From contig DIEQ01000135.1 in the NCBI GenBank assembly GCA_002418705.1, positions 1-64,000 of the forward strand: a DNA stretch of 64,000 nt. The letters are read 5' to 3'. How positions within the stretch are numbered: the first letter of the stretch is position 1; the number at the start of each line of letters is the position of its first letter. The notes under the pieces were generated by a model. It did not search any database. It was not told the DNA's origin and worked only from the letters and a program-made list of their open reading frames with translations. The DNA is from Mageeibacillus sp. UBA5770 (GTDB lineage: Bacteria; Bacillota_A; Clostridia; Saccharofermentanales; Saccharofermentanaceae). A program made the translations under genes and the position numbers. Below, piece after piece: positions 1 to 64,000 of this stretch.

Positions 1-1101
1 TCTCATCATATCGTGAGACCCGTCTTCGTAGGTTGTCCAGAGCCATTCACCCGAAGGTATGATAACTTCTTTTTCAAGGAATCTCAGAAGTTCATACATC
101 TTTTCCAGGTGTTCTTCCTCAAATCCGAATTTCTGATAATCATTGGCAATCCCGATTATTGCTTCTGCCTGAACCCACCAGTCACGCTGTGTATTATCAT
201 GTCCGTTGAGACATTCATAAAAAACACCTCTCTTCGTAAAGGCCTTTCTTATCACATGCTCATAGAGTGCTTTGGTAACCGGTGCTGTGCGGACTGTGAG
301 TTCATCATCGCCTATCACAGCGAGGGCCCGGTCGATCAGCCAGGAAGCTTCAATATCATGACCATATGAGTGCAGGTCAATAATGGATGACAGATTCCTG
401 TCAAAGAAGACTTCCAGCCTCTCAAGTCCCTCATTATACATGTCTGTAGTCAGTTGCCTGACAGTAAAAATCAGGGCATTTCTGACATTTTCTGACGATG
501 ATGCCTGATACAGAACTGTGTAAGCCTCCATAATATGCAGCACTGTGTTCATAGTCCGTTCGGCAATAACGCCGTTTTCGGATAGTTCATCGTTGCTCAT
601 CGGTCCGAATGTCCGTGTAAGCTGTTCACGATAACCCTTCTCATCCCTCCACTTCTCTTCAAGAAGAGTAAACAGGTCCATCGCATGATCAAGCGCTTCT
701 TTCTTGCCCGTAGCCAGATAATATGTTGAAAACGCATACACGCCGAATGCCTGATTATAAGAGTGTTTGAAGTCTTCCGCCGGCTTTCCCTTTGCATCAA
801 GCATCCAGTAAAGAGCTCCATATTCTTTATCAAGCGCATGATTCACCAGAAAATTATATGCCTGGTTTGCGGCTGCCAGGTATTCACGGCGGTTTGTACG
901 GCGATATGCCTCAGAAAAAGTCCATAAAATTCTGGAATGGAGGATCACTCCTTTGTTGCTGCCGGGGTTGACTGTTCCATCGTTTCTCACATACCCGTAA
1001 AATCCGCCATACATATGATCCTGTCGGCTGAGCCAGAAAGGAAGAATCTGAGTATTGAGCATTTTTTCCATACGAACTGCAAAATCAGGAAACGATTTCA
1101 T
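1..1101 (-). CDS. Cellobiose 2-epimerase (AGE family), 3' end cut by window
   Basis: Cytoplasmic sugar epimerase of the N-acylglucosamine 2-epimerase family, expected to convert cellobiose (or mannobiose-type disaccharides) at C2 of the reducing sugar. The frame begins MKSFPDFAVRMEK and 367 codons are visible without a stop; the family is about 390-410 residues, so only the C-terminus is missing beyond position 1. Seen motifs: GGFYGYVRNDG followed by NKGVILHSRILW near residues 33-60, DLHSYGHDIEASWL and RDWWVQAEAIIG, all typical of the (alpha/alpha)6 barrel and its catalytic His residues. AGGAGG-like GGAGGT lies 3 nt before the ATG at 1101. It fits with beta-glucan or mannan use by the glycosidases elsewhere in the window. 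Family assignment is firm; exact disaccharide is inferred. Confidence 0.88.
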   Translation of the reverse strand, partial: MKSFPDFAVRMEKMLNTQILPFWLSRQDHMYGGFYGYVRNDGTVNPGSNKGVILHSRILWTFSEAYRRTNRREYLAAANQAYNFLVNHALDKEYGALYWMLDAKGKPAEDFKHSYNQAFGVYAFSTYYLATGKKEALDHAMDLFTLLEEKWRDEKGYREQLTRTFGPMSNDELSENGVIAERTMNTVLHIMEAYTVLYQASSSENVRNALIFTVRQLTTDMYNEGLERLEVFFDRNLSSIIDLHSYGHDIEASWLIDRALAVIGDDELTVRTAPVTKALYEHVIRKAFTKRGVFYECLNGHDNTQRDWWVQAEAIIGIANDYQKFGFEEEHLEKMYELLRFLEKEVIIPSGEWLWTTYEDGSHDMMR

Positions 1102-1257
1102 ACTACCTCCAAAAACAATGGCTGACAGGGTAATTATAGCCCTTCATCACCGAGTATTTTCAAAACTAAGTATACAGCATGCATTAAGTCCGCTCCAGAT
1201 AAAACACAAAAGTTCGATTGAATTGAAAAAGATCGGCACGTACCTGCTATTTTCGGA

Positions 1258-1263
1258 TATAAT
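1258..1263 (+). promoter_or_regulatory. Possible -10 box of the 1305 gene
   Basis: TATAAT lies 42 nt before the start at 1305. The -35 region at 17 bp spacing has no good match, so this is a weak call. The 1102-1304 gap otherwise holds only the divergent start signals of the epimerase and this gene. Confidence 0.35.
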
Positions 1264-1304
1264 TTGTATATTGCGTCCCGATACAAACAGAGTGGAGATA
1301 TAAA

Positions 1305-1757
1305 ATGGAAAACAATATACCTGACACCGTCAGCACGGAAGAGCTCCCGGTTATTGAACTTATTATGGGCGACCTGTTTAAGGGCATCGCCGTGTCTGAT
1401 TATTCTGATAAAATTTACGAGGGAATTTACGAAGGGCGCCATGTACGTGTCATACAAAAAGCAGTTCAGACAAAACCGGACCGCCTGTGCGTCGGGTTTC
1501 TTTTCCTGCTTGACGAACCTGCGCGTTTCCGCGTTGATGTCCTTGTACCGGAGAATTGCAGAAATGCCCGTGTATCCCTTCAGGATCAGGAACTGATCGG
1601 ATTCTTTTCACCGGATATACCGGATGATCTCGAACCGGTTCAGGTTGCATCCTGCGGACACCAGCAAAAAGTCTCTACACTTCACCCCGGAGAGTTCCAG
1701 TCAATAAACTTCCGCTGGGAATCGGGTGATGTCCTCAAATTCTATTTCTATTTCTGA
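1305..1757 (+). CDS. Hypothetical protein, 150 aa
   Basis: Not recognised. A 150-residue soluble protein with no signal peptide or membrane segment; the second half reads as beta-rich (FRVDVLVPENCRNARVSL, then SINFRWESGDVLKFYFYF at the end), as in small all-beta accessory domains. It is supported as a real gene by a GGAG ribosome site 8 nt before the ATG, a TATAAT box upstream, and position between two genes on the other strand. It overlaps the convergent lipoprotein gene by 10 nt at its stop. No function can be proposed. Confidence 0.7.
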   Translation: MENNIPDTVSTEELPVIELIMGDLFKGIAVSDYSDKIYEGIYEGRHVRVIQKAVQTKPDRLCVGFLFLLDEPARFRVDVLVPENCRNARVSLQDQELIGFFSPDIPDDLEPVQVASCGHQQKVSTLHPGEFQSINFRWESGDVLKFYFYF

Positions 1758-2998
1758 ACCGAAGTGGCGGCAGGAGTGGGTGTTACGCTGACATGCACCG
1801 GCGGGGCGATTGTCTCCCCGGCTTTATATGCCTGCACAGAAATTGAATCATGGGCACCCTTTAAAATAGCCTCGATAATGATGAACGCGGTATTATTGAT
1901 GCGCAGTTCAAGCTGACCTTCCGCCATAGATTCCAGCAGTGTTGAAATCGAGTCATAATTAGTACGGCGAATCAGCCCGCCGTTCTCCTGCAGGTGTAAG
2001 TTTTTTGTCTCCTTCATTTCGGATATGGTGGAATAGTTGTAGTCATATGATTCAAAAAAAACAATAGGTATCCCTGCATTATCGAAGGGAACATAATCGG
2101 ATAATGTCGTCGTTACTTCGCGGAATACTTCTGAGTCGCCGTCTCCGTCAACATCAAGAAACTGGCCGCATTCATTGTAAAGAAGATCAACGCCATTTGA
2201 TGATGAAAGCTGATTTTCATATACAACATCATAAGCTTCATAAAGCTTTCTTCTCATTTCATACTTCTGTCCGGGAACCAGCGAATTCCAGCCTGCATTG
2301 GCATACAGCTTATCTCCTGCATAAATGCTCTCAATACAGTACATGGCGTCGGTCGAGGAAATTTCGCTTTCGGTCATCGAGTCGGCAAAAGCCCGGGCTC
2401 CCGTATATGAATCATCCCCGGCTCCAAATGCCACCAGAATGACATCATAGCCATTATTTTCTGATCTGATTTCCTTCGCAATTGTCAGAAGGCAGCCGAT
2501 GCCGCATGCATTATCCTGAATTCCGTTAAAATCAGGATATGCAGCCGCATCTTCGGTTCCGTATTCCGTATCATAGTGAGCACCGACGATAACCTGCCTG
2601 GATTCTTTAATGTATGATTCATCCGAGTCGAGGAACATCAGTCCGGTACCGGGAATTCTGACAATATAGTTAGTTGAGGTGCCTGTATTTCCGGCTGAAG
2701 AAAAAGTCTGTTCTTCAACTTTATAGCCAAGCTCTTCAAACTCGTTCTTAATATAAGTCCCCGCTGATTTTTCAGTCTCGGAATAAGCTTTCCGGTATGG
2801 ATACCGGCTTGCCAGGGCCTTTGCTGCCAGTGCGCCATAGTCACCGTAATCCGCGTGTTTTTCCACGGCTGTTTCCTCACTGCCGCATCCGGTCAAAAAT
2901 AACGGGAGGGTAAATATAAGACACATAAAAAGAATGACAGCCCGAAGATATAACGGTTTTCCAGCATGATTATGTTTATATGCCTGGGAATAGTTCAT
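1748..2998 (-). CDS. M28-family peptidase-like lipoprotein, catalytic residues altered
   Basis: Exported lipoprotein: basic/hydrophobic signal peptide with lipobox LTGC (Cys38), then an M28 (aminopeptidase Y/S type) fold. The first zinc motif VGAHYDT (His141) and the bridging Asp162 in QDNACG are present. The usual Glu-Glu pair after the next strand is FGAGDD (Gly-Asp in place of Glu-Glu), and the last ligand motif, normally SDH, is SDY (Tyr302). The general-base Glu and one zinc His therefore seem lost. An acidic loop DVDGDGDSE resembles a calcium loop. The start at 2998 is preferred because AGGAG sits 10 nt upstream; the ATG at 3016 overlaps the upstream stop without a good ribosome site. 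Probably cotranscribed with the AroB-like gene. Fold is confident; activity is doubtful. Confidence 0.8.
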   Translation of the reverse strand: MNYSQAYKHNHAGKPLYLRAVILFMCLIFTLPLFLTGCGSEETAVEKHADYGDYGALAAKALASRYPYRKAYSETEKSAGTYIKNEFEELGYKVEEQTFSSAGNTGTSTNYIVRIPGTGLMFLDSDESYIKESRQVIVGAHYDTEYGTEDAAAYPDFNGIQDNACGIGCLLTIAKEIRSENNGYDVILVAFGAGDDSYTGARAFADSMTESEISSTDAMYCIESIYAGDKLYANAGWNSLVPGQKYEMRRKLYEAYDVVYENQLSSSNGVDLLYNECGQFLDVDGDGDSEVFREVTTTLSDYVPFDNAGIPIVFFESYDYNYSTISEMKETKNLHLQENGGLIRRTNYDSISTLLESMAEGQLELRINNTAFIIIEAILKGAHDSISVQAYKAGETIAPPVHVSVTPTPAATSVQK

Positions 2999-3015
2999 GG
3001 ATTGCTCACTCCTCA

Positions 3016-4032
3016 TTACTGACAGATTCCGGAAAGAAGCCTGTCAAAGACGGCTGTGGCTTCCTCTGCAGGAACCATCTCGATATATGGCTTGCCTTCT
3101 GATTCCAGGCGCACAAGAGGTACTGCATCCGTCCTGTGTTCAAGGCACTTAATGATTCGTTTGAGGAGCGTGTCTTTCGTTACTCCTGTAACCGAAACAG
3201 GAAGTCCATGCTTCACATACAGCTGACGAAGAGAGTCCGTCTGATACAGGGCGAACATACCGAGGGCCATCGCCTCACCGTGCGTATATTTAAGGAAACG
3301 GAAATGTCCTTCAATTGCTTCTGCTATTTCCTGTCCAAAGCTCAGGTATCCCGGATTCGTGTCCAAAAGGGCTCTTCTTGACTGGATACAGGTATCAATC
3401 AGGTGAAGCATATCGAAATTGGGATTATCAAGACTGACAAGAAGGTCCGGATTCTCTAACAGACCATACAAAATGACCTGGGCAATCCCGTTTGCCTGAT
3501 AGCGCGGGGGAAGAGTCCGCAGATAATCCGTATCAATCACAACATGAATCGGAGAATAACTGACTCCGATCTGGTTTTTATGGCTCTGAAAATTGAGATA
3601 TGCGTCGGGAGCTGTCGACGAATCTATCATGGCCAGAAGAGAGGTTGGAATCTGAATATAATCGATGCCCTTGTGGAATGTCGCCGCAACAAAAGCTGCG
3701 ACATCGATGACACCGCCGCCGCCAAGTGCAATAAGGAGGTCTGAATGCGAAAACTCAATATCGGTCAGCCGTTCAAATGCTGCCCTTACGACATCAAATG
3801 ACTTTGCAGCCTGACTGCCGTCAATGACGATGATTATAGGCTTAATACCGCTTCTCTCAAATTGACGCATAAAATCGTTAATGTAATAGCCTGATACTTC
3901 CCGATCCGTAATAACGGCAACCTGGGCCTTTTCAAGGCGGTCCTTGAAAATATCAGGAAGATATAATTGTGCAACAGACTGACCGCACTCAACAGGGTAG
4001 CGGGTTCCCGCATTGATTCTCGTAAGCTCCAT
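3016..4032 (-). CDS. 3-dehydroquinate synthase-like protein (AroB fold), probably inactive
   Basis: Homologous along its length to AroB: NAD-binding LGGGGVIDVAAFVAATFHKG (residues 103-122), then QIPTSLLAMIDSS and VVIDTDYLRTLPPRYQ. Key residues of the dehydroquinate synthase reaction are missing. The GGK after DSS is APD, the zinc Glu of AEVIK is Gln185 (AQVIL, with its Lys also lost), and the zinc His of NFGHT is Gln234 (SFGQE). Only His251 of the third zinc motif (THGEA) remains. At 338 aa it is slightly short. AGGAGG precedes the ATG by 4 nt. It is the first gene of a likely pair with the M28-like lipoprotein. I read it as a NAD-binding pseudoenzyme or a divergent cyclase; it should not be annotated as shikimate-pathway aroB. 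Confidence 0.8.
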   Translation of the reverse strand: MELTRINAGTRYPVECGQSVAQLYLPDIFKDRLEKAQVAVITDREVSGYYINDFMRQFERSGIKPIIIVIDGSQAAKSFDVVRAAFERLTDIEFSHSDLLIALGGGGVIDVAAFVAATFHKGIDYIQIPTSLLAMIDSSTAPDAYLNFQSHKNQIGVSYSPIHVVIDTDYLRTLPPRYQANGIAQVILYGLLENPDLLVSLDNPNFDMLHLIDTCIQSRRALLDTNPGYLSFGQEIAEAIEGHFRFLKYTHGEAMALGMFALYQTDSLRQLYVKHGLPVSVTGVTKDTLLKRIIKCLEHRTDAVPLVRLESEGKPYIEMVPAEEATAVFDRLLSGICQ

Positions 4033-4062
4033 GAATCCTCCTAAAAAAAACAGCCTCTTGCT

Positions 4063-4071
4063 ATGATACCA
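4063..4071 (-). promoter_or_regulatory. Possible extended -10 for the AroB-like gene
   Basis: On the minus strand TGGTATCAT, an extended -10 (TGnTATnAT), lies about 30 nt before the start at 4032. No convincing -35. Confidence 0.35.
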
Positions 4072-4124
4072 TTTTCAGCTCAAAGATGGCAGTCCCTCCG
4101 GGAAATCCGAAAACGCTTATCAAG

Positions 4125-4559
4125 TCAGATGTAATACATTCCGGCGCCTGACTGATTCTGTTTAAAGTCATCAACCAGATCTGACAGAAAAATCGAACGC
4201 AGTGAGTCAGCAACATTCCGGTTTACAATAGTCCAAACTCTTTCCGTAAGAAATGAACGGATGTCCGTCTGCCCCGGATCTTCAACCTCAATCAGGAGTA
4301 AATCACCTTCAAGAACAGATACTATTTCGCTGAGCCGTATTACAGACGGCGATTTTGCAAGAAGGTATCCTCCCTGCGCTCCTTTTACACTTTTCACGAT
4401 GCCGGCTCTACGCAGGACAGAAAAATCCTGCTCAAGATACTTAAGCGAAATCGCCTGCCGCTGGGCAATCTCATGCAGTGCGACGTGCCCGCGTTCAGAA
4501 AATACTGCTAAGTCAACCAGGGCACGCAATCCATAACGGCATTTTGTAGACAGTTTCAT
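4125..4559 (-). CDS. Rrf2 family transcriptional regulator without Fe-S cysteines
   Basis: Winged-helix DNA-binding protein of the Rrf2 family (144 aa from the ATG at 4559). The N-terminal motif KLSTKCRYGLRALVDLA, the helix-turn-helix around ISLKYLEQDFSVLRRAGIV and the wing SVKGAQGGYLLAK are standard. The loop that carries three cysteines in IscR/NsrR contains none here; the only cysteine is at residue 6. It therefore probably senses something other than an Fe-S cluster or acts by protein interaction. GAGGGTGAG lies just upstream of the chosen start; an in-frame ATG 10 codons earlier lacks a ribosome site. It sits directly downstream of a second Rrf2 gene and may be cotranscribed with it. Confidence 0.88.
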   Translation of the reverse strand: MKLSTKCRYGLRALVDLAVFSERGHVALHEIAQRQAISLKYLEQDFSVLRRAGIVKSVKGAQGGYLLAKSPSVIRLSEIVSVLEGDLLLIEVEDPGQTDIRSFLTERVWTIVNRNVADSLRSIFLSDLVDDFKQNQSGAGMYYI

Positions 4560-4625
4560 TTTCTCACCCTCATGTAAGGTTTCAAGCACCTGAAGTCACC
4601 CGGACATATGAGATCCGAATGTTAA

Positions 4626-5069
4626 TTAAATTGAATAATCCGAAGAAGAACCGACTGTTCTTTTTTGAAAATCAGCAGCAAGGTCAGCAACAGAAATATG
4701 ATCAACGGTTCCTGTAATTGCCTCAAAGAGGGTATGCCATGCATCTCGTGCGACACAGTTGATACTTTTGGCACATAGTACATCCTTCTCAACGCACAAG
4801 ACCGGAGAAATTGATTTCTCCGTCGCTCGAAGAACGTCGCCGACGGTGATCTGTTCGGCAGGACGTGCCAGCTGATAACCGCCATAAGCTCCGCGGGAGC
4901 TTGAAATGATTTTGTTCTTTCGAAGAAGAGAAAAGATCTGCTCAAGATAATTGTCTGAAATCTGTGTACGCTCACTTATTTCCCGAATACTTATTATCTG
5001 ATCATTCGGAAAAAGTGCGATGGCCAGAACGGCTTCGAGAGCGTAACTTCCTCTTGTTGATATTCTCAT
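4626..5069 (-). CDS. Rrf2 family transcriptional regulator, Fe-S type
   Basis: 147-residue Rrf2 regulator: RISTRGSYALEAVLAIA start, helix-turn-helix at ISDNYLEQIFSLLRKNKII, wing SSSRGAYGGYQLAR. Unlike its neighbour it has three cysteines in the sensor loop (LC, then six residues, C, then five, C), the arrangement that holds a [2Fe-2S] or [4Fe-4S] cluster in IscR, CymR-like and NsrR proteins, so it is a candidate iron-sulfur, redox or NO sensor. GGGAGAG is 8 nt before the ATG. An 18-bp near-perfect palindrome (5090-5107) lies just upstream and may be its own operator. Targets cannot be read from the window; the S11-like gene diverges from the same intergenic region. Confidence 0.9.
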   Translation of the reverse strand: MRISTRGSYALEAVLAIALFPNDQIISIREISERTQISDNYLEQIFSLLRKNKIISSSRGAYGGYQLARPAEQITVGDVLRATEKSISPVLCVEKDVLCAKSINCVARDAWHTLFEAITGTVDHISVADLAADFQKRTVGSSSDYSI

Positions 5070-5089
5070 TTGTCATCTCTCCCTTCTCC

Positions 5090-5107
5090 TATATGAGTAC
5101 ACATATA
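5090..5107. promoter_or_regulatory. 18-bp palindrome, candidate Rrf2 operator
   Basis: TATATGAGTACACATATA: the two 9-nt halves match in 8 of 9 positions around a central GTAC. It lies 21 nt upstream of the Fe-S type Rrf2 start and about 60 bp from the divergent S11-like promoter, so it could autoregulate the regulator and touch both directions. Assignment to Rrf2 is by position only. Confidence 0.5.
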
Positions 5108-5163
5108 TAATGTAACATTTTAAGGATTAGGGTGCAAGATGAACCTCAGTCCGCCTGGAAACG

Positions 5164-5172
5164 TGATATAAT
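5164..5172 (+). promoter_or_regulatory. Extended -10 promoter of the S11-like gene
   Basis: TGATATAAT, a perfect TGnTATAAT, 35 nt upstream of the ATG at 5208; the -35 is poor, as is usual for extended -10 promoters. Confidence 0.6.
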
Positions 5173-5207
5173 TAAGATAATTATAGATATGTATCGGAGT
5201 AACCATA

Positions 5208-6701
5208 ATGACAATTTTTCGTTTCTTCGGAAAACGATATATTTTCGGAATCCGCATGCTTTCGATGTTTCTGGCTGTCCTTTTATTTTTGGGAGCTTTG
5301 CAAACACCTGTCAGAGCTGTAACGATATCAGAATCATATCTTTTATCCTCTTCCCAGCCTGTTTCTGAGTCCACAGCAGCTTCGGATACTGACTTCACAA
5401 CAGTCTCCGATCCGGATGCCGATACCAGTGAAATCCGGACCGGAGAATCTTCGGTAATATCACAGCTTGATATTACCGCCCGAGCCGCCATTATTGTCGG
5501 CACCGGACGCGGTACTTCCCTTTATTTTAACGCCCCTGATGTGCCATACAATATACCCGCAGCATCAAAACTGATGACTGCTGTTATTGCGCTTGAAGCT
5601 CTTCCTTTAGATACGCAGGTCACGATATCAAGCGATGCACAGGCAATGGATGAATTATCCGATGAGCCTCTTTTTCTGTCAAAAGGCGAAAAGTGTTCGG
5701 TCAAATATCTTGTTACCGCTATTCTCTATACCGATTCGGATGCAGCAGCTTTTTCACTTGCCGAATATATTTCAAGTGACGAGAGATTTTTTGTGGAACG
5801 GATGAATGAGATGGCAAAAGCGCTGGATATGAGCACAACCCTTTTTGCTAATACATCCGGAAAGCCTGTCGTTCCAAATTTTTCATCTTCAGTCTCGACG
5901 ACACTGTACAGTTCATATGCCAAGCAATATACAACACTCTCGGATTTGTCTTCCCTGTTCAGGTATGCATTGAATGTTGAGGGTTTTCGTGAATTGTTCA
6001 CAAAATATAAGACGCTTATGTTTTTGTCCGATGGCACACCGCAGACACTCACAAATTCCATGAGTGCCGCGTGGGGACTCAATCCACAGCTAAAGGGTGC
6101 CTCACGTTTTGCCTGCGGTGATTCCGTATCGACATCCTGTATTCTTGCCCTGGCATCCGTTGATGATTTTGAGATCGCAATTTTGCTCGCAGGTTCACAT
6201 GATGATTCCATATATCAGGATTTGTACATGTCCATCAATACCGTATTCAGTTCATATGAAGTGACTGACCTTGTGGTGGCCGGTGATGCATACACAAAGG
6301 TAAGCATTGAGGGAATACCTGAACCGCTTATCGCTGTTTTTAAGAGTACGGTCCGGTACATCCACCCGACCGGCAACGATTACATTAAAGCTAACGCCGT
6401 ATTTATTCCTGATGAATCTGTTACTCTCCCCATAAGCGCAGGACAGTCACTGGGACATGTCAGGTTTGAACTGCTCGACGGGACTCAGATTGATACAGAA
6501 GTTGTTGCTGCACAGGGTATGTGGACCAAATCGACATTTCTTTCCGACACAATTGCACTCCTGGTTGCTAACAGGAATCTGTCGATCATTATCGGAATCG
6601 CTGTTTTTCTGTTTCTTGTGTCTGTGATTCGTTCTGTATACATCTTAATAAATCAGCAAATCCGATCCCAACGCCGCAAGAGAAATTCTTCGGGAAAATA
6701 A
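5208..6701 (+). CDS. D-Ala-D-Ala carboxypeptidase-like membrane protein (S11), catalytic motifs lost
   Basis: 497-residue protein with an N-terminal export segment (residues 17-37), a Ser/Thr/Asp-rich linker, a domain clearly related to DacA-type penicillin-binding proteins (TARAAIIVGTGRGTSLY then KLMTAVIALEAL), and a C-terminal membrane helix near 453-477 followed by a basic tail. In active enzymes the nucleophile motif is SxxK; here it is AASK (Ala118 to Lys121). The SxN motif is replaced by Thr-Asp-Ser (175-177) and KTG by Lys-Gly-Ala (296-298). All three active-site motifs are therefore gone although the fold is preserved and the frame is intact. GGAG is 8 nt before the ATG. It may bind peptidoglycan or regulate a true carboxypeptidase. 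Monocistronic by layout. Confidence 0.82.
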   Translation: MTIFRFFGKRYIFGIRMLSMFLAVLLFLGALQTPVRAVTISESYLLSSSQPVSESTAASDTDFTTVSDPDADTSEIRTGESSVISQLDITARAAIIVGTGRGTSLYFNAPDVPYNIPAASKLMTAVIALEALPLDTQVTISSDAQAMDELSDEPLFLSKGEKCSVKYLVTAILYTDSDAAAFSLAEYISSDERFFVERMNEMAKALDMSTTLFANTSGKPVVPNFSSSVSTTLYSSYAKQYTTLSDLSSLFRYALNVEGFRELFTKYKTLMFLSDGTPQTLTNSMSAAWGLNPQLKGASRFACGDSVSTSCILALASVDDFEIAILLAGSHDDSIYQDLYMSINTVFSSYEVTDLVVAGDAYTKVSIEGIPEPLIAVFKSTVRYIHPTGNDYIKANAVFIPDESVTLPISAGQSLGHVRFELLDGTQIDTEVVAAQGMWTKSTFLSDTIALLVANRNLSIIIGIAVFLFLVSVIRSVYILINQQIRSQRRKRNSSGK

Positions 6702-6824
6702 TGCTTTTTTACGTTGTTTACCTTAAAATGATGAATCGATTGATATCTCGGATGCATAACAATACACGTCTGTCCAAATTTGTGTTAACATGGATAAATT
6801 AAAAAAACATAAGAGGTTTAATAT

Positions 6825-8312
6825 ATGTCAGATAACAAAAGTTCCCGGGATTTTTCTGTGCGCACCCGATTTGCACCAAGCCCTACCGGTTTTATGCATG
6901 TCGGAAATCTCCGTACAGCCCTATATGAGTATTTACTGGCAAAATCAGTCGGCGGCACATTTGTTCTTCGTATTGAGGACACTGATCAGGAAAGATATGT
7001 ACCGGGTGCACTTGATATAATTTACAGCACCCTTAAAACCGCAGGTCTTAAGCATGATGAGGGTCCGGATGTCGGAGGACCCTATGGTCCGTATGTCCAG
7101 AGCGAACGCATGCTTTTGTACAAGCCCTATGCTGAGCAGCTTGTTTCAGAAGGAAACGCATACTATTGTTTTTGCACAAAGGAACGGCTGGATTCCCTGC
7201 GTTCGCAGGCAGCAAGCCCGGAAACGGCAGGCTATGACAGGCATTGCCGCGACTTAACAGCTGATGAGATCCGTGAGAAGCTGGCATCCGGTGTACCCTA
7301 TGTTATCCGCCAGCGTATGCCGTTAACCGGCACCACAACTTTCAGCGACTGCGTCTATGGTGATATCACAGTCCCCAATAAAGAGCTCGAAGATCAGATT
7401 CTGATCAAGGCAGACGGATTTCCGACATACAATTTTGCCAACATTATTGATGACCACCTTATGCATATAACACACGTAGTCAGGGGCAGCGAATATCTCT
7501 CGTCAGCGCCCAAATATAATTTGCTTTATGAGGCATTCGGCTGGGATATTCCTGTCTATGTCCACCTTCCCCTTATTCAGGGTCGAGGTGCGGACGGCAC
7601 GGTTTCAAAGCTTTCGAAGCGCCATGGCGCAACGAGTTTCGAAGATTTGATCGCCTCGGGATACCTGACGGAAGCCATAATCAATTACATCGCACTTCTT
7701 GGGTGGTGTCCTAAAGATGATACACGGGAACTATTCACTCTCGACGAGCTTACAAAGGCTTTTTCAATTGAAGGGATCAGTAAATCACCTGCGATTTTCG
7801 ATTATGACAAGCTTGAGTGGTTTAACGGTGAATATATTCGAGCAATGTCAGCCGAAGAATTCCTGGCGTATGCCCTTCCCATTTACAAGGAACTTCTTCC
7901 GGGCAGGCCTGATGCATACCCGCTTATGACAGAGATCCTGCAGCCGCGCATCACACGCTTTTCGCAGATCGAAGAAAAGCTTTCCTTTCTGAAGGCTCTT
8001 CCCGATTATGATCCTGATATTTATGTACACAAAAAAAGTAAAACAACACTTGAAAACTCACTCGAGATGCTTGGGATATGTGAGACCGAGCTATCAGGAC
8101 TTGAGATATGGGACAAAGATTCTGTATCATCTTGCCTGACATCTCTTGCGGAGCGCCTTGGTGTTAAAAACGCACTTGTCATGTGGCCTGTTCGAATCGC
8201 GATTTCCGGCACCGCCGTTACACCCGGCGGTGCTGTTGAAATTTTACTTCTTCTGGGCAAGGATGAGTCTTTGCAGCGAATCGCCCAGGGCCGACAACGA
8301 CTCACACCGTAA
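6825..8312 (+). CDS. gltX: Glutamyl-tRNA synthetase
   Basis: Class I aminoacyl-tRNA synthetase that charges tRNA-Glu in the cytoplasm. At 495 aa it has the usual bacterial length. Signature FAPSPTGFMHVGN (the HIGH equivalent at 25-28), RIEDTDQERY, and the KMSKS-type loop SKLSKRHGA at 261-269. AGAGG precedes the ATG by about 7 nt. It is followed 69 nt later by glnS in the same orientation, so both glutamate-family synthetases are probably coexpressed. Because a separate GlnRS is present, this enzyme can be a discriminating form, though that cannot be read directly from the sequence. Confidence 0.96.
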   Translation: MSDNKSSRDFSVRTRFAPSPTGFMHVGNLRTALYEYLLAKSVGGTFVLRIEDTDQERYVPGALDIIYSTLKTAGLKHDEGPDVGGPYGPYVQSERMLLYKPYAEQLVSEGNAYYCFCTKERLDSLRSQAASPETAGYDRHCRDLTADEIREKLASGVPYVIRQRMPLTGTTTFSDCVYGDITVPNKELEDQILIKADGFPTYNFANIIDDHLMHITHVVRGSEYLSSAPKYNLLYEAFGWDIPVYVHLPLIQGRGADGTVSKLSKRHGATSFEDLIASGYLTEAIINYIALLGWCPKDDTRELFTLDELTKAFSIEGISKSPAIFDYDKLEWFNGEYIRAMSAEEFLAYALPIYKELLPGRPDAYPLMTEILQPRITRFSQIEEKLSFLKALPDYDPDIYVHKKSKTTLENSLEMLGICETELSGLEIWDKDSVSSCLTSLAERLGVKNALVMWPVRIAISGTAVTPGGAVEILLLLGKDESLQRIAQGRQRLTP

Positions 8313-8381
8313 GAAGCCTTGTTTGACAGTTTGAGCACGGACACAGCGTAAGATTTTTGCAAAGGAAATAAGGTGAAAATT

Positions 8382-10043
8382 ATGAGTGATACTGACAGCA
8401 ACTTCATTTTTGATTTTATTGACGAGGACATCGCACCGGGCGGACAGTTTGAAGGCATGACGGTACATACAAGATTCCCGCCGGAACCGAACGGGTATCT
8501 GCATATCGGACATGCAAAAGCATTGTATATTGATTTTCATACGGCTGAAAAATACAACGGCCTGTGCAATCTGCGCATGGATGACACGAACCCCACAAAA
8601 GAAGATGAAGAATACGTTGACGCCATAAAGGATGATATCCGGTGGCTCGGATATGACTGGGGCGACCGTTTCTTTTACGCATCTCAGTATTTTGAACAGA
8701 TGTATCTGTTTGCAGAAGAACTAATCCGAAAAGGCCTGGCCTACGTATGCTCCCTGACAGCTGACCAGATGAAGGAAATGCGCGGAGACCTTTCAAAGCC
8801 TGCCGTAAGCCCATTCCGCGATCGGCCGGTCGAAGAAAGCCTGGATTTATTCCGCCGCATGAAAGCAGGAGAGTTCGAGGACGGACGGATGACGGTACGT
8901 GCAAGAATAGACCTGGCTTCCGGCAATTTCAATATGCGTGATCCTGCCATTTACCGGATTAATCATATGAGTCACCATCAGACAGGTGATGAATGGTGTA
9001 TTTATCCGATGTACGACTTTGCGCATCCCCTCGAAGATGCGCTTGAGGGCATCACGCATTCCCTGTGCTCCCTTGAATTTGAGTCGCACCGCCCTCTTTA
9101 TGACTGGGTTATTCAGAACTGTTCCGTGCCCAGCAAGCCTCGTCAGATCGAATTTGCGCGCCTTGGGATCAATCATACCGTCCTTTCCAAGAGAAAGCTG
9201 AGAAACCTTGTGGAGAATGGTTTTGTATCCGGCTGGGACGATCCCCGGATGCCCACGCTGTGCGGCCTGAGACGGCGCGGCTATACTCCGTCATCCATTC
9301 GTGCCTTCCATGAGAGAAACGGTGTATCCAAGGTAAACAGTGTTGTTGATTATGCATTCCTTGAGCATTGCCTGCGCGAAGACTTAAACGGCAATGCCCT
9401 GCGTGTAATGGCAGTCGTTTCACCCGTCAAGCTCATCATCGATAATTATCCGGAAGGAATGACGGAAGAATTTGTTGTTGAGAATAATCCTGAAAAACCG
9501 GAAGACGGGACTCGCAAGGTGTTTTTCTCCAGAGAAATCTGGATCGAGAATGATGACTTTATGGAAGAGCCGTCACGAAAATATTTCCGGCTTTTCCCCG
9601 GTAATGAAGTCCGGCTGAAATCCGCTTATGTTATTCGCTGTACAGGCTGTATCAAAGATTCCGATGGGCATGTAACGGAAGTCCATGCTACGTATGATCC
9701 GGAAAGCCACGGCGGAAATACGGCAGACGGAAGAAAAATAAAGGCTACGATTCATTGGGTAGATGCAAATACGTCTGTTGATGCTGAAGTCCGACTTTAT
9801 GACAGTCTTTTCGACACACCGGAGCCGGATCTCGCAGACTGTAACTATCTTGAGCATCTGAAGCCGGATTCACTGACTGTCATTTCCGGGGCCAAACTCG
9901 AAGCATCCCTTGCATCTGCACAGCCTTCAGACAGCTTCCAGTTCCTGCGCCTTGGATATTTTTGTGCGGACAACAAAGATTCATCCGAATCCCATCTGGT
10001 ATTCAACCGTTCGGTATCATTGAAAGACAGTTTTCGGGGATAA
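8382..10043 (+). CDS. glnS: Glutaminyl-tRNA synthetase
   Basis: Class I synthetase charging tRNA-Gln directly. The 553 aa match the length of proteobacterial GlnRS. RFPPEPNGYLHIGHAKAL (HIGH at 41-44), the tRNA-Gln acceptor-binding region LRMDDTNPTKEDEEYVD, the KMSKS-like loop VLSKRKL and the C-terminal two-barrel anticodon domain are all present. The ATG at 8382 is chosen because AAGGTG lies 6 nt before it; a GTG at 8373 within that ribosome site is the alternative. Many Clostridia lack GlnRS and use GatCAB instead, so this gene marks a lineage that acquired direct glutaminylation. Cotranscription with gltX is likely. Confidence 0.96.
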   Translation: MSDTDSNFIFDFIDEDIAPGGQFEGMTVHTRFPPEPNGYLHIGHAKALYIDFHTAEKYNGLCNLRMDDTNPTKEDEEYVDAIKDDIRWLGYDWGDRFFYASQYFEQMYLFAEELIRKGLAYVCSLTADQMKEMRGDLSKPAVSPFRDRPVEESLDLFRRMKAGEFEDGRMTVRARIDLASGNFNMRDPAIYRINHMSHHQTGDEWCIYPMYDFAHPLEDALEGITHSLCSLEFESHRPLYDWVIQNCSVPSKPRQIEFARLGINHTVLSKRKLRNLVENGFVSGWDDPRMPTLCGLRRRGYTPSSIRAFHERNGVSKVNSVVDYAFLEHCLREDLNGNALRVMAVVSPVKLIIDNYPEGMTEEFVVENNPEKPEDGTRKVFFSREIWIENDDFMEEPSRKYFRLFPGNEVRLKSAYVIRCTGCIKDSDGHVTEVHATYDPESHGGNTADGRKIKATIHWVDANTSVDAEVRLYDSLFDTPEPDLADCNYLEHLKPDSLTVISGAKLEASLASAQPSDSFQFLRLGYFCADNKDSSESHLVFNRSVSLKDSFRG

Positions 10044-10078
10044 CCTGATCCGTTGTCCTATTGTGGAGGTTATAAATC

Positions 10079-11929
10079 ATGCCCCAGATTACATGGGCTA
10101 AATTGCGGCCGAAAGTACCCTATGTGCTTTCGGTCGTAAGATTCCTTTTGCTTCCGGCTATTGGTATCGTCATACTTCAGTGCCTGTCTGCATACCAGCA
10201 GAACTTCGATGAGTCTATTTTCTTCGGGGCTGGCTGGTTTCATGCAATCGGAATCAGGTTTGTCTGGAATTACTTATTACTTCTGATTCCTTATGCAATC
10301 CTGTATAGCCTTCCTTTCTTTCGGATTACATCGATTGTGATGAGCATTATTGTGTTTTTGTTCGGTCTTGCCGAGCATTATGTTATTTTGTTCCGCAACG
10401 TTATCATTTATCCCTGGGATCTCACAAGTATCGGCCTTGCTGCTAATGTGAGCCGAACATATGATTTTGTCATTTCACGGGAAGTCGTTCTGGCTGCATT
10501 TTTGTTTGCACTCATGATTGTTCTGTCATTTGCCGGTAAAGATCCAACATTCAAAATATGGCTTCGTGCAGTCATCGCAGTCATCGTCATTGCATCCGGG
10601 GCAGCCTACATGACCTCGTTTGTAATGAGTAAAACCGTGCAGCGCGAACATAATATACGCTTCTATTACACCCTTGTTAACTATAATTACGAAAATGGCG
10701 TACTGCTGAATTTCTGTTATCATCTGAGATTTCTTTTCCATGAAAAACCCGAAGGTTATTCTGCGGAGGAAGTTAAATCAGAACTTCTGGCTTATGATAA
10801 ACCCACGGAATCTATTGTTCCCGGCGAGGAAAAGCCCGATGTTATCATGGTAATGAGCGAAGCATTTTCCGATCTCAGAAACCTTGGTGATTTTGAAGCT
10901 TCAGAACCGGTCATGCCATACTGGGACTCATTAAACGGAGATAATGTTATCAAGAAGACCCTTCTTACATCTGCTTTTGGCGGTAATACGGCAAACTCTG
11001 AATTTGAAGTGCTGACAGGGATGACACTGCAATTTTTCCCGGCAGGAACATATCCGTTCAAACAGTATATCCGAAATGATGTGACTTCGATCGCATCTAT
11101 TCTCAAGGATAACGGGTACGAGACGTCAGCAGTTCATCCGTTTGACAAAAATGGCTGGAACCGGAATAATGTTATGCCGCTTTTAGGTTTTGACAGTTTT
11201 ACCGGCGAAGATGTTTTTTTATCTGCACTCCGGTATCGCGGATATGTCAGTGATCAGTCAGCATATCAATACATCATTGATCAATATAAGGATCACAAAA
11301 CCACAAGCCCTGACATACCATTTTTCGAGTATCTCATCACGATTCAGAATCATGGCGGGTACAGCTCATCTGCGACTCTTCCCTATTCCATAACACCGGA
11401 TCTTATCTCCGATTATCCGCAGGCTTCACAGTATCTTTCACTTATGCGCGTATCGGATGATGCACTTAAAATGCTGATATCTTATTTCGAAAATGTCGAA
11501 CACCCGACGGTGATCATAATGTATGGAGATCATCTGCCTAATTTAACCGATGATTTCGAAGAATACCTGAAGATGACTCAGGACCAGAATGATCCCCGAA
11601 ATTACCTTAAAAGATTTGAGACAAAGATTCTTGTATGGGCCAATTACGATATATCCGGTTCAGACCTCGCACAAATGGAAGAATCGTATATAAGCACAAA
11701 TTATGTGTCGTCCTATCTGTCAGATATTCTGGGCCTGCAAAGAACACCCTTTCAGCAATTTCTAGTAGAAATGCATGAGGATGTACCTGCGCTCGATGAA
11801 AGTTATATTGTAGATAAAAGTTTTACAGTTTATAATGCCGACAACAAAAATCTGCCCGCTGATGTACAGGCCTGGATCGATACATACAGGAAATACCAGT
11901 ATTTCGAGCTTTATGATGCAGCTGAGTAA
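10079..11929 (+). CDS. LTA synthase-family membrane sulfatase/phosphoglycerol transferase
   Basis: Membrane enzyme of the LtaS/sulfatase family: about five hydrophobic helices in the first 190 residues, then an extracellular alkaline-phosphatase-like domain. Catalytic features: KPDVIMVMSEAFSDL (metal Glu), FGGNTANSEFEVLTG with the nucleophilic Thr, and YGDHLPNL near the C-terminal third (metal Asp and His). Such proteins transfer glycerophosphate from phosphatidylglycerol to teichoic acids or membrane glycans. At 616 aa the length is normal. GGAGG sits 9-10 nt before the ATG. It follows glnS by 35 nt, which is compatible with read-through, but no functional link is evident. It could equally decorate a capsule or a glycolipid; the acceptor is unknown. 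Confidence 0.88.
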   Translation: MPQITWAKLRPKVPYVLSVVRFLLLPAIGIVILQCLSAYQQNFDESIFFGAGWFHAIGIRFVWNYLLLLIPYAILYSLPFFRITSIVMSIIVFLFGLAEHYVILFRNVIIYPWDLTSIGLAANVSRTYDFVISREVVLAAFLFALMIVLSFAGKDPTFKIWLRAVIAVIVIASGAAYMTSFVMSKTVQREHNIRFYYTLVNYNYENGVLLNFCYHLRFLFHEKPEGYSAEEVKSELLAYDKPTESIVPGEEKPDVIMVMSEAFSDLRNLGDFEASEPVMPYWDSLNGDNVIKKTLLTSAFGGNTANSEFEVLTGMTLQFFPAGTYPFKQYIRNDVTSIASILKDNGYETSAVHPFDKNGWNRNNVMPLLGFDSFTGEDVFLSALRYRGYVSDQSAYQYIIDQYKDHKTTSPDIPFFEYLITIQNHGGYSSSATLPYSITPDLISDYPQASQYLSLMRVSDDALKMLISYFENVEHPTVIIMYGDHLPNLTDDFEEYLKMTQDQNDPRNYLKRFETKILVWANYDISGSDLAQMEESYISTNYVSSYLSDILGLQRTPFQQFLVEMHEDVPALDESYIVDKSFTVYNADNKNLPADVQAWIDTYRKYQYFELYDAAE

Positions 11930-11960
11930 CATAAAGCCTGAATCCGGGATATTCTTCCTG

Positions 11961-13082
11961 TTAGGGTTCACAAGAATATCTGTAGCCGGTCATATAAAAG
12001 CAAAGTGTATTAGCCCTTAAAATCGGGCTTGGAAATGCTTCATGATGTATTGAGTCAGGATAAAGCTGGGCTTCCAGGCATACGCCGGCGTGCTTAATAT
12101 ACTCATTACCACTCTTTCCGAAATATCCGCCTATATGATTTCCTGTATATACCTGAAGCCCCGGGAAGTTGGTCAGAACCTCCATAGCCCTGCCGGAATG
12201 TGGATCAGACAGCCACGCGGCAATATTTACACTGTCATGACTTGTGTGAAGGCAATAATTCTGATCAAGCCCGAGCGAACATAAAAGTTGGGGATGGCTG
12301 CTTTTCATTGTCGGACCCAGAAGATTCGGGGTTGAAAAGTCAAAAATACTTCCCTTCACATCACTGAATGTACCGTCAGGGATATTTTCAGAATCCTTAT
12401 TAGTCATTTTGTCAGCATCGATCCAGAGCATGTGTCGGCTGACATCACCTCTGTCATGACCATTAAGGTTAAAATACGCATGATTCGTCGGATTAAAAAG
12501 AGTATCAGCATCGCTTATACCTTTATAAACAATCAGGAGTGTCAGATCTTTGGTCCAGGCATACAGGACACTAGCTTCCAGATTACCCGGAAAACCGCAG
12601 GCACCGTCAGGAGACAGGCAGGTAAAAAGGGCAGCTTCCCCGTCAAGTTCGAAGTCATTGCGAATCTGTGTACTTACCAGAAAAGCCTCAGCCTCGCTCT
12701 TATCTAAGACGCTGCCCTCCCAGAATGTATTTTGAAAAGATGGATATCCGCCGTGAAGATTATTTGGCCCGTCATTGGCAGGGAGAACATATTCATTCCC
12801 GTTTATGATAAAAGAAGCGTTCTTAATCCGGTTGGCATGTCTGCCGACAATGGCTCCATGGCAGGAATTATCATCGATATAATCATCCAGGCAGCAAAAT
12901 CCCAATACTACATCTCCGAGCTGTCCAAACTTATCCCTGACACATATCGATGTAATTGCCGCACCATAATTGATAACCGAGAAAAAAGCGCCTGAGGAAT
13001 GTGTAATTCTGTATTTGAATACTTCGCCATGCCTGGGTGCGCTTTTTTTAACTCCTGCAAACGGAAATACATCAACACTCAT
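11961..13082 (-). CDS. galM: Aldose 1-epimerase (galactose mutarotase)
   Basis: 373-residue mutarotase interconverting alpha and beta anomers of galactose/glucose in the cytoplasm. Recognisable motifs: NYGAAITSICVRDK, GAIVGRHANRI, NNLHGG, the catalytic His in PTNHAYFNLNGH, and LQVYTGNHIGGYFGKSG near the C-terminus, where the GalM family has its catalytic Glu in a following CLEAQLYPDS segment (seen). GGAGG is 7 nt before the ATG at 13082; an upstream in-frame ATG six codons earlier lacks a ribosome site. Stands alone between an LTA-synthase-like gene (convergent) and ppk. Confidence 0.94.
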   Translation of the reverse strand: MSVDVFPFAGVKKSAPRHGEVFKYRITHSSGAFFSVINYGAAITSICVRDKFGQLGDVVLGFCCLDDYIDDNSCHGAIVGRHANRIKNASFIINGNEYVLPANDGPNNLHGGYPSFQNTFWEGSVLDKSEAEAFLVSTQIRNDFELDGEAALFTCLSPDGACGFPGNLEASVLYAWTKDLTLLIVYKGISDADTLFNPTNHAYFNLNGHDRGDVSRHMLWIDADKMTNKDSENIPDGTFSDVKGSIFDFSTPNLLGPTMKSSHPQLLCSLGLDQNYCLHTSHDSVNIAAWLSDPHSGRAMEVLTNFPGLQVYTGNHIGGYFGKSGNEYIKHAGVCLEAQLYPDSIHHEAFPSPILRANTLCFYMTGYRYSCEP

Positions 13083-13131
13083 CTTTTTCCCTCCGTGCAA
13101 TTTAAAAAATTACTGAGAGTGCTTGAACACC

Positions 13132-15381
13132 CTATTCCTCAAGTGGTTCGGCTGGAATAAATAATCTTGTGTCTTCTTGTTGTTTTTTTCTTTCACCTGC
13201 CTGTGCGGCAAGCCGGCAAAGCTCAATCTGACTGTCAAGCTTGACTTTACCCCGCAAATCAAGTTTGTGATATGTACCGTCTGAACGAAGCCAGTGACTT
13301 CTCACCGTATCTTCTAATTCTATCTGAAGGACTTCAAACACGCGATTTCTGCAATCCGGATCTTCAACCGGAAATAAAAGTTCAATACGGCGATCCAAAT
13401 TTCGCGGCATCAGGTCAGCTGATGACAAATATAGATCTTCATATCCCTCGTTGAAAAAATAAAAAATACGTGAGTGTTCAAGAAACCGTCCTGTGATCGA
13501 ACGGACCGTAATATTGTCTGATAACCCCTCTACTCCGGGACGCAGGCAGCAAATTCCCCGGACGATCAGATCGATTTTGACACCTGCCTGAGAAGCTTCA
13601 TAAAGGAGCTCGATCATAGCCCCGTCAACCAGGGAATTGACCTTAGCGATGATCGAAGCCTTTTTGCCCTCTTTCGCATTCATGATTTCACGGCGGATCT
13701 TCTTTTCAACAAAGCCCCTGAGCCATAACGGCGCAGGAATCAGCCGGCGCCACTCTGGCGGTTCCGCATATCCGGAAAGCATATTGAAAAACTCTGAAGC
13801 ATCAACGCCAAAAGTCTCGGAACAGGTAAATAAACCTAAATCTGTATAGATGCCAGCAGTAATGTCATTATAATTTCCGGTTCCCAGATGGAGATACCGG
13901 CGAATACCGTCATCGTCACTTCTTACCACCAGCGTAATCTTACTGTGCGTCTTCAGACCGACAAGACCATATATGACATGGCAGCCGGCCTTTTCAAGCA
14001 TCTTTGCCCAGTTGATGTTATTCTCTTCATCAAATCTTGCTTTAAGCTCAACGAGGACCATGACTTGCTTCCCATTCTGGGCGGCCTCTGCGAGATACCG
14101 GATAATCGGCGAACTGCTGCTGACCCTGTACAGCGTCTGCTTGATAGCAAGCACCTGCGGGTCCTGTGCTGCTTCCCTGACGAACTCAATAACCGGGTCG
14201 AAAGATTCATAAGGGTGATGTACCAGACGGTCCTTGAGTCGGATTTGTTCAAAAATATTGCCTTCATCGAACATGCTGGCCGGCTGTGCCTTATAAACGG
14301 GATAACACAAGTCCGGAAAATCGGCAGCAACATTGTTGTATAGCTTCATCAGAAAAGTTAAGTCCAGGGAACCATTGACCGCGAAGGTATCATTCTCTCC
14401 AATTTGAAGTGATTCGGTAAGCCAGGTCAGCAGCCTCTGATCGATGTGTTCATCAACCTCAAGCCGGATAATTTCACCCCACTGACGCATACGTACCTGC
14501 TGTTCGATTACTTTGAGGAGATCTTCCGCTTCGTCCTCGTCAATATCAAGGTCAGCATTTCTCATAATACGGTAATAACCGGATGCCAGGACCGTAGAAC
14601 CGGTAAAAAGAATATCGAGGTTTGCACAGATAATCTGCTCAATCGGAAGAAAACCGATGGCATCAGGAAGTTTTATTTTAAGCAGGCGCGGAATAACTGA
14701 AGGTACCTGCAGTGTTGCAAACTGATAGTTTCTGTCCTCGTCACTGAAATCGTCATTGTCTTTTGTATCTGTACGATCCCCGGATGCGCCTTCGGAATTT
14801 GCGCTGATTAATACACAGAGGTTAAGCCTGCGGTTATAAATCAACGGGAAAGGGCGTGATGCATCAACAGCCATCGGTGTCAGTATCGGATACAGCGTCG
14901 ATCGGAAATACTCATCCGCCTGTGCCCTTCCCTGCTCATTTAGTTCTGAGTAGTCAAGGATATGGATACCCCTTGTCCAAAGTGTAGGGATAAGCGACCG
15001 CGTATATGTTGAGTATTGTAACGCCATGCTGTGCCTGATTTTTTCGGATATTTTTGAAAGCTGTTCTGTCGGCGAAAGTCCGGAAAAATCTCTGATTGTA
15101 TATTGCGCATTCACCATATCTTTAAGTGATGCTACCCTGACAACATAAAATTCATCGAGATTTGATGCTGTAATGGAAAGAAATTTGGCACGTTCAAGCA
15201 GGGGATTCTTTGTATCCCTGGCCTCTGAGAGAATCCGGTCGTTAAATTCAAGCCAGCTTAGTTCACGGTTATAAAAACGGTTTGAATCTGCCTGAATGCC
15301 GGCATTATCCGAAAGCATATGCAGGGTCTCCTGCCTTGCCCCCTTGGATACCTTCTTGTTTTTTGCTTTCTTAGTGGTCAT
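13132..15381 (-). CDS. ppk1: Polyphosphate kinase 1
   Basis: Reversibly polymerises the ATP gamma-phosphate into inorganic polyphosphate. 749 aa with the four PPK1 domains: N-terminal helical domain opening FYNRELSWLEFNDRIL, head domain, and two phospholipase-D-like catalytic domains. DPQVLAIKQTLYRVS, ELKARFDEENNINWAK, GLKTHSK (the phosphorylated His) and HLGTGNYND are all seen. The basic first 15 residues and a short acidic C-terminal end are lineage-specific extensions. Its ATG overlaps the stop of the ppx-like gene by 4 nt, so the two are translationally coupled in one operon driven from the promoter at 16969-16997. Confidence 0.96.
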   Translation of the reverse strand: MTTKKAKNKKVSKGARQETLHMLSDNAGIQADSNRFYNRELSWLEFNDRILSEARDTKNPLLERAKFLSITASNLDEFYVVRVASLKDMVNAQYTIRDFSGLSPTEQLSKISEKIRHSMALQYSTYTRSLIPTLWTRGIHILDYSELNEQGRAQADEYFRSTLYPILTPMAVDASRPFPLIYNRRLNLCVLISANSEGASGDRTDTKDNDDFSDEDRNYQFATLQVPSVIPRLLKIKLPDAIGFLPIEQIICANLDILFTGSTVLASGYYRIMRNADLDIDEDEAEDLLKVIEQQVRMRQWGEIIRLEVDEHIDQRLLTWLTESLQIGENDTFAVNGSLDLTFLMKLYNNVAADFPDLCYPVYKAQPASMFDEGNIFEQIRLKDRLVHHPYESFDPVIEFVREAAQDPQVLAIKQTLYRVSSSSPIIRYLAEAAQNGKQVMVLVELKARFDEENNINWAKMLEKAGCHVIYGLVGLKTHSKITLVVRSDDDGIRRYLHLGTGNYNDITAGIYTDLGLFTCSETFGVDASEFFNMLSGYAEPPEWRRLIPAPLWLRGFVEKKIRREIMNAKEGKKASIIAKVNSLVDGAMIELLYEASQAGVKIDLIVRGICCLRPGVEGLSDNITVRSITGRFLEHSRIFYFFNEGYEDLYLSSADLMPRNLDRRIELLFPVEDPDCRNRVFEVLQIELEDTVRSHWLRSDGTYHKLDLRGKVKLDSQIELCRLAAQAGERKKQQEDTRLFIPAEPLEE

Positions 15382-16922
15382 AATGCCTGTCTCCTCGGTT
15401 TTAGAACGGGTGTGGCTCCAAATACCTGTCTGTATAGGTCTGTCTTAATTCCAAATGCCCACAATTCATACGTAAGATCCTCATTACAGTCAAAACTGAT
15501 ATTCAGGAAATCAGGCAGGCTTGTAACAGATATGTTCTTGATTTTCTGCCGATGTGAGGCATCCATTGCGTCAGCCATACGCAGAATGGCGGTAAGTTTC
15601 GACACAGTAATTCTCTGATCGACCGGCAGATATTGAAAATACCGGTCTGTGAACAAATCCGGCTGTGTATAAAACCTTGCAGTATAAGCAACAGTCTCCC
15701 GCTCTTCACGATTCAGACCGATTATTTCCGTTGTATGAATAATCTGGTACGATCGCGTACTGTGATTGGTCACATGAATGTACTTACCGACTTCATGCAT
15801 GATGGACGCCAGCTGCAAAAGAAGCCGTTCACGGTCTCCCATGCCATGCTGGCGCTTTGTACCGTCAAAAATCGAAAGTGCATGCTTCTCAACCTGTTCG
15901 GCATGCTTTTTGTCATAACGATAGCGTTTGCTGATATGCCGAACGGCAGAAACCGTATCGTTGATTGGATCCATCTTCAGGACAAAGCCATGCTTCTCCC
16001 ACGCGTAATGATACATTACACCATCACACAGAGACGCAGCCGGCATGTGGATACCATCAAGACCCGTATATTCGAGGTTCTTCTTAATAATGAGAGCTGC
16101 CGGCAGCAGAAGGCTGGCGGTTGCTGAAGGAATATTCCTGGAAAGGACCAGGTCATCCGGCTTGGTCTTAAGCAGATACTCGTATGTCTCCAGAAAACGC
16201 TTTTTTGGCAGGAAACAATACTCACGCGGAGACAAACCGCTCAAGCCCTTGATAAATCCAATGTCACTGCCGAATGCGATCATATTCTGGAAGTTAATTC
16301 CCTTAGGCTCCACTGCATGATAATCTTCAAGATCATGGGATATAAATTCTTCAAGCACACTGCCGTAATGAGCTGTCTGCCGTTCCAGGTCTGAAAGAAG
16401 TTCGCTGACACGAAGTGAACCCAAAAGCATATTCTGGCTGAATACAAATTCCGATTTGTCATAAACCGTGGACTGGATGCTTCCCGCTCCGATATCAAGT
16501 ATTAAAGTTCCATTCTGAATAATTTTCTCAATACCATTCATCAGCTCTTTTACAGCCAGGTTATGATAAAAACGTTCCTGCGAATTATCCAGGACAATGA
16601 CATTAAGTCCCGTACGCAGACGAATCTGCTCGGCAACAAAGTCTCTGTTCTTTGCTTCGCGAAAAGCGCTGGTTGCAACACAGATTGAATCCGTTATTTT
16701 ATATTCCTTCATTTTGAGGACAAAGCCTGAAAGAATCTCACAAAGCTCGCCCACCTGTTCAGCAGAAATAAGCCCGCGCTGGTATGTCTCTGCTCCAAGG
16801 GCCAGAAACCTGCGTACTGATTCAATTTCCCTTGGAACATCTTTGCCTGTAATTTCAAATATCTTGAGGCGCAGGGAAAGCGACCCAACATCTATAATTG
16901 CTAATGTCTGTTTTTTTGCCAT
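15378..16922 (-). CDS. ppx: Ppx/GppA-type exopolyphosphatase with C-terminal HD domain
   Basis: 514 aa: an ASKHA phosphatase half (residues 1-300) and an HD-type helical half containing LASIMHEVGKYIHVTNHS (about 370-390). It is expected to hydrolyse polyphosphate or pppGpp. Motifs are IDVGSLSLRL (usually GSNSxRL), VATSAFREAKN, a conserved Glu in DNSQERFYHN, and DIGAGSIQ where most homologues have DIGGGSTE. The loss of that Glu is noteworthy but may be a clostridial subfamily trait. GGAG is 11 nt before the ATG. First gene of the ppx-ppk1 operon, overlapping ppk1 by 4 nt, which supports a role in polyphosphate turnover. Confidence 0.87.
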   Translation of the reverse strand: MAKKQTLAIIDVGSLSLRLKIFEITGKDVPREIESVRRFLALGAETYQRGLISAEQVGELCEILSGFVLKMKEYKITDSICVATSAFREAKNRDFVAEQIRLRTGLNVIVLDNSQERFYHNLAVKELMNGIEKIIQNGTLILDIGAGSIQSTVYDKSEFVFSQNMLLGSLRVSELLSDLERQTAHYGSVLEEFISHDLEDYHAVEPKGINFQNMIAFGSDIGFIKGLSGLSPREYCFLPKKRFLETYEYLLKTKPDDLVLSRNIPSATASLLLPAALIIKKNLEYTGLDGIHMPAASLCDGVMYHYAWEKHGFVLKMDPINDTVSAVRHISKRYRYDKKHAEQVEKHALSIFDGTKRQHGMGDRERLLLQLASIMHEVGKYIHVTNHSTRSYQIIHTTEIIGLNREERETVAYTARFYTQPDLFTDRYFQYLPVDQRITVSKLTAILRMADAMDASHRQKIKNISVTSLPDFLNISFDCNEDLTYELWAFGIKTDLYRQVFGATPVLKPRRQAL

Positions 16923-16968
16923 AAGAACATTTACTCCTAATCTACTAGTGGAAAATCAGGATATTTTA

Positions 16969-16997
16969 ATTATACAACGTGAATAAGAATCATGTAA
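16969..16997 (-). promoter_or_regulatory. Sigma-A promoter of the ppx-ppk1 operon
   Basis: TTACAT, exactly 17 nt, then TATAAT on the minus strand, 47 nt upstream of the ppx ATG. Confidence 0.75.
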
Positions 16998-17096
16998 CGA
17001 TCTTTTGATGATTGTTTGCTCTTTGGGGGAAATTTTTATATTCATTGCTATGTATATATCTTCCTGACCGCAATCTGTAGCGCACGCCCGTTACTC

Positions 17097-17105
17097 TGGT
17101 ATAAT
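17097..17105 (+). promoter_or_regulatory. Extended -10 promoter of the thioesterase gene
   Basis: TGGTATAAT (TGnTATAAT) 40 nt upstream of the ATG at 17146; no clear -35. Confidence 0.6.
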
Positions 17106-17145
17106 AACAAAGCGGACATAAATCATTTGTACAGGAGGATCATAC

Positions 17146-17667
17146 ATGAGTAACGACACATCAAATTCAATTCTTTCCGGCTCGGGTAACGGCATTCGTG
17201 CCTCACAGGAAGCTTTAGAGGGTCGTCTGAACGACTTACTCGAAGAGCTTTCGCAGCAGGAAGAGTCAAGATTTTCCCGTGTCCGATCCCGAAGAGAATC
17301 CTTTACCGAGCATGTTGAAATCGTTATGTATCGTCATACGAACGGTTCCGGGCGTCTGTTCGGCGGTGCTTTGCTGCAGATGATAGATACCATAGGTGCG
17401 ATATGCGCAAGACGTCATGCAGGCACCGAAGTAACAACAGTTGCAATTGATAACCTTTCCTTCAAAGCACCGGCACAGCTCAATTCAACCATCCTTTTGA
17501 CAGCCGAGGTCGAAAAAGTCGGCAAAACCTCTATGAAAGTAAAAGTAACAACCTATGTTGAAGAACTCAGCGGAAACAGAGTTGAAATCAATGTTGCCCA
17601 CCTCACCTTCGTCGCTATGGATAAATACAACAGACCAACACCGGTACCGCGATTGATGGAAGAATAG
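17146..17667 (+). CDS. Acyl-CoA thioesterase, hotdog fold
   Basis: 173 aa. After a polar N-terminal stretch of about 45 residues comes a single hotdog domain of the YciA/acyl-CoA hydrolase group: HTNGSGRLFGGALLQMIDTIGAICARRHAG, with the long central helix and its Asp, then TVAIDNLSFKAPAQL and VEKVGKTSMKVKV. Expected to hydrolyse acyl-CoA esters in the cytoplasm; chain length cannot be predicted. GGAGG precedes the ATG by 7 nt and an extended -10 lies upstream. Single gene, convergent with the ilv operon terminator. Confidence 0.86.
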   Translation: MSNDTSNSILSGSGNGIRASQEALEGRLNDLLEELSQQEESRFSRVRSRRESFTEHVEIVMYRHTNGSGRLFGGALLQMIDTIGAICARRHAGTEVTTVAIDNLSFKAPAQLNSTILLTAEVEKVGKTSMKVKVTTYVEELSGNRVEINVAHLTFVAMDKYNRPTPVPRLMEE

Positions 17668-17724
17668 TTTCAAATATATCTTTCGGGAACGCGAGATGAT
17701 TTTACTGCATCCAAACAAACTGAC

Positions 17725-17780
17725 AATAAAAATATCGGTATTCTTATCACCGGCGAAGTGCCGGGTAAAGAATACCGATA
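17725..17780 (-). terminator. Large hairpin terminator of the cim-leu-ilv operon
   Basis: A perfect 13-bp outer stem (17733-17745 with 17768-17780) encloses a second 5-bp GC stem CCGGC/GCCGG (17750-17754 with 17760-17764). Read on the minus strand it is followed by TTTTTATT, so it terminates the transcript ending with ilvB. It may also stop the convergent thioesterase transcript. The rest of the 17668-17857 gap has only minor GC-rich inverted repeats. Confidence 0.8.
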
Positions 17781-17857
17781 CTGATTTACGGAGTTTCTTC
17801 CTTGGCGCGAACGAATTTCGAAGGGCTTCAGCCCGGAGACAAGTGAGGACAAAGGTC

Positions 17858-19558
17858 TCACATCCCCGGCATGATTATCTCTTCAGGATTTTTTCCCGGC
17901 GGAATCATCGGATATACCAATTCTTCAGCATCAAGCATGACATGGAACACAAAAGGTTTGTCATTGGACATCATTTTTGCGAGATTTTGCCTGAATTCCT
18001 GTGCATCCGCAGCACGTGCACCTGCTATGCCGTAAGCATCTGCGATCTGAATGAAATTCGGATTATTCTCCATAAGGGACTGGCTGTATCTTTTTCCGAA
18101 GAACAGTTCCTGCCACTGCCGCACCATTCCGAGCTGCTGGTTGTCCATAATTACAACTTTTACATTGAGCCCGAGGCTTTGCAGTGTTCCGAACTCCTGG
18201 ATGGTCATTTGAATTCCGCCGTCTCCGACAAAGAGGACGACAGGTCTGTCAGGTGCAGCGATGGCGGCACCGATAGCTGCAGGCAGTCCGAATCCCATTG
18301 TTCCGAGACCGCCTGATGTCAGGAAAGATCTCGGTGATTCGATGGAAAAATACTGTGAAGCAAACATCTGGTGCTGACCGACGTCCGTTACGAGTATTGG
18401 GTTCTGTCCTTTATAAGCTTCAGATATCGTATGAACAACAGCTTCCGGAAGGAGCTTGTCATTCAGGGACACAAGTTCATCGGTCAGTTCATGAAAGCGT
18501 TCGGCCTTGGCAGCCATTTTTGAAATCCATTCGGACCAGGCTGCTTTAAAGTCATAATCAGGCATATGACGAAGAACATGTGCAAAAAAGTTTGCAGCGT
18601 CGTCTTCTATCTCTACCGTCGGGCGGATATTTTTACCGATCTCTGCAGGGTCAATATCAACATGAATGACCTGACGAGTCTTATTCTGGTTGTATTTGTC
18701 GGGATCACCGATAATACGGTCTGAAAAGCGGCAGCCGACAGCAAGAAGCAGATCACAGTTGCCAATTGCCGAGTTGCCCTGCGGTGTGCCGTGCATACCG
18801 ACCATACCTAAGTACTGAGGATGCTCCTCAGCGATTACTCCCTTAGCCATCATGGATGTTGCTACCGGTATACCGGTTTCCTCGACAAACCTCTGCATAA
18901 GTGCACTCGCACCTTCGGAAATGATTACTCCTCCTCCTACAAGCAGAAGCGGACGTTTGGCATTTCTAAGTGCTTCGTATACGGAAAGAACCTGGGTCTC
19001 GATCTTTTTTCTCGGCGGACGATGGCGCATGACGCTCATTGCGGAATCCGTATTATCAGGAATCTGTGCCGCCAGGATATCCTTCGGGACATTGACCAGG
19101 ACCGGTCCGGGTCTTCCTTCAGTCGTGAGGTTCCAGGCTTCTTCAAGAGTTGGAAGCAGTTCAGCCGGATCCATGACAAGATAATTATATTTTGTTATCG
19201 GCTGCGTAATACCCGTAATATCAGCTTCCTGGAATGCATCCTTACCGGTGCAGTTGCGCGCAACCGCTCCCGTAATTGCAAAAAGAGGAACGGAATCGAG
19301 GAATGCATCCGCAATACCTGTAACAAGATTCGTCGCGCCGGGGCCAGAAGTGGCAATCACGACACCGGGCTTGCCGGTAATTTTTGCATATCCCTCAGCA
19401 GCGTGTACAGCACCCTGTTCGTGCCTGGTCAGAACATGAGGGAATTCAGCCTGATAAATGGCATCGTATAGAACCAGAATGGGTCCTCCGGGATACCCGA
19501 ATGCCGGATTTACACCCTTACCCTCCAAAAAAGAAACAATCGTCTGTGCTCCATTCAT
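17858..19558 (-). CDS. ilvB: Acetolactate synthase, large (catalytic) subunit
   Basis: ThDP-dependent enzyme joining two pyruvates to 2-acetolactate, or pyruvate and 2-oxobutyrate to acetohydroxybutyrate, the first common step to Val/Leu/Ile. 567 aa from the ATG at 19558: FGYPGGPILVLYDAIY, RHEQGAVHAAEGYAKITGK with the catalytic Glu, SGPGATNLVTGIADA, and the ThDP/Mg motif GDGGIQMTIQEFGTLQ with NNQQLG-like DNQQLGMVRQWQ. AGGTG lies 6 nt before the chosen ATG; an ATG two codons upstream is the alternative. Last gene of the operon. No regulatory subunit (ilvN) follows, so it must come from elsewhere or the enzyme works alone. Confidence 0.95.
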   Translation of the reverse strand: MNGAQTIVSFLEGKGVNPAFGYPGGPILVLYDAIYQAEFPHVLTRHEQGAVHAAEGYAKITGKPGVVIATSGPGATNLVTGIADAFLDSVPLFAITGAVARNCTGKDAFQEADITGITQPITKYNYLVMDPAELLPTLEEAWNLTTEGRPGPVLVNVPKDILAAQIPDNTDSAMSVMRHRPPRKKIETQVLSVYEALRNAKRPLLLVGGGVIISEGASALMQRFVEETGIPVATSMMAKGVIAEEHPQYLGMVGMHGTPQGNSAIGNCDLLLAVGCRFSDRIIGDPDKYNQNKTRQVIHVDIDPAEIGKNIRPTVEIEDDAANFFAHVLRHMPDYDFKAAWSEWISKMAAKAERFHELTDELVSLNDKLLPEAVVHTISEAYKGQNPILVTDVGQHQMFASQYFSIESPRSFLTSGGLGTMGFGLPAAIGAAIAAPDRPVVLFVGDGGIQMTIQEFGTLQSLGLNVKVVIMDNQQLGMVRQWQELFFGKRYSQSLMENNPNFIQIADAYGIAGARAADAQEFRQNLAKMMSNDKPFVFHVMLDAEELVYPMIPPGKNPEEIIMPGM

Positions 19559-19582
19559 ATTCATCACCTGTATCCTATCGTA

Positions 19583-19603
19583 AGCCGGAATCAAATTCCG
19601 GCT
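19583..19603 (-). other. Stem-loop between ilvD and ilvB
   Basis: A perfect 9-bp stem (19583-19591 with 19595-19603) with a 3-nt loop, just before the ilvB ribosome site. There is no U-run, so it is more likely an RNA stability or processing element than a terminator. Confidence 0.6.
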
Positions 19604-19655
19604 GATCCATTGGTCATTATTACCTGTATGTATCCGCCATGACACATTGACGTTA

Positions 19656-21335
19656 TCAGATCCTGCAGACCTTGACGTGATTCATGCTTGCACCGTTAGC
19701 TGCTGAATCTGCAAGGTCCTCAAAACGGGCAAGAATTCCGGTGAGCCTGCGGTCAGGCAGGATGGCGGGCTTTCTTGCGGCAAGTACATTCTCATCAACT
19801 TCAAGGGTGAGTGTTCGTGCAGGTATGTCAATCAGTATCATATCACCGTTCTCAACATACGCCAGAGGACCGCCTACGGCTGCTTCAGGACAGACGTGTC
19901 CGACAGATGAGCCTCTTGTGGCGCCGGAGAACCGTCCGTCTGTAATGAGGGCTACGCTTGTATCGAGCCCCATGCCAGCGACTGCAGATGTCGGTGTGAG
20001 CATCTCGCGCATGCCGGGTCCGCCCTTCGGCCCTTCGAAACGAATAACAATGACGTCACCGGCAACGATTTCACCTGCAAAAATAGCAGCCGTCGCCTCC
20101 TCTTCAGAGTTATATACTCTTGCAGGCCCCCTATGGACAAGCATTTCAGGAAGGACAGCACCCTTTTTGACAATAGCACATTCAGGGGCAAGATTTCCTC
20201 TGAGTACAGCCAGGCCTCCGTCTTTGGCAACGGGTGTCTCATAGGAGGCAATAACGCGTCCGTCCGCTCCCCTGTTGCCTTTAATCCGATCAGCGATAGT
20301 ACCGTCAACAGATGGGTTTTCTGTTGACAGAAGTCCTGTTTTGGCAAGTTCGGCTAATACGTTTGTAATGCCGCCGACTTCATTCAGGTCAGTAATAAAT
20401 ACGGAACTTGCAGGATTCAGCTTGCTTAGCTGTGGTGTAGTATCGGTAACATGGGATATGTCATCCATCGAAAGTGCATATCCGGCTTCCCTGGAGATAG
20501 CCAGAAGGTGGAGCACACTGTTTGTTGATCCGCCCAGTGCCATATCGACCCGGAGTGCATTGAAAATGGCTTCTTTTGTCATGATGTCACCGGCAGTTCG
20601 GCCTTCTTCAAGAAGAGTCATGATCTTCATGCCGGTTTCTTTGGCAAGGCGGCGGCGTGCAGAAAATACGGCCGGAATCGTACCGTTTCCCGGAAGGGCC
20701 ATCCCGAGGGCCTCCGTAATACAGTTCATCGTGTTCGCTGTGTACATTCCCGAGCAGCTTCCGCAGGTCGGGCAGCAGGCCATTTCCATTTCGGAGAGTT
20801 CATCGGCTGTCATGGCACCTGCGGCAAACTTGCCGGATGCTTCGAACATATCGGATAAACCGATTCTTTTGCCGTGATAGTTTCCGGGAAGCATGGGTCC
20901 GCCGGATACAAAAATTGACGGAATATTCAGCCGTGCCGCAGCCATCAGCATGCCGGGAACGACCTTGTCACAGCTCGGAATGAATACAACTGCGTCAAGA
21001 GGCTGTGCCATCAGTACAAGCTCACAGGAGTCAGCTATCACATCGCGGCTGACCAGAGAGTATTTCATACCGATATGATTCATTGCTGTTCCGTCACATA
21101 CGCCTATTGCGGGGAACTCAAGAGGCACTCCGCCGGCCATCCGGATACCGTCTTTGACACACTGGGCAAGATCGCGAAGATGCGCATGTCCGGGAATCAG
21201 TTCAGAAAAAGAATTGACGACACCGATCATAGGCCGCTTCAGTTCTTCCGGAGTAAGTCCAAGAGCATAGAAAAGAGACCTGTGCGCTGCGCGGCTAGGA
21301 TCTTTTGTCATCTGTCCACTGCGTTCATTGTTCAT
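19656..21335 (-). CDS. ilvD: Dihydroxy-acid dehydratase
   Basis: Fe-S dehydratase producing 2-oxoisovalerate and 2-oxo-3-methylvalerate. 559 aa from the ATG at 21335, where GAAGGTGG lies about 4 nt upstream; eight codons further up another ATG has no ribosome site. Cluster cysteines are visible in [18 protein letters not shown] and [38 protein letters not shown] is the conserved C-terminal motif. Sits between leuB and ilvB in the operon; a hairpin is present in its 5' spacer. Confidence 0.96.
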
Positions 21336-21386
21336 ACTGCCACCTTCTTTTCTTTTCATCGATGCTTTACTGTTGGGTACGAAACG

Positions 21387-21412
21387 GAGAGTGCAAGAAA
21401 ACTTCCACTCTC
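21387..21412 (-). other. Stem-loop in the leuB-ilvD spacer
   Basis: GAGAGTG (21387-21393) pairs with CACTCTC (21406-21412), 7 bp with a 12-nt loop, about 50 nt upstream of the ilvD start. A CCCTTAAGGG palindrome lies between it and the leuB stop. No U-run follows; probably an intercistronic RNA element. Confidence 0.5.
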
Positions 21413-21446
21413 TGTTAAATCATTTATGCAGTCCCTTAAGGGGTCA

Positions 21447-22550
21447 TTATGCAATTGCCGAAATAACTTTTGCTGTCATTTCTTTTGTTCCGAGGATAGT
21501 CAGATCATCTGAATAAGCGATATCAACTGTTCGATAGCCCTCAGACAGGACTTGAGCAACCGCTGACTCAATCGCTGCGGCTTCTTTCGCAAGGGAGAAT
21601 GACCAGCGAAGCATCATAGCAGCCGACAGGATGGTCGCCAGCGGATTAGCTTTGTTCTGTCCGGCGATGTCCGGCGCTGTTCCGTGAACCGGCTCGTACA
21701 TACCGGGTTTGCCGGGAGCGCCCAGGGAAGCAGAAGGCAGCATGCCGATCGAACCGGTAATCATTCCAGCTTCATCCGAGAGGATATCACCGAACATATT
21801 TGTTGTTATCATAACATCAAAATCACTTGGGTGTCTTACCAGCTGCATGGAAGCATTGTCAACATACATATAGGACAACGCAACTTCTGGATATTCCACG
21901 GAGACCCTGTCTGTTACTTCTCTCCAGAGGCGTGAGCTTTCCAGGATATTAGCCTTGTCAACGCTGACTACTCTTTTCTTTCGTCCCATGGCAAGTTCGA
22001 ATCCTACACGGACGATACGTTCGATTTCGATCTCACTGTAACTCTCTGTATCATAGGCTTCCTGTCCCCTTGATTCGCCGGTCTGTGTTTTTCCGCCGTC
22101 TCTTCTGCCGCGGTCTCCAAAATAGATGCCGCCGGTCAGTTCCCGGACAATCATGATGTCAATACCGTCAGCCACAAAGATATCTTTGAGCGGACAGGCC
22201 AGAGAAAGCTCCTTATGAAGAACGGCCGGCCGCAGATTGGCATAAAGTCCCAGTTCAGATCGAAGACCCAGCAGTGCCTGTTCGGGACGCTGTTTCCCCG
22301 GAAGTGAATCCCACTTAGGTCCGCCAACCGCGCCAAGAAGGACTGCGTCACTCTTTTTGCAGGCCGCAAGGGTTGACGCAGGCAGCGGTTCTCCGGTGGC
22401 ATCAATAGCACTTCCGCCGGCGAGCAGTTCTTCAAAATGAAAAGTGTGGCCGTATTTTTGGCCAATCACGTTCAATACGTCACAGGTCATGTTAGTGACT
22501 TCCGGTCCAATCCCGTCACCGGGGATAACTGCTATATTATATGATCCCAT
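21447..22550 (-). CDS. leuB: 3-Isopropylmalate / citramalate-pathway dehydrogenase
   Basis: NAD-dependent oxidative decarboxylase of 3-isopropylmalate; in a citramalate operon it also oxidises (2R,3S)-3-methylmalate to 2-oxobutyrate. 367 aa from the ATG at 22550: IAVIPGDGIGPEV, VRELTGGIYFG, the Mg-binding Asp residues in DVMITTNMFGDILSDEAGMI, and EPVHGTAPDIAGQNKANP. GGAGG lies 9 nt before the chosen ATG. Follows leuD by 58 nt in the operon. Confidence 0.95.
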   Translation of the reverse strand: MGSYNIAVIPGDGIGPEVTNMTCDVLNVIGQKYGHTFHFEELLAGGSAIDATGEPLPASTLAACKKSDAVLLGAVGGPKWDSLPGKQRPEQALLGLRSELGLYANLRPAVLHKELSLACPLKDIFVADGIDIMIVRELTGGIYFGDRGRRDGGKTQTGESRGQEAYDTESYSEIEIERIVRVGFELAMGRKKRVVSVDKANILESSRLWREVTDRVSVEYPEVALSYMYVDNASMQLVRHPSDFDVMITTNMFGDILSDEAGMITGSIGMLPSASLGAPGKPGMYEPVHGTAPDIAGQNKANPLATILSAAMMLRWSFSLAKEAAAIESAVAQVLSEGYRTVDIAYSDDLTILGTKEMTAKVISAIA

Positions 22551-22608
22551 TCCTGCATTCCTCCTGCAAGGATTCACTTCCGAAAGCGAATCCGGATGTC
22601 ATTTTAAT

Positions 22609-23094
22609 TTACTTCTTTGCGATGTATCCGACAAGACCGTCCGCCTCAATGATTTTACGGATGAACTCCGGGAACGGTTTTGCTGTAAATGTCTGTCCGG
22701 TTGTGATGTCATGAATCCTGCCGGTTTCAAAATCTACCTCAATCTGATCTCCGTCACCGATTGCTTCGGAAGCTTCTGCAGACTCCATGATAGCCAGCCC
22801 CATGTTAATTGCATTTCTGTAAAAAATACGGGCGAAAGAAGGCGCGATTACGCAGGAAATCCCGCTTGCCTTTATCGCGATCGGTGCATGTTCACGGGAT
22901 GACCCGCAGCCGAAATTCGGTCCTCCGACGATAATGTCACCCGGCTGCACGCGGCTTACAAATGAAAGATCGATGTCTTCCATGCAGTGTGCTGCTAATT
23001 CTTTCGGATCAGATGTATTGAGATAACGGGCGGGAATAATTACATCGGTATCGACATTTGCCCCGTATTTGAAAACTTTACCTTTTGCGATCAT
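22609..23094 (-). CDS. leuD: 3-Isopropylmalate dehydratase, small subunit
   Basis: 161-residue swivel-domain subunit of the aconitase-like isomerase that acts on isopropylmalate or citramalate together with LeuC. Motifs: [31 protein letters not shown] and [16 protein letters not shown]. Its length matches the short (LeuD2/archaeal-type) subfamily rather than the about 200-aa proteobacterial type. GGAGG is 8 nt before the ATG. Twenty-four nt separate it from leuC. Confidence 0.95.
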
Positions 23095-23118
23095 ATTCTT
23101 TTCCTCCTGATGTTACTT

Positions 23119-24402
23119 TTACTCCAACTCAAAGGGGCTGGCAATACGTCCGAAAATAGCCGATGCTGCAGCCACAGGTACGCTTGAAAGATATACTTCG
23201 GACTCGGGATGCCCCATGCGTCCTACGAAATTGCGGTTGGTTGTTGAGACACAGCGCTCGCCTTTTGCAAGGATACCCATATGTCCGCCGAGGCAGGGTC
23301 CGCAGGTTGCTGCCGATACGACACAGTTTGAATCTGCAAAGATCTCAAGGAGACCTTCCTTAAGTGCTTCCTTCCAGACACGCTGGGAACCGGGCAGGAT
23401 AATGCACCTGACTCCCTTTTTCACTTTTTTACCTTTAAAGATTTCTGCGGCAACGCGGAGATCCTCAAGACGTCCGTTTGTGCAGGAACCGATAACCACC
23501 TGATCGATGACAACTTCATCAAAAGTACCGACAGTTTTTGTGTTTTCCGGAAGATGCGGGAAAGATACGGTCATTGGCACCGTATCAAGGTCAATATCAA
23601 AGGTTCTCTCATAATCGGCGTCTGCATCAGCAGCAAATGCCGTGTATGACTGACTGGCAAAACGATCCGGTGCGAACTTTTCAATATAATCCAGGGTCTT
23701 CTGATCGACCGGGAAAATACCATTCTTTCCGCCGGCTTCAATCGCCATATTGCAGATTGTAAGGCGATCCGCCATGGTGAGCGTGTCAACACCGGGACCT
23801 GTAAACTCCATCGACTCATAAAGGGCGCCGTCAACGCCGATCATGCCGATGATATAAAGAATAAGATCTTTACTCGTGATGTTTTTGCGCAGCTTTCCGG
23901 TCAGGTTGAAGCGGATAGCTTCAGGGACGCGAAACCAGGTCTGTCCTGTTGCCATGGCGCAGGCCAGGTCTGTTGAACCGACACCCGTTGCAAAGGCTCC
24001 AAGTGCGCCGTATGTGCAGGTATGGGAGTCAGCACCTATGATTGCATCTCCGGGTGCCACAAGGCCGTTCTCAGGAAGGATAACGTGCTCAACGCCCATC
24101 AGAGGGTCGCCGATCTCATAATAATGTTCAATCCCCTGGGTTTTGGCAAATTCCCTTATTTTCTTACAGTTATCGGCCGATTTAATATCCTTGTTCGGTG
24201 TGAAATGATCCGGTACCAGGGCTACCTTGTTTTTGTCGAAAACGCCGCATGCACAGGTCTGTGCAAAAACATCAATGGCCGGCGGTGTAGTGACGTCATT
24301 TCCAAGTACAAGATCAAGTTTTGCCTCGATAAGCTGTCCGGGCTCAACGCTGTCCAGACCTGCGTGCTTAGCCAGAATCTTCTGTGTCATTGTCATTCCC
24401 AT
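23119..24402 (-). CDS. leuC: 3-Isopropylmalate dehydratase, large subunit
   Basis: 427 aa from the ATG at 24402 (GGAGG 7 nt upstream). [4Fe-4S] aconitase-family subunit: [20 protein letters not shown], the cluster cysteine in [13 protein letters not shown] and the pair in [14 protein letters not shown]. It is the shorter, archaeal-like type that pairs with the 161-aa LeuD. Works in the citramalate-to-methylmalate and isopropylmalate isomerisations. Lies 122 nt after cimA. Confidence 0.95.
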
Positions 24403-24524
24403 AGTAGTTCCTCCTATTATTAAAACAAGCTGCAAAATTTGTAATTTCAAAAATCCGGGTAAATGAATCGGTACGTCAATAAATTCGGGTCAGGCAGATA
24501 ATAATTCTAAGTCGGCTGCAATAA

Positions 24525-26129
24525 TCAGACGTTCCCCAGTCTCGCCAGCATAAGCGGGTATTCAAGTGAATCGACAAGCGCCTGATAGGAAGCCGTGATG
24601 ATATCGGTTGATACGCCGACTGTCCGCCAGGTCCGGGTGCCGTTTGTGGTTTCAATCAGGACACGGACCCTTGAAGCTGTCGCATGCCGGTTCAGGACAC
24701 GTACTTTATAATCCGACAGGCGGGTCTTCTTAAGTTCTGGATAAAAGACCTCCATGGCTTTTCGAAGTGATCTGTCAATAGCATTGATGGGACCGTCTCC
24801 TTCTTCTGCTGTTATCTCCACTTTACCGTCAACATGGATCTTTATAAAGGAAGTTGCCGACACTTCGCCTTCATGGGGATACTCAGAACTGACCGTGATA
24901 CGTTCAAGATCGAAAAACGGCTTGTAAAGCCCGAGTTCCCTGCATACAAGAAGTTCCTGGGAGGCTTCTGCCCCCTCAAAACTGTATCCGTCATGTTCAA
25001 GCTGCTTGACTCTGCCAAGAACAAGTTCAACTTCAGGTGAAGATTTGTCAATGTCAGGCTTGATTTTATGGATCAGTTCAAGAATTGCTGCTTTTCCGGC
25101 AATTTCCGATACCAGGAACCGCCTTGAATTTCCCACAGCTTCCGGTGCGACATGCTCGAAAGTTGTCGTATTCTTTTTAATGGCATCAACATGCATTCCG
25201 GCTTTATGTGCAAATGCAGACACTCCGACAAAAGGTGCACTTCCGGGAAGGCTTACATTCTCAATATCGGCAATCTTTCTGGCGATCGGGGTGAGAAGGT
25301 TCATTTTATCGTTAGGAATACAGCTGATGCCATATTTGAGCTGAAGGTTCGGGATAATGGTGGACAGATTTGCATTACCGCAGCGTTCTCCGATACCGTT
25401 GAATGTACCCTGTACATGGGATGCTCCTGCCAGGACCGCTGTAAGCGTATTGGAAACGGCCACACCGGAATCATTGTGACAGTGAATGCCGACCTTGCAG
25501 CGGTCGGGATCGAGCAGTCCGACAACTTCTGAGACATGAGTGGTTACCTGTTCGGGCATTGTTGCACCGTTGGTATCACAAAGGCAAACGCACGAAGCGC
25601 CTGCATCCTGGGCTGCAACAAGACACGACTGGGCATATTCCCTGTTATCCTTAGCCGCTTCAAAATAATGTTCGGCATCGAAAATAACTTCTATGCCTCT
25701 CTGGGCAAAATAAGAAATCGTGTCCGTGATCATTTTTGCATTTTCTTCAGGCGTGCAGCGAAGAATTTCTCTGACTTCCATAGCCCACACTTTACCGAAA
25801 ATGACTATTGTATCGGTACCGGCAGAAAGCAGTGACTGAATCTGAACATCTTCGTCGCAGGATTTATCTTTTCTCTTGGTGCTTCCAAAAGCACACAGCC
25901 TTGTTACTGTTCCTTTTTTATGCACAAAAGATCCAAAAAATTCCCTGTCCTTCGGATTACTGCCCGGATTGCCTGCTTCTACATATTTTACACCGATAGT
26001 GGAAAGCGCTTCAAATACGGCGAACTTATCATTTACAGAGAAAGAAATTCCCTCTGCCTGCGCGCCGTCGCGCAAAGTTGTGTCGAGTATATCGACGGAT
26101 GTTGGTCTTTTCAGTACATTACCACTCAT
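24525..26129 (-). CDS. cimA: (R)-Citramalate synthase
   Basis: Condenses acetyl-CoA with pyruvate to citramalate, the entry to threonine-independent isoleucine synthesis. 534 aa: HMGL-like TIM barrel opening SVDILDTTLRDGAQAEGISF, metal site GIHCHNDSGVAVSN, NGIGERCGNANL, then HKAGMHVDAI and a C-terminal LeuA-type allosteric domain (SFIKIHVDGKVEITAEEGDGP; RTWRTVGVSTDIITAS). The shape of the DTTLRDGAQAEG motif and the 530-aa length match the citramalate synthase subgroup better than LeuA. First gene of the operon. Its ATG overlaps the stop of a 3-codon frame (ATG ACC CTA TGA) that has GGAAAGG in front, a possible coupling device. Confidence 0.93.
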   Translation of the reverse strand: MSGNVLKRPTSVDILDTTLRDGAQAEGISFSVNDKFAVFEALSTIGVKYVEAGNPGSNPKDREFFGSFVHKKGTVTRLCAFGSTKRKDKSCDEDVQIQSLLSAGTDTIVIFGKVWAMEVREILRCTPEENAKMITDTISYFAQRGIEVIFDAEHYFEAAKDNREYAQSCLVAAQDAGASCVCLCDTNGATMPEQVTTHVSEVVGLLDPDRCKVGIHCHNDSGVAVSNTLTAVLAGASHVQGTFNGIGERCGNANLSTIIPNLQLKYGISCIPNDKMNLLTPIARKIADIENVSLPGSAPFVGVSAFAHKAGMHVDAIKKNTTTFEHVAPEAVGNSRRFLVSEIAGKAAILELIHKIKPDIDKSSPEVELVLGRVKQLEHDGYSFEGAEASQELLVCRELGLYKPFFDLERITVSSEYPHEGEVSATSFIKIHVDGKVEITAEEGDGPINAIDRSLRKAMEVFYPELKKTRLSDYKVRVLNRHATASRVRVLIETTNGTRTWRTVGVSTDIITASYQALVDSLEYPLMLARLGNV

Positions 26130-26218
26130 AGGGTCATTCCTTTCCTCACAATAGTGTTCGATGGGAATGGCCTGTCATATGTGTTGGAAAAGCCGGCCAC
26201 CCTCGGTTGCTGTATATT

Positions 26219-26255
26219 GTATTCTCAGAATACTTGTATCCAGGCAAAGGTACAA
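26219..26255 (-). promoter_or_regulatory. Promoter of the cimA operon with overlapping palindrome
   Basis: On the minus strand TTGTAC (26250-26255), 17 nt, TATTCT (26227-26232). The palindrome GTATTCTCAGAATAC (26219-26233, 6-bp arms, 3-bp centre) covers the -10, an ideal position for a repressor. The spacing differs from the CodY consensus (TTCWGAA), so the regulator is unknown. No T-box is visible in the roughly 90-nt leader. Confidence 0.6.
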
Positions 26256-26287
26256 GAACACGACTCTAATATTTTCTTACTGTTTTC

Positions 26288-26296
26288 TGCTATAAT
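26288..26296 (+). promoter_or_regulatory. Extended -10 promoter of the ABC-F gene
   Basis: TGCTATAAT (TGnTATAAT) 29 nt before the ATG at 26326. Confidence 0.6.
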
Positions 26297-26325
26297 AGTC
26301 CCCGAAACCCAATTTGGAGGACAAA

Positions 26326-28257
26326 ATGCCACTTTTAAGCGTTCAGCAGGTATCAAAAACCTATCACAGCCGAAAATTACTCGACCGCGTCTCATTTACG
26401 GTGGACGCAGGCGACCGCATGGCACTTGTTGGCAGCAACGGAGCAGGTAAAACCACGCTATTTCGTATGATGGAAGGAAAAGTTGCTCCTGATGAAGGCT
26501 GCATCATAAAGCACGCTCACGTCATCATCGGATACCTCTCCCAGAACCTGGAAGAGCAGGATGACAGTGGAAATGCACTTAAGAGCCGCGAAATAATTGA
26601 ACTCGAAGATGAGATGGCCCAGCTTGAGCATCAGCTGTCTGACCCGACGCGCCAGGACATGACCTCACTTTTGGCCAGATATGCTAAAATAACCGCACGC
26701 TATGAGGCATGCGGGGGGTACGATTTTGAACAGAGGATGCGTGAAGTACTCGCCGGCCTTGGGCTGACTGCGGAAGACCTTTCCCGCCCCGTCACCTCCC
26801 TTTCGGGCGGAGAGCGCATGCGCGTTTCGCTTGCCCGGCTGATTGTGCAGCGCCCCGATCTCCTGCTGCTCGATGAGCCTACCAACCACCTCGATACCCA
26901 GGCAATGGAATGGCTCGAGGAATACCTGCAGAAATACAGCGGCGCAGTCCTTCTGATATCACATGACCGATATTTTATCGACCGTACGGCATCATCCGTA
27001 ATCGAGCTCGATAACGGTCAGATTAAGTCTTATAAAGGGAATTATACAGCTTACTGCAAGCAGAAAGCCCAATTCATCAATGATCAGCGCCAGCTCGTTG
27101 CCCAGCTTGAAAAAGAAGTCGAACGGCAGGCAGGCGTCACACAGACTATGCTTTCACACAGGAAGATGTCAGCCTATCATGCCCGCGAAAAAGTCGTATC
27201 CAAGCTTTCCGACCGCTTGTCTGAAGAAAAGCAAAAGCTTGCAGGCGGCCCGATGAAGATGAGTTTCGCATTTGTACCGGAAAAACGAGACGGGGATCCG
27301 GACAAAATACTTCTGCAGACCAGAAACCTGACAAAGGCATATCCCGGCAGCGAGCCTCTTTTTGAAAACGTGTCATTCCACATTAAAGCATCCGACAAGT
27401 ATGTCCTGGTTGGCCCCAACGGATGCGGCAAGACCACACTCCTCTCCGTACTTCTCGGTAGGGTTTCTGAATTTGACGGGGACGTACTTATCTCATCCCA
27501 GGCTGAATGCGGCTATATGGGTCAGTTTATACCTTTTACCGATGAGGAAAGAGAAGTTTTGGACGAACTTTTCGCACGTACGGAACTTACCGAAACACAG
27601 GCAAGAAACCTGCTCGCCCGCTTTGGTTTCAGGGAGATAGATGTCTACAAGAAAATCCGCGTACTCTCGGGCGGTGAACGGTCCCGTCTCTATCTTTGCT
27701 GCCTTCTCCAGGAAAGTCCGGACATCCTGTTCCTGGACGAACCGACTAACCACCTTGACATACAGTCGAGAGAAATCCTTGAAGGTGCCCTTGCGGAATA
27801 TACAGGTGCAATCCTTGCTGTCAGCCACGACCGTTACTTTATCGACAAGTGCTCTAAGGGCGTTCTTGGATTCATCGACAGGCATGTACTGCCATTCGAG
27901 AATTTTTCACAGTACCGGGCAGCTGAAAAACAGGAAAGCATACGGCAGCAGCAGTCAAAAGCTTTTGTTCCGGTAAAAATCAAAATGCAGACTGAACAAA
28001 TCCGTCTTCCGCAGGAGGAATCAAAAACATCCTCAAGAGGCACTAACCGTGCAAAAGAGCGCCGTGATATCGCGCTTCGAAAAGAACGGGTTCGGACGCT
28101 TGAAAAAGAAATTGAAGAGCTTGAGAATTTACAAAAACAAATGGAAGCCGCATTTTCCAAGGATACACGTCCCGAGGAATATGCAGAGTATGCATCCGTC
28201 ACAGAAAAACTATCTTCCGCTTACGATGAATATATCAGTCTCTCAGAAGAGGAATAA
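26326..28257 (+). CDS. ABC-F family ATPase (ribosome-associated)
   Basis: 643-residue soluble tandem ATPase with no membrane segments. First ABC domain: Walker A GSNGAGKTTL near residue 42, signature LSGGERMRVSLA, Walker B LLLLDEPTNHLD. A charged linker of about 80 residues follows (YCKQKAQFINDQRQLV). Second domain: GPNGCGKTTLLSVL, LSGGERSRLYLCC, DILFLDEPTNHLD. A C-terminal coiled coil closes the protein (RTLEKEIEELENLQKQMEAA). ABC-F proteins act on the ribosomal E site as translation factors or antibiotic-protection proteins; the linker and C-terminal coil suggest a housekeeping YdiF/Uup-like member, but resistance cannot be excluded. GGAGG is 5 nt before the ATG; a TTG four codons earlier is rejected as start. 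Confidence 0.93.
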   Translation: MPLLSVQQVSKTYHSRKLLDRVSFTVDAGDRMALVGSNGAGKTTLFRMMEGKVAPDEGCIIKHAHVIIGYLSQNLEEQDDSGNALKSREIIELEDEMAQLEHQLSDPTRQDMTSLLARYAKITARYEACGGYDFEQRMREVLAGLGLTAEDLSRPVTSLSGGERMRVSLARLIVQRPDLLLLDEPTNHLDTQAMEWLEEYLQKYSGAVLLISHDRYFIDRTASSVIELDNGQIKSYKGNYTAYCKQKAQFINDQRQLVAQLEKEVERQAGVTQTMLSHRKMSAYHAREKVVSKLSDRLSEEKQKLAGGPMKMSFAFVPEKRDGDPDKILLQTRNLTKAYPGSEPLFENVSFHIKASDKYVLVGPNGCGKTTLLSVLLGRVSEFDGDVLISSQAECGYMGQFIPFTDEEREVLDELFARTELTETQARNLLARFGFREIDVYKKIRVLSGGERSRLYLCCLLQESPDILFLDEPTNHLDIQSREILEGALAEYTGAILAVSHDRYFIDKCSKGVLGFIDRHVLPFENFSQYRAAEKQESIRQQQSKAFVPVKIKMQTEQIRLPQEESKTSSRGTNRAKERRDIALRKERVRTLEKEIEELENLQKQMEAAFSKDTRPEEYAEYASVTEKLSSAYDEYISLSEEE

Positions 28258-28266
28258 TCAATCTTA

Positions 28267-29577
28267 TTATGCGAAAGTCGCATTGTAATACAGTACGCCT
28301 GTCTTCTCGCCGTTAGGCTGGGCAGACAGGATTTCTGATACTGTAGCAAAACGATAACCTTTGGCAATAAGCCCGTCAATCATCGCGGCAACAGAATCCA
28401 CCGTAGCCGTATGAATATCATGGAGAAGAACGATATGACCGTTCGCGGCGTTATCTATTACGTGCTGTGAAATGAATTCAGGAGTCTGGTGTTCCTTAAG
28501 CCAGTCCTCAGGGCAGCTCTGCCAGGACCAGTTAACCACCGGAAGGTTCATTTCCGTTGAAATGGCAAGAACGGTATCATTACAGCCGCCCGTCGGAGGG
28601 CGCATAACAGTCGGATATGCGCCGGTTGCCGCAAAGACAGCGTCATTGGTTTTGGTAAGCTGGTCACGAATCTGATCAGCTGTAAGTTCTGTATAAATGG
28701 AATGATCATAGGAGTGGTTGCCTATTTCGTGTCCTTCATCGATCATACGCTTCAAAAGAGCAGGATCGGAATCAAGCGTTTCCTGTCCAAGGACAAAAAA
28801 AGTTGCATGAACACCCTTCTCTTTTAAGGTATCCAGGAGTTTCGGCGTAAGTGAAGCAGACGGTCCGTCATCAAAAGTAAGTGCTATTACAGGGTGCTCA
28901 TTCGACGGCGGAAGATTTGCCAGTGAATTCGGGTCATTGCTGACCGGTGATACGGGTGTAGCAGAAACTGCCGGTGAAGGTGTTGCTGAAACAACGGCTG
29001 AGGATGCGGCACTTGTTCCCTGCACCGCAGCTGTCACTGATGCCGCGGCCGTGGTGGCAGCCGAAGAACCGGAAGGTTTCCTGTCACCGAAAAAAGTAAA
29101 GTATCCGAGAATGAATACAATGATTAGCAAAACTGCTGCAATTACCGATAATATTTGAATCTGCCGGTTCAGTGTTCTTGGCCGTGGATTCGGTAAGGCA
29201 TATTCGTGTGCGGGAGATGTCCGTTCCATGTTGGAACGGTTCATATCACGGGATTCACGGGGGTGCTTATAACCGTCGCTGCCGAGAGGCTGCTGCATGC
29301 TTGCAGATGGCTGCGGCCTCCGCTGCATATCTGCCGAAGGCTTGGGTCTCTGCTGCAAATAGGGATCCGGCTGACTGCGTTGTACGGGAGGCTGCTGAGC
29401 ATTGAATTGATCTGGCTGGAAAGGCGCCTGTCCGCTTGCAGGAAAATATCCGCCCGGCTGTCGGGAACCGGTATTATCGCTATTCATCTCAGGCTGTTCG
29501 TTGGGATCATTCCAAATTGACTTCCGGGGACCCGCAAGATCATCAAATGGAAAATCGTCATTTCCTCTTTTTTTCAT
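28267..29577 (-). CDS. Membrane-anchored polysaccharide deacetylase (NodB domain)
   Basis: 436 aa. A long Pro/Gln-rich cytoplasmic N-terminus (residues 1-135), one transmembrane helix (about 140-162), an Ala/Ser/Thr/Pro-rich spacer, then a carbohydrate esterase 4 domain facing the wall. CE4 motifs: TFDDGPS (catalytic Asp and metal Asp), NHSYDH (metal His pair), RPPTGGCN, and LLHDIH with the final His. Likely de-N-acetylates peptidoglycan or a related wall glycan. The Q/P-rich cytoplasmic tail is unusual for the family and could interact with division or cytoskeletal proteins. GGGAG is 6 nt before the ATG. Ends 9 nt from the convergent ABC-F stop. Confidence 0.92.
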   Translation of the reverse strand: MKKRGNDDFPFDDLAGPRKSIWNDPNEQPEMNSDNTGSRQPGGYFPASGQAPFQPDQFNAQQPPVQRSQPDPYLQQRPKPSADMQRRPQPSASMQQPLGSDGYKHPRESRDMNRSNMERTSPAHEYALPNPRPRTLNRQIQILSVIAAVLLIIVFILGYFTFFGDRKPSGSSAATTAAASVTAAVQGTSAASSAVVSATPSPAVSATPVSPVSNDPNSLANLPPSNEHPVIALTFDDGPSASLTPKLLDTLKEKGVHATFFVLGQETLDSDPALLKRMIDEGHEIGNHSYDHSIYTELTADQIRDQLTKTNDAVFAATGAYPTVMRPPTGGCNDTVLAISTEMNLPVVNWSWQSCPEDWLKEHQTPEFISQHVIDNAANGHIVLLHDIHTATVDSVAAMIDGLIAKGYRFATVSEILSAQPNGEKTGVLYYNATFA

Positions 29578-29718
29578 ATTTGTCTCCCAACTTTTGATTC
29601 ATTCAGTATCAGCAGTAAAGTATTATGAATAACCCTGAAAAGGGACTGCATTCACGATCAGGGGAAAAATGCAGCACGCAAATGCAGAATAATTATATCA
29701 TATATAGCCGAAGTACAA

Positions 29719-29756
29719 CAAAAAAAGAGACGCCCCATGAATACACAGAGCGTCCC
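29719..29756 (-). terminator. Rho-independent terminator of fba
   Basis: Minus-strand stem GGGACGC (29750-29756) with GCGTCTC (29727-29733), 7 bp including one G-U, followed by TTTTTTT, 30 nt after the fba stop. Confidence 0.85.
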
Positions 29757-29786
29757 TGATTATGAATCGGGTAATTACCTGAAGAA

Positions 29787-30722
29787 TCAAGCCTTGCCTT
29801 CGCAGCCAAGAACGGTATGAATCTTATGGGCAACCATTTCCTTAACCGCAGTACGTGCAGGTGCAAGATACTGGCGGGGATCGAAATGTGAAGGATTATC
29901 ATTGAAATATTTGCGGATTGTTCCTGTCATTGCAAGACGGATATCGGAATCAATATTGATCTTGCAGACAGCCATACCGGCAGCCTGGCGAAGCATTTCT
30001 TCCGGGATACCGATTGCATCAGGCATATTGCCGCCATTTTCATTAATCATCTTAACGAACTCCGGAACGACTGAAGACGCACCGTGAAGAACGATCGGGA
30101 AACCGGGCAGACGCTTTTCGATTTCTTCGAGGATATCGAAGCGAAGCTGAGGCTGCTGGCCGGGCTTGAATTTGAAGGCACCATGGGATGTACCGATAGC
30201 AATTGCTAAAGAGTCGCAGCCTGTGCGCTTTACAAAATCTTCAACCTGTGCAGGGTCCGTATAGGATGCATTTTCGGCAGATACATTGACATCATCCTCA
30301 ATACCGGCGAGCTGTCCGAGTTCAGCTTCTACGACAACGCCGTGCGCATGGGCATAGTCAACAACTTGCTTAGTAAGAGCAACGTTTCCTTCATAATCGT
30401 GGTGTGATCCGTCAATCATAACGGAAGTAAAACCGCCGTCGATGCAGCTCTTGCAGAGCTCAAACGTATCGCCGTGGTCAAGGTGCAGAGCGATCGGAAG
30501 ATCGGTCTCAATGATAGCAGCCTCAACAAGCTTTACAAGGTAAGTGTGATTAGCGTACTTACGTGCGCCGGAAGAAACCTGAAGGATGAGCGGAGCATTG
30601 AGAGCCTTGCCTGCTTCGGTAATTCCCTGGATGATTTCCATGTTGTTGACGTTGAAAGCACCGATGGCATATCCGCCTTCATAAGCTTTCTTGAACATTT
30701 CAGTAGTTGTAACTAATGGCAT
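29787..30722 (-). CDS. fba: Class II fructose-1,6-bisphosphate aldolase
   Basis: Zinc-dependent glycolytic aldolase cleaving fructose-1,6-bisphosphate to DHAP and glyceraldehyde-3-phosphate. 311 aa. Motifs: YAIGAFNVNNMEIIQG, ALHLDHGDTFELC (zinc His and catalytic Asp), VMIDGSHHDYEGN, VEAELGQLAGIEDDV, GTSHGAFKF and VLHGASSV, and KINIDSDIRLA near the C-terminus. It matches the Firmicute long class IIB type, which also fits the organism call. AAGGGGTG precedes the ATG; a dedicated promoter (30779-30808) and terminator (29719-29756) make it monocistronic. Confidence 0.97.
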   Translation of the reverse strand: MPLVTTTEMFKKAYEGGYAIGAFNVNNMEIIQGITEAGKALNAPLILQVSSGARKYANHTYLVKLVEAAIIETDLPIALHLDHGDTFELCKSCIDGGFTSVMIDGSHHDYEGNVALTKQVVDYAHAHGVVVEAELGQLAGIEDDVNVSAENASYTDPAQVEDFVKRTGCDSLAIAIGTSHGAFKFKPGQQPQLRFDILEEIEKRLPGFPIVLHGASSVVPEFVKMINENGGNMPDAIGIPEEMLRQAAGMAVCKINIDSDIRLAMTGTIRKYFNDNPSHFDPRQYLAPARTAVKEMVAHKIHTVLGCEGKA

Positions 30723-30778
30723 AATAATTCACCCCTTTGAATGACGTATGTGCAAACCCGTTCGTCTGCACCTTTCCT

Positions 30779-30808
30779 ATTGTATGATCGAAGTACCCTA
30801 TTCGTCAA
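30779..30808 (-). promoter_or_regulatory. Sigma-A promoter of fba
   Basis: Minus strand TTGACG, 18 nt, TACAAT, inside and just past the 3' end of the upstream membrane-protein gene. An imperfect hairpin (30750-30771) lies in the short leader. Confidence 0.72.
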
Positions 30809-31499
30809 TGTTTTTTGGCTTATCCGCGAGTGCTGAGTTAATAATTCTTGTCATTTCGTCCTCTTCACCTTCAGGTTTGTCTGAACCTTCGGGTTTGCCA
30901 CGATATACATCCCTGATGTTTTCGGCCTCTGCTTTGAGCTGCTCAAAGTCCTCGATTCCTGCAAGTTCCTTCGATGTTGTCTGATAACAGGCCGAGTCAC
31001 GGACATTGTCAAGAATCAGATACCTCACCGGTTTTTTGCTGCCGGCGGTATTCGCCATCGAGAGTAAGGTCTCTGCACGGTCCGGCATACCCTGCCTTGT
31101 ATCAAAATCTTCGTAAGGAATGCGGATTTTTTGAAACTGATAACGCAGAACGACCTCTTTCTGCTCATAATCAAGTGCAACCCTGTATGCAGCAATCAGA
31201 AATGTCTGTACAAGTACAAGTACACATAAAGCAAAACAAATTACTGCAAATGCGGCCGGTAAAAGCCCGAATGAATCCGGAAGAAGGAAATAGACTGTCC
31301 CTGCCAAAAATGCAAGTCCCAAAACAACAGATACCGCACGTCGAAAAACGATTTTTGATTTGCTGGCCGGAAAACAGTGGACAACATCCTTTGGCAATGA
31401 GTCTGCGGATGCCCTGTAAAGCTCTGCGGTACTTTCGACTTCCCTGCTGTTGTTTTCCGGTGTCAGTTCAGGCATCGCAGAAATATATTCTTCTTCCAT
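30798..31499 (-). CDS. Hypothetical membrane protein with PH-like cytoplasmic part, 233 aa
   Basis: Not recognised by name. A polar N-terminus of about 50 residues, two adjacent transmembrane helices (about 54-72 and 78-105; AVSVVLGLAFLAGTVYFLL and LPAAFAVICFALCVLVLVQ), then a cytoplasmic domain (VALDYEQKEVVLRYQFQKIRIPYEDF) with the strand pattern of bacterial PH/YcxB-like domains, and an acidic C-terminal tail. GAGGG is 8 nt before the ATG. Lies 62 nt after valS in the same direction; a link with valS is not implied. Confidence 0.75.
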   Translation of the reverse strand: MEEEYISAMPELTPENNSREVESTAELYRASADSLPKDVVHCFPASKSKIVFRRAVSVVLGLAFLAGTVYFLLPDSFGLLPAAFAVICFALCVLVLVQTFLIAAYRVALDYEQKEVVLRYQFQKIRIPYEDFDTRQGMPDRAETLLSMANTAGSKKPVRYLILDNVRDSACYQTTSKELAGIEDFEQLKAEAENIRDVYRGKPEGSDKPEGEEDEMTRIINSALADKPKNIDE

Positions 31500-31561
31500 T
31501 TATCAGTCCCTCGCTCTCATCAGATTTTTTCCGGAACCGGTTTATGATTCCGTTTATATTA

Positions 31562-34216
31562 TTATTTCAGCAGTTCCATACGTTCCAGGATGTTTTTGTA
31601 CATTTCCTGATATCGCGCCTGTTTCTCGCGTTCTGCCAGAATTACTTTCTCCGGGGCTTTGCCAACGAATTCCTGATTCGAAAGCTTGCCTTCCACACGG
31701 TCGAGCTCTCTTTTAAGATTGTCTTTTTCCTTGTCAAGGCGCTCAAGTTCTTTTGCAATATCGATCAGGTCTTCAAGCGGAATATAAATCTCTCCGCCGC
31801 CGAATACAGCAGCTACTGCAGTTGACGGGATGCTGTCTTTGTTATCCCTCACCTCTAAGTCACTGACGCTTGCGAGGCGTTCAAGGAATCCCCTGCCGCT
31901 GATGAACATGTCAGCAACTGACGCGTCGCCGGTTACCAGAATGATGCTGGCCTTTCTTGAGGGTGCCACGCCCATATTTACACGGACATTACGGATAGCG
32001 CGGATTGCATCCATAAGCAGCACCATCTGCTGCTCCTGGGCGGGGAATTCATCGGCAGCATCCGGTTTTGGCCAGTCTGAAACCATGATTGAATCAGCAC
32101 GTGAGCCTATAACCAGATAACTGTATACTTCTTCCGTCAGGAACGGCATGAACGGATGCAGGATCTGCATGGAACGGGCAAGAACATCATTCAGGATATA
32201 CTGTGCTTCCAGGCGAGTCTCAGAGTCTTTGTCATAGAGGCGTGCCTTGGCAATCTCAATGTACCAGTCGCAGTACTCTTCCCACAGGAAACTGTATATC
32301 TTGGATACGGCAACGCCGAATTCAAAACGGTCGAGATTGGCAGTCACTTCAGTGATTACCGTATTCAGGCGGGAAAGAATCCATTTGTCTTCAATCGTGA
32401 ACTTCGAGCGGTCAACATTTTCAAAAGAAAGGTCATCCTCACAATTCATAAGGACAAAGCGCATGGCATTCCAGATCTTATTTGTAAAATTGCGGCCGGA
32501 CTCAATCTTCTCTTCCTGGAAACGCTGGTCATTACCGGGTGCGTTGCCTGTGACAAGGGCATAACGCAGGGAATCAGCACCATACTTGTCAACAAGGACA
32601 AGCGGATCAATACCATTGCCGAGGGATTTGCTCATTTTTCGTCCCTGTGCATCCCGGATAATACCGTGGATGAGCACATAGTCGAAAGGCGTTTTATCCA
32701 TGCAGGCCAGTCCGGAAAAGATCATTCGTGCTACCCAGAAAAATATAATGTCATAACCGGTAACGAGAACACTGGTGGGATACCAGTAATCGAGCTCTTC
32801 AGTCTTTTCGGGCCAGCCGAGCGTAGAAAAAGGCCAGAGAGCAGACGAAAACCATGTATCAAGCGTATCCGGGTCCTGCGTCAGATGAGTACTGCCGCAT
32901 TTTTGACATTTTTCGGGAGCAGGTGATGCAACTGTTATTTCGCCGCAGTCTTTGCAGTAATAGGCAGGAATTCTGTGTCCCCACCACAGCTGACGTGAAA
33001 TACACCAGTCACGGATGTTCTCCATCCAGTTGAAGTATGTTTTGTCAAAACGCTCCGGAACAAATTTGGTATCGCCATTTCTGACAGCCTCTAGCGCCGG
33101 TTCTGCAAGAGGCTTCATACGAACGAACCACTGGAATGATACGCGCGGCTCAACTGTTGTCTTGCAGCGGTAGCAGGTTCCGACATTGTGCTTATGAGGT
33201 TCCGTTTTAAGGAGAAGTCCCTGTTCGACTAAATCGGCAACGATTCTTTTTCTCGCTTCATAGCGGTCGAGGCCTGCATATACACCTGCGTTCTGATTCA
33301 TGTGAGCATCTTCGGTCATGACGGACACAACCGGAAGATTATGACGCAGCCCGACTTCAAAGTCGTTCGGGTCATGTGCCGGTGTGATCTTAACGACACC
33401 GGTTCCAAAATCTTTCTCGACATATGTATCCGCGACAATCGGAATTTCTTTCCAGACAAGCGGAAGAATAACCGTCTTTCCGATCAGGTGAGAGTAACGC
33501 TCATCTTCCGGATGGACCGCAACAGCCGTATCTCCAAGAAGCGTCTCAGGTCTTGTCGTAGCGAGAATAAGCTCTCCCGTACCGTCAGCAAGCGGATATT
33601 TAAGATGCCAGAAAAAACCATCCTGCTCCTCAAACTCAACTTCAGCATCTGAAATGGAAGTCAGGCAATGCGGGCACCAGTTAATGATTCTTTCACCGCG
33701 GTAGATCAACCCCTGGTTATAATAACGGATGAATACTTCGGTTACAGCGTCGGACAGACCTTCGTCCATCGTGAAGCGTTCTCTTTCCCAGTCGCAGGAA
33801 GACCCTAACCGTTTGAGCTGTTCGACGATCCGGCTGCCGTACTGTTCACGCCATTCCCATGCACGCAGAAGAAATTTCTCACGGCCGATGTCATCCTTGG
33901 TTATGCCTTCTTTTTTCATGGCTTCTACGATTTTTGCTTCTGTGGCGATAGCCGCATGATCCGTACCGGGAAGCCAAAGCGCGGCAAACCCCTGCATGCG
34001 CTTATAACGCGTCAGAATGTCCTGGAGTGTATTGTCGAGAGCGTGTCCCATATGAAGCTGCCCGGTAATATTCGGAGGAGGCATAACAATGCAAAAAGGC
34101 TTTTTATCCGGATCCGGGACAGCATGGAAATATCCCTTTCCCTGCCAGTCGGCATACATTCGTGCTTCTGCCTCAGCCGGCTCAAATGCCTTATTTATGT
34201 TGTCTACTCGTGCCAT
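31562..34216 (-). CDS. valS: Valyl-tRNA synthetase
   Basis: 884-residue class I synthetase charging tRNA-Val. HIGH region PPPNITGQLHMGHALDNT near residue 46, a large editing (CP1) domain with TTRPETLLGDTAVAVHPED, and the KMSKS loop DAQGRKMSKSLGNGIDP. A C-terminal coiled coil (IAKELERLDKEKDNLKREL) is typical of ValRS. GGAGGG is 7 nt before the ATG. Only 57 nt separate it from the upstream acyl-CoA synthetase gene, so no T-box leader fits there; any own promoter must be short or inside that gene. Confidence 0.97.
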   Translation of the reverse strand: MARVDNINKAFEPAEAEARMYADWQGKGYFHAVPDPDKKPFCIVMPPPNITGQLHMGHALDNTLQDILTRYKRMQGFAALWLPGTDHAAIATEAKIVEAMKKEGITKDDIGREKFLLRAWEWREQYGSRIVEQLKRLGSSCDWERERFTMDEGLSDAVTEVFIRYYNQGLIYRGERIINWCPHCLTSISDAEVEFEEQDGFFWHLKYPLADGTGELILATTRPETLLGDTAVAVHPEDERYSHLIGKTVILPLVWKEIPIVADTYVEKDFGTGVVKITPAHDPNDFEVGLRHNLPVVSVMTEDAHMNQNAGVYAGLDRYEARKRIVADLVEQGLLLKTEPHKHNVGTCYRCKTTVEPRVSFQWFVRMKPLAEPALEAVRNGDTKFVPERFDKTYFNWMENIRDWCISRQLWWGHRIPAYYCKDCGEITVASPAPEKCQKCGSTHLTQDPDTLDTWFSSALWPFSTLGWPEKTEELDYWYPTSVLVTGYDIIFFWVARMIFSGLACMDKTPFDYVLIHGIIRDAQGRKMSKSLGNGIDPLVLVDKYGADSLRYALVTGNAPGNDQRFQEEKIESGRNFTNKIWNAMRFVLMNCEDDLSFENVDRSKFTIEDKWILSRLNTVITEVTANLDRFEFGVAVSKIYSFLWEEYCDWYIEIAKARLYDKDSETRLEAQYILNDVLARSMQILHPFMPFLTEEVYSYLVIGSRADSIMVSDWPKPDAADEFPAQEQQMVLLMDAIRAIRNVRVNMGVAPSRKASIILVTGDASVADMFISGRGFLERLASVSDLEVRDNKDSIPSTAVAAVFGGGEIYIPLEDLIDIAKELERLDKEKDNLKRELDRVEGKLSNQEFVGKAPEKVILAEREKQARYQEMYKNILERMELLK

Positions 34217-34273
34217 TCTTATACCCTCCAGGTCTTATTCACTGCAATATTTTATTATTATAAAACAAGTTCA

Positions 34274-35965
34274 TCAGGAATTCTTGCCGCTGTCTTTTTC
34301 GCGTATCTCGACTCGGCGGATTTTCCCGCTGATTGTCTTTGGAAGCTCCTCGACATATTCGATGATTCTTGGATATTTGTAAGGTGCAGTCACGTGCTTT
34401 ACATAATTCTGCAGTTCCTTTGTCAGTTCCGGGGAACCGGTGTAGCCTTTGCAGAGAACGACGGTAGCCTTGACGGCAAATCCGCGCTCCGGATCGGGAA
34501 CACCCGTTACGGCGCACTCCATGACAGCTTTATGCTCCATAAGCGCACTCTCAACTTCAAAGGGGCCGATACGATATCCTGAGCTCTTGATAACATCATC
34601 CGTTCTGCCCACATACCAGAGGAATCCCATTTCGTCACGGTACGCCGTATCTCCGGTGTGATAAAGTCCGTCATGCCATGCGCGCTCGGTTGCCGCTTCA
34701 TCCTGATAGTATCCGCAATACAGTCCAAGCGGCTTGCCGCCGACACCTGCATCCGTACGAATACAGATCTCCCCGGTAACACCGGATGCGATTTCTGTGC
34801 CATCCTCGTCGGCGATCACAATACTGTATCCAGGCGCAGACAGGCCCATCGAGCCTAATCGGGGCTGCATCCACGGGAAAAGAGTCGAGCACACAAGCGT
34901 CGTCTCTGTCTGCCCAAAACCCTCAAAAACCTTAAGTCCGGTGTTTTTCAGCCACTGGCTGTACACTTCCGGGTTCAGAGCCTCGCCGGCAGTTGTGCAG
35001 TGACGCAGGGATGACATGTTATAAGGTGAAAAATCTTCCTTAATCATGAAGCGGTACATGGTTGGCGGTGCACAGAATGTTGTTATCCTATACTTTGAAA
35101 TTTTCTCCAAAATATCCGCGGCTTGGAATTTCTCGAAATCATATGTGAAAACAGCCGTTTCACCGAGCCACTGACCATACATTTTACCCCAGAGGGATTT
35201 AAGCCAGCCAGTATCGGAAATCGTAAAGTGAATGCCGCCGTCTTCGACGCGATGCCAGAATACACCGGTCATCAGATGGCCGAGGGGATATGAAAAATCA
35301 TGCAGAACCATTTTGGGATACCCTGTGGTCCCGGATGAAAAAGACATGATCATCGGATCAGTAACTTTTGTGTCTGCATATCCGCAAGGTCTTGCCCAGA
35401 CATCGCTCTGCGCTTCGAGTGCTGTATCAAAGTCAATCCAGCCGGGTACTTTTTTGCCGCGTGTGACAGCACGGATCTGAAGTGTCTCATATTCTCCGAG
35501 CGCTTCATCAACATGTTCCGTACAGTCAGAATCGCCCGTCATGACGAGCATCTTAATCTTGCCGGCATTCATCCGGTAAATATAATCCTTCGCCATCAGA
35601 AGATGAGTTGCCTGCACAGCGATCGCCCCGATTTTATGGAGGCCCATCATACAGTACCAGAATTCATACCCGCGTTTCAGAACGAGCATGACCAGATCGC
35701 CCTTTTTGATACCCTGGGAAGTAAAGAAATTCGCCGCTTTATTGGATAGTCTGGACATTTCACCAAAAGTAAAACGTCTCTCGTTTCCTTCATTTGAGAC
35801 CCAAAACATGCAGAGCTTATCCGGAGAACGCTCGGCAAGAACATCGAGAACATCATATGCAAAGTTAAATGAATCCGGGTATGTAACTTTATAATTTTTC
35901 TGCAGATCCTCGAGGGTCGCAAAATTATCCCTGTGTCTTCCGATAAACTGTTCATATATTGGCAT
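34274..35965 (-). CDS. AMP-forming acyl-CoA synthetase
   Basis: 563-residue ANL-family ligase activating a carboxylic acid to acyl-CoA through an acyl-AMP. Motifs: FSSGTTGYPKMVLHD (P-loop), EGFGQTETTLVCST (AMP-binding A5), YHTGDTAYRDEMGFLWYVGRTDDVIKSSGYRIG split over A7-A8, and the catalytic Lys in PKTISGKIRRVE. It belongs to the acetyl/medium-chain (AcsM-like) subgroup; substrate unknown. GGAG is 8 nt before the ATG at 35965. A single base separates it from the XRE-cupin regulator stop, so both form one operon and the regulator probably senses or controls the same acid. Confidence 0.9.
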   Translation of the reverse strand: MPIYEQFIGRHRDNFATLEDLQKNYKVTYPDSFNFAYDVLDVLAERSPDKLCMFWVSNEGNERRFTFGEMSRLSNKAANFFTSQGIKKGDLVMLVLKRGYEFWYCMMGLHKIGAIAVQATHLLMAKDYIYRMNAGKIKMLVMTGDSDCTEHVDEALGEYETLQIRAVTRGKKVPGWIDFDTALEAQSDVWARPCGYADTKVTDPMIMSFSSGTTGYPKMVLHDFSYPLGHLMTGVFWHRVEDGGIHFTISDTGWLKSLWGKMYGQWLGETAVFTYDFEKFQAADILEKISKYRITTFCAPPTMYRFMIKEDFSPYNMSSLRHCTTAGEALNPEVYSQWLKNTGLKVFEGFGQTETTLVCSTLFPWMQPRLGSMGLSAPGYSIVIADEDGTEIASGVTGEICIRTDAGVGGKPLGLYCGYYQDEAATERAWHDGLYHTGDTAYRDEMGFLWYVGRTDDVIKSSGYRIGPFEVESALMEHKAVMECAVTGVPDPERGFAVKATVVLCKGYTGSPELTKELQNYVKHVTAPYKYPRIIEYVEELPKTISGKIRRVEIREKDSGKNS

Positions 35966-35966
35966 A

Positions 35967-36530
35967 TTACTTCTCCTTCTTGATGACAACCGCTAAAAAC
36001 TTGCAGGGTTTGCCCAAATCAGCTTTCATGGCGTGCGGAATTCCTGAATCAAAATAAATACTGTCACCTTCGGATAATTCATATGAAATTTCCCCGATAT
36101 AGAAGATCATCTGCCCTTCAACAACATAATTAAACTCTTGTCCGTCATGCGCGTGCAGAACAGGCACAGCGTTGTCCTTAGGTTCAACCGTGACCATAAA
36201 CGGCTCTGCCATTTTGTGACGGAATGTAAAGGCCAGGTGTTTGTAATCATAATTAGCTCTGCGGCGAACCTCAAACCCACCGCCTTTTTTTACCATGCTG
36301 CATGTTGAAAGCTTGGGGGAATCACCGCTCATAAGGTCGAGTACATCCACACCAAGCGCATTGGCTGCATTATACAAAAATGAAAACGAGAAATCTTTCT
36401 CTCCCTTTTCATAGGAAATGTAATCTTCCAGACTTGTCTCACACTTCTCGGCCATCGTTTCCTGTGTTAATTCTTCAATTTCGCGCAGCGCTTTAATTCG
36501 CTCGCCCATTTCCTGCAGTTGATCTGTCAT
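35967..36530 (-). CDS. XRE-cupin transcriptional regulator
   Basis: 187 aa from the ATG at 36530 (AGGAGG 7 nt upstream). N-terminal XRE helix-turn-helix (MGERIKALREIEELTQETMAEKC, residues 8-62) and C-terminal cupin 2 domain (VLHAHDGQEFNYVVEGQMIFYI and FDSGIPHAMKA) that probably binds a small ligand or metal. Regulators of this layout commonly sit next to the metabolic gene they control, here an acyl-CoA synthetase one base downstream. A TGCATTTTGCA inverted repeat at 36562-36572, between promoter and start, is a candidate operator. Confidence 0.92.
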   Translation of the reverse strand: MTDQLQEMGERIKALREIEELTQETMAEKCETSLEDYISYEKGEKDFSFSFLYNAANALGVDVLDLMSGDSPKLSTCSMVKKGGGFEVRRRANYDYKHLAFTFRHKMAEPFMVTVEPKDNAVPVLHAHDGQEFNYVVEGQMIFYIGEISYELSEGDSIYFDSGIPHAMKADLGKPCKFLAVVIKKEK

Positions 36531-36561
36531 AAGCCTACCTCCTGCCAATTTTAAAATATAC

Positions 36562-36609
36562 TGCATTTTGCATGACTCTAATAATAGGTAAGCGGGGAAA
36601 GCCTGTCAA
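36562..36609 (-). promoter_or_regulatory. Strong sigma-A promoter and possible operator of XRE-cupin/acyl-CoA synthetase operon
   Basis: Minus strand TTGACA (36604-36609), exactly 17 nt, TATTAT (36581-36586). Just downstream TGCATTTTGCA (36562-36572) is an inverted repeat near the expected transcription start, suitable for autorepression. The remainder of the 36531-36809 gap holds the terminator at 36717-36751. Confidence 0.78.
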
Positions 36610-36716
36610 CCGAACAAGAGCAATCCGCATGCTTTATACCTTTTTTGGATCATAAAAACACCTGTTTTGTATCATTTAAAAGTAGGATTTAACAGTTCTT
36701 TCATATTACTGCTGCT

Positions 36717-36751
36717 AAAAAAATACTCCCTCTGCTTTTCAGCGGAGAGAG
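36717..36751 (-). terminator. Rho-independent terminator of the ROK/Dabb operon
   Basis: Minus strand: 11-bp stem with one mismatch (36741-36751 with 36726-36736), GAAA loop, followed by TATTTTTTT; about 60 nt after the Dabb stop. Confidence 0.85.
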
Positions 36752-36809
36752 CAGGAAATCCGGATGGTCAATTTATTCTCGAATTCCGATATGATGTCAC
36801 TGCAGGAAT

Positions 36810-37112
36810 TCAGATTTCATAGTCGATGGAAGCCCTCAGGCTGATTACCGTTGCAACAAAGCGGCCAAACTTCACGTGCTCGGGGTGAATGACATAGGCC
36901 TGAAGATCCTCCAGACTGTCAAAAGTTGAGATCAGTGCAACATCCAGATTTTTATCGGTGGGGTTGATATTGCGAACAACGGAAAGACTCTTAATCTGGG
37001 GAATGAGCGCAGGAAGTTCGTTAAGTCCGTCCCTAATCAGTTCAAAATTCTCGTCCTTGTCCTTACCGTTGGCCTCTTCAAAAAGTTTCCATAATACTAC
37101 GTGCTGAATCAT
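36810..37112 (-). CDS. Dabb (stress-responsive alpha/beta barrel) domain protein
   Basis: 100 aa from the ATG at 37112 (GAGGAGG 6 nt upstream). Single Dabb domain: MIQHVVLWKL at the start, SLSVVRNINPTDKNLDVALISTFDSLEDLQAYVIHPEH, then a final strand. Such dimeric ferredoxin-like proteins have varied or unknown roles. It follows the ROK kinase gene with its ribosome site overlapping the kinase stop, so the two are cotranscribed and end at the terminator 36717-36751. Confidence 0.88.
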   Translation of the reverse strand: MIQHVVLWKLFEEANGKDKDENFELIRDGLNELPALIPQIKSLSVVRNINPTDKNLDVALISTFDSLEDLQAYVIHPEHVKFGRFVATVISLRASIDYEI

Positions 37113-37123
37113 GCTGTGCCTCC

Positions 37124-38086
37124 TCATTTCTTTTTGTGTTCATCTATCAGGGCTAATGCACCGTACAGTATTGCATCATCGTTCAGTTCAGACCTGGCAA
37201 ATTTGACGGAACTTCGAATCGAAGGCAAACAATATGCATCAATCTGATCCACGATTTTCTCAAGGAACACATCCCCGAGTGCCTCCATAACGCCTCCGCC
37301 AAATACGATCATCTGCGGGCTGAAGATGTTGACAAGCGATCCGCTGGCTACTGCAAGATAATGGCATGCACGGTCGATCGCTTCAAGCATGACATCATCA
37401 TCGGCCTCGTAGGCAGCCTTCATAATCTTACTTTTAAAAACACCGTCTGAGATGGCGTCCTCCATCATCGTACTGCGTCCGCGCTGTATCTGCTGACGGA
37501 TATAATCCGTCATTCCGAGCTTGCTCGAAAACGCCTCCAGGCAGCCTCTCTGCCCGCAATTGCAGCGGGGTCCCTCGGTGTTGAGGATCATATGTCCCAA
37601 TTCGGCACCCTTGCAGTCATGTCCGGTGTAAAGCTTCCCGTCGAGGATCAGTCCGCCGCCCATGCCGGTTCCGATAAACAAACCGACAACCTGAGTCAGG
37701 CCTTTGGCTGCACCGTACTTCCATTCACCGAAAACACCTATATTCACATCATTTCCGATATAGAAGGGCGTATGGAACCGTTCTTCAAGAATTCGCTTAA
37801 TCTCATAATTCTGCCACGGAAGGTTAGGAGCAAAAAGCACAACGCCCGTATCCTGGTTAATAACGCCCGGGGCACCGGCAGAAATCGCACTCACTTCATC
37901 AAGTGTAATACCATAGCCCGTCAGAAGTTCATCAACGACACTGGCAATGGTATCTTCCACATTTTGGATGCCTTCCCTGGCCTTTGTCTTTTTTTTAAGC
38001 CGAAAAACAATTTCCCTCTTCTCATCAAATATAGCACCGAGAACCTTCGTGCCTCCGATATCAAGGCATACAGAATATTTTCCCAT
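37124..38086 (-). CDS. ROK family sugar kinase (glucokinase-like)
   Basis: 320-residue cytoplasmic kinase. Phosphate-binding motif LDIGGTKVLGAIFD, catalytic Asp in IGNDVNIGVFGEWKYGA, GLFIGTGMGGGLILDGKLY, and the ROK zinc motif CNCGQRGCLEAFSS. Lacks the N-terminal helix-turn-helix of ROK repressors, so it is an enzyme, most likely a glucokinase or other hexokinase. GGGAGGATT precedes the ATG. One base separates it from the upstream small membrane protein. Confidence 0.92.
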   Translation of the reverse strand: MGKYSVCLDIGGTKVLGAIFDEKREIVFRLKKKTKAREGIQNVEDTIASVVDELLTGYGITLDEVSAISAGAPGVINQDTGVVLFAPNLPWQNYEIKRILEERFHTPFYIGNDVNIGVFGEWKYGAAKGLTQVVGLFIGTGMGGGLILDGKLYTGHDCKGAELGHMILNTEGPRCNCGQRGCLEAFSSKLGMTDYIRQQIQRGRSTMMEDAISDGVFKSKIMKAAYEADDDVMLEAIDRACHYLAVASGSLVNIFSPQMIVFGGGVMEALGDVFLEKIVDQIDAYCLPSIRSSVKFARSELNDDAILYGALALIDEHKKK

Positions 38087-38087
38087 G

Positions 38088-38444
38088 TCAATCCTCCCTG
38101 CTGGCTTTCAGCTTATCATATAAGTCGTAAAGCTTCTGAACTCCATTTTCCAGATGATAATAGTGAAATATGTAAGGAACCAGCAATACCAGAAATAAGA
38201 CAAACAGGGCAATGACAGGCCAAAAGTACGTGACAAGAAAAAGGGCCATACTGGCAAAAGTAAGTGCAGCAAATAAGAGAGTTACGAGCAGGTGTATGAG
38301 ACGTTCGTGCTGAAAAAAGAGAATCCACTCCCAAAGGGAGCAGATCTCCTTGTCCAAAAGCTCTTTTGCAATAATTTCTCCCGCAGAAGATTTCTCCAAA
38401 AGCCCCTTGATATATGTAATTTTCTGAGTGAGCCGGTCTGCCAT
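38088..38444 (-). CDS. Small membrane protein, 118 aa
   Basis: Not recognised. An N-terminal amphipathic, charged helix (DRLTQKITYIKGLLEKSSAGEI), two transmembrane helices (about 55-75 and 78-98), and a short cytoplasmic coil. The start at 38444 has GGAG 9 nt upstream; the TTG five codons earlier is rejected. The stop is one base from the ROK kinase ATG, so it leads this three-gene operon. A 13-nt perfect palindrome and a bulged hairpin lie in the spacer to clpX. Confidence 0.75.
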   Translation of the reverse strand: MADRLTQKITYIKGLLEKSSAGEIIAKELLDKEICSLWEWILFFQHERLIHLLVTLLFAALTFASMALFLVTYFWPVIALFVLFLVLLVPYIFHYYHLENGVQKLYDLYDKLKASRED

Positions 38445-38464
38445 CCGGATATTCTCCAATCTCC

Positions 38465-38526
38465 GCCGGATACCTTACGGTACGGCAGTCAGGGGAAGCA
38501 GCGCAGCATATCACCTGACAGTCAGG
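38465..38526 (-). other. Two inverted repeats between clpX and the ROK operon
   Basis: CCTGACAGTCAGG (38514-38526) is a perfect palindrome touching the clpX stop; 38465-38486 forms an 8-bp stem with a 2-nt bulge and a TTAC loop. Neither has a U-run, so termination of clpX here is uncertain. Confidence 0.5.
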
Positions 38527-39853
38527 CTCCGATATCCTCAGGTGTTGTGCGGGTACGCTTCTTACTCTTGCTGCCGATAACGAGTTCCGGCGGCTTTCTG
38601 TCGACAACGCTTTCCTTAGTGATTATACACTTTTCGATATCCTTCCTCGAAGGAATCTCATACATGATGTCCAGCATGATTTCTTCAAGAATGGCACGCA
38701 GGCCTCTTGCACCCGTGTTGCGCTCGATGGACTGTGCAGCTATTGCCTCAACAGCCTCATCCGTAAACTCGAGTTCAACGCCGTCCATGTTGAGAATCTT
38801 CCAGTACTGCTTCAGAAGAGCATTCTTAGGCTCTCTGAGGACGCGGACCATGGCTTCCTTGTTGAGGCCTTCAAGTGTGACGGAAACCGGCACACGACCG
38901 ACAAATTCGGGAATGAGGCCAAATTTGAGAAGATCCTGCGGCATGAGGTATTTGAGAAGCTCGCCGTTCTTTCTGTCCTTCTTGGTATGAACATCCGCAC
39001 CGAAGCCAAAAGACTTCTGTCCGACACGATCCTCGATAATTTTTTCAAGGCCGTCAAAGGCACCACCGCAGATAAAGAGAATGTTGGTCGTATCTATCTG
39101 GATAAATTCCTGATGAGGATGCTTTCTTCCTCCCTGGGGCGGAACATTGGCAACCGTACTCTCAAGAATTTTCAGGAGAGCCTGCTGTACGCCTTCTCCG
39201 CTGACATCCCTTGTAATGGACGGGTTCTCAGATTTTCTGGTTATCTTGTCAATCTCATCAATATAGATGATTCCGCGCTGAGCCTGCTCAATGTCAAAGT
39301 CGGCATTCTGCAGAAGCTTGAGAAGAATATTCTCAACGTCTTCTCCGACATAACCGGCCTCAGTCAGTGCAGTTGCATCTGCAACGGCAAAAGGCACATG
39401 AAGGACCTTCGCGAGTGTCTGGGCAAGAAGCGTCTTGCCGCAGCCGGTCGGTCCGATCATAAGGATATTGCTTTTGGTCAGCTCGATGTCATCATTTTTA
39501 GCCTGTTTTGAAAAAACGCGTTTGTAGTGATTGTAGACTGCGACGGATAAAGCTTTTTTTGCGTGTTCCTGACCGATAACATACTGGTCGAGAGAATTTT
39601 TAAGTTCTGCCGGAGTCGGCACATGATCCATCTTAATATCTTTGCGGCCGGGTGTGACGAAATCATCATCCTCCGCCAGAAGTGAGTCACACAGATTAAT
39701 GCACTCATTGCAAATATATACGGAAGGACCTGCGAAAAGTCTTGCAACTTCATGCTCGGTCTTCCCGCAAAAAGAACACCTTACAATAGGCGGTTTACTG
39801 TCAGTCGATTTAAGTCTTTTGTCCTGCTTGTTTTTATCATCATTTTCTGTCAT
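38522..39853 (-). CDS. clpX: ATP-dependent Clp protease ATP-binding subunit ClpX
   Basis: 443 aa AAA+ unfoldase feeding ClpP. N-terminal zinc-binding domain with [10 protein letters not shown] and ICNECINLC; Walker [15 protein letters not shown]; Walker [11 protein letters not shown]; pore loop [13 protein letters not shown] loop for ClpP docking appears as GFGADV preceded by QKSFG, and the sensor 2 region [22 protein letters not shown]. The length is normal. Lies downstream of tig in the usual tig-clp order but no clpP gene is between them. The tig terminator (39880-39908) lies only about 30 nt before its start, so expression depends on read-through or a promoter I could not identify. Confidence 0.97.
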
Positions 39854-39879
39854 AGAAATCTCCTTGCTTTTTCAGATAC

Positions 39880-39908
39880 AACAAACGAGGCTTCAAAGTG
39901 AAGCCTCG
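39880..39908 (-). terminator. Hairpin terminator after tig
   Basis: Perfect 9-bp stem CGAGGCTTC/GAAGCCTCG (39886-39894 with 39900-39908) with a 5-nt loop; on the minus strand followed by TTTGTTGT, an interrupted U-run. It may be a partial terminator allowing read-through to clpX. Confidence 0.7.
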
Positions 39909-39977
39909 CAGATTGCCTGCTACTAACATGGTAACCGAAGTAGCGGTCGGGTTCAATCATGTAATACTAACAATTTA

Positions 39978-41312
39978 TTAAGAGTTGGTTTCAGACTCGT
40001 CCTCATCACCGTGTTCGTGATCATGGAAGTCAACCTTAACAGCTGCGGCAGTGATCAGATCAACCGCCTTCTGGGATACGATGCTTTCACGGAGGAAGGC
40101 ATCATTACCGCCAAGTCTCGAGAGGAGTTCATCCTTCTTCATGTTATACTGTGCAGCCATCTTTTCAGCTTCTGCATCAACATCTTCATCCGTTGCTTCT
40201 ATCTTCTCCGCCTTGGCAATTGCCTCAATAACAAGATTGCTCTTTACACGTACCTTTGCAACCGGTGCAAGGCCTGCACGGAAATCTTCCATCGTCTGAC
40301 CGACATACTGCAGGTACTGCTCAAGCTCAATGCCCTGATACTTCATGCGCATAGCCTGCTCATCCGCAAGCTGGTCAACTTCGGTATCGACCATGCAGTC
40401 AGGAACATTGACTTCTGCATTGTCACATGCAACTTTTACTACTGCATTCTGGAAATCAGCAACGGCATGATTCTTTGCCTGCTCCTGCTTCTTGGCGAGA
40501 ATGTCAGCCTTATATTCTTCAAGAGTGTCAAATTCACTGACATCCTTGGCAAATTCATCATCAAGCTCTGGAAGTTCGCGTGTTTTGATTCCAAGGATCT
40601 TAATCTGGAAAGTAACTTCCTGACCCTTTAAATCTTCACTGTGGTACTCTTCCGGGAATGTCACTGTGATAGGGAACTCCTCATCAGCAGAATGTCCGAT
40701 CAGCTGCTCCTCAAATCCGGGGATAAAGCTGTTTGAACCGATCTTGAGATCATATCCGTCAGCTTTGCCGCCTTCAAAAGCTACACCCTTATGGAAGCCT
40801 TCATAGTTGATCGTAACTGTGTCGCCGTCAGCAGCCGGACGATCCTCAACGGGAACAAGTCTGGAGTTGCGCTCAAGTACACGGTCAAGTTCTTTCTGGA
40901 CATCTTCTTCAGAAGCGTCATGGAAATGAAAAGGAGCTTCCACGCCGAGATAAGCGCCAAGCTTTACTTCAGGCTTCTCTGTGACGGTAATGGTAAACTT
41001 AAGTCCTTTGTCAGCACCGATATCGAGAATATCAAGATCAGGCTTTGAAACAACTTTAAGGTTATGCTCTTTGATTGCTGCTGCATAAGCCGGGTTTACT
41101 GCAAAATCGATGGCATCATCATAGAAAACACCTTCGCCGTAATACTGCTTTACCATGTGATAAGGAGCTTTGCCTTTGCGGAAGCCGGGAATCTGAAAAC
41201 GGTTTTTATTTTTCTGGTAAGACTGTTGAATTGCTGCCGCAAAATCTTCCTTTGATACGTCAATGGTCAAAACAACCACATTATTCTCTTTTTTCTCCAT
41301 TAAAGAAGCCAT
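39978..41312 (-). CDS. tig: Trigger factor
   Basis: Ribosome-bound chaperone and peptidyl-prolyl isomerase, 444 aa from the ATG at 41312 (GGAGG 7 nt upstream). N-terminal ribosome-binding domain with the signature FQIPGFRKGKAPYHMVKQYYG, central FKBP-like domain (DGDTVTINYEGFHKG), and the helical C-terminal substrate cradle. Unusually acidic/His-rich tail (DFHDHEHGDEDESE), which is seen in several homologues. Own promoter at 41359-41387. Confidence 0.97.
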   Translation of the reverse strand: MASLMEKKENNVVVLTIDVSKEDFAAAIQQSYQKNKNRFQIPGFRKGKAPYHMVKQYYGEGVFYDDAIDFAVNPAYAAAIKEHNLKVVSKPDLDILDIGADKGLKFTITVTEKPEVKLGAYLGVEAPFHFHDASEEDVQKELDRVLERNSRLVPVEDRPAADGDTVTINYEGFHKGVAFEGGKADGYDLKIGSNSFIPGFEEQLIGHSADEEFPITVTFPEEYHSEDLKGQEVTFQIKILGIKTRELPELDDEFAKDVSEFDTLEEYKADILAKKQEQAKNHAVADFQNAVVKVACDNAEVNVPDCMVDTEVDQLADEQAMRMKYQGIELEQYLQYVGQTMEDFRAGLAPVAKVRVKSNLVIEAIAKAEKIEATDEDVDAEAEKMAAQYNMKKDELLSRLGGNDAFLRESIVSQKAVDLITAAAVKVDFHDHEHGDEDESETNS

Positions 41313-41358
41313 AATTATTCCTCCAAATTGCATTCCGCACTAAATTTACCGAATAGTG

Positions 41359-41387
41359 ATTGTAACATAGAGTGCTGCAGGCCGCAA
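41359..41387 (-). promoter_or_regulatory. Sigma-A promoter of tig
   Basis: Minus strand TTGCGG, 17 nt, TACAAT, with TG one base before the -10 (TGTTACAAT). Confidence 0.72.
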
Positions 41388-41389
41388 CC

Positions 41390-41923
41390 CTATTCGCTGC
41401 TTCTGTTCACTACTTTGATCTGTAATCCTTCCATGACATCGAGCGTCTTTTCATTCAGAACCGGGTCAAAGCTCGCCGTGCATGCAGCATCAACAATAAT
41501 CTGTGCCTCCGGGAGGGCTGTCTTGGCGAGTATGGCATTCGATATGACACATATGTTGCTGACAAGCCCGACAAGTTCGATGCTTTTAAAAGTGTCTGCC
41601 TGCAGGAAAGAAAAAAGAAGATCAGACCCGAATGTACCCTTCTCGAATTTTCTGCATCCTTCAGAAAGTCTCTGAACGCGACCGTAAAGGTCATGGCCAT
41701 AAGTCCCTCTAATACAGTGCATTACAGGAAGGTTTCTTCCCTCCTGCGTTTTATCATAGTCCTGCTCATGTGTATCAAGCGTAAAAACAACCTGCTGCCC
41801 GTCAGCTTTATATGCCGTAATTTTTTCACAGATTTTATCATGAAGACCAACGGCCATCGGGAAACCAAGGCTTCCATCTACAAAGTCATTTTGATAGTCC
41901 ACGACGATGAGTAATTTATTCAT
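41390..41923 (-). CDS. Isochorismatase-family cysteine hydrolase (nicotinamidase-like)
   Basis: 177 aa from the ATG at 41923 (GGAGG 5 nt upstream). Catalytic triad of the family: Asp in VVDYQNDFVDGSLG, Lys in FEKGTFGSDL, Cys in VGLVSNICVISNA. A DTHEQDY motif followed by LPVMHCIRGTYG resembles the zinc and substrate region of nicotinamidase PncA, so deamidation of nicotinamide for NAD salvage is the best guess. The zinc set is not complete enough to be sure. Single gene upstream of tig. Confidence 0.84.
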   Translation of the reverse strand: MNKLLIVVDYQNDFVDGSLGFPMAVGLHDKICEKITAYKADGQQVVFTLDTHEQDYDKTQEGRNLPVMHCIRGTYGHDLYGRVQRLSEGCRKFEKGTFGSDLLFSFLQADTFKSIELVGLVSNICVISNAILAKTALPEAQIIVDAACTASFDPVLNEKTLDVMEGLQIKVVNRSSE

Positions 41924-42178
41924 AATGTCCTCCTGATCTTTTCCGGTATTTGCGGGACACATCACGTTTCTATGTGCTTTACAGAAACAATTATAATCCC
42001 AAAATCCATCTTATCCAGATATTTCCCATTTGAATATTCCATCCTGATCGTACGGTGAAGTTACCGGCATCACCTGTCTGACTGCGTCATACAGACAAAA
42101 AATATTCTATGGGAAGCGTATACCTATTACGTGAATTATGAAATAATTGGAATTGACTGTTGCGTGAAGGAGATTTAC

Positions 42179-43672
42179 ATGACAATTGGAGGACTCGATA
42201 TCGGCACAACCGGATGCAAACTATCTGTATATGATGCAGACGGCCGGTTTATAACAGAGGCACACAGCGAATATAATGCTACCCGGGTAAACGGCGAGCA
42301 CGAACTTGATGCTGAAAGTGTCTGGGACAGCGTATGTACCGTAATCAGGGAAGTATCTTCAAAGGCAGGCAACATCGGAAGCATCGGTGTTACCTCATTT
42401 GGCGAGAGTTTTGTAATGCTTGATGATAACGATAAAGTGCTTTTCCCTTCTATGCTCTATACTGACCCCAGGGGAAGTAAGCAGTGCAGTGACCTTTGCA
42501 GATTGATCGGGGATAAAGAACTCGGTGAAATTGTCGGGCTGACTCCTCATCAGATGTTCAGTCTGCCTAAGCTCATGTGGATACGGGAACACCATAACGA
42601 ACTTTATAAAAAGGCCAGGCGTGTCCTGCTTATGCAGGATTTTACCGTATACCGCCTGACAGGAACCGCGCAGATTGATTACTCTATTGCATCCCGTACA
42701 ATGGCTTTCGATATTCGCAGGCGCACCTGGAGCAAAGAAATATTCGATGCAGCACAAATTGATGTTTCGCTCTTCTCCGCTCCGGTTCCGTCGGGAACGC
42801 CTGCCGGAAAAATCGGAAGTGACCTTGCCCTTTCACTTGGCCTCTCTTCTGACGTACTTGTTGTATCCTGTTGTCATGACCAGGTTGCAGCCGCGATAGG
42901 AGCCGGCGTTTTCCATGAGGGCGAGGCTATTGTCGGTACAGGAACGACCGAATGCATAACACCGGTTTTTGATTCGATTCCGGATATGCAGATTCTTCGC
43001 GAGGGAAATTATGCCGTTGTTCCTCATGCAATCGCTGATAAATATGTCTCATATGCCTTCTGTTTTACTGGGGGCGCCCTTCTTCAGTGGTTCAAAAACC
43101 AGTTTGTACGCCTTGGCAGCGAACTTTCAGGCAATCCAGATATAAATGTCTATCAGATGCTTGATGAGCAGGTTACATCCGGACCTACCGGCATCCTTGT
43201 ACTCCCCCATTTCGCCGGCGGTGCAACCCCGTATCTCGACAGCGGTTCAAAAGGAGCCATCATCGGCTTAACGCTGGAACACACATCGGCAGATATTTAC
43301 AAAGCACTTATGGAAGGCGTAAGCTATGAAATGCTTCTCAATATCGAAAAGCTGCGGCAGGCAGGTATCCGGTTCAAAATGCTCCGGGCTGTAGGCGGCG
43401 GGGCGAAAAGCCGCGTATGGCTGCAGCTGAAGGCTGATATATTCGGTCTTCCGATCGTTTCTCTCGGAGCAAGTGAGGCCGGAACAATTGGAAGTATTAT
43501 GCTGACAGGAATTTCTTCAGGTGCATTTTCAAATCTTGAAGACGCTTCAGCAAAGCTGATTCATGAGCAAGGTACATATTATCCTGACATGAAAAATCAT
43601 GCTGCGTATATGGTCCTTTTTGAAAAATACTTAAGTGTCTATCGGGCTGTTCGTCCGTTGATTCCACAATAA
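42179..43672 (+). CDS. FGGY-family carbohydrate kinase (xylulokinase/gluconokinase-like)
   Basis: 497 aa from the ATG at 42179, chosen for AAGGAG 6 nt upstream. ASKHA fold: LDIGTTGCKLSVYDADG (phosphate loop), GVTSFGESFVMLDDNDKVLFP, catalytic-base region CCHDQVAAAIGAGV, IVGTGTTECITP, and the adenosine motif RAVGGGAKSRVWLQLKADI. The substrate is a pentose, hexulose or sugar acid; not decidable. First gene of an operon with a DUF4432 epimerase-like protein and a GH1 glucosidase. The 42.0-42.18 kb leader contains a TGTCTG/CAGACA inverted repeat near 42075-42097. Confidence 0.9.
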   Translation: MTIGGLDIGTTGCKLSVYDADGRFITEAHSEYNATRVNGEHELDAESVWDSVCTVIREVSSKAGNIGSIGVTSFGESFVMLDDNDKVLFPSMLYTDPRGSKQCSDLCRLIGDKELGEIVGLTPHQMFSLPKLMWIREHHNELYKKARRVLLMQDFTVYRLTGTAQIDYSIASRTMAFDIRRRTWSKEIFDAAQIDVSLFSAPVPSGTPAGKIGSDLALSLGLSSDVLVVSCCHDQVAAAIGAGVFHEGEAIVGTGTTECITPVFDSIPDMQILREGNYAVVPHAIADKYVSYAFCFTGGALLQWFKNQFVRLGSELSGNPDINVYQMLDEQVTSGPTGILVLPHFAGGATPYLDSGSKGAIIGLTLEHTSADIYKALMEGVSYEMLLNIEKLRQAGIRFKMLRAVGGGAKSRVWLQLKADIFGLPIVSLGASEAGTIGSIMLTGISSGAFSNLEDASAKLIHEQGTYYPDMKNHAAYMVLFEKYLSVYRAVRPLIPQ

Positions 43673-43698
43673 AATGCGCAGGCAAATGGAGGTACAAA

Positions 43699-44703
43699 AT
43701 GAGTATTCACAAGTATGTCGGTCACCCGTCTCAACTCTACGGCGTTGAAGAACATCGGCTTATCGGCGGCAAAGGAGACGGTCTTCGTCTCTTTGAAGTC
43801 AAAAACGCCGCAGGTCTCGCACTTACCGTCGTCGCAGACCGATGCGCGGACATCTACCGCATTTCTCTCAAAGGCGACAATCTTGGATTCTTTTCTCCAG
43901 TCGGTTATGTCGCTCCCACCTACTATGACGACAGAGAACTGGGATTTCTTAAAAGCTTTACAGCCGGCTTCCTGACAACCTGCGGTCTTACCGCTGTCGG
44001 ATCACCATCCGTTGATGAAGGACAGGCTTTCGGACTTCATGGCGATATCGGCAATACACCTGCCGAGAACATTTACTACACAATTGATAAGGAATTTATA
44101 CGGGTACATGCCACAATCAATGCGTCGGGCATTTTCAAGGAGAAGCTGGTACTGCAGCGTGAGATTCGAGTCTCCATTTTCGAGAATAAAATGACGCTGA
44201 CGGATACCATACTAAATAACGGGGATACCGTGTCTCCCCTGATGTATCTCTATCATATTAATTTCGGATATCCCCTTCTTGATGAAAACAGCCTGCTGCA
44301 TGTTTCTTCAACGAGTGTCGTTCCTAGAAATGCGCGTGCTGCGGAAGATCTGGATACATGGCACAAGGTACTTAGCCCGCAGAAAAATTTTGTCGAGCAG
44401 TGCTACTATCACAGTTTCGGTGACAGTGACAAGGTCAGTGCCGGTATTTTCAGTCCGTCGATCAACAAGGGGCTGTCCATGCACTTTGATCCGAAATCCC
44501 TGGATTCTCTCCTGGAATGGAAAATGATGGGCGAGCGTGATTACGTTCTCGGCCTCGAACCCGGCAATTGTTTTGCTGACGGGCGTGAAGCCGTCAGGAA
44601 GCAGGGAAAGCTGAAATTTATCAGCCCCGAACAGGAGATCACCTATTCCATTGACTTCGACTTTGTTGATAACCGTGAAGATTTCGATAAAAACTGCTTA
44701 TGA
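43699..44703 (+). CDS. DUF4432 / aldose 1-epimerase-like protein
   Basis: 334-residue galactose-mutarotase-fold protein of the DUF4432 group: VVADRCADIYRISLKGDNLGFFSP, a GLHGDIGNTPAEN motif carrying the conserved His, the segment YLYHINFGYPLLDENS, and LGLEPGNCFADGREAVRKQG near the C-terminus. The family is linked to sugar or sugar-acid anomer or isomer conversion but is poorly characterised. GGAGG lies 6 nt before the ATG. Its stop overlaps the GH1 start by 4 nt, so it is translationally coupled with that glucosidase. Confidence 0.88.
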   Translation: MSIHKYVGHPSQLYGVEEHRLIGGKGDGLRLFEVKNAAGLALTVVADRCADIYRISLKGDNLGFFSPVGYVAPTYYDDRELGFLKSFTAGFLTTCGLTAVGSPSVDEGQAFGLHGDIGNTPAENIYYTIDKEFIRVHATINASGIFKEKLVLQREIRVSIFENKMTLTDTILNNGDTVSPLMYLYHINFGYPLLDENSLLHVSSTSVVPRNARAAEDLDTWHKVLSPQKNFVEQCYYHSFGDSDKVSAGIFSPSINKGLSMHFDPKSLDSLLEWKMMGERDYVLGLEPGNCFADGREAVRKQGKLKFISPEQEITYSIDFDFVDNREDFDKNCL

Positions 44704-45989
44704 GCCGTTTTACACCTTTTTCTTTACCGGAAACTTTACAGCTTGGCTGTGCAACCGCCGCCGCTCAAATAGAAGGCGGCGATAAAAATAATTCCTGGTA
44801 TGCGTGGGCTCAGGTCGCGGGACGTATAAAAGACGGTTCCTCACCCATTCGTGCAAATCATCACTGGGAATTATACAGGGATGACTTGCGCCTCATGTCA
44901 GAACTCGGGATTAAGCATTACCGGTTCGGTATTGAATGGAGCAGGATCGAGCCATCTGAAGGTGTATTTGATGATTCTGCAATGGAACATTACCGTGCAG
45001 AAATTGCGCTTATGATCGATTTGGGAATCAGGCCGCTTGTGACGCTTCACCATTTTTCAAACCCGCTGTGGTTTGAAGAATCGGGAGCATTTGAGACAAA
45101 GAAATGCATCCCTCTTTTTCGAAGATATGTTCAATACGCAGTCAGCCACCTGCAGGATCTGTGCACAGACTTTGTGACAATAAATGAACCCAACATCTAT
45201 GCCACAAACGGATACGTTTACGGGACCTGGCCGCCCGGGAAAAAATCCATATCTGCAGCAATGAAAGTTATGGGAAACCTTGCTCTCTGTCACATCCATG
45301 CCTATAAGGACATTCATGCAATCTTCGGAGAAAGGGATATCCGAGTCGGTTTCGCCAATCATCTCCGCGTGTTTGTTCCTTACGGAAAAAATCCCCTATA
45401 CACTCTGCAGGCCCGTATTCTTGCGTATTTGTTCCAGGATGCCATTACCAAAGCAATGGCGACCGGGAAATTCTCGTTCCCGATCGGAATTGGAACTCCG
45501 CTTGGCAGCGGACGGTATTACGATTACATCGGAATTAACTATTATTCCCGTAGCGCCATACGCAATTTTGCGGAAAAAGTCCTTCCGAATCGTCCGCTGA
45601 ACGACCTTGGATGGGATATCTATCCGGAAGGACTTTCGATTCTATGCAAAGAGCAATATATGAAATACCATGCGCCGATATGGATTACGGAAAACGGAAC
45701 ATGTGATAAAAACGACCGTTTCCGCACCGCGTATATTTATGACCATCTGAGGCAGATTACGGATGAAAATCTTCCTGTCGAACGATACTACCATTGGACA
45801 TTCATGGATAATTTTGAATGGGCGGAAGGGGAAATAGCGCCGTTCGGGCTGATTCAGTGTAATTTTGATACGCAGGAGCGCACGATTCGCCAGAGCGGCA
45901 GATTCTACAGAGATCTGATTCAAAACAGAAGAGTCAGTCCGGAGATGATCCGGCGTTATTTGGATAACAGTTCTGATGTGAATACCTGA
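44700..45989 (+). CDS. Glycoside hydrolase family 1 beta-glucosidase
   Basis: Cytoplasmic TIM-barrel glycosidase, 429 aa, slightly shorter than the usual 440-480. Acid/base Glu in VTINEPNIYA and nucleophile Glu in IWITENGTCD; also GCATAAAQIEGG at the start, TLHHFSNPLWFEESG, and HWTFMDNFEWAEG near the end that contacts the -1 sugar. No phospho-sugar binding signature that I can identify, so it may act on unphosphorylated beta-glucosides. Third gene of the kinase-DUF4432-GH1 operon. Its 3' end overlaps the convergent MBL hydrolase gene by 34 nt. Confidence 0.92.
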   Translation: MSRFTPFSLPETLQLGCATAAAQIEGGDKNNSWYAWAQVAGRIKDGSSPIRANHHWELYRDDLRLMSELGIKHYRFGIEWSRIEPSEGVFDDSAMEHYRAEIALMIDLGIRPLVTLHHFSNPLWFEESGAFETKKCIPLFRRYVQYAVSHLQDLCTDFVTINEPNIYATNGYVYGTWPPGKKSISAAMKVMGNLALCHIHAYKDIHAIFGERDIRVGFANHLRVFVPYGKNPLYTLQARILAYLFQDAITKAMATGKFSFPIGIGTPLGSGRYYDYIGINYYSRSAIRNFAEKVLPNRPLNDLGWDIYPEGLSILCKEQYMKYHAPIWITENGTCDKNDRFRTAYIYDHLRQITDENLPVERYYHWTFMDNFEWAEGEIAPFGLIQCNFDTQERTIRQSGRFYRDLIQNRRVSPEMIRRYLDNSSDVNT

Positions 45990-46924
45990 TATGTGCTTCC
46001 GTCAGTTTCAAACGTGACTGTACCTTCATCATCTGTCCTGTAAAAAGGAATATTACTGTCCGTCAGTCTTGAGATCACTGCATTGGATGGCTGTCCAAAC
46101 TTGTTCTCCCCAACGCTGATAACGGCAGCTGATGGAGTTACCGCCTGAAGAAACGGTATGGAGACGGCATTTCTGTTGCCGTGATGGCCCACAAGAAGGA
46201 CATCGCTGTTCAGATTTGTCCCCGAATGAAGAAGCTGCTGTTCGATAAATGATTCTGCGTCAGCCATCATCAGGAACGAGACGTCACCTGCCACAACCCG
46301 GAGAATAATGGAATAATCGTTTAACGCTTCATAATCACCTGAGTCATCAGAAAGTACGGTTACCGAATACCCTTCACCCGACATGAGAACTTCTCCCTTT
46401 TCGGGGTTGTGGATAACCAGTCCGTAGTCATCGATATCCTTATTTATTCCTTCGTATCTCTCGGGATCAATCAGAAGATTTACAGGAGCAGCCGGAAAAA
46501 CAATGTCTTTAACTGTACAGGCACTAAGAACTGCCGATACATTCCCGGCATGGTCACCATGCTGATGTGTAATGACCATACAATCAACTGTCTCAATATT
46601 TCTTTGCTTCAAATATGACAGCATGTTCTTCCTGCTCGAGGGCGGCCCGGAATCGACAATCATCGTTTTCCCGTCAGGGAAACGAATTAAGGCTGCGCTT
46701 CCCTGACCCACGTCAAGAATGTCAACAGTGGTTAATAAAGAACTCGCCTCTACAGGCGCTGCTCCTGAAAATGATTTTTGGAAAACGGACGGCAGAACAC
46801 GAGGCGACAATGAATAAACACTGAAAAACACGCAGAAGACGGCAAATAATGCAAAAAATGCATATACCTTATGAAAAGACCCGGGTCTATATGATCTACG
46901 TTTGGGAACACTCCATACGCTCAT
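45956..46924 (-). CDS. ComEC/Rec2-like metallo-beta-lactamase fold hydrolase, membrane anchored
   Basis: 322 aa. A single N-terminal membrane anchor (about 18-45), then an MBL domain: VDILDVGQGSAALIRFPDGK, DSGPPSSRKN, metal motif VITHQHGDHAGNVS, and VLLVGHHGNRNAVS. This is the stand-alone extracellular MBL form of the ComEC C-terminal domain, often associated with nuclease or phosphodiesterase activity. AGGGGC is 5 nt before the ATG. The stop lies inside the convergent GH1 gene. Confidence 0.9.
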   Translation of the reverse strand: MSVWSVPKRRSYRPGSFHKVYAFFALFAVFCVFFSVYSLSPRVLPSVFQKSFSGAAPVEASSLLTTVDILDVGQGSAALIRFPDGKTMIVDSGPPSSRKNMLSYLKQRNIETVDCMVITHQHGDHAGNVSAVLSACTVKDIVFPAAPVNLLIDPERYEGINKDIDDYGLVIHNPEKGEVLMSGEGYSVTVLSDDSGDYEALNDYSIILRVVAGDVSFLMMADAESFIEQQLLHSGTNLNSDVLLVGHHGNRNAVSIPFLQAVTPSAAVISVGENKFGQPSNAVISRLTDSNIPFYRTDDEGTVTFETDGSTYQVFTSELLSK

Positions 46925-46999
46925 AATTTGCCCCTTTTCTTTTATTGTATCTCATTTTTACAGGGGCTGCCAGATAAATGTTGGACAATCAAAACAAAA

Positions 47000-47479
47000 T
47001 TATTTGCCTGATCGGACAAAATATTCGCGCAGGACTGAAACGACAAAATCATGGTCATCTTTCTGCGGGAGTCCTGATACAGTGATTGTTCCAACAACAC
47101 CGACACCTTCAACGATTAGCGGAAAAGCGCCTCCGTGAGGAGCGTATTCAAACTCGGAAAGAAGCATGCTCTTCTCAATTGTCGTATTTTGCTGCTTAAG
47201 CAGGCAGTTTATATAATATGAACTGTGGAAGACCCTTCCGACCAGGCGATTCTTGCGCTTAATCCATTCGTCATTGTCGACTGTCGATCCGGGCATTGCA
47301 TAATGAAACAGCTGCTGATTGCTGCGGCAGATATCAATTGTAATGGCAAGCGAGCGGTTCTTAGCAGAATCTACCAGCAGGCTCCCGAGTTCCCATGCAT
47401 CTTCGTTGGTAAATGCCAGAAACTGCAATTCCTTTTCCTGATCTAATATTTGCTGCAATTCAGTCTGATATACATCCAT
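47000..47479 (-). CDS. UPF0303 family protein (heme-degrading-domain type)
   Basis: 159 aa from the ATG at 47479 (GAGGAGATG about 6 nt upstream). Matches UPF0303 along its length: FLAFTNEDAWELGSLLVDSA, ITIDICRSNQQLFHYAMPG, TVDNDEWIKRKNRLV, YAPHGGAFPLIVEGVGVVG and TVSGLPQKDDHDFVVSVL. Single-domain cytosolic fold related to GlcG/HbpS; function unproven. Stands alone between two minus-strand units. Confidence 0.88.
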   Translation of the reverse strand: MDVYQTELQQILDQEKELQFLAFTNEDAWELGSLLVDSAKNRSLAITIDICRSNQQLFHYAMPGSTVDNDEWIKRKNRLVGRVFHSSYYINCLLKQQNTTIEKSMLLSEFEYAPHGGAFPLIVEGVGVVGTITVSGLPQKDDHDFVVSVLREYFVRSGK

Positions 47480-47614
47480 ATATTCATCTCCTCTGAAGGA
47501 TTTATGACTTCGGAAATCCATATACATATTATAGACCTGACAGTTATGAAAAAAATACAAATATTATCCATGAAGATTCAATTATTCTTTCCTGCTGCCT
47601 GTTCATTGCAAGGT

Positions 47615-47643
47615 AAAGGGCCTCCCTTTCGGGAAGCCCTTTT
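47615..47643 (-). terminator. Terminator of the repeat-rich surface protein gene
   Basis: Minus strand GGGCTTCCC, GAAA loop, GGGAGGCCC (9 bp with one G-U), followed by TTTACCTT; 32 nt after the stop. The plus strand reads into TTTTGTATT, so it may act in both directions. Confidence 0.75.
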
Positions 47644-47674
47644 GTATTGTGTCAATTAACGTAGATTTACTTTT

Positions 47675-48526
47675 TTAATTTTCGGTCTTTTTCCGGTTGA
47701 GAACATATACTATGCTAACAGCTCCAAAAGCTGCCAGTAGAGCTACGCCCAGAGCTAAAGTTACGGGAGAATCAGATTCACCTGTTTTGGTAACGCCTAA
47801 GACCGAAGGCTTTGTCGGGTCAGCAGATGTTGTCTGACTTGTCACTCCAAGAACAGAAGGCTGCGTTGATGCAGAGGCTGTAGACTCAGTTGCTGCTGTT
47901 GATTCTGTAGCTGCTGTCGTCTCTGTTGCTGCCGTTGTCTCTGTAGCTGCTGTCGTCTCTGTTGCTGCCGTTGTCTCTGTAGCTGCTGTCGTCTCTGTTG
48001 CTGCGGTTGTCTCTGTAGCTGCGGTTGTCTCGGATACTGCTGTCGTTTCTGTAGCTGCTGTCGTCTCTGTTGTCGGAGGAGGCGGCGGAGGCGGAAGCGA
48101 TACTGATACGAGTCCGTAATGTGAGATATCAGGGATATTGTCTCCATCATTTACAGGTGACTGTAAACCGCTTGCTGAAGCTGCCGCAGGGTCAAAGGTG
48201 TATACCCTGTATCCGTCACCGCCTTTAACATAAAGGCTGTTCACCAACACATTTGTTGCCGTAAACGAAACGAATTTATTATCTGTTATTGTAAAGACGA
48301 TGTAACGATCCGTTGGCTCCATGCTTACTGACAAATCTTCGTTGAAATAAACTGTATTATCTACAAAACCTTCAACTTTATAGATCCCGCTATAGTTGCC
48401 GCTGTAATCCACGTAACTAACTGCAGGGGCATCAACTGCCATAACAACATAAGAGCTAAATACTACGACAGCTGTTAATATCGATAGAAGAACCAAATAT
48501 TGGCTTTTTGTATGTGTGTTTTTCAT
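47675..48526 (-). CDS. Secreted, Thr/Glu-repeat cell-surface protein with C-terminal anchor
   Basis: 283 aa. Signal peptide (LVLLSILTAVVVFSSYVVM), a small beta-rich domain of about 110 residues (SGNYSGIYKVEGFVDNTVYF), seven prolines, eleven (E-T/S-T-A-A-T)-type hexads, a doubled PSVLGVT motif, then TKTGESDSP, a hydrophobic helix and the basic end NRKKTEN. The C-terminus has sortase-substrate architecture with TKTGE standing where LPxTG is expected. The Thr-rich stalk probably spans the wall and may be glycosylated. The start is MKNTHTKSQ; upstream lie a long leader with competing hairpins and a strong promoter. No functional domain recognised. Confidence 0.85.
   Translation of the reverse strand: MKNTHTKSQYLVLLSILTAVVVFSSYVVMAVDAPAVSYVDYSGNYSGIYKVEGFVDNTVYFNEDLSVSMEPTDRYIVFTITDNKFVSFTATNVLVNSLYVKGGDGYRVYTFDPAAASASGLQSPVNDGDNIPDISHYGLVSVSLPPPPPPPTTETTAATETTAVSETTAATETTAATETTAATETTAATETTAATETTAATETTAATESTAATESTASASTQPSVLGVTSQTTSADPTKPSVLGVTKTGESDSPVTLALGVALLAAFGAVSIVYVLNRKKTEN
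47883..48074 (-). repeat. 18-bp coding tandem repeat (11 units), with identical 36-bp doublets
   Basis: Eleven 18-bp units encode the Thr/Glu hexads of the surface protein. Two adjacent 36-bp doublets (47919-47954 and 47955-47990) are identical, which indicates recent duplication or slippage and predicts copy-number differences between strains without frame loss. Confidence 0.9.
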
Positions 48527-48552
48527 AAATTTATCCTCATATTATTGTCTAG

Positions 48553-48600
48553 GTGAATATGCGTTATGTTCATTCACAGTTAATGCTGATCTGCTGTGAA
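48553..48600 (-). promoter_or_regulatory. Leader with two mutually exclusive hairpins
   Basis: The sequence at 48572-48579 can pair either with CTGTGAA (48594-48600, 7 bp) or with GTGAAT (48553-48558, 6 bp), but not both. Both lie in the roughly 155-nt untranslated leader of the surface protein gene. The arrangement resembles a switch; no known riboswitch class is recognised. The rest of 48601-48862 is AT-rich with the promoter only. Confidence 0.4.
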
Positions 48601-48689
48601 GTTTGTACGGTTCAATTGTTTGCTTATTTAGTCTGTTATATTTTCTTTATTGTTTTTATTGTTTATTTGTAATCGTTTCAACTAACTAC

Positions 48690-48718
48690 ATTATATACAC
48701 GTATTTTGAGGATTGCAA
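48690..48718 (-). promoter_or_regulatory. Strong sigma-A promoter of the surface protein gene
   Basis: Minus strand TTGCAA, exactly 17 nt, TATAAT; predicts a 5' leader of about 155 nt. Confidence 0.78.
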
Positions 48719-48862
48719 CAGTTCCGATAGAAATATTCGGATTTATTTTAATCAAATAATTGAACAAATTAATGCAATTTTTTTCGGCACGCGAAAACAG
48801 ACGTACGGCCATTACGGTCAGACACGCCTGCATGAAAAATATTCCTTAGACAATGAATTCGG

Positions 48863-49840
48863 TTACAGTAAGCCTTTTCCAGAGTCAGTTACTTCAAAAA
48901 GCCTCGGCGGAAAAGGTTCAAACAGTGTCTGCCCTTTCAGGTAAGGTTCATCGAAGCGAATTACCCAGGATTTAAGAATACTTAACAATACAGAAAGAGG
49001 GACACGCTTCTCGTTATATAATTCCAGGTTCTCAAGGAAAAAGGCTTTTTCATCACTGTTCAGATATTTTTTGAAATATCCAAACACATGTAAAAGTACA
49101 TTCACATTTCTTGAAATAGACGGCGGCTGCTCAAGTGATTTAACGAGCAGGTCTTCGTAAGCTTTCACTACATCAGAGAAAACAAGTCCTTCATGGTTGG
49201 CAGCAACTTTTCCCAAAGCTGCAAGATATCTTTGGCTGAAAGACATCAGCAGGTATTTATTGTCCGAGTGAAATTTGATAAGGGCAGACATCTTATCTGT
49301 AGCTTTGACTTTTTTGAAGTTCCGAAGCATAAAGATGCGGATCATAAAATTTTCCCTGATATTGAAATTAAGCAGGCGCCCTTCATTCTCGAGCGGGACA
49401 TGCGGAAACATGAGTTCTACCGAACGGCCGAATAATCCTGTCGTCCTCGCGGGCAGGGCCTGTGACTTTCCTGTGCCAAGATATACCTTCACATCATTGA
49501 TGCCGCAGGACGGTGAGCGGTGCTTCAGGATAAATCCATCGATGTCATTTTCGTCAAGCGTGTTTAGAAAAGCCTTTGAAAAATCCAGCATCTCATCGGT
49601 CTTGTCTGTTCCGTTTTTGGAAAAGACAAGTCTGTCCTCTCCCTGCTCATTCCGGATGATCCGGAGAGCCTCTCTTGGGACAGGAAGTCCGATCTCCATC
49701 TCCGGGCATACGGATACATATTCAACAAAGGGGGCCAGGCTGTCAACGAGATCGCTGTTGATCATCGTTCCGTCGTATCTGCAGTTAACATGTCCGAGAC
49801 ATTTACTGATAACGATTCTAGGCTTGTCGAATGTCCTCAT
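48863..49840 (-). CDS. DUF523 + DUF1722 fusion protein (YbgA-type)
   Basis: 325 aa from the ATG at 49840. N-terminal DUF523: ISKCLGHVNCRYDG, VCPEMEIGLPVPRE, LKHRSPSCGI, with conserved cysteines that suggest metal or Fe-S binding. C-terminal DUF1722: LIKFHSDNKYLLMSFSQRYL and a helical domain ending LKSWVIRFDEPYLKGQTLFEPFP. The fusion is a known architecture; DUF523 is discussed as a thiouracil-desulfurase-like module, but the biological role is open. Last gene of a likely HAD-acylphosphatase-DUF523 operon (23 nt after the acylphosphatase). Confidence 0.9.
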   Translation of the reverse strand: MRTFDKPRIVISKCLGHVNCRYDGTMINSDLVDSLAPFVEYVSVCPEMEIGLPVPREALRIIRNEQGEDRLVFSKNGTDKTDEMLDFSKAFLNTLDENDIDGFILKHRSPSCGINDVKVYLGTGKSQALPARTTGLFGRSVELMFPHVPLENEGRLLNFNIRENFMIRIFMLRNFKKVKATDKMSALIKFHSDNKYLLMSFSQRYLAALGKVAANHEGLVFSDVVKAYEDLLVKSLEQPPSISRNVNVLLHVFGYFKKYLNSDEKAFFLENLELYNEKRVPLSVLLSILKSWVIRFDEPYLKGQTLFEPFPPRLFEVTDSGKGLL

Positions 49841-49863
49841 ACCTTTTATCCCTCCGCAGTTTT

Positions 49864-50136
49864 TCAATATCTGATCGAAAACTCTTTTTCTTCCGGATTA
49901 AGATCAATCCTTTTCATGTCGAACCGGCTGATTGAAGAATAGCCATTTCCTTCGCGGATGATTTTCAAAAAAACTGCAATCCGGTCTTTGGGACCCTGGA
50001 CTTCTACATGAACGGTTCCATCACTGAGATTGCGGACGAACCCTGTAACGTGGCTGCCCTGTGCAGACTTACGGGCAAAATACCGAAAACCTACTCCCTG
50101 AACCCGTCCTTCGAAAATAATAGAATACCTGATCAT
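49864..50136 (-). CDS. Acylphosphatase
   Basis: 90 aa from the ATG at 50136 (AGAGGTG 6 nt upstream; a GTG three codons earlier is inside that ribosome site). Signature EGRVQGVGFRYFARKSA with the catalytic Arg and GFVRNLSDGTVHVEVQG with the catalytic Asn. Hydrolyses acyl phosphates in the cytosol. Second of three closely packed genes. Confidence 0.94.
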   Translation of the reverse strand: MIRYSIIFEGRVQGVGFRYFARKSAQGSHVTGFVRNLSDGTVHVEVQGPKDRIAVFLKIIREGNGYSSISRFDMKRIDLNPEEKEFSIRY

Positions 50137-50164
50137 TTGAGGCACCTCTAAACGAAGTTCTTTC

Positions 50165-50851
50165 TTATCGCTTATGAACGTGTGTCCATACGTCCTTTAT
50201 ATCATCAATGACGATGTCCGCACCTGCAGCAAGCAGTTCTTCGGCGGTATGTGCCGAGGTTAATCCAATACAGGTCATCCCCGCAGCTTTTCCTGCCTGG
50301 ATGCCGCTCACGGCGTCTTCGACAACAAAGCATTGGGATGGTTCGATTCCACATCGGCCGGCAGCCAGAAGATAGATGTCCGGGAAAGGTTTTTTGCGTT
50401 CAATGTCACTTCCTGTAATGACTACGTCAAAAGTATCTGCCGGCATGTCAAGTATGGACATATTTGTAGATACTTTGATCATTTCCGCACTGCTGGCAAC
50501 AGCTATCCGGCAGCCCGCTTCTTTGAGGCGAATAAGCAGTTCCCTTGTACCGGGGAATGGCCGGACAAATTGCGATGCTAATTCATGATATTTCTCATAT
50601 ACATGGTTTTTGATCGCATCACTGTATTCAACACCGTATTTTGCCGTCACGCCTCCAAGATACATGTCCTCACCCATACCGATGAAGGGCTTAAAATCAT
50701 CCGGAGTTGCCGGTGCCCCAAAATCGTGAAGTGCTATGGAAGCAATCTCGGCGAGAGCCGGCTCTGAATCAACCAGAACACCATCACAGTCAAAAAGGAC
50801 TCCAAGTGAATTGAGGTTGTCTGATACATTGTAATCGCGATTATCCTGCAT
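50165..50851 (-). CDS. HAD-superfamily phosphatase/phosphoglucomutase-like
   Basis: 228 aa. Motif I FDCDGVLVDSE with nucleophilic Asp and a helical cap of the beta-phosphoglucomutase type; motif II VASSA; motif III Lys in ERKKPFPDIYLLAA; motif IV VVEDAVSGIQAG. Either a sugar-phosphate phosphatase or beta-phosphoglucomutase; cap residues do not settle it. GGGAG is 7 nt before the ATG and a separate promoter (50886-50914) lies upstream. Confidence 0.9.
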   Translation of the reverse strand: MQDNRDYNVSDNLNSLGVLFDCDGVLVDSEPALAEIASIALHDFGAPATPDDFKPFIGMGEDMYLGGVTAKYGVEYSDAIKNHVYEKYHELASQFVRPFPGTRELLIRLKEAGCRIAVASSAEMIKVSTNMSILDMPADTFDVVITGSDIERKKPFPDIYLLAAGRCGIEPSQCFVVEDAVSGIQAGKAAGMTCIGLTSAHTAEELLAAGADIVIDDIKDVWTHVHKR

Positions 50852-50885
50852 GAAAATTCTCCCGTTCTATGCTGTAATTTGCGGA

Positions 50886-50914
50886 TATATATCCGAGTGA
50901 TTTTATCATAACAA
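50886..50914 (-). promoter_or_regulatory. Promoter of the HAD-acylphosphatase operon, with palindrome
   Basis: Minus strand TTGTTA, 17 nt, TATATA. The -10 is embedded in the perfect palindrome CGGATATATATCCG (50882-50895), which could be an operator or a weak terminator stem for the upstream operon. Confidence 0.55.
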
Positions 50915-50934
50915 TAAAAAATACAGAAAACAAA

Positions 50935-52008
50935 TTAGAGATAACCGCATTCAAGATGAACTTCCCGATTCGGCTCAGGCAGCTTTATCTTATTTTCCCT
51001 GGCCTTCATAAGATAAATCGTACTGTCAAAGCTGACGGACTTAAGCTTTTTGTATAATGGATAGTAGCGGTTATTTTTACTCATGCCGGCTACAACAATA
51101 GGGCAGTTCCTTTTTATGGCTTCGAGGGCCAGATGCGACAGAAGTTCTCTGTATACAGTCTTGTCACTGCCCTTTGCTGTCAAAAGCGTAAGTGTAAGAA
51201 CATTAGCTGTCTGACCTTCGGGGGGCAGATAAATATAGCCTGATTTTTCAAAAATATGAGCAGCCTTTCGAAGGTATTTATATATTCCGCCATAGTGTTT
51301 CACAATATACTGGCGGTAATGTCTCTGATCCCAGAGAGCGCCGAAGGCAGCCAGTTCACCGTCCTTTCTCAAGGCAAAACAATCCGATAACATCAAGCCG
51401 CTGAATTGTTCTTCCAGGTCACGTACAACAGGGAACATCTCATATTTCTTTCCCTCACTTTCAAGAAAGCTGCAGACCGTATCAAGATCATCATGACCTA
51501 TGGCACTAAAGTTGTAAGTATTGTCGATGCGGGCGCACAATGCCCCGGGATTTATCAGAAAAGTCGTATAACCGCACAGGGCAGAGAATTCCGGGAAAAA
51601 AACTCTCGGCTTTCTGCAGAAGATATTCACAGCATTCTCGTTTGCATCAAGAATCGAGCAGTAAGCAGCCGTTTTATCCCTTCTCTCATATTCCAGCGCA
51701 GTCTTGAGGAAGTGGGCGTGATTCGTGTCGCTGATTTTTTTCCGGACACCGCACACATAGGTAAATGGCGTTTCGTTCCCATTAATATAATAACTTCGGC
51801 TAATACAGACCTCCATAAAGGCCGGTTGATCGCTTTGGTCCTTAATGACACCGTAGCTGACGCTTCGACTTTCCTTCTGATATGAGTATACTGGATTAGG
51901 CCTGCGCGTATAAATCAGTTCGAGATCACCTTTGGCCGCTTCCGACTCAATCAGTTCGAGGAGCTTCCCGCCGTCGGCCGGATCCGCCTGTCTTACCTCA
52001 TATTTCAT
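50935..52008 (-). CDS. Two-domain GNAT-like acyltransferase
   Basis: 357 aa from the ATG at 52008, which overlaps the radical SAM A stop by 11 nt. The N-terminal part (EVRQADPADGGKLLELIESEAAKGDLEL) and the middle part (AIGHDDLDTVCSFLESEGKKYEMFP, then DCFALRKDGELAAFGALWDQR) read as two GNAT-fold halves; the classical acetyl-CoA loop is weak, so catalysis is uncertain. Last gene of the B12-radical SAM operon, so it may acylate or tailor the same product or act on a lipid or amino acid. A frame extending 26 codons upstream lies within the radical SAM gene and lacks a better ribosome site. Confidence 0.72.
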   Translation of the reverse strand: MKYEVRQADPADGGKLLELIESEAAKGDLELIYTRRPNPVYSYQKESRSVSYGVIKDQSDQPAFMEVCISRSYYINGNETPFTYVCGVRKKISDTNHAHFLKTALEYERRDKTAAYCSILDANENAVNIFCRKPRVFFPEFSALCGYTTFLINPGALCARIDNTYNFSAIGHDDLDTVCSFLESEGKKYEMFPVVRDLEEQFSGLMLSDCFALRKDGELAAFGALWDQRHYRQYIVKHYGGIYKYLRKAAHIFEKSGYIYLPPEGQTANVLTLTLLTAKGSDKTVYRELLSHLALEAIKRNCPIVVAGMSKNNRYYPLYKKLKSVSFDSTIYLMKARENKIKLPEPNREVHLECGYL

Positions 52009-53365
52009 CTGGCAGTTCCTTCCCGTATTTCTTATTCGTGTCCAGATTGCCGCCCAACGGGATGCCGAACCTTTTATCCACTTCAAAGTGAAAAAGTATA
52101 TTCATCATCCAGTAGACAAGTCGGACACGTCGGTTGCTGACACGGGAATGAAGTGCCCTCCCCCTCATGAAAATGGATCGGAAAGAGAAAAATTTCTGTT
52201 TGTACCGTCTGCACAGATTTCGAAGCTCCTCCGGTGTCAATTGTTTGGGCTTGTATGATATCGTTCCGAATGTGTATCCATCCTGAAGCCACCATTTATC
52301 AGAGAGAAGTCTGCCTTCCTCCTGAAAAGAGCGGTATGTTTCTGTCCCGGGAAATGCCAGAAGATGATTAAAGGCTGTGATAAAAAATGCATGTCTGGTA
52401 CAAAATGCAAGATTCTGGCGAAAGCTTTCTTCGTTATCATGATCAAATCCAAATACGAAACTGGCATAAATACTTATCCCGTTTCTGTGGATTCTTTCAA
52501 CAAGTTCGTCCCGCTCTCCGAGCTTTGTACTCCACTGCTTATTCATCTGCTTGAGGTTGACAGGGTCGATTGATTCAAATCCTATCAGAATCATGACACA
52601 TCCGCTTTCTGCCATCATGCGGATCATTTCCTCATCACGTGCAATGTCCAGCGTAACTTGTGTTGTCCATAAAATATTCAGTTTTTTGACTTCGCGGAAC
52701 AATTCCTTGGCGAACTCTTTGTCCGAGAAGATACTGTCATCTACAAAAAAGAATATCTTATGCCTGCAGCTTTTGATTTCTTCAATAATATCCGGGATTT
52801 CCCTGTGAATATACTGTCTCTGGTAATACACACGGATGGAACAGAAAGAGCAGTCATAATGACAGCCCCTTCCTATTTCCACAAGGCTGACCGGCAGATA
52901 CTTTTTCTGCTTATCCTGGTATATGCTCCTGTCAGGCTGTCCATAGTCGATTGCATTAGGACCCGTATATTCTTCTTTATATGTACCGTTTTCGATGTCG
53001 GACAGAACCTGTGACCATATCCGCTCCGCATTTCCGCGTACAAGGACATCCGCATGCTGTCTTGCATCATCAGGCAGCATGGTAATATGGTAGCCTCCCA
53101 TTATGATCTTCTTGCCTTTTTCACGAAAACGACCGGCAATCTCATAGGCGCGTCTGGCTGTATAGGTTTCCACGGTAATCACGATAACATCAGCGTCTGT
53201 CATATAATCAATCTGCTCAATCCTGTCATCGAAAAAAACACATGGATACTTATCAGGTGTAAGCCGCTTCAGGACAGCAATGGTCAGCGGTTCCATCAGC
53301 CATGACTTCAGATATGTTCCGTGCTTCTTCTTTCCGATAGCCGGTAAAATGAATGCAATCTTCAT
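51998..53365 (-). CDS. B12-binding radical SAM protein (paralogue A)
   Basis: 455 aa from the ATG at 53365; GAGG overlaps the previous stop. N-terminal cobalamin-binding Rossmann domain (residues 1-150) with TVETYTARRAYEI and IMGGYHITMLPDD; radical SAM domain with the cluster motif GCHYDCSFCSI (CX3CX2C) near residue 180, FFVDDSIFSDKEFAKELF and GFESIDPVNLKQMNK; C-terminal helical DUF4070-like part with KWWLQDGYTFG and YKPKQLTPEEL. Enzymes of this layout do C-methylation, ring contraction or C-C bond chemistry in lipids and natural products. Substrate unknown. Fourth in the tandem series. Confidence 0.9.
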   Translation of the reverse strand: MKIAFILPAIGKKKHGTYLKSWLMEPLTIAVLKRLTPDKYPCVFFDDRIEQIDYMTDADVIVITVETYTARRAYEIAGRFREKGKKIIMGGYHITMLPDDARQHADVLVRGNAERIWSQVLSDIENGTYKEEYTGPNAIDYGQPDRSIYQDKQKKYLPVSLVEIGRGCHYDCSFCSIRVYYQRQYIHREIPDIIEEIKSCRHKIFFFVDDSIFSDKEFAKELFREVKKLNILWTTQVTLDIARDEEMIRMMAESGCVMILIGFESIDPVNLKQMNKQWSTKLGERDELVERIHRNGISIYASFVFGFDHDNEESFRQNLAFCTRHAFFITAFNHLLAFPGTETYRSFQEEGRLLSDKWWLQDGYTFGTISYKPKQLTPEELRNLCRRYKQKFFSFRSIFMRGRALHSRVSNRRVRLVYWMMNILFHFEVDKRFGIPLGGNLDTNKKYGKELPDEI

Positions 53366-53372
53366 AGTATCC

Positions 53373-54716
53373 TCACACATCTTTCTCATATCCGAATGTC
53401 ATACCCTGCTTTTCGAAAACTTCATTTCGAAAAAGCGGGTTATACATCAGATATGTAATGAATCGCAGGGGATTACGCATGTTGGTATGAAATTCAAAGA
53501 CCCTGTATATAATGGATTTCTTCGTGTTGAACTTCCTGCGGCACTCATAGGCTGCTGCTGTCAATTCTGCAGCAGTCATGTTCTTAGGAACATATGCGGC
53601 ATAATTAAAACGGTAATCCGGATGGAGCCACCATTTTCCGTCATACAGCAGGCGCCCTTCTTCCTTAAGCTTGTTATAGAAAGGTGTGCCCGGGTAAGGC
53701 ATCAGGATATTGTAAGCTGCAAAGCAAAATTTATTCTCATAGGCGAACCGGTATGTCTCTTCGATACTTTCGAGCGTATCTGTATCATGTCCGATGGTAA
53801 AGGCGGCCCATGTCTGCAGACCCCATTTGCGGAGCTCACGTATTGCCCAGCCATAATGGTCCGAAACAAATTTTTTGTTAACGCCCTTGCCCATGGCATT
53901 AATACTTTCTGCGCGTATGGATTCAAACCCGATTACATGCCCGAGGCATCCGCTTTTAACCATGAGGGACTTGAGTTCCCTGTCTTCGAGCATATCAATG
54001 CTGCCCTGGCTCACCCACTTAACTTTAAGGGGAATTATGGCGCGGAACAATTCTTTCGCCTTTTCGCGGTCAGCGACAATATTATCATCGACAAAAAACA
54101 GGAATCTGCGCTTCTGGCCTTTGATCTCGGCAACGACTTCATCAACCGGACGGCAATACTGGTGACGGTTAAAATATACGCTGGAAGCGCAATAACTGCA
54201 GTGATATTTGCAGCCTCTGCTGAACTGAAGCAGCGAAAGAGGCAGATATTTCTTTCCTTCGTATATATCCCTGCGCGTCAGGACGCCTTTCTGGGGAATC
54301 AGGACCGGATTACAGACATATCTTTCTTTTAGCTTACCGGCAAGAAGGTCGCGGATCATCTCTGCCCACTTATCCTCGGCATCGCCAATCATGATACTGT
54401 CCGCATGCATGGCTGTCTCGTCAGGCAGCAGTGTCACGTGCATCCCACCCATGATTACCTTTACTCCCCGTTTTCTGAATTGCGCGCTGATTTCATAGGA
54501 ACGTCTTGCCGTATAGGTCTCCACGGTGATGGCGGCCAGATCGGTTGGTTCGTCATAAGGAATCGACTCGAGCCTGTCGTCATACATGACCACCTCGATA
54601 CTGTCCGGAGTCAGAGCCGCGAGTACGCCAAGCTGGAGCGGTTCCATGCTGGCATTGTCTATAAAATCACTATACTCACGCCTACCGACGTTGGGCTTAA
54701 TGAGTGTTATTTTCAT
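53373..54716 (-). CDS. B12-binding radical SAM protein (paralogue B)
   Basis: 447 aa. Same architecture as its neighbours: TVETYTARRSYEISAQFRK and IMGGMHVTLLPDE in the cobalamin domain, SRGCKYHCSYCASSVYF as cluster motif, FFVDDNIVADREKAKELF, GHVIGFESIRAESINAMGKG, and KWWLHPDYRF with VPKNMTAAEL in the C-terminal part. Its start overlaps the end of paralogue C by 20 nt; AGGTG is 6 nt before the ATG. Most similar to paralogue A by eye, so a tandem duplication is likely. Confidence 0.9.
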   Translation of the reverse strand: MKITLIKPNVGRREYSDFIDNASMEPLQLGVLAALTPDSIEVVMYDDRLESIPYDEPTDLAAITVETYTARRSYEISAQFRKRGVKVIMGGMHVTLLPDETAMHADSIMIGDAEDKWAEMIRDLLAGKLKERYVCNPVLIPQKGVLTRRDIYEGKKYLPLSLLQFSRGCKYHCSYCASSVYFNRHQYCRPVDEVVAEIKGQKRRFLFFVDDNIVADREKAKELFRAIIPLKVKWVSQGSIDMLEDRELKSLMVKSGCLGHVIGFESIRAESINAMGKGVNKKFVSDHYGWAIRELRKWGLQTWAAFTIGHDTDTLESIEETYRFAYENKFCFAAYNILMPYPGTPFYNKLKEEGRLLYDGKWWLHPDYRFNYAAYVPKNMTAAELTAAAYECRRKFNTKKSIIYRVFEFHTNMRNPLRFITYLMYNPLFRNEVFEKQGMTFGYEKDV

Positions 54717-56022
54717 TCGCTACACCTAGCTTTCTTCCCTGTTTGAACCTTACTTCCCTGCCCGAAATGACCCCTGCCCCCAGAAAAATGATCAAATTGG
54801 AAAGTGACCGGCTATTGGCTTTGCAGTTTGTAATTCTCCGCAGGATGCCCCTGACTGAATGAAATTCATATCGGGCCTTCCTGCAGCTCTCTACAAATTC
54901 CTGTACAGTCATACCTGCAGGAACAAGCATGGCATCACCATACCTGTATCCATCATCGATCCACCAGAATCTGCGCACAAGGCGTCCTTCCGAATCAAGT
55001 CTTTTATAAAGCGGTGTGCCGGGCATGGCCATGAGCGGATTAAAATTGGCAACGGCAAACTTATGCTTCATGGCAAAATCCATCAGTATCTTCGCCGTAT
55101 CTTTCGTATCGCTGTCATACCCTATGATGAAGGTCCCGTAAATCATCAGTCCTGCATCATATATATTTCGGATTATCTTCTCATAGTCACCGCATGCGAT
55201 ATTGGCACCTTTTCCCATTTGCTTTAGATTATTAATATTGAGCGACTCAAATCCAATCAGAACCATGATACAGCCGCTCGCGCGCATGCTTTTCAGCAGG
55301 TCCGGATTATTCGCGGCGTCCATGCTGATCTGGCACACCCATTTCTTCTTAAGCGGCTTGAGTGCACGAACCAGTTCAGCTGCTTTATCGGCATTGGAAA
55401 AAAGATTGTCATCGGCAAAAAACAAATACTTCTGCCTGAGATTACTTATGTCATCAATTACATTTTCAAGATTTCGAAGCCGTATACCGTCAGGATAAAA
55501 GGCATGGATAGAGCAAAAATCACAGCTGAACTTGCAGCCCCTGCAGAACTGTGCAAGTCCGATCATCCGGTAATACTTGTGCTGCAGGACAGAATAATCG
55601 TACTTTGTATCGGCAAGGCTGAAATCTCCATGGCTCTCATATTGCTGCTTCAGTCTGCCTGCCGCAAGATCTTGCAGCATGGATGGCCAGGTATCCTCTG
55701 CGTCACCGATAATGATCGCATCCGCATGCTGCAGGCATTCCTGCGGCATCATGGATGGATGGAAACCTCCCATGATAACCGTCTTGCCTTCCATCCTGAA
55801 TCTGTCAGCCAGCTGATAGGCACGCCGTGCGGCAAAGGTTTCAACGGTCATTGCAATAACAGGAGCAGGAATATCCTCTGGCAGCTTCCTGGCTCTTTCA
55901 TCATAGAAATCAATTTGGATTTCCGGCGGTGTAAGCGGACGTATCACAGTAAAAATAAGCGGCATCATAACGTCCAGAGCCGGTTCGCCAAACATGGACG
56001 GACGGATAAACGTGATCCTCAT
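54697..56022 (-). CDS. B12-binding radical SAM protein (paralogue C)
   Basis: 441 aa. TVETFAARRAYQLADRFRM and IMGGFHPSMMPQE, cluster motif CRGCKFSCDFCSIHAF, FFADDNLFSNADKAAELV, VLIGFESLNINNLKQMGKG, and FWWIDDGYRYG with VPAGMTVQEF. The segment before the cluster lacks the longer linker present in A and B. Start overlaps paralogue D by 4 nt (ATGA), so translation is coupled. Confidence 0.9.
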   Translation of the reverse strand: MRITFIRPSMFGEPALDVMMPLIFTVIRPLTPPEIQIDFYDERARKLPEDIPAPVIAMTVETFAARRAYQLADRFRMEGKTVIMGGFHPSMMPQECLQHADAIIIGDAEDTWPSMLQDLAAGRLKQQYESHGDFSLADTKYDYSVLQHKYYRMIGLAQFCRGCKFSCDFCSIHAFYPDGIRLRNLENVIDDISNLRQKYLFFADDNLFSNADKAAELVRALKPLKKKWVCQISMDAANNPDLLKSMRASGCIMVLIGFESLNINNLKQMGKGANIACGDYEKIIRNIYDAGLMIYGTFIIGYDSDTKDTAKILMDFAMKHKFAVANFNPLMAMPGTPLYKRLDSEGRLVRRFWWIDDGYRYGDAMLVPAGMTVQEFVESCRKARYEFHSVRGILRRITNCKANSRSLSNLIIFLGAGVISGREVRFKQGRKLGVANENNTH

Positions 56023-57389
56023 ACTCTGCCTTCCCCGGATACCACGGCCTCCGGAATATCACTGTTGTCCAGCATCATGCCTTCATCGAATATATGAAAA
56101 TTTTTTGCATATCTGCGATATCCGATATTGGCAGCAAAATAAACGGCATATAAAATATTGATCCGGAATAAATTCCTTACATCGACTCTTTTAAATATGC
56201 TCTTTATGCTGTATGCCTTATTCCATGCCGTATAAATTCCTTGCTCAAGTTCTTCTTTGGTCATGTTCTTGGGTTTATAAACGACATGTTCGACATCGTA
56301 CAGCGCCCATTCGCGTTCAATGATTCTCCCCTGCTCTTCGAGCTCATTGAAGAACGGGGTTTTCGGAAACGGCGTTATGACCGCAAACCGCGGCAGGTCG
56401 ATCTTGATCTCATCACACATTTTGACTGTGCGTTCAAATACATCTTTCCCGTCACCGTCAGCACCGAAAGCAAAACACCCCATGACCATGATTCCATATC
56501 GGTGCAGGGAACTCATAAGTACCTTATATTCGGAAACGGAATTTACACCTTTATGAATATCCTTCTGTGTTTCCTGATTAACGGATTCAAAACCGATCAG
56601 AAGTCCTTTGCAGCCGCTCTTGCGAAAAAGATCTAATAGCTCCGGATCATGTCCGATTGAAGTTGTAGTCAGCCCAAACCACCATTTTTTCAGCGGTATC
56701 ATAGCGGTAAAGAGTTCCTTGGCAAACGACACATCGGATATCAGGTTCACATCGGGGAATACAACAAACTTGCCCTTAAGTGTCCGGATCTCGGTGATAA
56801 TATCGTCGATGGTCCGCTTATAGAGGGTTTTGCCGAATGCCTGCGGATATGCGCAGAAAGTGCATGTATGGCAGCAGCCCCGGATGGCCTCAACAGTATT
56901 TAATGTGATGTACTTGCTTTTGTCCAGCAAGTCTTTTCGCGGAAGCGGCCGGCCTTCGATCGTAGTTATGCTGTCCTGATGATACATTGGCTTAAGGCAG
57001 CCGTTTTTATAATCATTCAGTGCCCTTGGAAAATTATCCTCCCCAAGTCCGGTGATCACGCTGTCAGCATGCTTCGCGGCTTCCTCCGGCATCAGGGTTG
57101 GGTGAACACCTCCGATAATCACACAGATCCCGCAGCTGCGGAAGTAATCCGCATACCGGTAGCAGCGCATCGCCGTACCGGTGATACAGGTCATAGCGAT
57201 AACATCAGCATCCAGGTCCAGAGGAATCGGACCGGCTGTCTCGTCATAGATCTTAATGTCAGCGTCAAGTTCCTTCGGGACAAGGGCTGCAAGAAGCGCA
57301 AGTGTTATCGGCGCATAATGCAGGTTCTTATGAAAAAGCCCGTTATATCGGTGCATGGCTCCAGCAGGTGCAAGAAACGCAATCTTCAT
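56019..57389 (-). CDS. B12-binding radical SAM protein (paralogue D)
   Basis: 456 aa, the most diverged of the four. MTCITGTAMRCYRYADYFR and IIGGVHPTLMPEEAAKHAD replace the TVETYTARR-type segment; cluster motif IRGCCHTCTFCAYPQAF; FPDVNLISDVSFAKELF in place of the DDN motif; GLLIGFESVNQETQKDIHKG; VVYKPKNMTKEELEQG in the C-terminal part. GAGGGGGAG precedes the ATG, 14 nt after the permease stop. First radical SAM gene of the operon; its divergence suggests a different reaction or substrate from A-C. Confidence 0.9.
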   Translation of the reverse strand: MKIAFLAPAGAMHRYNGLFHKNLHYAPITLALLAALVPKELDADIKIYDETAGPIPLDLDADVIAMTCITGTAMRCYRYADYFRSCGICVIIGGVHPTLMPEEAAKHADSVITGLGEDNFPRALNDYKNGCLKPMYHQDSITTIEGRPLPRKDLLDKSKYITLNTVEAIRGCCHTCTFCAYPQAFGKTLYKRTIDDIITEIRTLKGKFVVFPDVNLISDVSFAKELFTAMIPLKKWWFGLTTTSIGHDPELLDLFRKSGCKGLLIGFESVNQETQKDIHKGVNSVSEYKVLMSSLHRYGIMVMGCFAFGADGDGKDVFERTVKMCDEIKIDLPRFAVITPFPKTPFFNELEEQGRIIEREWALYDVEHVVYKPKNMTKEELEQGIYTAWNKAYSIKSIFKRVDVRNLFRINILYAVYFAANIGYRRYAKNFHIFDEGMMLDNSDIPEAVVSGEGRV

Positions 57390-57403
57390 ATAATCTCCCC
57401 CTC

Positions 57404-58543
57404 TCAGACAAAGGAAAACACAGCCATAATGATATAGAAAACAAACAATGCAGGCAGAAGTAATTTGCTGTGGGAATATCGGCCAAGGATCAAACCGCGT
57501 TTTACACCTCTGACCGCATTTCTGAATGCAGGCAGGATAAGGACTGCAATAATAATGGCAACGGCTCCGCCGACAAGTTCAATGTAGGAACGGTACCCGA
57601 ACGGCAGGATCACGGCAAGCAGAAGGACAGGAAGCGTAGCGCTGATCCAGCACAGGAACCGGCTGATTTTGAGTTCTTCATGTATAATATCCAGCTGTGC
57701 AAGGGATATCGATAAAAATGACGTCAGCATGGCAAGGATAACAAATACGGCACAGGCTATCTTGACACCTGTGCCATATACTTCACTTAAGCCGACAGTC
57801 GCAACCTTAGTAACTGACGGGCTAACTTTGAGCACAATCATCGTAAATACAAACGTAATTGCTGCATTTGTTCCAATACCGGCCAAAATACATTTCTTTA
57901 CTTTGCTTTTATCATGAAGGCCCGCAGCAATCTGAGGTACGGAAAAGAGTGCCGAAAAAGAAAACATACACAGGCTGTATAGCGCTGTTGTGCGAACGAT
58001 ACTGCCGGATATTAACACGACCTGCCCGTCCGTGTGCCCGACGGCCAGAACAGACAGCATGACAATAACACCGAACATGATAATCATCGAATACTTCTCG
58101 CTGATACCGATCACCTTGAGTCCCGGCAGGACGACAAGCGAAGCAGCAATATAGAATACTACCTTTGCTGCCCAGCCGGGCATTCCAAAAACATCCGTCA
58201 TAACCTCAGCGGCACATGTAAGGTAAAGGGTAAGGTTCAGGAGAAGAACCAGGGCCAAAAATACAAAGAAGGCTCTCGAAGCAATTCTGCCGCCATTGCC
58301 GCGGAATAATTGCTTCTTGAATACCTCCATAAGCTGAACAGATGGTGAAGAAAGAAATACCAGATCAGCCACAAGCAAATGAAGAACCGTACTAACAGCA
58401 TAGGCAGCGATTACTGCAGCTGCTATCTGCACAATACCAAGTCCTGTTGATGCAAACGGTATGGCGAGAATACCCGTTCCGACTCCGGCCCCGGCAACCA
58501 GCATACCGGCTTCAAACGGAGTTAATTTTTTCTCAGCAGCCAT
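57404..58543 (-). CDS. Aromatic/neutral amino-acid permease (AAAP/HAAAP type)
   Basis: 379 aa from the ATG at 58543 (AGAGGG about 9 nt upstream; a start three codons earlier is too close to that site). About 10-11 hydrophobic helices. TPFEAGMLVAGAGVGTGILAIPFASTG near the N-terminus, split here over two helices, is the signature of the tyrosine/tryptophan-type and related amino-acid permeases. Leads the operon followed by four radical SAM genes and a GNAT, suggesting import of an amino-acid precursor, or export of the product. Direction and substrate are inference. Confidence 0.83.
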   Translation of the reverse strand: MAAEKKLTPFEAGMLVAGAGVGTGILAIPFASTGLGIVQIAAAVIAAYAVSTVLHLLVADLVFLSSPSVQLMEVFKKQLFRGNGGRIASRAFFVFLALVLLLNLTLYLTCAAEVMTDVFGMPGWAAKVVFYIAASLVVLPGLKVIGISEKYSMIIMFGVIVMLSVLAVGHTDGQVVLISGSIVRTTALYSLCMFSFSALFSVPQIAAGLHDKSKVKKCILAGIGTNAAITFVFTMIVLKVSPSVTKVATVGLSEVYGTGVKIACAVFVILAMLTSFLSISLAQLDIIHEELKISRFLCWISATLPVLLLAVILPFGYRSYIELVGGAVAIIIAVLILPAFRNAVRGVKRGLILGRYSHSKLLLPALFVFYIIMAVFSFV

Positions 58544-58680
58544 ATTCACCATCCCTCTGAAAGATGGATATTTTCGAAGAATATCTTATATATATTTTAC
58601 ACCAATTTTAGCGTTCATGACTGCTGAATTATATCCGTAGAATTCTCCCTTCCGTTAGCTGGCCTGATTTTCAATCCTGG

Positions 58681-60309
58681 TTATTCGTATTCAGAATATT
58701 CGAAAAAATCAAAATCTGCATATTGACGGTGTGTTACCCCGTCTGCACAGGTCATCCCGACAAAGGTTCCTGTAAATTCACCATATTCGCAGAATTCATC
58801 TGATAATTTCGTTGTATCAAAGACATCGCCGATCTTTGAATAATCCTTTCCGTTATAACTCCATTCGAACCAAAGCTTCTTCTCTATGACATTGAGCCGC
58901 AGATATATGGCACAGTCTTCTATCGGAATACGAGTGCTGAGCAGTTCACTTTTCGACCCGTTCTCCAGCCGGATGATTCCAAGCGCGCTCTGTCCCAGCG
59001 TCTCGCTGTAATATTTTCTTACATACAGGTAATCCATATTATCGTAGTAAATGATAAGACCCGCATTTTGCTGATATGTATGCGGTATGTATTCCATTTT
59101 TGTCGTTACCGCTGCATTAACACTTGTCAGTTTTCTAGCAAGTATACCGGCTTTATTCAAAGATGTCTGCGCTTCCCCGCCCCGGAGCCTGACATAACCC
59201 TTCCGTATATTAACATCCGCAAAGGTATGCGGCATAACACGGGGAGAATAATACCATTCGCCGAGTTCTTCCCTGTCAAAGTCATCGAAGTCAGGAATAT
59301 GCTGGACAGGATGTTCCGGCAGCAGGCTCTCTTCAACTTGTTCTTTCGCAAGGTTTGAGCCATCGTTCATCCGAAGCCAGCCATCCTCTGTCCATCTCAT
59401 TTTCTGAATAGCAGACTCTCTGCCTAAAGTACAGCGTAATTCTGGCACAAAGGGCCTGGCACACAGGTGAACCAGGTATACTTCCCCAAGTGAAGTCTCC
59501 ACATAACTGCCGTGTCCGGATTTCTGTAAATAAGAGCCCGGATTATAGTACTGAGGCTTCAGATGGTCAGGTTTATCGCGCTCATTGAAATCTGCCGGAT
59601 TTGATGTGACAATTGGATTCATAGGGTCTTTTTCGTAAGGTCCCATTATATTCATGGAACGTGCCATCGTAACGCTATGTCCATAACCGGTTCCGCCTTC
59701 GGCACACATCAGATAATAATACTCACCGCGCTTTGTAAGATGAGGTGCCTCAATACATCCCCTGTCCGTTCCTCCATACCAGATACGTCTCGGATATCCG
59801 ATAATTTCCCGGCTCTGGGGGGAGTACTCAACAATACAGACTGCACCCGGTCTTTCATAGCCCTCCCTGGTTTCCCACTCAAGAGATACAATCCATTTCC
59901 TCCCGTCATCTCCGTGATATAAGGATGCATCAAATCCGGCTGAATGCAGATATACCGGCCTGCTCCAGGGACCCGTGATGTCTTTTGCATGAATCACAAA
60001 ATTATCAATATCAAAATATCGCGCATTCATGGAATTCATTACACCGTAGACAATATAAAATTCGTTCTCTTCCCGGGAATAAGTAAGGCATGGAGCCCAT
60101 ATTCCTTTTCCTGAGGGAAGACCCGTCAAATCAACCTCATTATTTTTAAGGATATGCGTATACAATTCCCAGTTCTTTAAATCTCTGGAATGATATACAG
60201 GGATTCCCGGCAGCCATTCAAATGAGGATACCGCTATATAGTAATCCTCATCTTTACGGCATATACTCGGATCCGGGTTGAAACCTGGCAAAATTGGATT
60301 TCTAATCAT
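58681..60309 (-). CDS. Glycoside hydrolase family 43 (xylosidase/arabinofuranosidase type)
   Basis: 542 aa without a signal peptide, so cytoplasmic. Five-bladed propeller: catalytic-base Asp in ILPGFNPDPSICRKDEDYY, pKa-modulating Asp in SAGFDASLYHGDDG, and acid Glu in GCIEAPHLTKRG. The C-terminal 190 residues form a concanavalin-like beta-sandwich (NKAGILARKL, AGLIIYYDNMDYLYVRK) as in long GH43 beta-xylosidases. Likely removes xylose or arabinose from imported oligosaccharides. GAGGT is 7 nt before the ATG; the preceding GH5 stop is 10 nt away, so both are one operon. Confidence 0.92.
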   Translation of the reverse strand: MIRNPILPGFNPDPSICRKDEDYYIAVSSFEWLPGIPVYHSRDLKNWELYTHILKNNEVDLTGLPSGKGIWAPCLTYSREENEFYIVYGVMNSMNARYFDIDNFVIHAKDITGPWSRPVYLHSAGFDASLYHGDDGRKWIVSLEWETREGYERPGAVCIVEYSPQSREIIGYPRRIWYGGTDRGCIEAPHLTKRGEYYYLMCAEGGTGYGHSVTMARSMNIMGPYEKDPMNPIVTSNPADFNERDKPDHLKPQYYNPGSYLQKSGHGSYVETSLGEVYLVHLCARPFVPELRCTLGRESAIQKMRWTEDGWLRMNDGSNLAKEQVEESLLPEHPVQHIPDFDDFDREELGEWYYSPRVMPHTFADVNIRKGYVRLRGGEAQTSLNKAGILARKLTSVNAAVTTKMEYIPHTYQQNAGLIIYYDNMDYLYVRKYYSETLGQSALGIIRLENGSKSELLSTRIPIEDCAIYLRLNVIEKKLWFEWSYNGKDYSKIGDVFDTTKLSDEFCEYGEFTGTFVGMTCADGVTHRQYADFDFFEYSEYE

Positions 60310-60319
60310 TTTTCTGACC

Positions 60320-61492
60320 TCATTTTCTATTCAGCGGAAACCATCCGAAATCAATGCATCTGCCTAAATCCCAGCTGTCCCAGCCAATCCAGCCGGTGGT
60401 GTTGACTGTATCCGTAAGCAGCTTATAACTCCAATAGAAATATCCTGATCCCTTTTCCCATGCCTGCAATTGCGCGGCTGCCAAACGACTGTAGATTTCT
60501 TTTTTTTGTTCTGAATCAATCTGATCCTTCATATTATATTCCATACCATTTTGCACACTCTGTCCGCCTTTGGTATCTATACCGCAGGCCAGGGAATTGA
60601 ACAGACACCATTCTCCGCATATGACAGGAAAGTACTGCTGCATTTCTTCAATATCCTTTACATAATGTTCCTCTATGAACTGCAGATAACTTTCTATGTT
60701 CTGTTCGCATCCCAAGGCTTCCGCAACCATCAGATACTGATGAGTATCCAGAACGACATTTGAGTACTTTTCTTCCCTCATGAAGTCTTTCCATACTTTC
60801 AATTCAAATCCGTCATGGAAGACAATGTATTTCTCATCTGCCATATGCTTACGGATTCTGTCATACGCGTCGCAATAGAACTTCCTGATAAAATCCATCG
60901 AATTGGGTTTACTACCCGCGGCTTTTTTTGCGTCAGCCGGCGGGTATCGTTTCTGCACATCCATCAAATTCCATAAATTTTCTGTTATAGGCTCATTCAG
61001 GAATTCTATTCCCCACAGGCCTTTTCGATGGCCGTAACGCTGAGCCAGCCTCTCCAGGACAGTCAGGGCAAATTCGATTTCTTTTGGTTCCTGCGACCAT
61101 TTACACACGCCGGATATTCCGCCGTTATCAAAGCCATTCTGGCTGTCCGGAACTGTGTGAAGGTCTATTAAGATCTGCAAACCATATTTTTCCGCCCAAT
61201 TGAAGGCTTTGTCGAGTTCAACCGTACAACCCGGGAAGGGGGCTCTGTCGCCAAAGATAAAATAGGGGACAGGAATTCGAACCGTATCCAATCCCCACGA
61301 GGCAATTCGGATAAAATCTCCCTCGGTTATATATTCAGCTCTATGCGTTTCTATTCTTGCCTCATACACTTCTTTCGATAATTGCCGGGGCAGATAGTAT
61401 TCATCTTCCGCTGTCGTTCCGGAAAAAAGCGAAGGACTCATCCATTTCTCCAGAACCAGCCAATTTCCCAAATTCACACCTTTAACAAACAT
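60320..61492 (-). CDS. Glycoside hydrolase family 5 (exo-beta-glucanase-like)
   Basis: 390 aa, no signal peptide. TIM-barrel enzyme: GVNLGNWLVLEKWMSPSLF at the start, WGLDTVRIPVPYFIF, ILIDLHTVPDSQNGFDNGG, acid/base Glu in WGIEFLNEPI, nucleophile Glu in FPVICGEWCL. The opening motif and the DLHxxPGSQNG-like segment (here TVPDSQNG) are those of the fungal-type exo-1,3-glucanase group, so an intracellular beta-glucosidase or beta-glucanase is plausible. GAGGAG is 6 nt before the ATG. First gene of the GH5-GH43 operon, divergent from the AraC regulator. Confidence 0.9.
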   Translation of the reverse strand: MFVKGVNLGNWLVLEKWMSPSLFSGTTAEDEYYLPRQLSKEVYEARIETHRAEYITEGDFIRIASWGLDTVRIPVPYFIFGDRAPFPGCTVELDKAFNWAEKYGLQILIDLHTVPDSQNGFDNGGISGVCKWSQEPKEIEFALTVLERLAQRYGHRKGLWGIEFLNEPITENLWNLMDVQKRYPPADAKKAAGSKPNSMDFIRKFYCDAYDRIRKHMADEKYIVFHDGFELKVWKDFMREEKYSNVVLDTHQYLMVAEALGCEQNIESYLQFIEEHYVKDIEEMQQYFPVICGEWCLFNSLACGIDTKGGQSVQNGMEYNMKDQIDSEQKKEIYSRLAAAQLQAWEKGSGYFYWSYKLLTDTVNTTGWIGWDSWDLGRCIDFGWFPLNRK

Positions 61493-61609
61493 ATTCTTCT
61501 CCTCTTAACTTTTTAATGTGTCTTTACAATTCTTTCCCCTATTTTTGCTCATACTGCGGCTGCGTTAAATCATAATTCTCATGTTATTATCACAATTCTA
61601 ATATCCTGA

Positions 61610-61618
61610 TGATATAAT
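61610..61618 (+). promoter_or_regulatory. Extended -10 promoter of the AraC regulator
   Basis: TGATATAAT (TGnTATAAT) 30 nt before the ATG at 61648. The 61493-61647 spacer also must hold the GH5-GH43 promoter on the other strand. Confidence 0.6.
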
Positions 61619-61647
61619 TAATCAATCCGGAATTAGAAGGTAAGAAT

Positions 61648-62856
61648 ATGAATGTGAATTTTTTGCTTCAATACATATCCCAGCACCTTCACACGTTTGT
61701 GCGGCAATATGACAGGCAGGGACTCGAACTCTTCTCGTACTGTGCAAGAATCGATTTTCATGATTTATGTAATCGGCAGCCTGCTATTCAAAATGAGCTG
61801 ATGCGTGCTGCGAATAATGATTATCCGGTCATTACCTGTATTGACGGTAAGATCATGTATGCCGTGATTTCATCGCCGGACTTTATTTTTTTAATCGGAC
61901 CTGTAAGGTTCTCTTCTTATCTTCCCTTACAGCGCTACATGGATAATATTGAATTGGATTCAAATTGGATACAGACTGCGCCGGTGTGCGGACTCCGTGA
62001 CATACTCCAGGATGCACTTATTCTGCACAACTTATTCCGTGATGATATCCTGAGTATTTCAGATGCCATATATCACCTTTTCCCGGAAAATAAGATTGAT
62101 CGTTCAGTACAGCAGCAGTTCTCCGATGACATTTTTTATAATCAGGAATATGGCAAAAAGCACAACCCTTATGACCAGGAGGTCAGGGAAATCACAAGTA
62201 TAAGAACCGGTAATATCGAGCAGCTGAAGAAAAGCTGGGAAGAAGATTATGACGGTACCGTCGGAGTTCTGGCACCAACATTGCTGCGCAGTTCTCAGAA
62301 CATTGGCATTGTCTTAATAACACTCGCCAGCCGTGCTGCAATTGAAGGCGGGGTTCATCCTGAAATTGCCTATACTCTGGCAGACAGTTATACAAACAGA
62401 ATCGAAAAAGCAGAATATGCTGAAGCTGCTGTTAATCTTGGCCGGCAAGCTGAAATGCAGTACGCGATGCTGGTTAATGATATCCGGAAAAGACGGCCAA
62501 ATGCACCTGATAAAACCGAAATATCCCCACCTGTCGAAAAATGCAAAGACTATGTTTTTTATCACCTGCATGAAAAAATTGTAATTTCAGACATTGCCGA
62601 GAAACTCCACATTCATCCAAATTATCTGTCAGCAATATTCAGACAGTGTGAAGGAATCACATTATCTGAATTCATCATTCAGGAAAAAGTAGGTCTTGCG
62701 AAAAATCTGCTGATTTATTCAAATTATTCATACATTGAAATAGCCACATACCTTGGATTCTCTTCCCAAAGCCATCTTGGCAAATACTTTAAAAGATACA
62801 CTGGCTATACAATGCTCAAATACCGCAAGCTGTTCGGCAGAAAAGAATTTCTGTAA
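61648..62856 (+). CDS. AraC-family transcriptional regulator
   Basis: 402 aa. The N-terminal 290 residues form a sensory part with alternating strands and helices (VITCIDGKIMYAVISSPDFIF) and a helical middle (VLITLASRAAIEGGVHPEIA) like the YesN/regulators of polysaccharide loci. The C-terminal 100 residues carry two helix-turn-helix units: VISDIAEKLHIHPNYLSAIF and SYIEIATYLGFSSQSHLGKY with the following FKRYTGYT signature. It is divergent from GH5-GH43, its most likely target. AGAAGG is 7 nt before the ATG. Confidence 0.93.
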   Translation: MNVNFLLQYISQHLHTFVRQYDRQGLELFSYCARIDFHDLCNRQPAIQNELMRAANNDYPVITCIDGKIMYAVISSPDFIFLIGPVRFSSYLPLQRYMDNIELDSNWIQTAPVCGLRDILQDALILHNLFRDDILSISDAIYHLFPENKIDRSVQQQFSDDIFYNQEYGKKHNPYDQEVREITSIRTGNIEQLKKSWEEDYDGTVGVLAPTLLRSSQNIGIVLITLASRAAIEGGVHPEIAYTLADSYTNRIEKAEYAEAAVNLGRQAEMQYAMLVNDIRKRRPNAPDKTEISPPVEKCKDYVFYHLHEKIVISDIAEKLHIHPNYLSAIFRQCEGITLSEFIIQEKVGLAKNLLIYSNYSYIEIATYLGFSSQSHLGKYFKRYTGYTMLKYRKLFGRKEFL

Positions 62857-62858
62857 AC

Positions 62859-62912
62859 ACCCTGTTATAATCATCAGGGTAAAAAACTCTGCGGGTTCAC
62901 GCAGAGTTTTTT
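62859..62912. terminator. Bidirectional terminator between the AraC and GH78 genes
   Basis: A perfect 9-bp stem AACTCTGCG/CGCAGAGTT (62885-62893 with 62900-62908) flanked by A-rich and T-rich runs on each side terminates both convergent genes. A second 6-bp stem ACCCTG/CAGGGT (62859-62880) precedes it. Confidence 0.9.
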
Positions 62913-62946
62913 ACTGTTGATTTATATTATATTTTATGTAATTATT

Positions 62947-64000
62947 TCAATACCAATCAATCATGGGAGGAATTACATCCGGTTCAAACTGAATCTGCTG
63001 CAGCCTCTTCTCAGCCTTTTTGACTTGATCCGGATCAAACTTGAGGAAAGGCATCTGCACCATCTCACGGACACTTCCCATGACAGCCATGGGAGAATCA
63101 GCCATACCAGCCAGAATTGGCAGTTCGCTTTCGATAATCCCACGCGTTAATACAGGCTTAAGCAGCTCATCAAGCTTCATGTCGAGTGAATAGAATTTCA
63201 CATAAGGCTTAGCAGGCTCATACGAAATATTGTATGTACCGGCTGCAGCTGCAAACAAAACTCCTGTGCCGCATTGTGCTGCACCTGGTATATCGGTCAG
63301 CTTACTGCCATTACAGATCACGTGCTCAAGACTGGCATCAGGCAGGATCACTTGTGCATGTGCATCAAACGGGATTGCAATCTGGAATTTCAGCTTTCCG
63401 CCAATAATCTCCCAGTTGCTGACATACGTACCCGCTGCTGATTTGAAGGTGCAGCTGCATTTCGACAGGCGGTAATCCGGCTGCGGTCTGATAATTGCCT
63501 CTTTGAAACCGGGCGCTTTTTCAACCGGATTGATGCCGGCCATATTCCGGTACATCCATTCGACGATCGATCCATATGAATAATGGTTCAGGGAGTTCAT
63601 GCCGTCCGGGTTCATTGACCCGTCAGGCATCACCGAATTCCAGCGTTCCCAGATTGTGGTCGCGCCCATCCGCACCGGATAGAGCCAGCCCGGACATTCT
63701 TCGTTGAGCAGCAATTTGTACGCCAGCTCATGATAGCCATTTTCGGACAGTACGCGGCATATGAACGGAGTTCCGACAAAGCCTGTCTTCAGGTAGTCCT
63801 TATCCTTTTTAAGACGAATAACCAGATCTGCGGCAACTCTTTCCCTGTCTGGCTGCGGACAGATATCCAGCGCCAGGACCAGGACATAGGCCGTCTGGTT
63901 ATTCATGGCCAACCGACCCGTCGGAGTGAAATACTCCCTACAGATTGCAGCCTTGATTTTTTCCGCATGCGCTGCATAAAGTCCGGCGTCGATGCTATTG
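62947..64000 (-). CDS. Alpha-L-rhamnosidase (GH78), 5' end outside window
   Basis: The C-terminal 350 residues of a large glycosidase; the frame is open to the right edge and homology continues to the last base (EYFTPTGRLAMNNQTAYVLAL). Typical GH78 (alpha/alpha)6 barrel end: TGFVGTPFICRVLSENGYHE, YKLLLNEECPGWLYPV, GATTIWERWNS with the conserved Trp-Glu-Arg, and SLNHYSYGSIVEWMYR, followed by the C-terminal beta-sandwich. Unusual: about 90 extra residues after the sandwich (VKFYSLDMKLDELLKPVL and on), not typical of rhamnosidases. Acts on rhamnose-containing plant glycans or glycosides. The start is not visible. Confidence 0.92.
   Translation of the reverse strand, partial: NSIDAGLYAAHAEKIKAAICREYFTPTGRLAMNNQTAYVLVLALDICPQPDRERVAADLVIRLKKDKDYLKTGFVGTPFICRVLSENGYHELAYKLLLNEECPGWLYPVRMGATTIWERWNSVMPDGSMNPDGMNSLNHYSYGSIVEWMYRNMAGINPVEKAPGFKEAIIRPQPDYRLSKCSCTFKSAAGTYVSNWEIIGGKLKFQIAIPFDAHAQVILPDASLEHVICNGSKLTDIPGAAQCGTGVLFAAAAGTYNISYEPAKPYVKFYSLDMKLDELLKPVLTRGIIESELPILAGMADSPMAVMGSVREMVQMPFLKFDPDQVKKAEKRLQQIQFEPDVIPPMIDWY

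Follow-up and report, generated by a model that had tools for sequence, protein, structure and literature searches.

In the GNAT superfamily, the use of the protein's own C-terminal carboxylate as a catalytic base has been described as unique to N-myristoyltransferase (NMT) in the available part of a review (PMC4964394), and in NMT1 this base is the carboxylate of Gln496 (PMC7048800, available text). In bacteria, N-acylation of the GNAT type is carried out by the N-acyl amino acid synthases and by OlsB/GlsB (PMC11631085), N-acyl ornithine is made by OlsH (PMC12493201), and N-acyl tyrosine has been linked to single NAS genes accompanied by ThiF and nitroreductase genes (PMC12479983). Finally, the formation of diabolic acid has been suggested to proceed by radical chemistry (PMC8941075). 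The last four sources, too, are cited from their available portions.

Here, we analyze an operon in a stretch of 64,000 nucleotides of Mageeibacillus sp. UBA5770 (contig DIEQ01000135.1; hereafter the window), which combines a permease, four radical SAM paralogues (A–D) and an NMT-like tandem-GNAT protein (NAT). A literature search for this set of genes found no description, by title or by the start of the abstract, among the papers listed; one broad query listed 25 of 11,243 matching papers and is a weak test. We suggest that in this pathway a fatty chain is probably joined to an amino acid and the product then reshaped by B12-type radical enzymes.

The operon and its recurrence in other bacteria

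The six-gene operon is real. As the first-pass annotation had described, and as the positions of the reading frames bear out, all of its genes share one strand, here the minus strand, and follow one another as permease, D, C, B, A, NAT. The permease gene (57404..58552) is separated by a 14-nt gap from D (56019..57389), which overlaps C (54697..56022) by 4 nt; C overlaps B (53373..54716) by 20 nt, a 7-nt gap follows, and A (51998..53365; 455 aa) overlaps by 11 nt the gene for NAT (50935..52008; 357 aa), previously called "GNAT-like." These spacings agree with the overlaps of 4–20 nt and the gaps of 7–14 nt given earlier. The permease start given earlier (58543) is the next Met after 58552; the start of A is best placed at 53365, because its relatives begin there. 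The operon's genes include no PKS, no NRPS and no visible precursor peptide, and its six proteins include no GH3 member by Pfam. A scan of the window and of 21 of 56 loci for a riboswitch or T-box that could give a clue to the amino acid found none at gathering scores, the six matches all being tRNAs.

The same arrangement is seen again at 55 loci of related bacteria, either complete or truncated where a contig ends (L054 and L055 are from a single isolate). NAT directly follows A in 54 of them, and in the remaining one the contig ends inside A. Such a recurrence, in loci chosen for the presence of A only, shows that the arrangement is not due to chance, and the result is the opposite of the scattered contexts without co-occurrence that had been named as evidence against the set. 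Carriers include gut and rumen anaerobes, and the genes are common to unrelated bacteria: Clostridia, an actinobacterial MAG (A–D) and a Citrobacter plasmid typed as mobilizable. Among cultured strains, Butyrivibrio sp. NC2007, Butyrivibrio sp. CB08 and Sedimentibacter saalensis DSM 13558 have the operon. Searches of E. coli genomes, of other plasmids (at the DNA level) and of phages gave no additional copy of the Citrobacter set or of its B gene.

The permease (PF03222, 34.8 bits; cut-off 22) forms a distinct subfamily of the Trp/Tyr (HAAAP) family, and all 16 aligned members, that of the window included, match the Trp_Tyr family. Of the 46 loci that are informative on this point, 44 have it, and in one locus that lacks it a protein X and a GH3 amide synthetase occupy its place. 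This X-GH3 pair also accompanies the module in L071, L072, genome G836 and the Citrobacter plasmid; on the plasmid, genes for a PAP2 protein and a fatty acid desaturase lie beside the pair and the gene set, and X, GH3, NAT and a desaturase occur together in both Citrobacter and Burkholderia. Since the profile comparison of X with NAT gave a probability of only 17.5%, we do not assign X to the GNATs; neither X nor the permease has a match in the PDB. An alpha/beta-hydrolase gene is located inside two operons, L042 and L048. In the 16.7 kb of Acinetobacter DNA that was analyzed, no relative of A–E was found. More generally, a survey of neighboring ORFs of at least 90 aa within 6 kb, with smaller peptides below its reach, found ABC ATPases at 15 loci and two other families at 4 loci each. 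It is this evidence from outside the window, namely the GH3 with its weak likeness to the lyso-ornithine-lipid synthetase OlsH, the hydrolase, the PAP2 protein and the desaturase, that makes the lipid-type product of the first-pass annotation probable.

Diabolic-type lipids are typical of Butyrivibrio, and the first-pass annotation had pointed to them. If the operon made membrane-spanning diabolic acids, or another core membrane lipid, by the radical coupling of acyl tails, then its radical SAM enzymes, the lipid-type neighbors in relatives and its occurrence in Butyrivibrio would all be in keeping, as would the mechanism proposed in the available text of PMC8941075. In the genus of Butyrivibrio NC2007, however, only 5 of 79 genomes had the NAT marker (the centre genome and a second genome, both known carriers, being counted), as did 3 of 397 in the corresponding family (again including the centre genome). 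It is thus too rare for a lipid typical of the genus, and for this reason we regard the link, which our counts do not bear out, as improbable. Moreover, the set also resides on a Citrobacter plasmid, and such a product leaves the permease, GH3 and NAT unexplained. In another sample, NAT was present in 4 of 391 genomes (the known centre genome included) and X in 3 of 391, all three among the four with NAT; in one further sample the sole match was the centre genome, already a known carrier.

An old set of radical SAM paralogues

Each of A–D has exactly one CX3CX2C motif, as had been noted, and scores above the Radical_SAM Pfam cut-off of 29.5 bits (A 76.6, B 40.9, C 48.4 and D 60); B and C are further identified by the tree and by a structure-database match. 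The cobalamin-type domain attributed to all four proteins is upheld for D (34.2 bits; B12-binding cut-off 32.1), whereas A–C remain under the cut-off at 25.8–26.9 bits. For the DUF4070-like C-terminus, none of A–D gives a match at E ≤ 0.01. A–C share 35–40% identity among themselves, and D shares 31–35% with them; hence the "near-identical" segments reported for A–C are short motifs, and the description does not extend to the proteins as a whole.

A tree built from 83 of the 182 proteins whose length was suitable, representing 20 of the 56 sources, resolves A, B, C, D and a fifth paralogue, E, into five old orthologous clades. This rules out a recent gene triplication, and with it the previous notion of a triplication plus one diverged member; the view that the operon holds B12-type radical SAM paralogues, each with a role of its own, is supported. 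The Citrobacter plasmid carries five radical SAM genes, one in each of the clades A–E in a quick tree with a long-branch warning, where the support was 72 for A, 86 for E and 98 or more for B, C and D. In that tree the four Acetoanaerobium outgroup proteins do not group together and one of them (out_3) branches beside E, so that A–E are not established as one exclusive family. We excluded a longer A protein of 615 aa (P0025), which contains A sequence repeated internally and probably reflects an assembly error.

The closest solved relative of D is AprD4 (PDB 6fd2; E 2.4e-15), and its profile also matches the tryptophan C2-methyltransferase 6wte and CysS. Methylation is nonetheless not assured, because the family that includes 6fd2 (named AprD4) is one of diol dehydratases. 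The best solved match of A is 9ccb, which, to judge from one listed paper (PMC11796369), may be MgmA, and no chain of Tes or bacterial Mss, the membrane-spanning lipid synthases, is among A's five PDB matches at E ≤ 0.001.

The enzymes matched by D belong to pathways of small-molecule antibiotics, which raises the question of whether a small amino-acid-derived natural product, rather than a lipid, is made. An aromatic amino acid would be imported by the permease and methylated or dehydrated by the radical SAM enzymes; for activity or self-protection, NAT would then add a short acyl group or, in a variant, an aminoacyl group, as FemX-type enzymes do. Besides the matches of D, the Trp_Tyr assignment of every aligned permease agrees with such a product, as does a sporadic distribution befitting specialized metabolism, and in plants hormone acids serve as substrates of GH3 enzymes. 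The desaturase and PAP2 genes beside the Citrobacter set, the desaturase of the Burkholderia set and the hydrolase genes in L042 and L048 speak against it, and we find this alternative rather doubtful.

The NMT-like protein and its C-terminal tail

NAT consists of two fused GNAT halves, and its structure model aligns from end to end with eukaryotic NMTs. Among the 50 chains listed, 46 align the last residue of the model, residue 357, and in the human NMT1 alignments it lies opposite residue 496 (1rxt follows another numbering); the truncated NMT1 6sk3 aligns only to NAT residue 352, and the two non-NMT chains among the matches listed, 7q3a and 4zm6, reach only residues 336 and 334. At the sequence level, no NMT Pfam family was matched at E ≤ 1 by any of 21 NAT members, profile A2 found no NMT chain at E ≤ 1 among PDB sequences, and searches of Pfam and NCBIfam matched NAT to no family of the N-acyl amino acid synthase or OlsB/GlsB type.

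The protein ends in E-C-G-Y-L followed directly by the stop codon (50938..50952, minus strand), a sequence that conforms to the conserved pattern [ED]x[GA]xL-COOH. Of 137 NAT relatives, all counted, including two short fragments (P0200, P0201) and the misses, 135 have Leu as their last residue, 135 have Glu or Asp five from the end and 128 have the full pattern. The proteins end at a single alignment column in 53/53 cases (53 of 55 NATs fell within the length ranges set for this count), as compared with 39/50 for A, 5/28 for B, 7/25 for C, 8/43 for D, 9/22 for E and 22/41 for the permease. Not among the 137 are the four NATs that diverge most (Citrobacter, Acinetobacter, Burkholderia and G836). 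The Citrobacter tail is EIALL, and there the profile alignment runs to the last residue; the Acinetobacter tail is EVGRI. In Acinetobacter and Burkholderia the alignment stops before the tail, at model positions 321 and 319, so that the likeness of these tails is one judged by eye.

So fixed an end might also suggest peptide maturation, with the radical SAM enzymes acting on an unannotated peptide, or with the ECGLL tail of NAT itself as carrier or scaffold. The number of radical SAM enzymes and the strictly terminal, conserved tail are compatible with such a RiPP. The tail Cys, however, is Val in 45 of the 137 proteins and another residue in 10, and being replaced in 55 of 137 it is ruled out as a chemical handle. 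Furthermore, the tail is kept in Acinetobacter, where 16.7 kb of sequence showed no A–E relative, the intergenic gaps in the window are at most 14 nt, and nothing precursor-like appears among the neighbors within the reach of our survey. The earlier remark that no precursor gene is visible is supported, and we consider a RiPP highly improbable.

A proposed acyl-amide pathway and its nearest counterparts

The explanation that we favor, though we rate it slightly short of an even chance, is that the operon encodes an accessory pathway for an acyl-amide, probably an N-acyl amino acid or an aminolipid, which is tailored by the radical SAM enzymes. The permease would supply the amino-acid substrate or move the product. 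NAT would form the amide in the manner of NMT, its two GNAT halves holding the acyl donor and the amine; the amine could be deprotonated by the carboxylate at NAT's own C-terminus, which the nearly invariant final residue and the Glu at the fifth position from the end would hold in place. The constant pair A and D would perform an obligatory C–H modification (a methylation, a dehydration or a rearrangement) on either the acyl or the amino-acid moiety, and the C-B pair and E might contribute optional steps. Certain other lineages have X and a GH3 acyl-amide synthetase in place of the permease, and amide formation or acyl supply may therefore be rerouted there. The fuller proposal, that a tail-carboxylate acyltransferase and a fixed, old A–E set together constitute a bacterial pathway to undescribed, radically tailored acyl-amides or aminolipids, is put forward tentatively, the balance being against it. 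If true, it would extend to bacteria a mode of catalysis that, within the GNATs, has been called exclusive to NMT (PMC4964394, available part), provide a clue to the evolution of such tandem GNATs and open up a class of biosynthesis, possibly lipid-type, with as many as five radical SAM enzymes working on a single product, a class spanning gut and rumen anaerobes and an enterobacterial plasmid of the mobilizable type.

Among known radical SAM systems, A–D have the same domain order and CX3CX2C motif as AprD4, TsrM, CysS, TokK and others, and D, B and C match these enzymes by sequence; they differ in that the paralogues fall into separate clades and A instead has 9ccb as its best match. In NCBIfam, A–D each score highest with HpnJ (TIGR03471) or BchE (TIGR02026), yet the scores of 61–92 bits lie far below the cut-offs of 577.6 for HpnJ, 481.35 for BchE and 360 for rSAM_ladder_B12 (TIGR04072), and the operon is without genes of such pathways; an assignment to the HpnJ, BchE or ladderane families is thus not supported.

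Among aminolipid systems, the OlsH/OlsI ornithine-lipid pathway, in the available part of its description (PMC12493201), recalls the GH3 amide synthetase that joins the module in some relatives and, through the fold class of OlsI, the alpha/beta-hydrolase genes of two operons. But the window's operon has no GH3, and against the OlsH equivalog cut-off of 620 bits the relatives' GH3 proteins score 61.7 and 64.3 (L071 and L072), 42.5 and 41.9 bits, that of Acinetobacter having no match; nor does the pathway as described there include a radical SAM or NMT-like gene. No link to the N-acyl tyrosine NAS loci is visible in the available part of PMC12479983. By analogy with the N-acyl amino acid synthases and OlsB/GlsB (PMC11631085, available part), NAT would form the same kind of bond, although theirs is a single GNAT and NAT a tandem one. 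The eukaryotic NMTs share with NAT the predicted full-length tandem-GNAT fold and a last residue that, fixed in NAT, aligns with the one bearing the catalytic carboxylate (PMC7048800, available text); NAT differs from them in its 9–14% identity in the NMT alignments listed, in its lack of a Pfam NMT match, and in being a bacterial protein that sits in a biosynthetic operon.

Layout and conservation of the gene set

The six-gene operon proposed in the first-pass annotation is borne out. On the minus strand, from 58552 to 50935, stand a permease (Pfam match: Trp_Tyr_perm), the radical SAM paralogues D, C, B and A, and NAT, a GNAT-like protein of 357 aa without a Pfam or NCBIfam match at E ≤ 0.01; in gene order they are spaced by a 14-nt gap, a 4-nt overlap, a 20-nt overlap, a 7-nt gap (which assumes that A starts at 53365, the position chosen because relatives of A begin there) and an 11-nt overlap. 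Each of A-D carries one CX3CX2C motif and passes the Pfam cut-off for Radical_SAM; among them, only D passes that for the B12-binding domain. Elsewhere in the window, 47675-48526 encodes a protein in which a long TTE/ATET repeat is combined with a hydrophobic C-terminal stretch, resembling a wall- or membrane-anchored surface protein, and an Rfam scan of the whole 64 kb gave no family, tRNA included, at the gathering score.

Querying genome contigs with aligned A proteins, the sole basis of selection, yielded 56 loci; L056, a weak match without the operon genes, was rejected as an operon locus. NAT follows A in 54 of the other 55, and in L054 the contig end falls inside A. D is present in all 48 loci whose sequence extends to its position; the other seven start within, or just before, a later gene. 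With the window counted, the commonest order is permease-D-C-B-A-NAT (16/56), followed by permease-D-E-A-NAT (10/56), permease-D-A-NAT (8/56) and permease-D-E-C-B-A-NAT (6/56), E being a fifth radical SAM paralogue that is missing from the window. These counts indicate a core of A, D and NAT, with C and B usually together and E optional. The paralogues had been read as a triplication plus one diverged member; in a maximum-likelihood tree of 83 proteins, however, A-E form five clades at 99-100% bootstrap, and they are therefore old orthologous sets rather than the outcome of a recent triplication.

Carriers include Lachnospiraceae, Oscillospiraceae, Sedimentibacter, Family XIII, Peptococcaceae, a Bacillales MAG and a Micrococcales MAG. 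The distribution is sporadic, the NAT profile matching few genomes in each taxon surveyed: 3 of 397 in the family and 5 of 79 in the genus of Butyrivibrio sp. NC2007, 4 of 391 in the class of Sedimentibacter saalensis (these reference genomes counted), and 1 of 296 in the class of the Micrococcales MAG, the MAG itself. Four Butyrivibrio-type loci (L053, L051, L039, L035) have an ABC ATPase ORF 3' of NAT, overlapping its end by ~15 nt, a figure that hinges on the choice of start codon. At L038 (1369-5958), D and E are separated by several genes, one of them on the opposite strand and some ABC-transporter-like (by eye), probably an insertion into the operon.

Replacement of the permease and divergent sets

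The permease is found in 44 of the 46 first-survey loci informative before D (nine were uninformative), and neither it nor its replacement in one (L029). In the remaining locus, L002, its position is occupied by an unnamed protein, X (~235 aa), and a GH3-family protein. The X-GH3 pair recurs in the divergent sets L071 and L072, and in genome G836, where it accompanies B and D while the A-NAT pair lies on a separate contig. Another divergent set, L063, has the order E-C-B-D-A-NAT; neither permease nor X-GH3 was found in its 19 kb, nor GH3 in that genome. X was found in three of 391 genomes, each of which is one of the four of 391 that match the NAT profile in a sample listing the same genomes. 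GH3 was detected in 5 of 17 carriers examined, adjoining the set or X in four of the five, and in 1 of 14 genomes in a control search. Against OlsH, a lyso-ornithine-lipid synthetase, GH3 from L071 or L072 scores 62-64 bits (cut-off 620). OlsH produces N-acyl ornithine, and the lipid is finished by the alpha/beta-hydrolase OlsI (PMC12493201). At L042 and L048, an alpha/beta-hydrolase gene lies between permease and D.

On a Citrobacter portucalensis plasmid from a gull cloaca (NZ_CP134684.1), X-GH3-D-A-NAT-C-B-PAP2-hypothetical stand in a row, with E and a fatty acid desaturase on the opposite strand. In a quick tree, each of the clades A-E receives one of the plasmid's five radical SAM proteins, with support of 72 for A, 86 for E and at least 98 for B, C and D; one outgroup protein, from Acetoanaerobium, branches beside E there. 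The NAT of the plasmid ends in EIALL. Its PAP2 protein (13351-13995 of locus L083) scores 24.5 bits (cut-off 480) against the NCBIfam model for phosphoinositol dihydroceramide synthase, a weak match that hints at a head-group step.

No relatives of A-E were found in the stretches around X, NAT and GH3 in Acinetobacter baumannii (NZ_CP064203.1) and Burkholderia arboris (NZ_CP101525.1). In the former (L086, 7953-12838), a row of genes runs from X and GH3 through an outer-membrane efflux protein to an NMT-like NAT, preceded by genes for HlyD, MFS-type efflux (MFS by eye) and an amidase; it is possibly a radical-SAM-free version of the pathway. The latter (L085, 7950-15335) has X, NAT, a PF10118 protein on the other strand, a fatty acid desaturase, GH3 and a Rieske protein. 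Their NATs score 86.5 and 84.0 bits against the NAT profile and end in EVGRI and EIYLV, respectively. In Acetoanaerobium noterae (NZ_CP154629.1; L084, 4586-10595) there are four tandem B12-type radical SAM relatives with 23-33% identity to A-E, two of them separated by a methyltransferase-like gene (by eye); the outgroup protein that branched beside E in the quick tree is one of these four.

Fold and C-terminus of NAT

The AlphaFold2 model of NAT (pLDDT 88.4, pTM 0.88) matches tandem GNATs and N-myristoyltransferases (NMTs). By Z the two are nearly tied (21.2 for A. fumigatus NMT, 21.1 for the tandem GNAT MAB_4324), and the top place in Foldseek goes to a bacterial GNAT (2i00). What distinguishes NMTs from the other tandem GNATs is instead the chain end: the last residue, 357, is aligned in 46 of the 50 matches listed, all 46 being NMTs, and pairs with residue 496 in the human NMT1 rows (1rxt is numbered otherwise). 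The alignment reaches only 352 in the DeltaC3-truncated NMT1 (6sk3), 355 in 8hbs, and 336 and 334 in the two non-NMT chains among the matches listed. Human NMT1 uses the C-terminal carboxylate of Gln496 as its catalytic base (PMC7048800), which a review describes as unique to NMT within the GNAT superfamily (PMC4964394).

The end of NAT is correspondingly fixed. The ending [ED]x[GA]xL occurs in 128 of 137 NAT proteins, a final Leu in 135 and Glu/Asp at the fifth position from the end in 135; the end column is identical in all 53 aligned NATs, and is shared in 39/50 A, 5/28 B, 7/25 C, 8/43 D, 9/22 E and 22/41 permease proteins. This conservation matches what a carboxylate-base mechanism would require. 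A reactive thiol as the conserved element is ruled out, since the Cys of the ECGLL tail is replaced in 55 of 137 NATs, mostly by Val. Sequence comparison did not place NAT among the NMTs, and Acetyltransf_9 matches weakly in 9 of 21 members; our claim is thus limited to NAT working like an NMT, not being one. The modelled fold and the fixed terminus point to an N-acyltransferase.

The putative product

The top NCBIfam match of each of A-D is HpnJ or BchE, but these two models and the ladderane-type one score 61-92 bits against cut-offs of 360-578, and assignment to any of the three families is not supported. Diabolic acid synthesis and RiPP maturation are unlikely. The best solved relative of D, B and C is 6fd2 (AprD4, diol-dehydratase family), with CysS, tryptophan methyltransferase or TokK as further relatives for some, and that of A is 9ccb; dehydration or rearrangement is therefore as open as methylation.

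The gene set is most economically read as an acyl-amide pathway. NAT would be the N-acyltransferase and the permease fits an amino-acid substrate; known GH3 members form acyl-amide bonds. The desaturase, PAP2 and hydrolase genes of relatives point to a fatty acyl part, and the radical SAM enzymes would then tailor the acyl-amide. What most weakens this reading is where the lipid-type neighbours occur: in lineages other than that of the window, which as a rule has the permease. The main rival is a small product derived from an aromatic amino acid. Among the papers listed in a literature search, which took in neither preprints nor most subscription papers and whose broadest query was a weak test, none was seen to describe the gene set. 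The component parts are of known kinds, and their combination, together with an NMT-like terminus in bacteria, appears to be new.
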